Below the pieces are notes generated by a model. It was not told the DNA's origin. It saw nothing but the letters and a program-made list of their open reading frames with translations, and did no database searches. From Alphaproteobacteria bacterium (GTDB lineage: Bacteria; Pseudomonadota; Alphaproteobacteria; Micropepsales; Micropepsaceae), in NCBI GenBank assembly GCA_021324545.1, contig JAJPIX010000041.1, positions 1 through 36,500 of the forward strand: a DNA stretch of 36,500 nt, in the 5' to 3' direction. Made by a program: the position numbers and the translations under genes. Below are positions 1 to 36,500 of the stretch, in pieces. Within the stretch, counting starts at the first letter, position 1. Every line of letters begins with the position of its first letter.

Positions 1-1
1 C

Positions 2-430
2 GGGCTGTCCGGCAGCCTGAATTTCGACGGCAAGGCGCTGGAAAAAAGCTCCGTCACGATCGCCATCGACATGGCCAGCGTGGACACCCCGAGCCAGCGC
101 CTGAACAGCGAACTTGCCGGACCGAATGTGTTCAACGCCGCGGCCGATCCGACGGCAACCTTCCAATCAACCAGCGTGGCGCGTACCGGCCCGGCCACCG
201 GGAAAATCACCGGCAACCTGACGCTGCACGGCGTGACAAGGCCCGTGACTCTGGATGTGACCTTCAACGGGGCGCGTCAGAGCCCGTTGGGCCAGGGCTA
301 TGAGTTGGGCTTTTCCGCCACCGCCACCATAAAGCGGACAGATTTCGGCATTACGGGAATGCCCTGGGAGCCGATGGTGGGCGACGACGTCAAACTTACC
401 ATCGAAGCCCTGTTCGAGAAGAAGAGCTGA
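2..430 (+). CDS. YceI-family periplasmic protein (5' partial)
   Basis: This is the C-terminal 142 residues of a YceI-like lipocalin-fold protein; the frame is open to the window edge, so the signal peptide and start are missing. YceI proteins are usually periplasmic beta-barrels that bind isoprenoid or amide lipids, possibly polyprenyl quinones. The family signature is visible in TGNLTLHGVTRPVTLDVTFN and in the late KRTDFGITGMPW segment, both nearly repeated in the YceI paralogue at 1023-1583. It ends two bases before the cytochrome b561 start, so the three genes are probably one operon. Family assignment is firm; the ligand is unknown. Confidence 0.88.
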   Translation, partial: GLSGSLNFDGKALEKSSVTIAIDMASVDTPSQRLNSELAGPNVFNAAADPTATFQSTSVARTGPATGKITGNLTLHGVTRPVTLDVTFNGARQSPLGQGYELGFSATATIKRTDFGITGMPWEPMVGDDVKLTIEALFEKKS

Positions 431-432
431 GC

Positions 433-1026
433 ATGTCCCTGCGCAACAACGACCTGCGATACGGCACCGTCGCAGCAGCATTCCACTGGGTGATTGCCGC
501 CGTCATCATCTTCCAGCTCTGGCTCGGCCTTTACATGGGCGAGTTGCCGCGCAGCGACCCCAACCAGTTCGCGCTGGTCCAGCTTCACAAGTCCATCGGT
601 CTGACCATTCTGGTTCTGACGGTCTTGCGGATCCTGTGGCGCTTCGCAAACAGGGTGCCGCCCCTGCCCGCCACCATGGGGCCGATCCTGAAGGCCCTGG
701 CGCGCACGTCGCATTTCCTGCTTTACGTGCTCATGCTGGCCATTCCGCTGTCGGGATGGGCGATGACATCGGCTTCGGCGCTCGGCCTTCCGATCCGCTA
801 TTTCGGGCTGTTCGACTGGCCGAAAATCTGGTTCCTCGCCGACATGACGCGCGAGGAGCGGCGGCCCATCGGCCAGGCCTTTGGCGAAGTCCACGAAATC
901 CTGGCTTTTTCGCTCATTGCGCTTCTCATCATCCATGTGAGCGCGGCGCTGCTGCACCAGTTCGTCTATCGCGACAATGTCCTGCGCCGCATGATCCCCG
1001 GCGTCCGGATCAAGGAACCGGTGTGA
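433..1026 (+). CDS. Cytochrome b561 (YceJ/CybB type)
   Basis: A 197-residue inner-membrane di-haem cytochrome b of the bacterial b561 family, expected to pass electrons between the quinone pool and periplasmic partners. About four membrane segments are visible (roughly residues 14-34, 52-70, 93-112, 147-172). Candidate haem ligands are H18 (AFHWVI), H52 (QLHKSIG), a His in ARTSHFLLY, and histidines in GEVHEI and IIHVSAALLHQF. It lies between two YceI genes, echoing the yceJ-yceI pair of E. coli. The ATG follows the upstream stop by two bases, and the stop overlaps the next gene. Length is normal for the family. Confidence 0.92.
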   Translation: MSLRNNDLRYGTVAAAFHWVIAAVIIFQLWLGLYMGELPRSDPNQFALVQLHKSIGLTILVLTVLRILWRFANRVPPLPATMGPILKALARTSHFLLYVLMLAIPLSGWAMTSASALGLPIRYFGLFDWPKIWFLADMTREERRPIGQAFGEVHEILAFSLIALLIIHVSAALLHQFVYRDNVLRRMIPGVRIKEPV

Positions 1027-1583
1027 CGCAGGCCCGGAATCCGCTTGCGGCAGCGGCGATGCTGCTGGCCATGCCCGCGCATGCCGCGCACTGGACGGTC
1101 GATCACGCCAGAAGCCGGCTCGACTTTGCCGTGCAATGGAGCGGTGAGCCCTTCACCGCCACGTTCAAATCGTGGGATGCCGACATCGATTTCGATCCGG
1201 CCGATCCTGGCCATGCGCACGCACAGGTCACGATCGACCTTTCAAGCGAAACGTCCGACGAGCCGGATTTCGACGACGGGCTGAAGGGCGCGCAGGGATT
1301 CCAGATCGCGCAGTTCCCGAAGGCGCAGTTCGTGACCAGCCGGATCCTGCGCCAGGCCGCCGACCGTTATGTCGCCGACGGAACGCTCTCGCTGCACGGC
1401 GTGACAAGACCGGTCAGGCTCTCCTTCACGCTGACCTTTCATGGCGATACCGCCCATATGCGGGGTGAAGCCCGGGTGATGCGCACGGACTTCGGGTTGG
1501 GCACCGGGATGTGGGCCGGCGAGGACCCGGTTGCGCATCTTGTCACGGTCACTGTGGACCTTCAGGCCACCCGCGCGCCCTGA
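1023..1583 (+). CDS. YceI-family protein, second copy
   Basis: A 186-residue secreted YceI-like protein. I place the start at the GTG at 1023, which overlaps the cytochrome b561 stop as GTGA. It is followed directly by a signal peptide (MTQARNPLAAAAMLLAMPAHA, cleavage before AHWTVDH), whereas the longer open frame upstream is out-of-frame cytochrome sequence. The mature protein has the YceI pattern: WTVDHARSRLDFAVQWSG at the start, LSLHGVTRPVRLSFTLTF in the middle and MRTDFGLGTGMW near the end. Overlap with the cytochrome suggests translational coupling and a shared role, probably quinone or lipid binding beside the b561. Confidence 0.88.
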   Translation: MTQARNPLAAAAMLLAMPAHAAHWTVDHARSRLDFAVQWSGEPFTATFKSWDADIDFDPADPGHAHAQVTIDLSSETSDEPDFDDGLKGAQGFQIAQFPKAQFVTSRILRQAADRYVADGTLSLHGVTRPVRLSFTLTFHGDTAHMRGEARVMRTDFGLGTGMWAGEDPVAHLVTVTVDLQATRAP

Positions 1584-1621
1584 ACGGCTGACCTGACAGG
1601 GCGAACACGTTACAGTCAGGC

Positions 1622-2593
1622 ATGACCGTGCTTGTTTCACCTGTCCGGCCGGCCGACGCGGCCGCCATCCAGGACGCCGCGCGCATTTTGAAGCGCGGGG
1701 GACTTGTCGCCTTTCCGACCGAAACGGTTTACGGGCTGGGCGCCGATGCGCGAAGCGACAGGGCTGTGGCGGCGATCTACGCCGCCAAAGGGCGGCCGCG
1801 GTTCAATCCGCTGATCGTGCATCTGCGCAGCCAGGCCGAGGCGGAAACATACGCAGTCTTCAACGACCCGGCGCGCGCGCTGGCGCAAGCGTTCTGGCCG
1901 GGCCCGCTGACCCTTGTCCTGCCGCGCGCGCAGGGCTGCGCATTGTCGCCGCTGGCAAGCGCCGGGCTCGATACGATTGCGCTGCGCGTTCCGTCCCATC
2001 CGGTTGCGCGCGCGCTGCTGGAGGCCGCCGGCACGCCGATCGCCGCCCCCAGCGCCAATCCTTCCGGGCGTGTAAGCGCAACCACGGCCGAGCATGTCGC
2101 AGAGAGTTTCGGCGACACGGTCGAAATCGTGCTCGACGGCGGGGCAACGCCTGTCGGGATCGAATCCACCGTGATCGGGTTTGAAAACGGAAAACCTGTG
2201 CTGCTGCGGCCGGGCGCGATTGCGCGGGAGCAGATCGAGAAGCTGACCGGCGCGCTTGGCGCGCCGCGGCCCGGTCCGGCTTCCTCGCCCGGGCAACTGG
2301 CGAGCCACTATGCGCCGCGCGCGCGTTTGCGCCTGAACGCCCGGGATGTGCAGCGCAACGAGGCCCTGCTCGCCTTCGGGCCGGATGTCCCCTCCGGCGC
2401 GGGCGTGACGCTCAATCTCAGTCCCGACAGCAACCTCGATACGGCCGCCGCCAACCTGTTCGCCATGTTGCGGGCCCTCGACAGGACGGGCGTGCCGTGT
2501 ATTGCCGTCATGCCCATTCCCGCCCACGGACTGGGCGAAGCGATCAATGACCGGCTGACCCGGGCCGCGGCGCCGCGCGGGAACTTCGGATGA
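1622..2593 (+). CDS. tsaC: L-threonylcarbamoyladenylate synthase, Sua5 type
   Basis: A 323-residue enzyme that makes threonylcarbamoyl-AMP from threonine, bicarbonate and ATP, the first step in t6A37 formation on ANN-decoding tRNAs; cytosolic. The YrdC domain occupies about residues 10-205, with FPTETVYGLGA at 31-41 and KGRPRFNPL at 56-64 (substrate-binding K56, R58), then APSANPSG. A C-terminal Sua5 domain follows a linker holding the SPGQLASHYAPRARL motif, so this is the long Sua5 form rather than the short TsaC form. The stop overlaps the next start as ATGA, suggesting co-translation with the dehydrogenase gene. Confidence 0.95.
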   Translation: MTVLVSPVRPADAAAIQDAARILKRGGLVAFPTETVYGLGADARSDRAVAAIYAAKGRPRFNPLIVHLRSQAEAETYAVFNDPARALAQAFWPGPLTLVLPRAQGCALSPLASAGLDTIALRVPSHPVARALLEAAGTPIAAPSANPSGRVSATTAEHVAESFGDTVEIVLDGGATPVGIESTVIGFENGKPVLLRPGAIAREQIEKLTGALGAPRPGPASSPGQLASHYAPRARLRLNARDVQRNEALLAFGPDVPSGAGVTLNLSPDSNLDTAAANLFAMLRALDRTGVPCIAVMPIPAHGLGEAINDRLTRAAAPRGNFG

Positions 2594-3999
2594 GCGTGCC
2601 GCCGCAAGTCATTGAACGGCTCAAGGCCGCGGCCGGCCCGAAAGGCTACACGGACGATCCGCATGAAATCGCGCCGCATGTCGAAGAATGGCGCGGCAAG
2701 TTCCACGGTCACACGCCGCTGATGTTGAAGCCTTCCAGCACCGCTGAGGTATCGGCCGTGCTTTCCATCTGTCACGAAACCGGCACACCGGTAGTGCCGC
2801 AGGGCGGCAACACCGGCCTTGTCGGGGGGCAGATCCCCTTCGCGGGGGAAGTCCTGCTCAGCCTGTCGCGCATGAACCGTGTGCGCCATGTGGATGCGGC
2901 AGGCGCCTATCTTGTCGCGGAGGCCGGGGCGATCCTCGCCGATGTGCAAGCCGCAGCGGAAGGCGCAGGGCTTCTCTTTCCGCTCCGCATTGCGTCCGAA
3001 GGCTCCTGCACGATCGGCGGCAACCTGTCCACGAATGCGGGCGGCGAAAATGTTCTTCGCTACGGCACGGCGCGCGATCTGGCGCTCGGGCTGCAAGTCG
3101 TGCTGGCCGACGGCACGGTCCTCGACATGCTCAGGACCCTGCACAAGGACAACACGGGCTATGACCTGAAGCAGCTCTTCATCGGCGCGGAAGGAACGCT
3201 CGGCGTCGTCACCGCCGCCGCGCTGTCGCTTTTTCCGAAGCCGGAAAACACCGTCACGGTTTTCGCGGGGGTGAGCGATCCTGCGGCCGCCATCGCCCTG
3301 CTTTCACGGCTGCAGGCGGCGAGCGGCGGCCTGATCTCGGCCTGCGAGGTGATCGCCCGTTTCGGGCTCGATCTTGTGCTGGCGCATATTCCGGGCACGG
3401 CCCATCCGCTGCGGTCGCACGCGCCGTGGTACTTGCTGGTCGAGGCCACGGGACCGGCGCGTTTCGACCTTCGCGGCGCGTTCGAAGACCGCCTGTCGCG
3501 CGCCGCCGACGACGGACTCGTCGCCGACGCCGTGTTTGCGGCAAGCGAAGCGCAACGCGCGGCGCTCTGGAAACTGCGCGAGAGCCTGTCGGAGGCACAA
3601 AAAAAGGAGGGCGCGTCCATCAAGCATGACATTTCGCTGCCCGTCGCGCGCATTCCCGAATTTCTGGAAAAGGCAACTGCGGCCGTAACGGCGAAAATTC
3701 CGGGCGCGCGCCCCTGCCCGTTCGGCCATCTGGGCGACGGCAACATTCACTTCAACATCAGCGCGCCCAGGGGTGCGGATGCGGCCGCATTCCTCGCCCA
3801 ATGGGAGGCGATGGCACACATTGTCCACGACATGGTGCATGCCATGGGCGGATCTTACAGCGCCGAGCATGGCATCGGGGTGCTCAAACGCGCGGACATG
3901 GCGCGCTACAAGAGCAGGCCGGAACTCGACCTCATGCGTGCGCTGAAACGCACGCTCGACCCGAAGAACATCCTCAATCCGGGAAAGCTTCTGCCCTAG
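2590..3999 (+). CDS. FAD-binding 2-hydroxyacid dehydrogenase (GlcD/D2HGDH-like)
   Basis: A 469-residue flavoprotein of the VAO/PCMH fold. The FAD-binding half carries PQGGNTGLVGG (residues 70-80) and EGSCTIGGNLSTNAGG; the C-terminal substrate domain carries GHLGDGNIHFN (379-389) and SAEHGIGVLKR (424-434), hallmarks of the glycolate oxidase GlcD, D-lactate and D-2-hydroxyglutarate dehydrogenase group. The substrate cannot be settled from sequence; closeness to D-2-hydroxyglutarate dehydrogenases is my impression. Its start overlaps tsaC by four bases. Its stop shares the palindrome CTAG with the stop of the convergent glycosyltransferase. Confidence 0.9.
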   Translation: MSVPPQVIERLKAAAGPKGYTDDPHEIAPHVEEWRGKFHGHTPLMLKPSSTAEVSAVLSICHETGTPVVPQGGNTGLVGGQIPFAGEVLLSLSRMNRVRHVDAAGAYLVAEAGAILADVQAAAEGAGLLFPLRIASEGSCTIGGNLSTNAGGENVLRYGTARDLALGLQVVLADGTVLDMLRTLHKDNTGYDLKQLFIGAEGTLGVVTAAALSLFPKPENTVTVFAGVSDPAAAIALLSRLQAASGGLISACEVIARFGLDLVLAHIPGTAHPLRSHAPWYLLVEATGPARFDLRGAFEDRLSRAADDGLVADAVFAASEAQRAALWKLRESLSEAQKKEGASIKHDISLPVARIPEFLEKATAAVTAKIPGARPCPFGHLGDGNIHFNISAPRGADAAAFLAQWEAMAHIVHDMVHAMGGSYSAEHGIGVLKRADMARYKSRPELDLMRALKRTLDPKNILNPGKLLP

Positions 4000-6668
4000 G
4001 CGGCTTTCGGAAGCACAGGCTCCACGGCCGGTTCCGCTGCCTTCGGCAGCGGCAGCACGTCGGCGCCGATCCGCCGCGCATTGGCGACGGCGCTGAGCAC
4101 GGCGGTGACCAGCGTCGCCATATAGGGAAGCGCCTGGATGCCGAGCATGGTCATCCACAAGGTTGCGGCCGGGTCATCGAGCCCGCGATCGAACATCATG
4201 GCCAGAACGGCCAGGGAGCAGAACCCCAGGAGCGTGAGTTCCTGCCAGATGACGCGCAGCACCAGCCGCAGGTCCGCGGGGTTTTCGCACTTGGGCGTGC
4301 GCAGGAACGGCTTTCCCGACGTGAACAGCCCGCCAATGACCGCCTTGCCGACCGTGTGGGTGAGCGAAAGACCGGCGATCGAAGCCATGACGGCGCCTTT
4401 CACGCCGGAACGCACCTTCTGCGGATAGAGCAGAAGCGTCTTGAGCATCTTGGCGACGAACAGCGACAATGCCGCTGCCGATAGCGCGGCCATCGGCACG
4501 TCGAAATAGCGCGGCGCAACCGTCATCAGCAGGGTCCAGAACAGCGCGAACATGGTGACGACAAGGCCGAGCCCGTCGGAAATCCACGGCAGCCAGCCGC
4601 ACAGGAACTGATAGCGCTGGGCCCATGTCAGCCTCGTCTGGCCCAGGAAGATCGCGCGCGCATGGCGCTTCATGATCTGCATGGCGCCATAGACCCAGCG
4701 GTGCCGCTGGCTCATGAAGGCCGCCAGCGTATCCGGTGTCAGCCCGCGGCCCATGCTCTGGGGGATGTAGGCGGCGCTGTAGCCGCGTTCGAACAGCTTC
4801 AGGCCAAGCTCGGTGTCTTCGGTAATGCACCATTCGCTCCAGCCGCCGACTTCCTCCAGCGCGCCCTTGCGCACGATGGTCATGGTGCCGTGCTGGATGA
4901 TGGCATCGTGCTCGTTGCGCTCCACCATGCCGATATGGAAGAAGCCGCGATATTCCTCGTAGCACATGGCTTTGAAGAAGCTCTCGCGGCCGTCGCGATA
5001 ATCCTGCGGCCCCTGCACCAGCGCGATCTGCGCAGACGCAAAATACGGCAATGCGCGCCGCAGCCAGAACGGCTCGACCTGATAATCGCTGTCGATCACG
5101 CCAATGTACGCGGCCTGCGGGTCGGTGAGTTTCAGCGCCTGATTGAGCGCGCCGGCCTTGAAGCCCCTGAGCTCGTCGAGATGATGAAAGCGGAAGCGCG
5201 GGCCGAGCTTTTCGCAATGGGCCTCCACCGGACGCCAGACCGCGGGATCCTTGGTGTTGTTGTCCAGTACGATGACCTCGAAGTTTTCGTAATCGAGCCG
5301 CGCAAGCGCGTTCAGCGTTTGCACAACCATCTCCGGCGGCTCGTTGTAGCACGGCAGATGGATGGAAACCTTCGGCGGCAATTCGGGAATGGCGGCCGTG
5401 AGCGCGCGGCGCTCCACCCGCCAGAGGCTTGCGGCGAGTTCAATTCCTTCGGTAAGGATCACCGCCGCGGCCAGCAGCACAAGCGGTACCATGGCCAATG
5501 TCGCGGCAATTTCGCCCGGTTCGATGTATTCGAGCGTGGTGGCATCCACGAGCATCAGCAGGCCGGTCGTCACTAGCGCCACCAGCGCGCCCATCACGAA
5601 ATAGCCCGGCTGGCGCACGCGCGGCATCCGGAACAGGATCAACAGGCCCATCACCAGCGTGAGGATCGCGGCGAACACGGCATAGGTGCGCCATTCGGGG
5701 AATGAGCGGAGCATGCCGGTGAAGGCGAATTTCGGCACGCCGTTGGCGTCGAACAGGCCCCAGTAGGCGCCGACTGCCCCTTCGTTGCCGCCCTTCCACG
5801 GGCCGTCAAACGCTTCCATCAGGTAATAGTCGTAGCCCTTGTTCATCGCGAGCTGTACGAACGCGCGCACATAATACGCTTCATTGGCCAGCGAAGCCGC
5901 CGCCGCGCGGCGCATGCGGCCTTCGGAAGGCCAGCCGGTTTCACCGATCACGATCGGCTTGCCCGGAAACTCCCGCTGAACATGATCGTAGGCGCGCTGA
6001 AGGAAGCCGAGCGAATCGTCGATGGAGATGCCTTCCCAATAGGGAAGCAGGTGCACGGTTATGAAATCGCAGTATTTTCCGATCTCGGGATAAAGCAGCC
6101 ATGTTGACCAGGTTTCCGCCGTCGAAACCTTGATGCGATTGGGCAGCGCCGCGCGCACCCGCCGGATGTATTCATTGAGCTGATCGGGCGTGACATCGCC
6201 GCGCAGAATTGTTTCGTTGCCCACGAACACGCGGTCCACGGTGCGGCGGTTGGCGCGCGCCACGCGGATGGCGGTGGCGATTTCCTTTTCATTCTGTTCA
6301 AGGTCCGGCCCGATCCAGATGCCGAGCGACACGGTGAGCCCGTAACGCGCCGCGATCTCCGGCACGCGATCGAGCCCCTTGGCCACCGTGTAGGTGCGGA
6401 TGTGATCGGTCAGCTGCGACATCTGCCGCATGTCCTGATCGATATGTTCGGGGCTGATCCGGTTGTACTGCTTGCGCGTGAACAGATGGCTTGGGCTGTA
6501 GGCCAGCCCGCGGACCTGCCCGTCCCAGTCCGGCGCGATCACGGCATAGTCGCGGCTGGCCCAATAAAGCGCGCTGGCGCCGACGACCAGCAGCAGCGCA
6601 ATCACGATTCGGGCGGTTCTGCCCCGTGGGCTGCGCCAGAACGCGCGCAAATTTTCCAGACCGCTCAC
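3996..6668 (-). CDS. GH17-GT2 fusion membrane protein, probable beta-glucan synthase
   Basis: An 890-residue inner-membrane protein with two catalytic modules. After one membrane segment (about 20-36), residues 45-325 resemble glycoside hydrolase family 17, with candidate acid/base E152 in VGNET and nucleophile E243 in IGETGWPSEG. Membrane segments near 329-406 lead to a family 2 processive glycosyltransferase (about 432-680): DSD at 526-528, TED at 616-618 and QRHRW at 654-658. More membrane helices follow. The layout matches NdvB/NdvC-type proteins that make beta-1,3 or beta-1,3/1,6 glucans, with the GH17 module thought to act as a transglycosylase. Start is GTG with AGGACAG upstream. It lies 13 bases after the FKBP gene, so the two may be co-transcribed. 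The exact linkage is not predictable. Confidence 0.88.
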   Translation of the reverse strand: MSGLENLRAFWRSPRGRTARIVIALLLVVGASALYWASRDYAVIAPDWDGQVRGLAYSPSHLFTRKQYNRISPEHIDQDMRQMSQLTDHIRTYTVAKGLDRVPEIAARYGLTVSLGIWIGPDLEQNEKEIATAIRVARANRRTVDRVFVGNETILRGDVTPDQLNEYIRRVRAALPNRIKVSTAETWSTWLLYPEIGKYCDFITVHLLPYWEGISIDDSLGFLQRAYDHVQREFPGKPIVIGETGWPSEGRMRRAAAASLANEAYYVRAFVQLAMNKGYDYYLMEAFDGPWKGGNEGAVGAYWGLFDANGVPKFAFTGMLRSFPEWRTYAVFAAILTLVMGLLILFRMPRVRQPGYFVMGALVALVTTGLLMLVDATTLEYIEPGEIAATLAMVPLVLLAAAVILTEGIELAASLWRVERRALTAAIPELPPKVSIHLPCYNEPPEMVVQTLNALARLDYENFEVIVLDNNTKDPAVWRPVEAHCEKLGPRFRFHHLDELRGFKAGALNQALKLTDPQAAYIGVIDSDYQVEPFWLRRALPYFASAQIALVQGPQDYRDGRESFFKAMCYEEYRGFFHIGMVERNEHDAIIQHGTMTIVRKGALEEVGGWSEWCITEDTELGLKLFERGYSAAYIPQSMGRGLTPDTLAAFMSQRHRWVYGAMQIMKRHARAIFLGQTRLTWAQRYQFLCGWLPWISDGLGLVVTMFALFWTLLMTVAPRYFDVPMAALSAAALSLFVAKMLKTLLLYPQKVRSGVKGAVMASIAGLSLTHTVGKAVIGGLFTSGKPFLRTPKCENPADLRLVLRVIWQELTLLGFCSLAVLAMMFDRGLDDPAATLWMTMLGIQALPYMATLVTAVLSAVANARRIGADVLPLPKAAEPAVEPVLPKAA

Positions 6669-6681
6669 GAACTGTCCTGCC

Positions 6682-7191
6682 CTATTGCTGGGAATTGCCG
6701 CCCTGGTCTGACGGGTTCTGGCTTGGCGGCGGAGTCGATACTTTCACAAGCTGCAGATCGAAGATCAGCGTCTGGTTCGGCGGGATCACATTTCCGGCGC
6801 CGCGCGACCCATAGGCCAGGTTCGGCGGTAGCACGATTTCCCAATGGTCGCCTTCGCGCATCAGCTGGAGGGCCTCGGTCCAGCCCGCGATCAGGCGATT
6901 GGCCTGGAAGGTCGCCGGCAGACCGGGCTCGGTGGAATCGAAGACGGTGCCGTTGATGAGGGTGCCCTTGTAATAGACCGTCACGTTGTCGGTGGCCTTG
7001 GGCGACTTACCGAATCCGTTCTGGATGATGCGGTACATCAGGCCGCTCGGCCGCTTCACGACGCCGGGTTTGCCGGCATAGGCGGCCAAAAAGGAGTCGT
7101 TGGCCTGCGCGCTCAGGCTGGCATCCGCGGCCGCGGCCGGTACGGCCCCCAACAGCAAGCTAGCGGCCAAAACCGCGGCAAACCGGAACAT
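6682..7191 (-). CDS. FKBP-type peptidyl-prolyl cis-trans isomerase, exported
   Basis: A 169-residue FKBP-type isomerase that speeds proline isomerisation during folding of exported proteins. I choose the ATG at 7191 because a clear signal peptide follows (MFRFAAVLAASLLLGAVPAAAA) and AAGGGGAG stands at good spacing; an upstream in-frame extension is unlikely. The FKBP domain is recognisable from VTVYYKGTLINGTVFDST, the WTEALQLMREGDHWEIVLP stretch and LAYGSRGAGNVIPPNQTLIF. The short C-terminal tail is rich in Pro, Gln and Asn. It precedes the glucan synthase gene on the same strand and may help fold envelope proteins generally. Confidence 0.93.
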   Translation of the reverse strand: MFRFAAVLAASLLLGAVPAAAADASLSAQANDSFLAAYAGKPGVVKRPSGLMYRIIQNGFGKSPKATDNVTVYYKGTLINGTVFDSTEPGLPATFQANRLIAGWTEALQLMREGDHWEIVLPPNLAYGSRGAGNVIPPNQTLIFDLQLVKVSTPPPSQNPSDQGGNSQQ

Positions 7192-7488
7192 CAGGATACT
7201 CCCCTTGGCTGTGGCCCTGCCCTGTCGGGATGGCCGGTCAGTTTCTGCACCCACCGGATTGACACAATAAATCCGGCGGAGGCTTTTTGCTCCATCTCAT
7301 TTCGACGCGCCATAGGCAGCGGTTGTGGCCAATTCAGGGCCGTTCGGGCCGCCCGCCCCGCCGGGAGCAGAGCCTTCGCGCGCCGCAGGTTTTCCGGTTT
7401 AGATGCTTGAATCGCAAGCGCTAATGCCAAACGTGCTTTATTGGGATGGCGCCGGCGTTCAAGCGCGCCCGTGACGAGGGAAAGGCAC

Positions 7489-7926
7489 ATGACAACCGGG
7501 ATTTGGCCTCGGCTTGGGGTGGGCGGCGTGATCTGGCGCGGGGACGCGGCCCTGTTGCTTGTCCGCCGGCGGAACATGCCCCGCGCCGGCGAGTGGAGCC
7601 TGCCCGGCGGGCGTGTTGAGCCCGGGGAAAGCCTGCGCCAGGCGCTGGCCCGCGAGGTGCGCGAGGAGACAGGGCTTGAGATCGAGATCGGTCCGCTGAT
7701 CGATGTCGTCGAATCGATCACGCGGGATGCGGCGGGCGCGATTGCCTTTCACTATGTCCTTGCCGATTTCACGGCGCATTGGCGTTCGGGCGAGGCTGTG
7801 GCCGCAACGGATGCGAGCGCCTGCAGATGGCTTGCCCCGCGCGAGGCCATCGCGCTTGTTTCCTGGCCGGAGACGGCGCGCATTATCCGGCAGAGCGCCA
7901 GCCGGACCTGGAATCTGAACCTCTAG
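7489..7926 (+). CDS. Nudix hydrolase
   Basis: A 145-residue Nudix enzyme that hydrolyses nucleoside diphosphate linked compounds. The Nudix box is complete: GGRVEPGESLRQALAREVRE followed directly by ETGLEI, with the REVREE glutamates for metal binding. The N-terminal GVGGVIWRGDAALLLVRR and the SLPGG turn suit the ADP-ribose pyrophosphatase/MutT-like group; the substrate is undetermined. I prefer the ATG at 7489, with GAGGGAAAGG just upstream, over a longer form from 7441 whose 16 extra residues are basic and unlike the family. Its stop shares CTAG with the convergent gene. Confidence 0.9.
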   Translation: MTTGIWPRLGVGGVIWRGDAALLLVRRRNMPRAGEWSLPGGRVEPGESLRQALAREVREETGLEIEIGPLIDVVESITRDAAGAIAFHYVLADFTAHWRSGEAVAATDASACRWLAPREAIALVSWPETARIIRQSASRTWNLNL

Positions 7927-8321
7927 CGGCGACCGAACAGGCGCGCGAAGAGGGAACGCCTTGGCTCCACATGTTTGCCGACCACGCGGCCGATCGGGCC
8001 CGGCTGGGCCATGGGCGGCTCGACAATCTTTTGCGCTTTCGGAGCCGGGCTGTTGCGCAACAGGTTCAGCCTGAGACCGGGCTGGAATTTGCGCAGCGGC
8101 AGGAATTCGGGTCGCGGCCCGATGCCCTGATTCATGAACTTGCGCGACCATTCTTCGTCGGGGCTCGGCAGGTATCCGCGCGGCTCATTCCCGCCCGTCG
8201 CACCCCGCGTCTCGGCCACGGGCCGGCCGCTGAGCGAGCGCTCAAGCTGCTCAAGCCGGGCAACCGCGTCGTCAAGAGCGCTGCGGCGCGGCCTGTGCCG
8301 CCATCCGTCTTTGAGGGACAT
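7923..8321 (-). CDS. Uncharacterised small basic protein, coupled to the Ntn-hydrolase-like gene
   Basis: I do not recognise this 132-residue protein. It starts with a basic segment and a short heptad-like helix (DDAVARLEQLERSL), then a Gly/Pro-rich middle containing YLPSPDEEWSRKFMNQGIG, and ends with a basic amphipathic tail, RRSLFARLFGRR, that could sit on a membrane or nucleic acid. No signal peptide or transmembrane segment is seen. The ATG at 8321 has GGAGG at ideal spacing, inside the end of the upstream gene, and lies two bases after that gene's stop. This implies translational coupling and a shared function with the 417-residue protein. Confidence 0.7.
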   Translation of the reverse strand: MSLKDGWRHRPRRSALDDAVARLEQLERSLSGRPVAETRGATGGNEPRGYLPSPDEEWSRKFMNQGIGPRPEFLPLRKFQPGLRLNLLRNSPAPKAQKIVEPPMAQPGPIGRVVGKHVEPRRSLFARLFGRR

Positions 8322-8323
8322 GT

Positions 8324-9577
8324 CTAACCTCCACTCTGGCGCGTGTGCCACTGGAACCCGTCGTCTCGGCTGATCACGGCCACATCGATGGCGCCGCCGA
8401 CCGTTTCCTTCTGCGCCATGATACGCTTTTTGAAGACGTTAAGGCCAACAAGATCGCGCGCGGTTTCCGCAAGCTCCCTGCGACCGGCGATTTCGAGCAC
8501 CCGCAGGATGGGGTTGATGAAGGCCTGCTGCTGATATTCGCCGATCATGCCCCGCAGGGCCTCGAAATAACGCGGCACCACGTCATCGTGGAAGCGCGCG
8601 CGCGTACTTTCGCGCAGGGCCGGATCGCCCCCGGGCAGGGCGTCCACCACCTGGTCCACCAGCGCATGCAGCATCATGCCGAACCCGCCATAAAGCCGCC
8701 GCTCCAGGTTGAAGTCGATGCCCCGGATGAAGGCGTTGGTCACCTCGCTGTCGGCAAACACCCGGATTTTGGAACGAACGTCGCCGTCGATCGCGTCATC
8801 GGTTGCCTGATTGCGCTTGACGATGCCGCCCACCATGGCCGAGCTCAGCCATGTCACGACGCGCGGATACCGGTCTTCGCTGCCGTACCCCGCAAATACC
8901 AGGCCGGTGACATCCTCCACAAACAGGTCCTTCACCACGCAGAAGACTGCGATTTCGCGGAGCCGCTGGATCGCGGGCTTCGACAGCGCGAACTGGCTGA
9001 AACCGTAGGCGATCACCTGTTCAGCGATGGCGCTGTAATCGCGCGCGACCACCCGGCTGAAATCGGCCGGAAAGCAGGCAAGATCGCCGCGCGGGGTTCC
9101 ATCATCGCGGAACTGGTACTCGCGCCACAGCCTTTCGATCGCCGATTCCAGGACTGTCCGGTCATCGGCGCTGGCGAACGTCTCTTCCTCACTGTCGCGC
9201 ATGTATTGCGCCAGGCGAAAGATGTAGCGGAACACGGACGCGACCAGCCGCTTGTAATCGTCGCGCTGGCGTGCGGGCGGGAAGAATTCGTCAAGGCGGT
9301 CGAGCATGCCGAGAAACGCGCCGGCATAATCGCGCAACGCGGCGAACCGCGCCGGACGATGCTTCTTCTGGTAGTGCTCAACGAGCTGTTCCCAGGGGTG
9401 GCCCATCATGTCGGCCACCCCGAAAAACATGAGGCCGACCGGGGCGCCATCGGCGAGATTGAACAGCTTGCGCTGGCCGTTGCGCACGGCCACGGTCCCG
9501 CCGTCAATCAGCGTGACCGCAGAGTCGGCTGCGAGCGCCACGGCCCGCTGATTCATCACAGCGATTTCGGATGTCAT
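8324..9577 (-). CDS. Uncharacterised protein with proteasome-like Ntn-hydrolase N-terminus
   Basis: A 417-residue protein of a family I cannot name. Its N-terminus, MTSEIAVMNQRAVALAADSA, closely resembles the first strands of proteasome beta and HslV subunits. If Met is removed, Thr becomes residue 1, Asp of AAD becomes residue 17 exactly as in proteasomes, and a Lys (RKLFNL, residue 36 in that numbering) lies near the usual Lys33. A PVGLMFFGVADMMG segment follows where proteasomes have a glycine-rich strand. After about residue 90 the sequence is a long helical region (FRYIFRLAQYMRDSEEE and onward) with no proteasome counterpart, so the protein is much larger than HslV or beta subunits. Divergent from the SDR gene; coupled to a small protein downstream. 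Peptidase activity is inference. Confidence 0.72.
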   Translation of the reverse strand: MTSEIAVMNQRAVALAADSAVTLIDGGTVAVRNGQRKLFNLADGAPVGLMFFGVADMMGHPWEQLVEHYQKKHRPARFAALRDYAGAFLGMLDRLDEFFPPARQRDDYKRLVASVFRYIFRLAQYMRDSEEETFASADDRTVLESAIERLWREYQFRDDGTPRGDLACFPADFSRVVARDYSAIAEQVIAYGFSQFALSKPAIQRLREIAVFCVVKDLFVEDVTGLVFAGYGSEDRYPRVVTWLSSAMVGGIVKRNQATDDAIDGDVRSKIRVFADSEVTNAFIRGIDFNLERRLYGGFGMMLHALVDQVVDALPGGDPALRESTRARFHDDVVPRYFEALRGMIGEYQQQAFINPILRVLEIAGRRELAETARDLVGLNVFKKRIMAQKETVGGAIDVAVISRDDGFQWHTRQSGG

Positions 9578-9744
9578 TCCCCGGCACCGTTACCCGGCCG
9601 TCCCCAGCGGCCCGGAAAAGGATGTCACAGGGTCTTGCCGATTGGGAGAGCGAGCACTCGAATTGGTTACGACAGCGGCCGCATTTTGCGATTGTTGCGC
9701 GAAGCTTTAGGCTCGCCGCATGAAGCTTTCCAGGATGCGGGACC

Positions 9745-10524
9745 ATGTATCGGCCGTTCGACCTGACGGGAAAAGTCGCTCTTGTGACAGGAGGCAACCG
9801 CGGCATCGGCCTTGGCATGGCCATGGCGCTGGCCGAGGCCGGAGCCGATGTCATCATTTGGGGAACGAACCAGCCGAAAAATGAACTGGCCGCCGCGGGC
9901 CTGAAAAAGATCGGCCGCCGCGTGCTGGCGCAGCAGGTGGATGTATCGCGTGAAGCCGACGTGGTCCGCGCGATGGCCGGAGCGGTTGCGCAAATGGGCC
10001 GCATCGATATTGCGATCGCCAACGCCGGCATCGGCGGCGGCGGCGCGCCATTCACTGACATCGCGACGGACTCATTTCGCAGGATCCAGTCGGTCAACGT
10101 TGAAGGAGCGTTTTTCACGCTGCGCGAGGCCGCAAAGCACATGGTGGAGCGCGCCAGGAAGGGCGATCCGGGCGGATCGCTCGTCGGCGTCGCCAGCCTT
10201 GCCGGCATCGAAGGCGCCGGGCGCAACCAGCACTATGGCGCCAGCAAGGGCGCCGTGATCTCCATGATGCGGGGCATCGCCGTGGAGCTGGCGCGCTACG
10301 GTATTCGCGCCAACACCATCGCGCCGGGCTGGATTGCGACCGACATGACGGCAGGCCTTCAGGGCAACAGGGCGTTCGAGGAAAAAGTCCTGCCGCGCGT
10401 GCCGATGCGCCGCTGGGGCAAGCCCGAAGATTTCGGAGGCATCGCGGTCTATCTGGCAAGCGACGCGTCCGCCTATCACTCCGGCGACACATTTGTGATC
10501 GACGGCGGATATGCCGTGTTCTGA
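9745..10524 (+). CDS. SDR-family NAD(P)-dependent oxidoreductase
   Basis: A 259-residue classical short-chain dehydrogenase/reductase. Visible motifs are the cofactor glycine motif TGGNRGIG (15-22), NAG in IANAGIGG, catalytic Ser in VASLAG (S151) and YGASK (Y164, K168), and the C-terminal DGGYAVF typical of the FabG-like subgroup. The substrate is not predictable; similar proteins reduce 3-oxoacyl groups, sugars or secondary alcohols. It is 11 bases ahead of the nitronate monooxygenase-like gene and likely shares its transcript. The start ATG is preceded by GGGAC and AGGA. Confidence 0.92.
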   Translation: MYRPFDLTGKVALVTGGNRGIGLGMAMALAEAGADVIIWGTNQPKNELAAAGLKKIGRRVLAQQVDVSREADVVRAMAGAVAQMGRIDIAIANAGIGGGGAPFTDIATDSFRRIQSVNVEGAFFTLREAAKHMVERARKGDPGGSLVGVASLAGIEGAGRNQHYGASKGAVISMMRGIAVELARYGIRANTIAPGWIATDMTAGLQGNRAFEEKVLPRVPMRRWGKPEDFGGIAVYLASDASAYHSGDTFVIDGGYAVF

Positions 10525-10535
10525 CAGGAGGCAAC

Positions 10536-11510
10536 ATGACCATTCACACGCCGATCTGCGACATGCTCGGCATCCAGTATCCGGTCATGCTGGCGGGCAT
10601 GGGCGGCATTTCGTTTGCCGAGCTTTGCGCCGCCGTGTCCGAAGCGGGCGGATTCGGCACGCTGGGCATGGCCGGACGCTCGCCGGAGGAAATCCGCAGC
10701 GAAATGCGCAAGGTTCGCGAGCGCACGGACAAGCCGTTCGGCGTCGATCTTTTGGCTGCGGTGCCGGATTCGCTGGAACGCGCCGCCAACATCATCATCG
10801 AAGAGGGCGCCAGCGCCTTCATCTCGGGGCTCGGCGTTCCGCCAAAGCACCTGGTGGACCGCTTTCATGCCGCGGGCCTGAAGGTGATGAACGTCTCCGG
10901 CACCGTGCGTCATGCAAAGGCGGCCGAAGCCGGCGGGCTGGATGCGGTGATCGTGCAGGGCACCGAAGCCGGCGGCCATACCGGACGCGTGGCGAATTTC
11001 GCGCTCATCCCGCAGGCCGTGGATGCCGTGCGCATACCCGTGATCGCGGCGGGTGCGATCGTGGACGGCCGCGGGCTTGCGGCGGCGCTGGCGCTGGGCG
11101 CGCAAGGCGTGTGGATGGGCACGCGCTTCATCGCGACGCCCGAGAGCCATGCGAGCCAGATGTACCGCGAAGTCATCCTGGAAGCGGCAGACGAAGACAC
11201 CGTCATCACGCGCTGCTTCACCGGTAAGCCGCTGCGCGCGCGGAAGAACGAATACATTGCGGACTGGGAACGGCGGCCGCAGGACATCAAGCCCTTCCCC
11301 ATGCAGGCCATGATCTCCGCACAGGCAGGCGTGCTGGGAGATTTGTCCGGCACCGGCGGCATACCCGACCGCAACCGCAGCGCCTTCGCCATGGGTCAGG
11401 GCGCGGGCGGCATTCACGAGATCAAGGCCGCCGGCCGCATTGTCCGCGAAATTGCAACGGACGCGGAAAAGATCATCGCGCAAATGGCGCAGACTTATAC
11501 AAAGCGCTGA
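10536..11510 (+). CDS. Nitronate monooxygenase-like FMN protein (NMO/FabK family)
   Basis: A 324-residue TIM-barrel flavoprotein of the nitronate monooxygenase / 2-nitropropane dioxygenase family, which also includes FabK enoyl-ACP reductases. Markers are the N-terminal YPVMLAGMGGIS, the conserved GTEAGGHTGR with H148 in the position of the class II NMO catalytic His, and the FMN phosphate-binding AAGAIVDGRG and GVWMGTRFIATPE strands. A strong AGGAGG lies before the ATG. It follows an SDR gene, so both may act on an organic acid or fatty-acyl substrate. The gene overlaps the convergent LysE gene by 16 bases. Which of the family's activities it has is uncertain. Confidence 0.9.
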   Translation: MTIHTPICDMLGIQYPVMLAGMGGISFAELCAAVSEAGGFGTLGMAGRSPEEIRSEMRKVRERTDKPFGVDLLAAVPDSLERAANIIIEEGASAFISGLGVPPKHLVDRFHAAGLKVMNVSGTVRHAKAAEAGGLDAVIVQGTEAGGHTGRVANFALIPQAVDAVRIPVIAAGAIVDGRGLAAALALGAQGVWMGTRFIATPESHASQMYREVILEAADEDTVITRCFTGKPLRARKNEYIADWERRPQDIKPFPMQAMISAQAGVLGDLSGTGGIPDRNRSAFAMGQGAGGIHEIKAAGRIVREIATDAEKIIAQMAQTYTKR

Positions 11511-12160
11511 AACGCCAGATGCCCCAGCACGGCGAGCCCGAAAAGGCCGATCACGATTCCCGTGATGTGGTTGATGGATTGCATGGCGCGCCGGTCAATC
11601 CTGGCATGCAGCAGCCCGACCACGGTGGACAATAGAAACCACCATGCCGTGGCCCCGCCAAGCACGCCGGCAACCACCATGCTTGTGTCTGCAAAGCTGA
11701 CCATGCGCGCCGACAGGCCGCTCAGGCTCGCGAAAATCGCCGCGAAGCCGAAAAGCGGCGCGGGATTTGTGATGGTCAGCGCGAATGTGGACACGATGGC
11801 ATGGGCGAGATCGGCGGCCTCGCCTTCCTGCACGGGCCTGCGCTCCTCCACATGACGGGCGATGGGATCGGAGAAATAGGTCTTGATGCCGAACACGATC
11901 AGCAGGCCGGCGCAGATGATCTGCAGCGGCATGGAATAGCGCTCGAAGATGTGCTGCACCGCCGTCAGCCCGAAGGCGGAGATCGACGCGAATATCGTAT
12001 CCCCCACCGCCGAGCCCAGCCCGGAGATGAATCCGTTGAGCGGCCCGTAATGCAGCGTGCGCCGGACGCAGATGATGTTCACCGGCCCGATGGGCACCGC
12101 GACGAAGAAGCCGATCAGCGCGCCAGACACGATCAGGACAATGAGGCTGAAGGCTGCCAT
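11495..12160 (-). CDS. LysE/RhtB-family exporter
   Basis: A 221-residue multi-pass inner-membrane protein of the LysE family, which exports amino acids or similar small molecules by proton exchange. The opening GALIGFFVAVPIGPVNIICV matches the conserved first helix, followed by a GxGSAVGDTIFA helix and further hydrophobic helices near residues 60-85, 110-140, 145-170 and 190-210. The start could be this ATG (TTCCGGA upstream) or a GTG at 12172 that adds four residues; neither has a strong ribosome site. It follows the acuI-like gene by only a few bases, so the two are probably co-transcribed. Substrate unknown. Confidence 0.88.
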   Translation of the reverse strand: MAAFSLIVLIVSGALIGFFVAVPIGPVNIICVRRTLHYGPLNGFISGLGSAVGDTIFASISAFGLTAVQHIFERYSMPLQIICAGLLIVFGIKTYFSDPIARHVEERRPVQEGEAADLAHAIVSTFALTITNPAPLFGFAAIFASLSGLSARMVSFADTSMVVAGVLGGATAWWFLLSTVVGLLHARIDRRAMQSINHITGIVIGLFGLAVLGHLAFQRFV

Positions 12161-12175
12161 TCCGGAATTCACGGG

Positions 12176-13171
12176 CTATTGCGACAGATCGACGACAAGT
12201 CGCCCGCGCACTTTTCCGGCCAAAATCTCCTCTGCGGCACGGCGCACATCCCCCAGGCCAATCGTGCGAGTCATCGCGGCCAGTTTCCCGATATCCAGGT
12301 CGCGGGCAAGCCGCTCCCAGGCGATGAGCCGCCGGGCGCGCGGCATGTAAACGGATTCGATGCCCAGAAGCGAAACGCCGCGCAGAATGAACGGCGCCAC
12401 GCTGACCGGCAAGTCCATACCCTGCGCAAGGCCGCAGGCCGCGACCGCGCCGCCATACCTGGTGCTGGCAATCACGTTGGCGAGCGTTCTTGAGCCCACG
12501 CTGTCCACCGCGCCGGTCCAGCGTTCCTTCGCGAGCGGGCGCGGGTCGCCGGACAGTTCTTCGCGTGCAATGATTTCGGCCGCCCCCAGCGATTGCAGGT
12601 AGGCGGCTTCCTGCATGCGGCCTGTGGACGCAATGACATGAAAGCCGAGCTTTGCAAGCAGAGCGACGGCAACCGAGCCAACGCCGCCCGATGCACCGGT
12701 AACCACGACGGGTCCCTTCGCGGGGACAATGTGGGCGTCTTCAAGGGCCATGACGGCAAGCATCGCCGTGTAACCGGCTGTCCCGATCGCCATGGCCTGC
12801 GCCGGCGTGAACGCATCCGGCAGCGGGATGAGCCATTCGCCCTTCACGCGTGCGACTTCCGCATAGCCGCCGTAATGGGTTTCGCTCAACCCGAAACCGT
12901 TGAGCAGCACCTTGTCGCCCGGCCTGAAATCCGGATGCACGGAGTCCTGCACGGTGCCGGCAAGATCAATCCCGGGAATCATCGGGAATTTGCGCACCAC
13001 CGGCGCCCGGCCCGTGAGCGCAAGACCATCCTTGTAGTTCACGGTCGAGTGGGACACCGCAACCACGACATCGCCGTCCATCAGATCGGCCAGGCCAATC
13101 TCTTCTTCATTGACGCTTTGCCGATCGCCGTCCTTGCGAATGAGTACGGCCCGAAAGCGATTTTTCACCAT
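12176..13171 (-). CDS. AcuI/YhdH-like zinc-free medium-chain oxidoreductase
   Basis: A 331-residue MDR-superfamily protein closest to AcuI (acrylyl-CoA reductase) and E. coli YhdH. It shows the family's N-terminal SHSTVNYKDGLALTG and PGIDLAGTV, the NADPH-binding VTGASGGVGSVAVALLAKLG and the C-terminal GKVRGRLVVDL. Zinc-ligand cysteines of alcohol dehydrogenases are absent, as expected for this branch. I start it at the ATG at 13171 (MVKNRFRAVLI), the normal family N-terminus; a longer open frame upstream adds an unlikely Cys/Trp-rich leader. AcuI reduces acryloyl-CoA to propionyl-CoA; that substrate is a family-based suggestion. LysE exporter gene follows. Confidence 0.9.
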   Translation of the reverse strand: MVKNRFRAVLIRKDGDRQSVNEEEIGLADLMDGDVVVAVSHSTVNYKDGLALTGRAPVVRKFPMIPGIDLAGTVQDSVHPDFRPGDKVLLNGFGLSETHYGGYAEVARVKGEWLIPLPDAFTPAQAMAIGTAGYTAMLAVMALEDAHIVPAKGPVVVTGASGGVGSVAVALLAKLGFHVIASTGRMQEAAYLQSLGAAEIIAREELSGDPRPLAKERWTGAVDSVGSRTLANVIASTRYGGAVAACGLAQGMDLPVSVAPFILRGVSLLGIESVYMPRARRLIAWERLARDLDIGKLAAMTRTIGLGDVRRAAEEILAGKVRGRLVVDLSQ

Positions 13172-13357
13172 GGCACTGTCCGACCCAGAGTGCTGCCAGC
13201 AGCAGCGCAACCGAAAAGCGCAAGCCCGTCAAGCGTTCCCGCATCTTTTGCCGCTCGACAGCGGAAGCGCGCCGCTCCAAGCTTTCCTTCAGAAAGTAAT
13301 GGCATGCTCGGACGTCGCGGAGGGAGGCTCGCGAGCAGCCGCAGAAACGAGGAGACA

Positions 13358-13621
13358 ATGAGTGAGTTGGCGTTGATGTTGAGGGGCTACAGTCTGACCA
13401 CGGCGGAGATCCTGTATCATGTGCCCGATCACCCCGACGTGTTGCAGACCTTCATCTGGCAGGAATTCGACCTGGTGCCGAAATTTCCGGTGCTCAACAA
13501 GTTTCTGCATTTCTGGAGTCACAATCTGGACGGCAGGCTGCATTCCGTGCGCGTGGCGGCGCGCGGCCTGATTGCGCCGGCAGAATTGAAACTGGCAGCA
13601 GGCGAATTCAGCCTGAACTGA
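13358..13621 (+). CDS. usg: Usg family protein
   Basis: An 87-residue protein of the Usg family, known mainly from alphaproteobacteria and first noted near tryptophan genes; its function is unknown. The family core is clear: GYSLTTAEILYHVPDHPDVL, then QTFIWQEFDLVPKFPVL, and FLHFWSHNLDGRLHSVRVA. The ATG at 13358 has GAGGAG at good spacing and starts at the normal family N-terminus. A long upstream open frame in the same phase is antisense to acuI and not credible. It stands alone here, divergent from acuI and convergent with the dihydroorotase-like gene, so context does not point to tryptophan synthesis. Confidence 0.88.
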   Translation: MSELALMLRGYSLTTAEILYHVPDHPDVLQTFIWQEFDLVPKFPVLNKFLHFWSHNLDGRLHSVRVAARGLIAPAELKLAAGEFSLN

Positions 13622-13627
13622 GGCGGC

Positions 13628-14968
13628 TCAAACCTCAGCCGCCAGCGTTTCCACGAAACGCAGCGGCGCGCCCTGCCCGCCGGACGCGAGCGCGCCGTCG
13701 CGCATGACAAATCTGCCGCGGATGACCGTGGCCACAGCCCAGCCGGTTGTCTCCATGCCGTCGAACGGCGTCCACCCGCATTTGGACGCAATCCAGCTGT
13801 TCTCGATCTTCTGTTTTTTCTTCAGATCGACGACTGTAAAATCCGCATCAAAACCCGCGGCGATGCGCCCCTTGCCGGCGATGCCAAAGAGGCGCGCGGC
13901 GCCTGCGGAGGTGAGATCAACGAAGCGCTCCAGCGTCAGCCGGCCCGCGTTCACGTGATCCAGAAGAAGGGTGACGAGCGTCTGAACGCCGGGCATGCCG
14001 GACGGCGTGTCGGGATAGGTCTTGTCCTTTTCGGCGCGCGTGTGCGGCGCATGATCGGACCCGATGACATCGATCAACCCTTCGCGCACCGCGCGCCACA
14101 AGGCTTCGCGATGACGGGATTCGCGAATGGGGGGATTCATCTGCGCATAGGTGCCCAGCCGCTCGTAGCATTGCGGCGCGGCAAGCGTGAGATGTTGCGG
14201 CGTGGTTTCGACGCTTGCAAAATCGCGCGCGGCGGCGAGCAGCGGCAGCTCTTCTTCTGTCGTGACGTGAAGCACATGCAGACGCCGGCCGGCCCGGCGG
14301 GCAAGCCGCAGCACGCGCTCGGTCGAAAGCCGCGCGGTTTCGGCGTCGCGCCAGAACGGATGCGTTCGCGGATCGCCGCGCATGGCAAGCGATCTGCGCT
14401 CGCGAAGGCGGGCTTCGTCTTCCGAATGAACCGCCATGCGGCGCGTGCCGGCCCGCAGCGCGGCCAGGATGTCGCTTTCCTCGCACAAAAGCAGCGACCC
14501 GGTGGACGAACCGAGAAACGCCTTGACGCCGCATACGCCGGGCAGACGCTCCAGGCCGGCGAGCGCGCCGACATTCTGCGGCGTTGCGCCGGCATAGAAG
14601 GCGTAATCGCAATGCATGCGGCCTCTGGCGCGCGCGAGCTTGTCTTCAATGGCCGCGCGCGTCGTTGTCGGCGGTTGCGTGTTGGGCATTTCGAACACCG
14701 CCGTGACGCCGCCCAGCACCGCCGCGCGGCTGCCGCTTTCCAGATCTTCCTTGTGTTCGTTGCCGGGCTCGCGGAAATGCACTTGCGTGTCGATCACGCC
14801 CGGAAGGACATGCAGCCCTCTGGCCTCGAAAATCTCCGCAGCGCTTGCGCCGGACAGCGCACCGATGGCGGCGATGCGCCCGGCCGATACCCCGACGTCG
14901 GCTTCCACGATGCCGCCGGCCGTGGCCACCATGCCGCCGCGTATCAGGAGGTCACACGCCTGCGTCAT
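13628..14968 (-). CDS. Dihydroorotase-like amidohydrolase (class I)
   Basis: A 446-residue cyclic amidohydrolase of the dihydroorotase/allantoinase group, which would interconvert dihydroorotate and carbamoyl-aspartate in pyrimidine synthesis. Visible metal-site elements are DTQVHFREPG (60-69, H64), the carboxylated-lysine candidate K149 in GVKAFLGSS, H181 (AVHSED), H234 (LHVLHVTT) and D305 (GSDHAPHT). The usual HxH of the first strand reads QxH, so one zinc ligand is replaced by Gln62. The start overlaps the upstream amidotransferase stop as ATGA, making it the last gene of a GT4-amidotransferase-amidohydrolase operon. Dihydroorotase is the best name but a different cyclic amide substrate is possible. 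Confidence 0.88.
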   Translation of the reverse strand: MTQACDLLIRGGMVATAGGIVEADVGVSAGRIAAIGALSGASAAEIFEARGLHVLPGVIDTQVHFREPGNEHKEDLESGSRAAVLGGVTAVFEMPNTQPPTTTRAAIEDKLARARGRMHCDYAFYAGATPQNVGALAGLERLPGVCGVKAFLGSSTGSLLLCEESDILAALRAGTRRMAVHSEDEARLRERRSLAMRGDPRTHPFWRDAETARLSTERVLRLARRAGRRLHVLHVTTEEELPLLAAARDFASVETTPQHLTLAAPQCYERLGTYAQMNPPIRESRHREALWRAVREGLIDVIGSDHAPHTRAEKDKTYPDTPSGMPGVQTLVTLLLDHVNAGRLTLERFVDLTSAGAARLFGIAGKGRIAAGFDADFTVVDLKKKQKIENSWIASKCGWTPFDGMETTGWAVATVIRGRFVMRDGALASGGQGAPLRFVETLAAEV

Positions 14969-16731
14969 CGGGATTCCAGTGTTTCCAGCACGGGCAGGTC
15001 GCTCCGCGCGCCTGCGATGTGAATTTCATGCCAGAGCGCATAGAACAAAAGCTGCCAGCATGCCATTCCCGCCCGGCGGCTGGTCGAAAGCGAGCGGAAG
15101 AGCCTTTCGACCTCCCGCGGCCGGCACAGCTCTGCAACGCCGGCCTGTCTTGCGACCAGCGGCCCCAACCGGTCTGCCCGGCCCGCCATCCATTCGGCCA
15201 CCGGAACCGTGAACCCGCGCTTGGGATCAAACGGCTTCGATTCGGGCAGGGCGCGGGAAAGCCAGCGGCGCAAAAGATATTTGCCGAGCCCGTTGCGGAT
15301 CTTGAGATTGTCGGGCAGGCGGAATGCGAAGTTCGCCACGGCCCGGTCGAGAAACGGCGTGCGGCCCTCAACCCCGTGGGCCATGAGACAGCGGTCGAGT
15401 TTGGTGAGCAGATCGTGCGGAAGCCAATCGGCGCAATCCACGGCTTGCGCGGCCTGGAGCCTGGTCCGCCCCCCGCCCATTGCTTCACGTTCTGCCAGCG
15501 CAATGCCATCGCGCCAGGCTGCGTTTTTCTCACGCAACACATCAGTTCCGTCGAGCAACCCCTTGTTGCGCATGGGTCTGCCGCCGAGCCACCGCAGCCG
15601 AATCGCGGACCGGTAACGGCCGTAACCTGCGAACAGCTCATCGCCCCCTTCGCCGCAGAGAACGACCTTCAGGCTGCGGCGCGCGGCCCGCGCCAGCATA
15701 TAGGTCGGCACGATTGCGTAATCGGCCGCCGGATCATCCATGGCGGCAACGATGGCCGGAAGCTCGCGCCAGAAGTCCTCCGCCGTCACCGCAATCTCGA
15801 TGTGCTCGGCGCCGGCCGCTTTCGCCACGGCGCGGGCATGGTCGCGCTCGTCATGCACGCCGCTGTCGGGAAAGCCGGCTGTGAATGCCTTCACCGGCCG
15901 TTCGTTGAGCCTCGCCATGCAGGCGAGGAGCGCCGACGAATCGATGCCACCGGAGAGAAACATTCCATACGGCACATCGGACCGCTGGTGCACCAGGACG
16001 CTGTCCATCAGGACGCGATCCAGTTCCGCAAGGGCGGCCTCTTCGTCCATGTGAACGGGAGGGCCGGCGGGAAGCGCAGCTTCGCATGTGCGGCTTTCGA
16101 TCCGGCCTTTGCGGATTGCAATCGTTTCGCCGGGCAGCACGCGTTCAACGGTTGGGAAGATCGTTTGCCGGCCGGTCGTGAACTGGAGCTGAAAAAGCTC
16201 CTGCGCTTTTTCCGCGACAACGTCCGCCCCGGCGAAGCCGGCCCTGATCAGGGCCTTCGGCTCGGACGCGAAGGCCAAGCCGAACGTGCCCTCGACATAA
16301 TAGAGCGGCTTGATGCCAAAGGGGTCGCGCGAAAGATAAAGCGCAGGCGCTTTTGGATCGTCGAGCGCGATGGCGAACATGCCCCGCAGCGCTTCCGCGA
16401 AGCGCCCGCCGTCGCGCGCATATGTGAAGAGCGGAAGTTCGCAATCGGAACGGGTCGTGAAATTGGCGCCGCCGAATTCCCGTTTCAGTTCGACGTAGTT
16501 GTAGATTTCTCCGTTGGCGACGAGCGCGCTTTCGCCGGGACCGAACAGCGGCTGGTCGCCGGTCGCCAGATCAATGATCGCAAGCCGCTTCTGGGCAAGC
16601 GCCAGGCCATTCGATTCATAGCGGCCCTCGCCATCGGGCCCGCGGTGCGCAATCGCCAGGAGCATGGCGTCCACGGCGCTGCGCGCCGGCGCCGAGCCGT
16701 CCGCCGTCATGATGCCGGCAATTCCGCACAT
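14965..16731 (-). CDS. asnB: Asparagine synthetase (glutamine-hydrolysing)-like amidotransferase
   Basis: A 588-residue two-domain enzyme. The N-terminal glutaminase has the nucleophile Cys2 (MCGIAGI), HRGPDGEG at 29-36 and the ANGEIYNY loop; the C-terminal synthetase has the PP-loop SGGIDSS at 260-266 and a GEGGDELFAGYGRY motif. The start must be the ATG at 16731, since Cys2 has to become the N-terminus; an open frame extending further upstream lies inside the glycosyltransferase gene. The start overlaps that gene's stop as TGATG. Proteins of this type in polysaccharide loci often amidate sugars or other acids rather than aspartate, and the glycosyltransferase neighbour leaves that open. Confidence 0.92.
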   Translation of the reverse strand: MCGIAGIMTADGSAPARSAVDAMLLAIAHRGPDGEGRYESNGLALAQKRLAIIDLATGDQPLFGPGESALVANGEIYNYVELKREFGGANFTTRSDCELPLFTYARDGGRFAEALRGMFAIALDDPKAPALYLSRDPFGIKPLYYVEGTFGLAFASEPKALIRAGFAGADVVAEKAQELFQLQFTTGRQTIFPTVERVLPGETIAIRKGRIESRTCEAALPAGPPVHMDEEAALAELDRVLMDSVLVHQRSDVPYGMFLSGGIDSSALLACMARLNERPVKAFTAGFPDSGVHDERDHARAVAKAAGAEHIEIAVTAEDFWRELPAIVAAMDDPAADYAIVPTYMLARAARRSLKVVLCGEGGDELFAGYGRYRSAIRLRWLGGRPMRNKGLLDGTDVLREKNAAWRDGIALAEREAMGGGRTRLQAAQAVDCADWLPHDLLTKLDRCLMAHGVEGRTPFLDRAVANFAFRLPDNLKIRNGLGKYLLRRWLSRALPESKPFDPKRGFTVPVAEWMAGRADRLGPLVARQAGVAELCRPREVERLFRSLSTSRRAGMACWQLLFYALWHEIHIAGARSDLPVLETLESR

Positions 16732-17771
16732 CAGGACCGTCCCTTCGGACGGACTTGCTCGAACATTCTCATGTATTGCCCGATCACGGCCTTCTCGGAG
16801 AATTCGGATTCGACTCTTGCCCGGCCGTTGGCCGTGAGCCTGGCCGCCAGCTCCTTTGACCCGAGAACGTCGCGGATTCCGGCGGCCAGCGCAGCGACAT
16901 CGTCCACCGGAACCAGTATCGCATCTTCGCCCGGACGGGTCAGAAATGCGGGCCCCGTGCTCGCAGCGGCCACGAGAGGCGTGCCATAGGCCCATGCCTC
17001 CACGACAACATTGCCGAAAGGCTCCTCCCGCGAGGGAAACACACAGACATCGGCTGCCCTGAGAAGCGCACCCCGATCGGTTCGCCAGCCAAGGAAACGG
17101 ACGCGGTTTTCGACGCCCAGATCACGCGCCAGTTTTGTCAGCTTGTGCTTGTCCGGACCCTCGCCGGCTATCCAGACCCAGAGGCCGGGTATCTGTGCCG
17201 CCGCCTTCAGCAACACGTCCAGCGCCTTGTTCCTGTGCAGGCGGCCGAGCGCAACCGCGAGCGGCACATCGGCCGGTGTTCCCAGCGTGGCCCGGTCAAC
17301 GGCCGGCGCGTCATCGATATGGGGAAAATTGGGGATGTAGAATACGCGCTCGCGCGCCCACCCGCCGCGCTCCACATAACGCACGAGGTCGGGCGTATTG
17401 CAGACCAGGTAATCGCAGCGCCGGAAGTAGTCGTAATTGTAGTAGCCTCCCAGGCGGCCGATGAGCGCATAGTTGCCGGGCGGCGTCATGGCCGCGCCGC
17501 GGCCGGTGATGGTGAGCACGGCGTCCGGCCGGAACGCCGCGGCAATCCGGCGAATTCCCGGACCGGTGAATGGATCAAAGCGCACCCAAAATGGCAGGAC
17601 ATCGTAGGGGACGGCCGCAGCCTTCAGGGCCTGCTCGCGGATCCCGTTTCGCTTCAGGATGGCGCGGACGTCCACGCCGGCGCGCTTGAGGGCCAGCGAC
17701 AGCGTCAGGAAAAAGGTTTCGGAACCGCCAAGGGCTGACACTCCGCAAACGGTAATGACCTTGAGGGACAT
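16731..17771 (-). CDS. Glycosyltransferase family 4 protein
   Basis: A 346-residue GT-B fold glycosyltransferase. The N-terminal half opens with VITVCGVSALGGSETFFL (the GG-x-E loop of family 4), and the C-terminal half carries ALGRLHRNKALDVLLKAA, the IAGEGPDKHKL strand and the nucleotide-sugar E-x7-E motif in SREEPFGNVVVEAWAYGTPL. It probably adds one sugar to a lipid-linked or surface glycan at the cytoplasmic face. It heads an overlapping operon with the amidotransferase and the dihydroorotase-like gene and diverges from ygfZ with 77 bases between starts. Donor and acceptor are unknown. No strong ribosome site is seen before its ATG. Confidence 0.92.
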   Translation of the reverse strand: MSLKVITVCGVSALGGSETFFLTLSLALKRAGVDVRAILKRNGIREQALKAAAVPYDVLPFWVRFDPFTGPGIRRIAAAFRPDAVLTITGRGAAMTPPGNYALIGRLGGYYNYDYFRRCDYLVCNTPDLVRYVERGGWARERVFYIPNFPHIDDAPAVDRATLGTPADVPLAVALGRLHRNKALDVLLKAAAQIPGLWVWIAGEGPDKHKLTKLARDLGVENRVRFLGWRTDRGALLRAADVCVFPSREEPFGNVVVEAWAYGTPLVAAASTGPAFLTRPGEDAILVPVDDVAALAAGIRDVLGSKELAARLTANGRARVESEFSEKAVIGQYMRMFEQVRPKGRS

Positions 17772-17848
17772 GAGGATATGCCAGCCGCGCCGACCCGGAC
17801 CTACAACAGGGGCTTGCGGGTTGGCAAACGATCAGGTGAGTTCGGCAC

Positions 17849-18643
17849 ATGCGAAGCCTGCTTCCAGACCGCGCCGTCATCGGGCTTTCGGGCCCGGAGC
17901 TGCGCGGCTTCCTTCAGGGGCTGATCACCAACAACGTCGAGAAGCTGGCGCCGGATGTGCCGCTTTATGCCGCGCTGCTGACGCCGCAAGGCAAGATTTT
18001 GTTCGACTTCATTCTCGCCGACGACGGCGTGGGCGGAATTTTGCTTGATTGCGTGGCCGGCGCGCGCGAGGCGCTGGTGAAACGGCTGTCCATGTACCGG
18101 CTGCGGGCAAAGGTGGAGATCGCACCGCGCGCTGATCTGGCCGTGGTTGCGGGCTGGGGCGAAACGAAACCGCAGGGCGCTTTCCCCGATCCGCGGCTTT
18201 CTGCGCTCGGCTGGCGCATGATTGGTCCGAAAGAGAAGCTGCAGGGCGGCGCCGATTATCTGTCACACAGGCTTTCGCTTGGCGTGCCCGAAGGCGCGGA
18301 TTTCGGCAGCGACAGGATATTTGCGCTCGAGGGCGATCTCGAAGACCTCAACGGCGTGGCCTTCAACAAGGGCTGCTATGTCGGCCAGGAGTTGACTGCG
18401 CGCATGAAGCACCGGGGAACCGCCCGCAAGCGGCTGTTGTCGTTGACCGCAGAAGCCGCCCTGCCCCAGCCCGGCACAGCCGTCATGGCGGGTCAAACCG
18501 GTATCGGCGAAATCACATCCGTGCACGGCACGCGCGGGTTTGCGCTTATCCGGCTGGACAGACTGGACGAAACGAAAGGCCATGCGCTTGCCGCAAACGG
18601 CATCAGCGTGAAAGTGGCAAAACCTGCGTGGCTTTCCGCTTGA
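17849..18643 (+). CDS. ygfZ: YgfZ/CAF17-like folate-binding protein
   Basis: A 264-residue GcvT-fold protein of the YgfZ/IBA57 family, which uses tetrahydrofolate and supports assembly or repair of certain iron-sulfur enzymes. The diagnostic KGCYVGQE motif is at 174-181 (Cys176), followed by TARMKHRGTARKRL. The N-terminal part has the folate-domain LQGLITNNVEKL segment. Length suits alphaproteobacterial members. AGGTGAG stands eight bases before the ATG. A Fe-S link with sdhB elsewhere in the window is only thematic; its nearest neighbours are the VOC and tag genes downstream. Confidence 0.9.
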   Translation: MRSLLPDRAVIGLSGPELRGFLQGLITNNVEKLAPDVPLYAALLTPQGKILFDFILADDGVGGILLDCVAGAREALVKRLSMYRLRAKVEIAPRADLAVVAGWGETKPQGAFPDPRLSALGWRMIGPKEKLQGGADYLSHRLSLGVPEGADFGSDRIFALEGDLEDLNGVAFNKGCYVGQELTARMKHRGTARKRLLSLTAEAALPQPGTAVMAGQTGIGEITSVHGTRGFALIRLDRLDETKGHALAANGISVKVAKPAWLSA

Positions 18644-18696
18644 CCTTGCCGCGCAGAGCGTGAGAGTCGCGGACCTTTCCTTCAAGGGAGATTTTC

Positions 18697-19167
18697 ATGC
18701 TGCATCATGTTTCCGTCGGCGTGCGCGATGTTGCCCGCGCGGCCACGTTTTATGACCCCGTGCTCAAGGCGCTGGGCTACAAGCGCGTGATGGATTATTC
18801 GCCGGGCGCGATCGCCTATGGCGAAAGCAAGGCCAAGCCGGAATTCTGGATCGGCCTGCCGCACGATCAAAAGCTGCCCAGCGGCGGCAACGGCACGCAT
18901 GTGGCGTTCGCGGCGAAGTCGAAAGCGGCGGTGAACAAATTCCATGCCGCGGCGCTGGCCCAGGGCGGCAGCAATAATGGCGAGCCCGGCCCGCGCCCCG
19001 ATTACGGCCCGTCCTATTACGGCGCATTCGTATATGACCTCGACGGCAACAAGATCGAGGCGACCTACATTGCCGCCATGCCGGCCGCCAAGCCGGCCCG
19101 CAAGGCTGGCAAGAAAAAGGCCACAAAAGCGGCCAGGCGCAAAGGTGGAAAGAAAAAGCGCCGGTGA
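18697..19167 (+). CDS. VOC-family (glyoxalase-like) protein with lysine-rich tail
   Basis: A 156-residue vicinal-oxygen-chelate protein. The domain (1-128) begins MLHHVSVGVRDVARAATFYD and has candidate metal ligands in LHHVSV, NGTHVAF and GNKIEATY, so a metal-dependent lyase, isomerase or binding role is possible. Residues 129-156 form a strongly basic Ala/Lys/Arg tail (15 of the last 26 residues are Lys or Arg), resembling histone-H1-like bacterial tails. AAGGGAG precedes the ATG. Its stop overlaps the GTG start of the DNA glycosylase gene, so the two are translationally coupled. The specific reaction is unknown. Confidence 0.9.
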   Translation: MLHHVSVGVRDVARAATFYDPVLKALGYKRVMDYSPGAIAYGESKAKPEFWIGLPHDQKLPSGGNGTHVAFAAKSKAAVNKFHAAALAQGGSNNGEPGPRPDYGPSYYGAFVYDLDGNKIEATYIAAMPAAKPARKAGKKKATKAARRKGGKKKRR

Positions 19168-19757
19168 AAGCCGACATCGTTCGCTGCGAATGGCCCGGCG
19201 AGGACAGGCTCTACGTCGCCTATCACGACGAGGAATGGGGCGTGCCGGAATATGATCCCCGCGCGCTCTATGAAAAGCTTGTGCTCGACGGGTTCCAGGC
19301 CGGCCTCAGCTGGATCACGATCCTGAGGAAGCGCGAGAATTTCCGCCGCGCCTTCGACAGGTTCAATCCCGAGAAGATCGCGCGCTATGGCCGGCGCGAC
19401 GTTGCGCGGCTGCTGAAGGACGAAGGCATCATCCGGAGCCGCGCGAAGATCGAGGCCGCGATCAAGGGCGCGCAGGCCTGGCTCGACATCCAGGAAGAGC
19501 CCGGCGGGTTCACCGAATTCATCTGGAAGCATACCGGCGGCCGGATGATCGTGAACCAGCGGAAGCCCGGCCAGCCTGCGCCTACGCAAACGAAAATGAG
19601 CGAAGCCTTGTCAAAGGACCTGAAACAGCGCGGATTCAATTTTGTGGGGCCGGTGATCGTTTATGCCTTCGCGCAGGCCGTGGGCATGGTCAATGACCAT
19701 CTGACCACCTGCTTCCGCCACGCGGAATGCGCCAAGCTGGGGAAAGCGGAACATTGA
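19164..19757 (+). CDS. tag: DNA-3-methyladenine glycosylase I
   Basis: A 197-residue base-excision repair enzyme that removes 3-methyladenine from alkylated DNA. Homology to E. coli Tag is clear: the zinc-site residues C8 (RCEW), H21 (YHDEEWG) and the C-terminal NDHLTTC, plus QAGLSWITILRKRENFRRAF and FNFVGPVIVYAFAQAVGMVNDH. The E. coli catalytic Glu38 is matched by Asp42 here (LDGFQAGLSW), a conservative change. The start is GTG, overlapping the VOC stop as GTGA, and the stop overlaps the next gene as TGATG. A few extra C-terminal residues extend past the Zn site. Confidence 0.95.
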   Translation: MKADIVRCEWPGEDRLYVAYHDEEWGVPEYDPRALYEKLVLDGFQAGLSWITILRKRENFRRAFDRFNPEKIARYGRRDVARLLKDEGIIRSRAKIEAAIKGAQAWLDIQEEPGGFTEFIWKHTGGRMIVNQRKPGQPAPTQTKMSEALSKDLKQRGFNFVGPVIVYAFAQAVGMVNDHLTTCFRHAECAKLGKAEH

Positions 19758-20002
19758 TGTCGCTGCCGAACATTCTGGGCCTCATCGGATCGGCCATCGT
19801 GATCGTTGCCTATTTCGCCGTGGCGCATGGGCGCATTTTGGCCAACAGCGCGCCCTATTACCTGACCAACCTTGCGGGCGCGGGGCTGATCTTCATTTCG
19901 CTGCTGTGGGCGTGGAATCTGCCGGCCGCGGTGGTGGAAATCTTCTGGGCCGCCATCAGCATCTACGGCCTGGCGCTGCCGCTGTTTCAGCGCCCGCGAT
20001 AA
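19757..20002 (+). CDS. Small membrane protein, CBU_0592-like
   Basis: An 81-residue integral membrane protein with three hydrophobic helices (about 5-23, 38-54 and 58-75), ending [10 protein letters not shown]. The pattern [20 protein letters not shown], the [17 protein letters not shown] segment and [14 protein letters not shown] match what I recall of the CBU_0592-like domain, which has no known function. The ATG overlaps the tag stop as TGATG, so it is read through coupling with tag. Its last 16 bases overlap the convergent queF. No catalytic residues are apparent. Confidence 0.8.
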
Positions 20003-20436
20003 GGCGATACGCCCGGATCGGGAAGCGATACGCCGGCCGGCAACTTGCCCGTCTGCCAGAACACGTCAATCGGGATTCCACCGCGCGGATACCAGAACCC
20101 GGCAATGCGCAGGAATTTCGGCTTGATCGCCGCGGCGATCTTCTTGCCGATGGCGATCGTGCAATCCTCGTGAAACGTGCCGGTGTTGCGGAAGCTCGCC
20201 AGATAAAGCTTGAGCGACTTGGATTCGAGGATGCTTTTTGCCGGACAGTAGTCGATCACAAAATGCGCGAAATCGGGCTGGCCCGTGATCGGGCAAAGGC
20301 AGGTGAATTCCGGCGCCGTGAAGCGCACGACATAGTCGGAATCCGCATGCGGGTTCGGCACGGCATCGAGCTCTGCCGCCTCCGGCGATCGGGGCAGCAG
20401 CACGGGCCGGCCGAGCTGAAGGCGCCTTTTTGCCAT
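19987..20436 (-). CDS. queF: NADPH-dependent 7-cyano-7-deazaguanine reductase (preQ0 reductase)
   Basis: A 149-residue unipartite QueF that reduces preQ0 to preQ1 in queuosine synthesis. Active-site residues are in register with the B. subtilis type: C48 in [11 protein letters not shown] (thioimide nucleophile), D55, and H89-E90 in [10 protein letters not shown]; the NADPH-side [14 protein letters not shown] is intact. I start it at the ATG at 20436 with GGAGGGGG upstream; a GTG one codon earlier is possible. queD lies just upstream on the same strand, separated by a palindrome-rich spacer. The 3' end overlaps the CBU_0592-like gene by 16 bases. Confidence 0.95.
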
Positions 20437-20496
20437 CACGCCCCCTCCGCTTCGCTATGCGAAGCACCTCCCCCGTAAACGGGGGAGGAAAAAAGC
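20437..20496. repeat. Palindrome-rich queD-queF spacer
   Basis: Two perfect dyads lie side by side: GCTTCGC-TAT-GCGAAGC (7-bp stem, about 20450-20466) and CCTCCCCCG-TAAA-CGGGGGAGG (9-bp stem, 20467-20488), followed on the plus strand by six A residues. The layout looks like a dispersed intergenic palindromic repeat. Read along queD-queF mRNA (minus strand) the dyads sit between the two genes and the complementary G-rich arm borders the queF ribosome site, so they could attenuate or stabilise the transcript. An intrinsic terminator for queD is less likely because the U-run would precede, not follow, the stem. Confidence 0.6.
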
Positions 20497-20853
20497 TCAG
20501 CCACCTTCATATGTGCAACTCTGTCCGTAGGTCGGGCGGCGAATGCGCACGCGGCAGACATTGGGCATCGCGGCCTTCGCGCGGCGGTAAATGAAGCGGG
20601 CAATGTTTTCGAGCGTGGGCGCGCCCAGCTCCGCCACCTCGTTCAGCAGCTGATGATCGAGCTCCGCGCGGATGCGCTCCAGCGCGTCCTTCACCTCGCC
20701 GAAATCCCGCAGGAACCCGGTCTTCGCGTCCGGCTCACCCCGCAACGTCACTTCCACATAGAAGGAGTGGCCGTGCAGGCGGCGGTTTTCCGCCGCGCCG
20801 GCCTCCAGCCGGTGCGCCGCGTCGAAGGTGAATTCCTGCGTCAGCTCGATCAT
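20497..20853 (-). CDS. queD: 6-carboxytetrahydropterin synthase homologue, variant lacking the usual Cys
   Basis: A 118-residue T-fold enzyme that in the QueD role turns dihydroneopterin triphosphate into 6-carboxytetrahydropterin for the queuosine pathway. Zinc ligands H14 (FDAAHRL), H27 and H29 (RLHGHSF) are present, as are D66-H67 (LDHQLL) and the terminal GQSCTYEGG. In E. coli QueD a catalytic Cys lies four residues before the first His of HGH; here that position is Asn23 (ENRRLHGH). It lies directly upstream of queF, which supports the QueD assignment. A functional change or use of another nucleophile is possible. No strong ribosome site is seen. Confidence 0.88.
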   Translation of the reverse strand: MIELTQEFTFDAAHRLEAGAAENRRLHGHSFYVEVTLRGEPDAKTGFLRDFGEVKDALERIRAELDHQLLNEVAELGAPTLENIARFIYRRAKAAMPNVCRVRIRRPTYGQSCTYEGG

Positions 20854-20893
20854 GGCGGCGGCGTTTGGCAGGCGCCGGCGCCGCCGTCAAGCA

Positions 20894-21451
20894 TCAGCCG
20901 TGCTTGGGATGCGCACGGCCGCGCGTATCGCGCCAATCCTTCAGCGCCTGAAGAGTGAGCGCAACGTGATTGTCGGGCTCCAGATTGGTGTAGGTGAAGA
21001 GAATCCGGCCGTCCGGCGCGATCACATAGGACGTGCGGTTGGCATATTGCGGCGCCCTGGCCAGCACGGCGTCATAGGCCTTCATCACCTTCTGATCGGT
21101 GTCGGCCGCCACCGGGAATTTGCTGCGGCATTCCGATGTCGAAAAACGGTTGAGCTTGGCGATGTCGTCATGGCTGACGCCAATCACCGTGGCGCCAAGC
21201 GCGTGATACTGATCCATCGCATCGGCGAAGTCGTGCGCCTCGATCGTGCAGCCATGCGTGAAGGCCGCCGGATAGAAGTAAAGCACCACCGGACCCTTCT
21301 TCAGCGCCTCGGCAAGCCGGAAGGTAAATTCCTTGCCGCCCATGGAAGCCTGCAGCGTGAAATCCGGCGCCTTTGCGCCGACGCTGAGTGCGGCGTAAGC
21401 CGGCGCCGCGAGGAATGCCGCGAAAGCCGCAATCGCTAACAAACGTTTCAT
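20894..21451 (-). CDS. Exported peroxiredoxin (AhpC/TSA, Bcp-like)
   Basis: A 185-residue thiol peroxidase. The ATG at 21451 has GGAGAG upstream and starts a clear signal peptide (MKRLLAIAAFAAFLAAPAYA), so the enzyme acts in the periplasm. The peroxidatic cysteine is C68 in FYPAAFTHGCTIEAHDF, matching the Bcp/PrxQ pattern, and C108 (TSECRSKFP) is a possible resolving cysteine, further away than in classic PrxQ. The NRTSYVIAPDGRI strand is typical. It reduces hydroperoxides with an unknown periplasmic thiol donor. It diverges from lepB and precedes queD by 40 bases. Confidence 0.9.
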   Translation of the reverse strand: MKRLLAIAAFAAFLAAPAYAALSVGAKAPDFTLQASMGGKEFTFRLAEALKKGPVVLYFYPAAFTHGCTIEAHDFADAMDQYHALGATVIGVSHDDIAKLNRFSTSECRSKFPVAADTDQKVMKAYDAVLARAPQYANRTSYVIAPDGRILFTYTNLEPDNHVALTLQALKDWRDTRGRAHPKHG

Positions 21452-21490
21452 CGATTCTCTCCATTCCGTCCGCTGGCGCCCGGCCGATAA

Positions 21491-21496
21491 TATACT
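21491..21496 (+). promoter_or_regulatory. Possible -10 element for lepB
   Basis: TATACT lies in a short AT-rich island within the 73-base divergent spacer between the peroxiredoxin gene and lepB, about 28 bases before the lepB ATG. No good -35 match is visible, and the reverse strand of the same island is also AT-rich, so it could serve the peroxiredoxin gene instead. Confidence 0.3.
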
Positions 21497-21524
21497 ATCT
21501 GACAGGATGACGGAGGGTTCGTGC

Positions 21525-22331
21525 ATGTCCGTGTCGCAGGGCTGGCGCGCAATATTGGCGCAGTTGCGGATTCTGTTGCGCCGCAACGGCCCGCTGGATC
21601 GGGCATGGAAGTGGTCGAAGGAGCCGCTGGCTGTCATCGCCATCGTGCTGGCCTCGCGCACCGCGATCGGCGCGCCCTATTACGTCCCCTCAGGCTCGAT
21701 GGAACCGACCCTTCAGATCGGCGATGAGTTCGTCGCGGCGAAATACGCCTATGGCTACAGCCGCTACTCGATGCCGTTCGATCTGGGGCCGAAGTCCGCG
21801 CACCGCTGGCTCGGCTCGATGCCCAGGCGCGGCGATGTGGTGGTGTTCCGCCTGCCGCGCGATCCCGACCAGGTGTGGATCAAGCGCGTGATCGGGCTGC
21901 CGGGCGATCGCATTCAGATGCGTCAGGGCCGGCTTTACATCAACGGCAAGATCGTGCCGATGAAACCCAGCGGCACGGGCGAAGTTGAGCTTGAGAATGG
22001 CGAGCGCGTGGCCGCCCGCGCCTTCATCGAAACGCTGCCGGGCGGGGTTTCACATCCCATCTACAAGCTTCCCTGGGGAAGCCCGCTCGACAACACCAGC
22101 GTGTTTACCGTGCCGCCCAATCATCTTTTCATGATGGGCGATGACCGCGACAATTCGCTGGACAGCCGCGTGGCGGCGAAAGACGGCGGCGTCGGTTTCC
22201 TGCCGATGGAGAACGTGGTGGGCCGCGCCGAATTCGTGATCGGCTCGTGGGATTTTCCGCTCGGCGAACAGGCGGTCAGCAACTGGCTTTCCGCGCTGCG
22301 CCTTTCGCGGTTCTTCACGCCGGTGAACTGA
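21525..22331 (+). CDS. lepB: Signal peptidase I
   Basis: A 268-residue inner-membrane serine protease that removes signal peptides from exported proteins. One hydrophobic segment (about 35-50) precedes the catalytic domain. The catalytic serine is S58 in PSGSMEPT and the general-base lysine is K120 in WIKRVIGLPGD; the later MGDDRDNSLDSR box is also intact. I prefer the ATG at 21525, with GGAGGG seven bases upstream, over the in-frame ATG at 21507. It ends three bases from the convergent FMN reductase gene. It could process several exported proteins in this window, such as the YceI, FKBP and peroxiredoxin precursors. Confidence 0.95.
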   Translation: MSVSQGWRAILAQLRILLRRNGPLDRAWKWSKEPLAVIAIVLASRTAIGAPYYVPSGSMEPTLQIGDEFVAAKYAYGYSRYSMPFDLGPKSAHRWLGSMPRRGDVVVFRLPRDPDQVWIKRVIGLPGDRIQMRQGRLYINGKIVPMKPSGTGEVELENGERVAARAFIETLPGGVSHPIYKLPWGSPLDNTSVFTVPPNHLFMMGDDRDNSLDSRVAAKDGGVGFLPMENVVGRAEFVIGSWDFPLGEQAVSNWLSALRLSRFFTPVN

Positions 22332-22334
22332 CGC

Positions 22335-22916
22335 CTATTTTCCGGCGCGAATTTCCTCGCGCAAGCCGGCGAGCGCGTTCGTCCATTTCAGAAGCTCGTT
22401 CAGCGTGGCCGTTGCGCCCTGTTCGTTCAGATTGTTGGGCGTGAACACGCCATCCTTGATCTGGGCGAACACATTGGGCAGCGCCACGCCTTCCGGGATC
22501 GGCATCATCTTGAGCGTGGATGCGTGAAGGCGCGCCGTCTGCGCCGAGCGCAATCCGCCCGACACCCCGCCATACGAAACGAAGGCCACCGGCTTGTACT
22601 GCCATTCCCAATAGGCATAGTCGAACGCATTCGAAAGTGAGGGCGGCTCGGTGTAGTTGTATTCCGGCGTAACGAAGACAAATGCGTCGGCTGCGTTCAC
22701 GCTGGCCGTCCATTTCTTCGTGTGCTCCTGCGTGTATTGCCGGCGCATGGGATGGTGCGGCTCGTCCACCAGCGGCAGATTGAAATCCGCGAGATCCACA
22801 AGCTGGGCGTCGAACTTGCCGTGGCTTTTCGCGAATTCGTGGAACCATCGCGCGATTGAGGGACCGATGCGCGTGGGCCGGGTGGACACGATGACGGTGT
22901 GAAGACGCGGGGCCAT
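22335..22916 (-). CDS. NADPH-dependent FMN reductase (flavodoxin-like fold)
   Basis: A 193-residue flavoprotein of the FMN_red family, which reduces flavin, quinones or azo and chromate compounds with NAD(P)H. It opens with HTVIVSTRPTRIGPSIARWF (the FMN phosphate loop after the first strand) and has FVFVTPEYNYTEPPSLSNAF, the conserved isoalloxazine loop, followed by KPVAFVSYGGVSGGLRSAQ. AAGGAG precedes the ATG. It diverges from an HxlR regulator across a 100-base spacer holding a repeated motif, a common arrangement for quinone or electrophile stress responses. The physiological substrate is unknown. Confidence 0.92.
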   Translation of the reverse strand: MAPRLHTVIVSTRPTRIGPSIARWFHEFAKSHGKFDAQLVDLADFNLPLVDEPHHPMRRQYTQEHTKKWTASVNAADAFVFVTPEYNYTEPPSLSNAFDYAYWEWQYKPVAFVSYGGVSGGLRSAQTARLHASTLKMMPIPEGVALPNVFAQIKDGVFTPNNLNEQGATATLNELLKWTNALAGLREEIRAGK

Positions 22917-22945
22917 GAGGGTCTCCTTGGGGGTGGTTATTGACC

Positions 22946-22977
22946 GTAACTCACACTAAATAGGTAACTGGCACTAA
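22946..22977. promoter_or_regulatory. Tandem repeat GTAACT-nn-CACTAA, candidate HxlR operator
   Basis: Two 14-base units, GTAACTCACACTAA (22946-22959) and GTAACTGGCACTAA (22964-22977), lie 18 bases apart (start to start) in the divergent spacer between the FMN reductase and HxlR genes; they differ at only two bases. HxlR regulators commonly bind repeated or dyad elements beside their own gene and a neighbouring oxidoreductase gene. The repeat is seen directly; the operator role is inferred. Confidence 0.5.
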
Positions 22978-23016
22978 GCTGGTGTCCAGACCGGAAACGC
23001 GCAAGAAGGCACGCCG

Positions 23017-23442
23017 ATGAAACAGGGAAACATCCATGAAACCGAGGGGTGCCGCGCCGTCAGCGGAGTGCTGGCGCGGGTGGGCGACAAATGGTCTGTT
23101 CTGATCGTCACCCGCCTTGGCAGGCGGGCCATGCGATTCAGCGAGATCCGGCGCGAAATTGCCGGTATTTCCCAGCGGATGCTGACACTTACCCTGCGTG
23201 GGCTGGAACGGGACGGGCTCATCACCCGCACCGTGTTCCCCACGATCCCGCCCAGGGTGGATTACGAATTGACGGCGCTCGGCCGCTCGCTGCTCGAACC
23301 CGTCACGGCGCTGGCCGATTGGGCCATCCGCAATCAGAAAAAAATCGCCGAGGCGCAGGCGAAATTCGATGCCGCTGCGGCGCCGAAACTGACGGCCATC
23401 GCGCGACACCGTGGCGTCGGCAATAATATTGCACCTGCGTAA
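23017..23442 (+). CDS. HxlR-family transcriptional regulator
   Basis: A 141-residue winged-helix regulator. The HxlR core is visible in [37 protein letters not shown] (recognition helix region) and [19 protein letters not shown] followed by [13 protein letters not shown] single cysteine, C12 in TEGCRAV, sits at the position used by redox-sensing members such as YodB and HypR, suggesting response to quinones, aldehydes or hypochlorite. The ATG is preceded by AAGAAGG. It diverges from the FMN reductase gene, its likely target, and lies upstream of the ATP synthase operon, which it probably does not control. Confidence 0.92.
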
Positions 23443-23453
23443 CCCCCATGCTA

Positions 23454-23517
23454 AACGCCCTCGCGCGCGGGCGTTAAGATTCGCCCACGCGAGGTTTTTC
23501 TAGCTATCTCAATAGCT
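23454..23517. other. atp operon leader with two dyads
   Basis: The 146-base spacer between the HxlR gene and atpH holds AACGCCC-8 nt-GGGCGTT (23454-23475) and AGCTAT-CTCA-ATAGCT (23502-23517). The first could terminate HxlR transcription but lacks a directly following T-run. The region must contain the atpHAGDC promoter, but I cannot fix a confident -35/-10 pair. Confidence 0.35.
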
Positions 23518-23588
23518 TGGCATCGCTGGCGCGGGCCGAAAATCGGGCCGGAAAAGGCTCCCGGAGCGCCCAGCGGAAACGGGGTTCG

Positions 23589-24143
23589 GTGGCTCACGAA
23601 ACGCACGATCAGGGACTTGCGGCCCGCTATGCGACGGCGGTGTTCGAGCTGGCGCAGGAAGAGCGCGCGATCGAAACGCTGGAACGGGATTTCGCCGCCC
23701 TGAAGGCCCTTGTGGACGAAACGCCGGACCTTGCGCGGCTGGTGCGCGCGCCGGTGTTTTCCCGCGAACAGCAGGCCAAGGGCATGAATGCGGTGCTGCA
23801 CCGGATGGAGGCCGCGCCCCTCACCCGCCGCTTTGTGCTGATGCTCACATCCAAGCGCCGCCTGTTTGCGCTGACCGACATTATCCGCGCCTTCGGCAAC
23901 CTCGTCGCGAAGCAGCGCGGCGAAGTGGACGCCAGTGTCGCCAGCGCGCGCAAGCTCCATGACAATGAAGTCGAGGAGCTGAAGCGCGTGCTGAAGGCCA
24001 AGCTCGGCCGCGACCCGCGGCTGGAAATGAAAGTGGAGCCATCGCTTCTGGGCGGTCTCGTCGTGAAGGTCGGCTCGCGGATGATCGATACATCGTTGCG
24101 CACGAAGCTGAATGGAATCCGTGCGGCCATGAGAGGACAGTGA
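23589..24143 (+). CDS. atpH: F1Fo ATP synthase delta subunit
   Basis: A 184-residue stalk subunit that joins the F1 head to the b subunits of Fo. The GTG start at 23589 gives the usual alphaproteobacterial length and N-terminus ([20 protein letters not shown]); a longer reading from a TTG at 23517 adds 24 residues out of keeping with the family. Family features include [18 protein letters not shown], the [13 protein letters not shown] segment and the C-terminal [20 protein letters not shown]. It is first in atpHAGDC, one base before atpA, matching the alphaproteobacterial habit of placing F1 genes apart from Fo genes. Confidence 0.93.
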
Positions 24144-24144
24144 C

Positions 24145-25677
24145 ATGAAGATTCAGCCTGCCGAAATTTCCGCAATCCTCAAGCGCGAGATCCAGAATTT
24201 CGGCGCCGAAGCGGAGGTTTCCGAAGTCGGCCAGGTGCTTTCCGTGGGCGACGGCATCGCGCGCGTTTACGGCCTCGACAACGTGCAGGCCGGCGAGATG
24301 GTGGAGTTTCCCGGCGCCATCAAGGGCATGGCGCTGAACCTGGAATCCGACAACGTGGGCGTGGTGATCTTCGGCTCCGACAGCCACATCAAGGAAGGCG
24401 ACATCGTCAAGCGCACCGGCTCCATCGTGGACGTGCCGGTGGGCAAAGGACTGCTCGGCCGCGTGGTGGATCCGCTGGGTCAGCCGATCGACGGCAAGGG
24501 CGAGATCAGGAATGTGGCGGAGCGCCGCCGCGTGGACGTGAAAGCGCCCGGCATCATTCCGCGCAAGAGCGTGAACGAGCCGATGCAGACGGGCCTGAAG
24601 GCGATTGACTCGCTCATCCCTATCGGGCGCGGCCAGCGCGAGCTCATCATCGGCGACCGCCAGACCGGCAAGACGGCCATCGCCATCGACACGATCATCA
24701 ACCAGAAGGGCATCAACGCCAGCGGCGACGAAAAGCAGAAGCTTTATTGCATCTATGTCGCCATCGGCCAGAAGCGCTCCACCGTCGCGCAGATTGTCAA
24801 GACGCTCGAAGACGCGGGCGCTATGGAATACACGACGGTGGTCGCCGCCACCGCGTCCGATCCGGCGCCGCTGCAATATCTTGCGCCGTTTGCCGGCTGC
24901 ACAATGGGCGAATGGTTCCGCGACAACGGCATGCACGCGCTGATCATCTACGATGATCTCTCCAAGCAGGCGGTGGCCTATCGCCAGATGTCGCTGCTGC
25001 TGCGCCGCCCGCCGGGGCGCGAGGCCTATCCGGGCGACGTGTTTTATCTGCACTCACGCCTTCTGGAGCGCGCCGCAAAGCTGAACGACGCCAACAAGGG
25101 CGGCTCGTTGACGGCGTTGCCGGTGGTTGAGACGCAGGCCAACGACGTGTCGGCCTACATTCCGACCAACGTGATCTCGATCACCGACGGACAGATCTTC
25201 CTGGAAACCGACCTGTTCTATCAGGGCATCCGGCCGGCGGTGAACGTGGGCATTTCGGTGTCGCGCGTGGGTTCGTCGGCGCAGATCAAGGCGATGAAAC
25301 AGGTGGCTGGTTCCATCAAGCTGGAGCTCGCACAGTACCGCGAAATGGCCGCATTCGCGCAATTCGGCTCCGATCTGGACGCGGCGACGCAGCGGCTGCT
25401 CAACCGCGGCGCGCGCCTGACCGAGCTCCTCAAGCAGCCGCAATTCTCGCCCATGCCGGTGGAAGAACAGGTGGTGGCGATTTTTGCCGGCGTGCGCGGA
25501 TATCTCGATCCCCTGGCGGTGAGCGACGTGCGCCGGTTCGAGAGCGGCCTTCTCGGCGCGATGCGCAGCAAGCACAAGGACGTGCTCGACGGAATCCGCA
25601 CGCAGAAACAGCTTACGCCGGAACTCGAGGGCAAGCTGAAGGCTGCAATCGACGAATTCGCGAAGAGCTTTGCCTGA
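24145..25677 (+). CDS. atpA: F1Fo ATP synthase alpha subunit
   Basis: A 510-residue non-catalytic nucleotide-binding subunit of F1, of standard length. The Walker A motif is [10 protein letters not shown] and the family segment [20 protein letters not shown] is intact, as are [17 protein letters not shown] and the arginine finger in that strand. GAGAGGA lies before the ATG, which follows the atpH stop by one base; the stop overlaps the atpG start as TGATG. Three copies alternate with beta in the F1 head. Confidence 0.99.
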
Positions 25678-26549
25678 TGCCCAGCCTCAAGTCCTTCCGC
25701 AACCGCATCGCGAGCGTCAAGGCGATCCGCAAGATCACCAAGGCGCAGCAGATGGTGGCGGCCTCGAAGCTCAGGCGCGCGCAGGAAGCCGCCGAGGCCG
25801 CGCGGCCTTATGCGGAAAAAATGCGCGCGGTGATCGGAAGCCTGGCCAATGGCGCCAAAGGCAACCTCAACGCGCCTCGTCTGCTCGCCGGCACCGGCAA
25901 GGACAATGTGCATCTTCTGATCGTCGCCACCGCCGACCGCGGGCTGTGCGGCGCGTTCAACACCAACATTGTGCGGCTCGCCAGACAGCGCATCGCGGAG
26001 CTTCAGCGCGACGGCAAGCAGGTGAAGCTTTTCTGCGTCGGCCGCAAGGGCCGCGACCAGTTGCGCCGGCAATACGGCAACCTGATCGTGGATCATGCGG
26101 AATTCACCGGCGTCAAGCAGCTTGGCTTCGCCAACGCCCTTCCCATCGGTCAGCGCGTGCTTGCCATGTTCGAGGCCGGCGACTTCGACGTGGCGACCAT
26201 CATCTATTCGCGATTCAAGTCGGTCATCAGCCAGGTGCCGACAGCCCAGCAGTTGATCCCCGCACCGATCGAGGAGAGCGCCGGCGCCGGCGCCTCGGCC
26301 TACAATTACGAGCCGGATGAGGGCGAAATCCTTTCCGCGCTCCTGCCGCGAAACGTGAGCGTGCAGATTTTCCGCGTGCTGCTTGAAAACGCGGCCGGCG
26401 AAATGGGCGCCAAGATGACCGCCATGGACGGCGCCACCCGAAATGCGGGCGACGTGATCGACAAGCTGACGCTGCAATACAACCGCACGCGCCAGGCCAT
26501 GATTACCAAGGAACTGATCGAAATCATTTCGGGCGCGGAAGCGCTCTGA
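25677..26549 (+). CDS. atpG: F1Fo ATP synthase gamma subunit
   Basis: A 290-residue central-shaft subunit. The N-terminal coiled-coil helix [20 protein letters not shown] is followed by [14 protein letters not shown], and the C-terminal helix contains [20 protein letters not shown] and [20 protein letters not shown], both highly conserved. The ATG overlaps the atpA stop. The following gene, atpD, starts after a 76-base spacer that holds a perfect palindrome. No regulatory insertions are evident. Confidence 0.98.
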
Positions 26550-26598
26550 CGGACACGAAGGGAGAACGGTTCAACGAAGCGTCACCACTCATCCCTAG

Positions 26599-28263
<1,665 letters not shown>

Positions 28264-28271
28264 CGAACAAC

Positions 28272-28330
28272 GTCCTCATGGTGAGCTTGTCGAACCATGA
28301 GGACTCACCCTTCGACAACCTCGGGGTGAG
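28272..28330. repeat. Palindromic REP-like element between atpD and atpC
   Basis: The 78-base atpD-atpC spacer holds a perfect 11-bp stem, GTCCTCATGGT (28272-28282) with ACCATGAGGAC (28294-28304), and a second stem CTCACCC (28304-28310) with GGGTGAG (28324-28330). The two loops, GAGCTTGTCGAA and TTCGACAACCTC, are complementary at all but one position, so an alternative long hairpin is possible. The TTCGACAA/GGGTGAGG wording matches a dispersed repeat I recall from many alphaproteobacterial genomes. Its tail GTGAGGAG also provides the atpC ribosome site. Confidence 0.75.
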
Positions 28331-28341
28331 GAGCTTTATTG

Positions 28342-28740
28342 ATGGCTGACAAAATCCATTTCGATCTCGTTTCGCCGGAGCGGCTGCTCATTTCGGAAGA
28401 TGCCGAAATGGTCACCGTCCCGGGCGCGGACGGCTATTTCGGCGCCATGGCGGGGCATGAGCCGCTGATCTCGACGCTCCGCCCCGGCATGATCGATGTG
28501 AAGAACGGCGAAGACGGGGACGAGCGCTATTTCATCCGTGGCGGCTTCGCCGAAGTGAACGCCACGAACATCACCGTGCTCGCCGAGGAGGCCATCCCGA
28601 TGGCGGAGTTCGATATCGCCGTTCTCGATCAGCGCATCAAGGACCTTGAGGAAGATCTGGTCGCCGCCAAGGACGATGCCGAGCGCGCCCGCATCAACGA
28701 CAACCTGAACGACATGCGGCTTGTCCGCGCGGCGTTCTGA
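28342..28740 (+). CDS. atpC: F1Fo ATP synthase epsilon subunit
   Basis: A 132-residue subunit that couples F1 to the c-ring and can inhibit ATP hydrolysis. The beta-sandwich opens IHFDLVSPERLLISEDAEMV and contains VPGADGYFGAMAGHEPLIS, strongly conserved; the C-terminal helical hairpin DQRIKDLEEDLVAAKDDAER is full length. The ATG at 28342 lies eight bases after GAGGAG, which is the tail of the palindromic element in the spacer, so that repeat could tune how much epsilon is made. It ends the operon, seven bases from a convergent gene. Confidence 0.96.
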   Translation: MADKIHFDLVSPERLLISEDAEMVTVPGADGYFGAMAGHEPLISTLRPGMIDVKNGEDGDERYFIRGGFAEVNATNITVLAEEAIPMAEFDIAVLDQRIKDLEEDLVAAKDDAERARINDNLNDMRLVRAAF

Positions 28741-28747
28741 TTCCGGC

Positions 28748-29062
28748 TCAGCGCACGCAGCTGATCGAACCGATGCTGTTGGCGCCGTATTGCACAAAGC
28801 CCATCGGGGAAGGCACGTGCGCGACCAGAATGGGCAAATAGATGTAGCAGACGATCCCGGTCTGCGGGTCGCGCCACCGCTGGATCACGGTGTCCTGAAG
28901 GGGCCCGGCAAACTGCGCCTGCAGCTGCATGCGCGAAAGCGGGACGCCGGGTTTCGGCGGCGGCTTGGCCGGCGGCGGAACGGCACCCGCCGCCCCGCAC
29001 AAAAACACGGCAACCGCAAAAAAACCGATCTTCGCAGCGCCTGAAATTTTTCGTCCAGGCAT
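28748..29062 (-). CDS. Small secreted protein of unknown function
   Basis: A 104-residue exported protein I cannot name. A signal peptide is likely (KIGFFAVAVFLCGAAGA, cleavage near residue 27), followed by a proline-rich stretch (VPPPAKPPPKPGVP). The folded part contains TVIQRWRDPQTGIVCYIYLP and GFVQYGANSIGSISCVR, with two cysteines that could form a disulfide in the periplasm or at the surface. Its ATG lies two bases after the stop of the autotransporter gene, with no strong ribosome site of its own, so translation is probably coupled. That suggests a partner or accessory of the adhesin, though this is inference. Confidence 0.75.
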   Translation of the reverse strand: MPGRKISGAAKIGFFAVAVFLCGAAGAVPPPAKPPPKPGVPLSRMQLQAQFAGPLQDTVIQRWRDPQTGIVCYIYLPILVAHVPSPMGFVQYGANSIGSISCVR

Positions 29063-29064
29063 CC

Positions 29065-30507
29065 CTAGAATTCCACCGAAAACCCGACACGGCCCAGATT
29101 CTCGTTCGCCGCATGCGCAAACCCGCCGTCAACACTCAGCGGAACCTCGGTGTCGAGCCGGTGGGAAAACGAAAGCCCCACGCCCGCGTAGTTTTCAAAC
29201 ATGCTGCCCTGAACAGAAACCCGGGTCTTGCCAATGGCCGAGGGCATGCCCGGATCGTCCAGCGCCGCGACCGCGGCGATGCCGCTGAATGCGCTGCGCT
29301 GAAGATTGCTTGTGCCTGGCTTAAGGCTGGCAAGCTGCTGGTCGGTATAATCGTTCGCCTGGCTCAGCGTCTGTGCCGCGCTCCTGTCCGTGTAGTCTTT
29401 CGCCGAATTGAGCGTCGCCGTCAGCCCGTTGTTGTACTGCACCAGGTTGACGGCATCATTCGGTCCGGTTCCAGGTGCAATGTTGGTGATGCGCCGCAAA
29501 TTGCCGGGCGATCCCACCGAGAACGTATTGGCCCCGTTGGCGACGGAACCCGCGCCGATCGCCACCGAATTTGATCCCTTGGCCGAAGCGCCGCTGCCCA
29601 GCGCCAGGGCGCTCGCGCCGGTCGCGCTTGCGCCATATCCGATCGCCGTGCTCCTGCTTCCGGGCGCCGATGCGAAATCGCCGAAGGCCGCGCCGCCATT
29701 CGAAGCCGAGGAACTGTGGCCGACCGCGACAGAACCTGTGGCGCTTGCACCATCGCCGATCGCGATGGCGTCTTCACCGCTCGAAGATGCGCTGTACCCA
29801 AGGGCGATCCCGCCGGTTTTTGTCGCGATGGCCTTCCCGCCGATGGCGATCGCATGATCGGCCGCAGCATTCGCCGAAACGCCCGACGCAATGCTGTAGC
29901 TGCCGCTTGCGATGCTCGATGTGCCGTAAGCCAGGCTGTAATCGCCGGAAGCGTTGCTGCCCTCACCGAAGGCCGAAGCGCTTTTCGCGTTCGCAAGCGC
30001 ATTTGCGCCGACGGCCGTCGCGTTGGTCTGGCCCTGCGCCCCGGTGCCGGCTTGCGAGCTGTCCCCGATTGCGGTGGTTCCGGCGTTGAAAAATGCCGTT
30101 CCGGCGTACATGTCGCCGTAACCATAACGGCTTGGCCCCGGGCCGGGGCTGTCGCTTGTGGGATCACCGCCCGCCCAGGCGTTGTTGCCGATGGCCACGC
30201 TTTGCGAACCATACGCATAGGCATGATCGCCATAGGACGGAAGCTGCCCGTTGGTTATCGTGCCAAACGGCGATTGCACGCGCCACGGCAGGTAGTTTGC
30301 GATGGCGCAGGCATCTGTTCCCGGAAGGTAGAAGAATCCTATGCCGTAAAGAGAACAGACCTTCACATACTGTGCCGCGGATGCCGGGCCTGGTGCGAAC
30401 ATCGCCCCTAGCGCCAACGTACAGGTTCCGGTGCGCAGCAGCGCCCCCAGTACAGACCCCAAGTCGCGCGACCCTGCCGCGCGCCCCCTCTTGCCACGCA
30501 TGTTCAC
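29065..30507 (-). CDS. Trimeric autotransporter adhesin (YadA-like) with porin-like N-terminal motif
   Basis: A 480-residue outer-membrane adhesin. A long signal peptide (to about residue 44, GPASA) is followed by AQYVKVCSLYGIGFFYLPGT and DAC (C51, C67), which resembles the N-terminus of alphaproteobacterial porins. Residues about 95-330 are YadA head repeats of the SxAIGxxAxAxGxxS kind (for example ALALGSGASAKGSNSVAIGA). The canonical neck is FSVGSPGNLRRITNIAPGTG, then a short coiled-coil stalk with two DYTD-containing heptad stretches (360-395). The C-terminal 80 residues form the membrane anchor, ending GRVGFSVEF with the terminal Phe needed for BAM insertion. Diverges from a ferritin-like gene; a small secreted protein follows. 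Confidence 0.93.
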   Translation of the reverse strand: MNMRGKRGRAAGSRDLGSVLGALLRTGTCTLALGAMFAPGPASAAQYVKVCSLYGIGFFYLPGTDACAIANYLPWRVQSPFGTITNGQLPSYGDHAYAYGSQSVAIGNNAWAGGDPTSDSPGPGPSRYGYGDMYAGTAFFNAGTTAIGDSSQAGTGAQGQTNATAVGANALANAKSASAFGEGSNASGDYSLAYGTSSIASGSYSIASGVSANAAADHAIAIGGKAIATKTGGIALGYSASSSGEDAIAIGDGASATGSVAVGHSSSASNGGAAFGDFASAPGSRSTAIGYGASATGASALALGSGASAKGSNSVAIGAGSVANGANTFSVGSPGNLRRITNIAPGTGPNDAVNLVQYNNGLTATLNSAKDYTDRSAAQTLSQANDYTDQQLASLKPGTSNLQRSAFSGIAAVAALDDPGMPSAIGKTRVSVQGSMFENYAGVGLSFSHRLDTEVPLSVDGGFAHAANENLGRVGFSVEF

Positions 30508-30611
30508 GTCTCCCCTCTGCCGGCGGCGCGACCGGCGTCCTGTTTCAGCCCATCCTGCTCCCGTTGAGGTTCATCTTACAGTGATATTCCGCAGCATGAA
30601 AAAAGGCACAG

Positions 30612-30641
30612 TTTCGGCCCGGCAACCGGCTCTGCTATAAG
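30612..30641 (+). promoter_or_regulatory. Possible promoter for the ferritin-like gene
   Basis: TTTCGG (30612-30617) and TATAAG (30636-30641) are separated by 18 bases in the divergent spacer between the adhesin and ferritin-like genes. Transcription would start about 35 bases before the ATG at 30682. The -35 match is weak. Confidence 0.3.
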
Positions 30642-30681
30642 GCGTTTTCAGACGGCCCATCGGGACGTAGGGGTTTCAGGA

Positions 30682-31548
30682 ATGGCTGCAGTTGGCACGA
30701 TTTACAGCGGGGGCTGGACGCTCGACGATATTCCCTGGTCGAAATTCGACGCCTCGAAGGTCGATCCGGCGTTGCTGGCGGCGGCAAAGGCCGCTTCGCT
30801 TGTCGAGTACAATGCGCTCAATTACGTGGATTACCTCAAGCGCGTGTTCGCCGGCGCGCCGCAGCAGACCATCGACGATATGGTCCGGTGGGGGAACGAA
30901 GAACTCCAGCACGGGCTGGCGCTCGGCCGCTGGGCCGAAATGGCCGACCCCACCTTCAGGTTCGACGACGCATTCAGGCGATTCCACCAAGGCTATCGCC
31001 CTTCGCATTTTGACGGCGAAGGCGGCTCGGTGCGCGGCAGCCGGCGCGGCGAGATGATCGCGCGCTGCGTGGTCGAAAGCGGCACGTCATCCTACTACAG
31101 CGCGATTCGCGAAGCCTCGGCCGAGCCCGTGCTGAAGGAGATCGCCGGCCGTATCGCCGCCGATGAATTCAGGCATTACAAGCTGTTCTACGAGACTCTT
31201 CATGCACAGGATGAGCCGGAACTTCCGTTCTGGAAGCGTCTTATCGTGGCGGCGGGCCGGGTGAACGAATCGGACGACGACGAGCTGGCCTTTGCCTACT
31301 ACTGCGCGAATGTGCCGCCCGATCAGGCAGCGGCGGTGCCATACGAGCGGGCGAAATTCGCCAGGCTTTATCACGAGAAGGCGATGGTGCTTTACCGGCG
31401 TCACCACATCAGAAAGCTGGTACAGATGGTGGCCAAGGCGGTTGGCGCCAACCCGCAGGGTCGCATGACACGCTGGGCGTCGAGCCTGCTGTGGCATGTG
31501 CTCAGGTTGCGGGCCGGAACGGTTGTCGCGACGGCGCAAACCGCCTGA
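30682..31548 (+). CDS. Ferritin-like (diiron) domain protein
   Basis: A 288-residue mostly helical protein with a ferritin-like four-helix bundle. Candidate diiron ligands follow the family pattern: E42 (VEYNALNYV), E74-x2-H77 (NEELQH), E132 (VESGTSSYY) and E162-x2-H165 (DEFRHYKLF). This arrangement suits a diiron oxidase, desaturase-like enzyme or iron-binding protein in the cytosol. The C-terminal part is basic (YRRHHIRKLVQMVAKAV), with no signal peptide or membrane helix. It diverges from the adhesin gene and abuts sdhB tail to tail within a TGATCA palindrome. The reaction cannot be inferred. Confidence 0.85.
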   Translation: MAAVGTIYSGGWTLDDIPWSKFDASKVDPALLAAAKAASLVEYNALNYVDYLKRVFAGAPQQTIDDMVRWGNEELQHGLALGRWAEMADPTFRFDDAFRRFHQGYRPSHFDGEGGSVRGSRRGEMIARCVVESGTSSYYSAIREASAEPVLKEIAGRIAADEFRHYKLFYETLHAQDEPELPFWKRLIVAAGRVNESDDDELAFAYYCANVPPDQAAAVPYERAKFARLYHEKAMVLYRRHHIRKLVQMVAKAVGANPQGRMTRWASSLLWHVLRLRAGTVVATAQTA

Positions 31549-32343
31549 TCAGACGTTCCGCTTGACCATCATCTGTTTGATCTCGGCGATCGCCTTCGCG
31601 GGGTTCAGCCCCTTCGGGCAATCATGGGCGCAGTTCATGATGGTGTGGCAACGGTAGAGGCGGAACGGGTCCTCAAGCTTGTCGAGCCTTTCGCCTTTCA
31701 TCTCGTCGCGCGAATCGGAAAGCCAGCGATAGGCCTGCAACAAAGCCGAAGGGCCGAGATAACGATCGGCGTTCCACCAGTAGCTCGGGCAGGCCGAAGA
31801 GCAGCAGGCGCAAAGGATGCATTCATAGAGGCCGTTGAGCCTGTCGCGATCTTCCGGCGACTGGGCCCATTCCTTTTCCGGCGCGGGCGTCTTGGTCTGC
31901 AGGAACGGCTCGATAAAGGAATATTGCGCATAGAAATTGGTGAGATCGGGCACAAGATCCTTGATCACCGGCATGTGCGGCAGGGGATAGACGCTCACCG
32001 AGCCTGAAATGTCCGATATCGCCTTCGTGCAGGCCAGCGTGTTGTTGCCGGCGATGTTCATGGCGCAGGAGCCGCACACGCCTTCGCGACAGGACCGGCG
32101 GAAGGTGAGCGTGGGGTCGATCTCGTTCTTGATCTTGATAAGCGCATCCAGAACCATCGGGCCGCAGGTTTCCAGGTCAACGTTGTAAACATCGACTCGC
32201 GGGTTCTCCTCCGACACCGGATCGAAGCGGTAGATGCGGAAATCCTTGGTCCGCGGCTTTTTGCGGCCGTTGGCGATGCGCGGCTTGGGCCAAACCTTGC
32301 CCTTTTTGATCTTGCTGTTTTTCGGAAGCGTGAATTGGACCAT
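31549..32343 (-). CDS. sdhB: Succinate dehydrogenase iron-sulfur subunit
   Basis: A 264-residue subunit that passes electrons from SdhA flavin to ubiquinone through three clusters. Cysteine sets are complete: C85, C90, C93 and C105 for [2Fe-2S]; C175, C178, C181 and C185 with C232, C238 and C242 for [4Fe-4S] and [3Fe-4S]. W190 of PSYWW is the expected quinone-site Trp region. The ATG at 32343 has GGAGAG upstream and gives the normal N-terminus; a longer frame upstream is not credible. The neighbours are a ferritin-like gene and a divergent DUF2189 gene, so sdhCDA are not adjacent here. Confidence 0.97.
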
Positions 32344-32739
32344 GAATCTCTCCAACGCGGCCTGAACCGTGCTTAGCAAGGGCGTGAGAGGCTGGCAACG
32401 CTGGGCGATGCCGCTTCCCCTGCCATGCGGCCTTCGGCCCAAATGTTTTTCAGCGGCCCGATGTCCCGGTCGCCGGTCGCCATGCGGGAGCACATGGCCG
32501 CGCTATGCAGAACGTCCCGATGGCCGTGGCGCGTGCGCAAGGTCGCAAACTCAAGGAAGCGCACCGCCGCGTTGCTGGCAACGGTTTCGCTAGCCGGTTT
32601 TTTTGGCCCTCTGTTGGCGTATAATGCCTCCAGGCTGGAGGTTCGCGGATGTGTCCGTGACCGGCGGCCTTCGATTTTTCGCCGCCAGCCATTGGCCCTA
32701 TGCGAGCCTCGAACGTTACATCGTTCAGGAGGAACGGGC
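32344..32739. other. 396-base spacer between sdhB and the DUF2189 gene
   Basis: This is the longest stretch without an assigned gene. Both strands stay open for long runs, but the predicted peptides lack family features and clear ribosome sites. The right end holds a TATAAT box, a palindrome and a strong AGGAGG for the DUF2189 gene. The left two thirds should include the sdhB promoter; I see no convincing element there, nor an RNA gene. Confidence 0.5.
32620..32641 (+). promoter_or_regulatory. TATAAT box with adjacent 15-bp palindrome
   Basis: A consensus TATAAT (32620-32625) is followed at once by CCTCCAG-G-CTGGAGG (32627-32641), a perfect inverted repeat lying where transcription would start. 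The -35 region is poor (GTTTTT at 32597-32602), which would fit an activated or repressor-controlled promoter. The leader to the DUF2189 ATG would be about 108 bases. Confidence 0.45.
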
Positions 32740-33603
32740 ATGGATACCATCAAGAATCCCGTCGAATATGCCGGGGCGCAGGTCGTTCAGGCGGCGCACG
32801 GCATCGCTTCTGCCTATCACTCGCTGCAACATATCCAGGAGACGATCCACTCTCCTGCCCCGGCGGTGCGCCGCATCGGCCTGCGGGACCTGCGCGATGC
32901 GCTGGAGAAAGGCTTCGACGATTTCGGCGCCTATCGCAGCGATGTCGTGTTTGTCGGCGCGATCTATGCAGCCGCCGGCCTGGTGCTGGCGCGGCTTGCC
33001 TTCGGGCTCGACATGCTGCCGCTGGTGTTTCCGCTCGCCTCCGGCTTTGCGCTGGTGGGCCCGCTCGCCGCGATCGGGCTTTATGAGATGAGCCGCCTGC
33101 GCGAGCTGGGCCAGGAGGTGAGCTGGCGCAATGCCGTTGACGTCATCCATGCGCCGTCCGCAGGCGCCATTGCGGTCCTGGGCATCGTGCTGATTACCAC
33201 GCTGCTCGTATGGCTGTTCGCGGCATGGGATATTTTTGCACATACGCTGGGCCCGGCGACGCCGGCCTCGATCGGCGCATTCCTTCATGATGTGTTTTTC
33301 ACGCCTGCCGGCTGGGCCATGATCGGCATCGGCGTCGGCATCGGATTCCTTTTCGCCCTGTTCGCGCTTGCCTTCGGCATCGTGTCGTTTCCGCTGCTGG
33401 TGGATCGCGACGTGGGGCTCGACACGGCGGTGAAGACGTCATTCCGCGCCACGCGGATGAATCCGCTGCTGGTTGCAGCCTGGGGCCTGATTGTCGCGGC
33501 GGGGCTGGTGCTCGGCTCGATCCCCTTCTTCGTCGGCCTCGTGGTGGTGCTGCCGGTGCTGGGCCACGCGACCTGGCATCTTTACCGCAGGCTGGTGGCC
33601 TGA
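32740..33603 (+). CDS. DUF2189 integral membrane protein
   Basis: A 287-residue multi-pass membrane protein matching DUF2189, a family with no established function. The start at 32740 has AGGAGG at ideal spacing; a longer open frame upstream is not used. A soluble N-terminal stretch with IGLRDLRDALEKGFDDFGAY leads to about six helices: roughly 75-95, 98-115, 145-170, 190-225, 245-265 and 265-280. The conserved FALVGPLAAIGLYEMSRLRE and SFPLLVDRDVGLDTAVKTS segments are present. The latter, between late helices, is the most conserved-looking cytosolic loop. It converges with creD at a four-base gap. Confidence 0.85.
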   Translation: MDTIKNPVEYAGAQVVQAAHGIASAYHSLQHIQETIHSPAPAVRRIGLRDLRDALEKGFDDFGAYRSDVVFVGAIYAAAGLVLARLAFGLDMLPLVFPLASGFALVGPLAAIGLYEMSRLRELGQEVSWRNAVDVIHAPSAGAIAVLGIVLITTLLVWLFAAWDIFAHTLGPATPASIGAFLHDVFFTPAGWAMIGIGVGIGFLFALFALAFGIVSFPLLVDRDVGLDTAVKTSFRATRMNPLLVAAWGLIVAAGLVLGSIPFFVGLVVVLPVLGHATWHLYRRLVA

Positions 33604-33607
33604 CGGC

Positions 33608-34957
33608 CTACCCCGCCGTGCCCACCGGCGCCACACGATACCAGTCGAGCTTGCGGGTCGCGTACATCGTGGCGGCCAGCGCGAAGAACAGCAGGCTTGC
33701 GCCGATGAGCAGCGCGTAATCTTCCTGCTTCAGGATCACGTAAAGAAGCCCGTACAGCGCGCCCAGAAGAAGGGCCAGAACCGCCGCGCGCGCCGCGCTT
33801 GAAAACGCCGCCCACGCGTAGGCCCCCGTCAGGAGAACCGTGGCGACCGCCGCCGCAAGGTAGGACAGCCCGAACCCGATGTGCTCCGCGAACGACAGCA
33901 GCAGGAGATAGAACAGCACCTGCGCGGTGGCGATCAGCGCATATTGCATCACATGCAGCCGCCGGGCGGCCACGAGCTCCGTCACGAAGAACAGGAGCAG
34001 CGACAGGCCGACAAACAGCACGGCATAAGTCAGCGAACGCTCGACCAGCTGATAGAATCCGACCGGCTGATAGAAACGCACGCCAAAAGTGGAGGACCCG
34101 AGCAGCGGCATCGCGTCGCCGGCGGACGAGAAGCTCTGGCTGTAGCCGCGCGCGAGATAGGGCACATTCCATCCGGCATTGAAGCCGGCCCTGCCGCTTT
34201 TCTGCGCCACGGGAAGGAAATTGCCGAAGAAGCTTGGATCAGGCCAGGGCGAGGTGATACGGGCCGTGGTCTGTTCACCGAGGGGGGCAAAGCTCAGCTC
34301 TCGCGAGCCGTGCAGGCCGATGGTGGTCTGCAGGTCGAGCGCTTGCGGCAGCCCGGTCAGGCCCAGCGGCGCATGAATTCCGGTCGCCGACTTGGCCATC
34401 GTGCCGATGCTCGGCTCAAAGAGCACGCCGCGTCCGTTGACCTTCAGGGTGACATTGGAAGCAAGCCCGCGCGGATCCGAAACCAGGATCGCCGCATAGG
34501 CCTGATCCCAGAAAACATGCGCGCCTTCCGGGAACAGCCGGTTGAAGGAATTCTGGGTGAAGGTCGCCGCCATCGCGATGCCGGAGCGGTACACCGGGAC
34601 TTCGAAAATGCCCCGCCAGCGGGTCTCGGTGGCGGCGCTGGCCTTGATGTCGAGGCTATTGGGAAGGACGACCGCTTCGTCATGCTGCGTTGTCACGACC
34701 GTTTTTCCGTCCACCACCGATTGGACCGGGTAGTCATAGGGCACGAAGATGACGGGGCCCGAAACCACCTGTGCTGCGCCCCATCCTGATGCCACATCGG
34801 CAACCGCCGCATCGGAGCGCTCTTCCCGCCCGCTGAGTGCGAGCCCGATGATGAACAGCGGGATCACCATCACGATTGTGAGCAGCACGACGGCAAGCAA
34901 TTTGAGGCCCGGCGAGGTGAAGCGCGCGGGTTTGGCGGAGGCGGTATCGGTCGGCAC
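33608..34957 (-). CDS. creD: CreD-family inner-membrane protein
   Basis: A 449-residue protein of the CreD family. One N-terminal membrane helix (about 18-42, LKLLAVVLLTIVMVIPLFII) is followed by a large periplasmic domain to about residue 300, then a cluster of six or so helices (about 305-440) with the conserved YALLFVGLSLLLFFVTEL-type first helix (YAVLFVGLSLL) and ALLIGASLLFFALAATMYAT. E. coli CreD is induced by CreBC and affects envelope integrity; no creBC genes are seen here. AAGGGGAC lies directly before the ATG. It follows the heparinase-family gene by 70 bases on the same strand. Confidence 0.92.
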   Translation of the reverse strand: MPTDTASAKPARFTSPGLKLLAVVLLTIVMVIPLFIIGLALSGREERSDAAVADVASGWGAAQVVSGPVIFVPYDYPVQSVVDGKTVVTTQHDEAVVLPNSLDIKASAATETRWRGIFEVPVYRSGIAMAATFTQNSFNRLFPEGAHVFWDQAYAAILVSDPRGLASNVTLKVNGRGVLFEPSIGTMAKSATGIHAPLGLTGLPQALDLQTTIGLHGSRELSFAPLGEQTTARITSPWPDPSFFGNFLPVAQKSGRAGFNAGWNVPYLARGYSQSFSSAGDAMPLLGSSTFGVRFYQPVGFYQLVERSLTYAVLFVGLSLLLFFVTELVAARRLHVMQYALIATAQVLFYLLLLSFAEHIGFGLSYLAAAVATVLLTGAYAWAAFSSAARAAVLALLLGALYGLLYVILKQEDYALLIGASLLFFALAATMYATRKLDWYRVAPVGTAG

Positions 34958-35027
34958 GGATGTCCCCTTCCCTGAGCGGGCGAACGATCATAGCCGATCA
35001 AGGCGCAATGTGGGCGGGGGCGTGATC

Positions 35028-36500
35028 TTATTGCGCCGCGGCGCCGATCTGTTCGAACACCCACCCTGTTTCGACCGGCGAATCCTTGACCGCGCTTGTC
35101 ACCACGATCTGTTCGGTGCGGCGCACCTGGCCGGTGCCGAGATAGACGCTTTCCTCGATTGCCGGCGTGCCGCTGGCGCGGAACCGCCAGCCTTCGCCAT
35201 TCGGCAATTTCAGGACAATGCTGCCGCTTTCGGACGGTGACAGCCGCACATCGGGATGGATGTGAAAGCGGATGGCGAAGGGAATCGCCTGCGCGGCGCG
35301 GGCGCGCGGAATCAGGCGGTCGGCGCCGGTCAGCACAAGGCCGTTGGGTGAAAGCGTCAAGCGCCGTTCGTGCAGCACGCCGAATTCGCGCACATAGCCG
35401 TCGTGATGGGCTTCGACGCTCCAGCCATTCGCCGTCTCGATGCGCCGGGAATCCACTTCGATGGGCCCGCCGAGAAGGCGCGCGCCGATCAGGTCGCGCG
35501 CAAAGCCTTCGCTCAGCACACGCGCCATGGACTGGTCGGCGAGCGTGACGGTGGAGTGCGCGGCTGTGGCGCGCAGGGCCGTTTCCCAGTCCGGGTGGGA
35601 AGCGCGCGCGGATCCACAATTCACGACAACACGCTGCTGGCCCGAGCTGAACTCGAACGCAAGGCAGCCGGCATGCGCATTGTTCGAAAAGGCGCCGGGC
35701 GGCGGCACGCCGCAATCGAGAATCGCGATCATCCGCCCCGCCACAAGCCGCTGATAACCGGAATGACGCGCATGCGCGAAGGGCTGGCCGCGCACCTCGT
35801 CGCGCGCAAGCAGGGCCGCGATCATGCGTGCATCGCCCTCCGCCCCGCCATTGAACAGCGCAAGCGCGCCATCGCCGTGGCGGAAAAACCGCAGCATCGG
35901 CGCGATGCGATCCTGCGCGCTCCGCTGTGTCGCCGATGGCTGGACATCGCGCGCCTTCAGGGCATCGAGCACCATGATGAGACTGCGGTAGGCGTGAAGC
36001 AGCGATTCCGGCGAGCGGCTGACGTGGCCGCCGTCCGGCAGGATCTGACGCGCGATCTCCTCATCGAGCCGCTTCATGCCGGCGTCCAGACGGGCCGGGC
36101 TGTCGTCAAGGCAGGCGCCAGACAACGCAAGCGCGGCGGCAGCTTCAAACCTCGCCACGCCCTCGGGCGCCGATGCCGCCAGCCGCGCCAGCAGCTTGGA
36201 TTGCTCGCGCAGCGACACGAAAAACTTCGAACGCCACAGCACATCGGCGTCGGTCAGCACGAAGCGGCTGTGCGCAAACAGGCGAACCAGCCGGCGCGCC
36301 AGAATGTGCGGCAGAAAGGCGGGCTCGGAATACCGGCCGTTGCGCTTGATCCACTGCCCGATCAGGTTGGTGGCCAGCACGCGCGCCGGTTCCCCGCCCG
36401 CGGCCGCGAGCGGCGGCAACCAGTCGAAGCGATGCAGGGCCTCAGCCCAGGACTGTGACGGCGGCCTGGCATCGAACACCGAGCCGCCGCCGCGCAAATC
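35028..36500 (-). CDS. Heparinase II/III-family protein (5' partial)
   Basis: The C-terminal 490 residues of a heparinase II/III-like protein; the frame runs off the right edge, so the N-terminus is missing. The helical toroid part includes RFDWLPPLAAAGGEPARVLA, the IGQWIKRNGRYSEPAFLPHI segment and SRSPESLLHAYRSLI, and the beta-sandwich part includes HAGCLAFEFSSGQQRVVVN and FAIRFHIHPDVRLSPSESG. Characterised relatives are uronic-acid polysaccharide lyases, but members in alphaproteobacterial chromosomes are mostly uncharacterised. Candidate His/Tyr catalytic residues lie in this part (HVSRSPES, HAYRSL), but I cannot assign them surely. It precedes creD. Confidence 0.88.
   Translation of the reverse strand, partial: DLRGGGSVFDARPPSQSWAEALHRFDWLPPLAAAGGEPARVLATNLIGQWIKRNGRYSEPAFLPHILARRLVRLFAHSRFVLTDADVLWRSKFFVSLREQSKLLARLAASAPEGVARFEAAAALALSGACLDDSPARLDAGMKRLDEEIARQILPDGGHVSRSPESLLHAYRSLIMVLDALKARDVQPSATQRSAQDRIAPMLRFFRHGDGALALFNGGAEGDARMIAALLARDEVRGQPFAHARHSGYQRLVAGRMIAILDCGVPPPGAFSNNAHAGCLAFEFSSGQQRVVVNCGSARASHPDWETALRATAAHSTVTLADQSMARVLSEGFARDLIGARLLGGPIEVDSRRIETANGWSVEAHHDGYVREFGVLHERRLTLSPNGLVLTGADRLIPRARAAQAIPFAIRFHIHPDVRLSPSESGSIVLKLPNGEGWRFRASGTPAIEESVYLGTGQVRRTEQIVVTSAVKDSPVETGWVFEQIGAAAQ

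Follow-up and report, generated by a model that had tools for sequence, protein, structure and literature searches.

A 417-residue protein encoded in the window (the whole 36,500-nucleotide stretch of contig JAJPIX010000041.1 analysed here, from a Micropepsaceae bacterium) is, on computational evidence, probably a proteasome-like N-terminal-nucleophile (Ntn) enzyme that bears multiple insertions (PMI, most likely PMI-4), and the insertions would serve to select narrow protein substrates. The insertion-bearing kind as such is known; new are a fixed chromosomal spot, relatives in phages, satellites and plasmids, and two rhizobial neighbourhoods with ubiquitin-like genes. The catalytic triad of proteasomes is formed by Thr1, Asp17 and Lys33, and Gly47 is the oxyanion-hole residue.

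The gene and its start codon

The open frame runs from ATG to TAG on the minus strand of the window (8324-9577) and encodes 417 amino acids, the protein beginning MTSEIAVMNQRAVALAADSA. Based on its PHROGs match, the triad and the structure model, we assign this coding sequence (8324..9577, minus strand) to a proteasome-like Ntn hydrolase of the phrog_5990 family, probably of the PMI-4 type. The initial annotation, which named no strand, had described 417 residues with a proteasome-type Thr/Asp/Lys N-terminus, and Thr2, Asp18 and Lys37 are indeed present in this minus-strand frame. Upstream of the ATG there are four more open codons, none of which is ATG, GTG or TTG, and then a TAA, and the MTSE start is identical in 13 relatives from other genomes (54-71% identity), which places Thr at residue 2 unless translation begins at an internal codon. 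After removal of the Met, the residues are numbered Thr 1, Asp 17 and Lys 36, the last being three positions later than the proteasome Lys33. Since the protein starts with Met-Thr and lacks any start upstream, no propeptide is seen.

The genus copies diverge mainly at third codon positions when compared in pairs (for L004 and L006, 3.6% at position 2 versus 37% at position 3), and these codon-position differences show that the gene is under purifying selection. The minus-strand gene has a GC content of 68/42/80% at the three codon positions. An overlapping open reading frame of 473 aa in the opposite orientation (8345-9766) is unlikely to be the gene, as the codon-position statistics favour the minus-strand frame. 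A promoter search for the gene returned none, with 0.5 expected.

Conservation of the predicted catalytic triad

Based on the amino-acid composition of nine proteins from the window, a Thr at position 2, an Asp at position 18 and a Lys within a five-residue window are expected by chance about once in 2700 genes. Assuming 2700 genes per genome, about one gene per genome would carry the motif by chance, so the motif by itself is no evidence. The triad counts as evidence because it is invariant in 26 diverse sequences and is accompanied by the predicted fold. These 26 sequences form alignment A1; they were chosen for diversity, share 19-71% identity with the window protein, and leave out near-duplicates, the short L029, the split L025 and L032, and the partial L027. 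Eight positions are invariant in all of them (T2, N9, A17, D18, K37, G225, G230 and A275), the putative triad proposed in the initial annotation thus being kept down to 19% identity. One of the rows, L023, has ATT at the place of the expected start codon, which makes its start unsure, and five others (L019, L028, L031, L043 and L044) start with GTG or TTG, read there as V or L.

A second set comprised 94 sequences, namely the window protein, 13 genome loci and 80 viral loci. Of these, 93 have T and one has S at position 2, and K37 is K in 94/94. D18 is likewise D in 94/94; however, 80 of the 94 were found with a pattern that contained D18, and since this viral scan pattern held AADSA, the counts from D18 to A20 are biased. 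The codons of the candidate triad are located on the minus strand at 9572..9574 (Thr2, the N-terminal nucleophile after Met removal, a role to which the structural alignments also point), 9524..9526 (Asp18, corresponding to Asp17 of the proteasome) and 9467..9469 (Lys37, corresponding to Lys33).

Predicted fold and insertions

The AlphaFold2 model, built with 54 sequences, reached a pLDDT of 90.1 and a pTM of 0.87. Its elements follow the order of strands within residues 4-54, helices at 62-215, strands at 224-274, helices at 278-387, and strands at 397-403 and 407-412. Using VIA-align 2, the best among the matches listed was Anbu (Z 16.0, rmsd 3.2, 191 aligned residues), and yeast beta (Z 15.5), Thermoplasma acidophilum beta (Z 15.0, 20% identity) and many further proteasome beta subunits (Z about 15, 169-187 aligned) were also matched. 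The Anbu alignment and most of the beta alignments start with model residue 2 on chain residue 1, which would put Thr2 at the place of Thr1. A Foldseek search against the PDB gave 17 matches at E <= 0.001, all of them proteasome chains. Their superpositions are of low quality, with a TM-score of about 0.25 of the query and an rmsd > 13 Å, because the alignments run across the insertions. Against viral models, the single Foldseek match at E <= 0.001 was a phage protein named proteasome beta type-2. According to the model, the window protein has the proteasome-beta core fold. The placement of Asp18 and Lys37 in the putative active site rests on their spacing, their invariance and local HslV profile alignments that are in register though not significant. 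The proteasome-type Ntn fold and triad suggested in the initial annotation are therefore borne out by the predicted structure, the Anbu and beta matches and the family alignment, and neither the fold nor the conservation spoke against them.

The model also changes one part of that annotation, which had described a long helical C-terminal half. The helices are predicted to lie inside the fold, the last elements of which are the strands at 397-403 and 407-412. The H1/H2 region of the modelled fold probably holds a large insertion, located within residues 72-221, and H3/H4 is probably lengthened, within 291-365. The helices at 62-215 precede the strand at 224, and those at 278-387 lie between the strands at 269-274 and 397-403, this helix assignment being tentative. 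On the minus strand, the predicted N-terminal core (residues 2-71, first strands and the start of the first helix) is encoded at 9365..9574, the mostly helical first insertion (residues 72-221) at 8915..9364, the middle core (residues 222-290, four strands and a helix start, with the invariant G225, G230 and A275) at 8708..8914, the long helices of the second insertion (residues 291-365) at 8483..8707, and the C-terminal core (residues 366-412, comprising a helix plus the final two strands, which carry the motif ETVGGxIDVAVIS) at 8342..8482. Median pairwise identities in A1 are 41, 29 and 43% for the three core parts, compared to 14 and 13.5% for the first and second insertions, and there is no invariant column in either insertion (0/150 in the first). 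This contrast suggests that the protein is a threonine hydrolase or transpeptidase whose recognition part changes while its core is retained.

The residues around the putative active site are less proteasome-like. Judged by spacing alone, G53 takes the position of Gly47; among the 26 sequences, 11 have G and 11 have N there, and among the 94 the numbers are 74 and 18. The position equivalent to Ser169 (V393, in a register taken from a weak PDB profile alignment) is Val in 25/26. Since G53 is mostly G or N and the Ser169 position is Val, the second shell appears to differ from that of proteasomes, which would be compatible with a catalytically dead scaffold that retained the proteasome fold. 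Such a scaffold is very unlikely, however, given that the nucleophile, the Asp and the Lys are invariant in 26 sequences and that the lone change at position 2 in the set of 94 replaces Thr by Ser.

Sequence searches

No model in Pfam or NCBIfam catches the window protein. In PHROGs v4, phrog_5990 matches it with an E value of 4e-73 over residues 1-413, and the same entry, annotated as function unknown, is matched by all 26 A1 members. When the family profile was compared with the PDB, the match to proteasome beta spanned 18 positions with an E of 0.18 and ranked below unrelated helical chains (E 0.066); in this weak alignment the C-terminal stretch lies on archaeal beta residues 170-187. The proteasome model PF00227 matches 2/26 A1 sequences with a best E of 0.0063, and an unrelated helical family scores 0.0032. 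Comparison of the family profile with HslV gave a probability of 0.1-2%, which is not significant; the Asp and Lys were in register in the local alignments and out of register in some global ones. Sequence methods alone, therefore, do not join the window protein to proteasomes.

Comparison with known proteasome homologs

Besides the proteasome, HslV and a few others, there are numerous proteasome homologs without a known job, and Fuchs, Alva and Lupas described 22 new ones in 2021 (PMC8665760). In that paper, PMI-4 stands for variant 4 of the proteasome homologs with multiple insertions; it comprises 501 sequences (e.g., HDY66466.1), which Table 1 assigns to Proteobacteria, Firmicutes, Bacteroidetes and phages. 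Its long insertions occupy the H1/H2 pore-loop site and the stretch from H3 to H4, and the C-terminus has none. The authors state that neither genomic context nor co-occurrence hinted at a function. The family of the window protein resembles PMI-4, as described there, in its triad, its probable H1/H2 and H3/H4 insertions, the lack of a propeptide and the lack of a known partner, and the phage and plasmid records match its range, with Proteobacteria, Firmicutes and Bacteroidetes hosts and phages. It differs from PMI-4 in that the Gly47 position is not always Gly. The window protein thus fits the PMI group, most likely PMI-4, in a comparison based on the published description. The initial annotation had considered a new Ntn branch, but insertion-bearing homologs, some of them in phages, had already been described in 2021. 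The entry phrog_5990 covers the same family; it carries no function in PHROGs, and the link to proteasomes comes from the present analysis.

Other known types fit less well. The homologs RPC, DAH and FC4 have extra C-terminal domains (PMC8665760) and are a misfit for the window protein, whose chain stops at the last core strand. Anbu gives the best structural match (Z 16.0, 191 residues) and has the triad; however, the Anbu chain 5nyw_H has 234 residues and is without the two large insertions, and Anbu ends in a C-terminal helix H5 (PMC8665760), whereas the last core strand of the window protein ends at 412 of 417. An Anbu identity was rejected, as the protein is neither a compact subunit nor provided with H5. 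The 20S beta subunit and HslV share the fold and Thr1/Asp17/Lys33 with the window protein, but they measure about 170-240 residues instead of 417, and for the window protein no propeptide is visible and the records inspected show no unfoldase neighbour. PMI-type insertions might hinder the formation of rings (PMC8665760). An identity as HslV was rejected based on the length (417 aa versus 170-175 in 16 aligned HslV), the absence of a PF00227 match and the profile comparison, which was not significant.

Connectase is likewise a proteasome-like Ntn protein with helical additions, and by analogy the window protein might be a protein ligase (transpeptidase) rather than a protease. An exposed Thr1 without a propeptide is found in connectase too, and the helical additions could cover the active site, as reported for connectase (PMC8665760). 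However, as described there, connectase has its two-helix insertion between S3 and S4 and misses H1/H2, whereas the long insertions of the window protein are elsewhere, and no recognition motif is known, so we consider this reading improbable. An identity as connectase itself was rejected, as the model has no helix among the first strands (4-54).

Chromosomal spot and distribution

The gene is present in 29/69 genomes of the genus, a rough figure because many genus genomes are incomplete, and the tally for the family is 40/96. In 26 of the 29 genus carriers it lies within about 2 kb of a gene for an 890-aa glycosyltransferase. The three exceptions are G406, where the distance is 5.8 kb, G411, where a contig end interrupts the locus, and G462, whose partial match is at another place. 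In the window this family 2 glycosyltransferase is encoded at 3996..6668 and an FKBP-type peptidyl-prolyl isomerase, the neighbour that marks the conserved spot, at 6682..7254, both on the minus strand. An FKBP gene follows in 13/13 genome loci, and on the other side there is either a LysE (7) or an SDR gene (6). When 20 of the 40 genus genomes without the gene were examined with tblastn, a trace of it was found at the spot in 0/20, and the nearest recognised neighbour of FKBP was LysE in 14, SDR in 4 (in 3 of these with several hundred bases between) and neither in 2. In the genus, the gene is thus dispensable and located at a fixed chromosomal place with clean absences. A functional tie to the FKBP or the glycosyltransferase is unsupported, as both remain where the gene is missing (the glycosyltransferase is found in 68/69 genus genomes, with or without the gene). 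Vertical descent within the genus was considered from the agreement between gene and glycosyltransferase distances and not adopted, the rank correlation being only moderate (0.40 over 13 loci, with distances that are not independent). Between the gene and FKBP lies an open reading frame of 230 aa (window 7459-8151, minus strand) that has no Pfam match and leaves weak traces in relatives.

Outside the genus the distribution is sparse, with 16/385 genomes of the class and 10/398 of the phylum, each count including the own genome. One genome, G356, holds two very divergent copies (L202 and L203) that sit on long tree branches.

Relatives in phages, satellites, plasmids and prophages

Relatives were found in 13 phage or satellite records and in 10 plasmid records, 8 of the latter covering >= 80% of the query, and 118 stretches in IMG/VR carry one, of which 80 were kept. 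The phage hosts include Streptococcus, Porphyromonas, Stenotrophomonas and Providencia, and the plasmids are from Enterococcus and rhizobia. Contexts were inspected in 6/13 phage records, 9/10 plasmid records (one unannotated) and 2/22 E. coli matches. In the 6 phage records the gene is unannotated and is located at the element end (2), beside lysis genes (2), inside a satellite (1) or in a portal-neck region (1). One satellite and a Streptococcus prophage end with it, in the latter case after the lysin; in a Stenotrophomonas phage it stands alone and inverted beside the lysis genes, a Providencia phage has it flanked by a methylase gene and the lysis genes, and in a Porphyromonas phage its neighbours are portal and neck genes. 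Another satellite has a HAD hydrolase and RelBE after the relative. A near-identical gene occurs in 9/5426 E. coli genomes, and in the one of these 9 copies that was inspected (L181:12001-13284, in a prophage) it is alone, inverted and next to a DNA methyltransferase gene. Among the lineages inspected, no common neighbour partner was found, the records inspected showed no unfoldase gene near family members, and a neighbour scan of further records yielded mostly nothing informative.

This distribution raises the possibility of a mobile conflict gene, a single-gene anti-phage or host-protection cargo acting on a phage or host protein, of which the genus copies would be a settled version. The occurrence in phage and satellite records and IMG/VR stretches, the element-end or lysis-side positions and the E. 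coli prophage copy beside the methyltransferase are consistent with such a cargo. Some neighbours match PADLOC models, strongly in the case of the E. coli methyltransferase and weakly in that of a Rhizobium neighbour (PD-T4-9_A, E 2.5e-7). A Gp49/HTH (HigBA-like) pair directly precedes the relative in Streptococcus satellites (L055:8195-10073, L060:5328-7206 and L131), and two of these satellites can be added on the same side. However, the pair occurs in 3/211 loci, all from one satellite lineage, and a general tie to toxin-antitoxin pairs was rejected on this basis. PADLOC-DB 2.0.0 has 0 families that match the window protein up to E 10 and 0 that match the Mesorhizobium relative up to E 0.001, and the Porphyromonas phage copy is at no obvious cargo site. 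Moreover, the window copy sits among metabolic genes, and in a midpoint-rooted tree of 70 proteins L018 and the genus copies form one group (support 100/99), whereas all viral, phage and plasmid rows fall into a clade of 50 rows (100/98) that also contains some genome rows but none of the genus copies. A literature search on proteasome-like proteins and phage defence gave no such report among the matches listed, and the word proteasome is absent from the retrieved main text of the defence papers PMC13092281, PMC9122126 and PMC9519451. Taken as a whole we regard a mobile conflict gene as a tentative possibility.

Ubiquitin-like conjugation genes beside rhizobial relatives

In 5/10 plasmid records, genes for a multiubiquitin protein and a ThiF-type E1 lie within about 3 kb of the relative. 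They come in two layouts, one in 4 Rhizobium plasmids and another in Mesorhizobium, with proteins that are only 30-38% identical between the layouts. One of the Rhizobium records, R602sp, was placed from match coordinates alone, and in the R. leguminosarum record the relative and the multiubiquitin gene match in pieces. According to Pfam, the Mesorhizobium protein combines Multi_ubiq with E2, and the R. gallicum protein is a JAB-ThiF fusion. The loci (L185:2733-7437, L186:5274-11751, L187 and L188) contain the relative with multiubiquitin, E2, E1 and JAB genes, to which Rhizobium adds a ClpP-like protease.

Such linkage in two divergent layouts would fit a family whose members carry out proteolysis or processing for mobile ubiquitin-like conjugation systems. 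However, the linkage is restricted to 2 lineages. A relative of the E1 is found in 178 plasmid records, and at least 168 of these are without the proteasome-like gene, as only 10 plasmid records carry that gene at all. In the flanks retrieved for other loci, tblastn gave no match to the rhizobial ubiquitin-like genes. Of the 385 class genomes, 16 have the gene and 11 Multi_ubiq, and the two occur together in 1, on different contigs, compared to 0.5 expected. A general tie to ubiquitin-like genes was rejected on this unlinked co-occurrence, and we consider a role in such systems very unlikely. The own genome gave no Multi_ubiq match, in a search in which no positive control matched either.

Proposed mechanism

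For the reading that we prefer, an insertion-bearing proteasome-like enzyme, the following mechanism can be envisaged. Methionine aminopeptidase would expose Thr1, and neither a propeptide nor self-cleavage would be needed. The Thr1 hydroxyl, helped by Asp17 and Lys36, would then attack a peptide or other amide bond, and the acyl-enzyme could be resolved by water, as in a peptidase, or by an amine, as in a transpeptidase such as connectase. The protein presumably works without a partner, and the helical insertions would probably replace ring geometry and an ATPase partner in selecting or admitting the substrate. As a single dispensable gene, which in many relatives is located on mobile elements, it may encode an enzyme that acts on a narrow set of proteins. 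A specialised optional task, e.g., in phage-host conflict, fits better than general turnover because the single-gene distribution is patchy and relatives are mobile.

The most far-reaching version, a widespread mobile single-gene threonine protease or ligase that is a weapon or shield between phage and host, reads its target by means of the insertions and is coupled to ubiquitin-like tagging in rhizobia, is doubtful. If true, the rhizobial coupling would represent a miniature ubiquitin-proteasome-like pair in mobile DNA, and, should the link to phages be confirmed, proteasome chemistry would have to be counted among the means of phage-host conflict. The protein offers a tractable handle, with a clear nucleophile (T2A as control), existing proteasome inhibitors, and relatives in an E. 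coli prophage and in small satellites, and the contrast between core and insertions points to where specificity may lie. The entry phrog_5990 can now be annotated as proteasome-like.

Other possible proteasome homologs in the genomes analysed

A shorter divergent relative of 280 aa (L029:874-1716), which begins MTIAIAVQVHDGVVLASDSA, was tried as a bridge to proteasomes and gave no Pfam match; it may be another proteasome-like branch. The own genome encodes a separate HslV-like PF00227 protein, so the window protein is no stand-in for HslV. Weaker PF00227 matches were observed in G421, G001, G406, G438 and G453, in frames of 135-278 aa that could be Anbu or other proteasome homologs, and in G001 and G406 they occur beside a stronger one.
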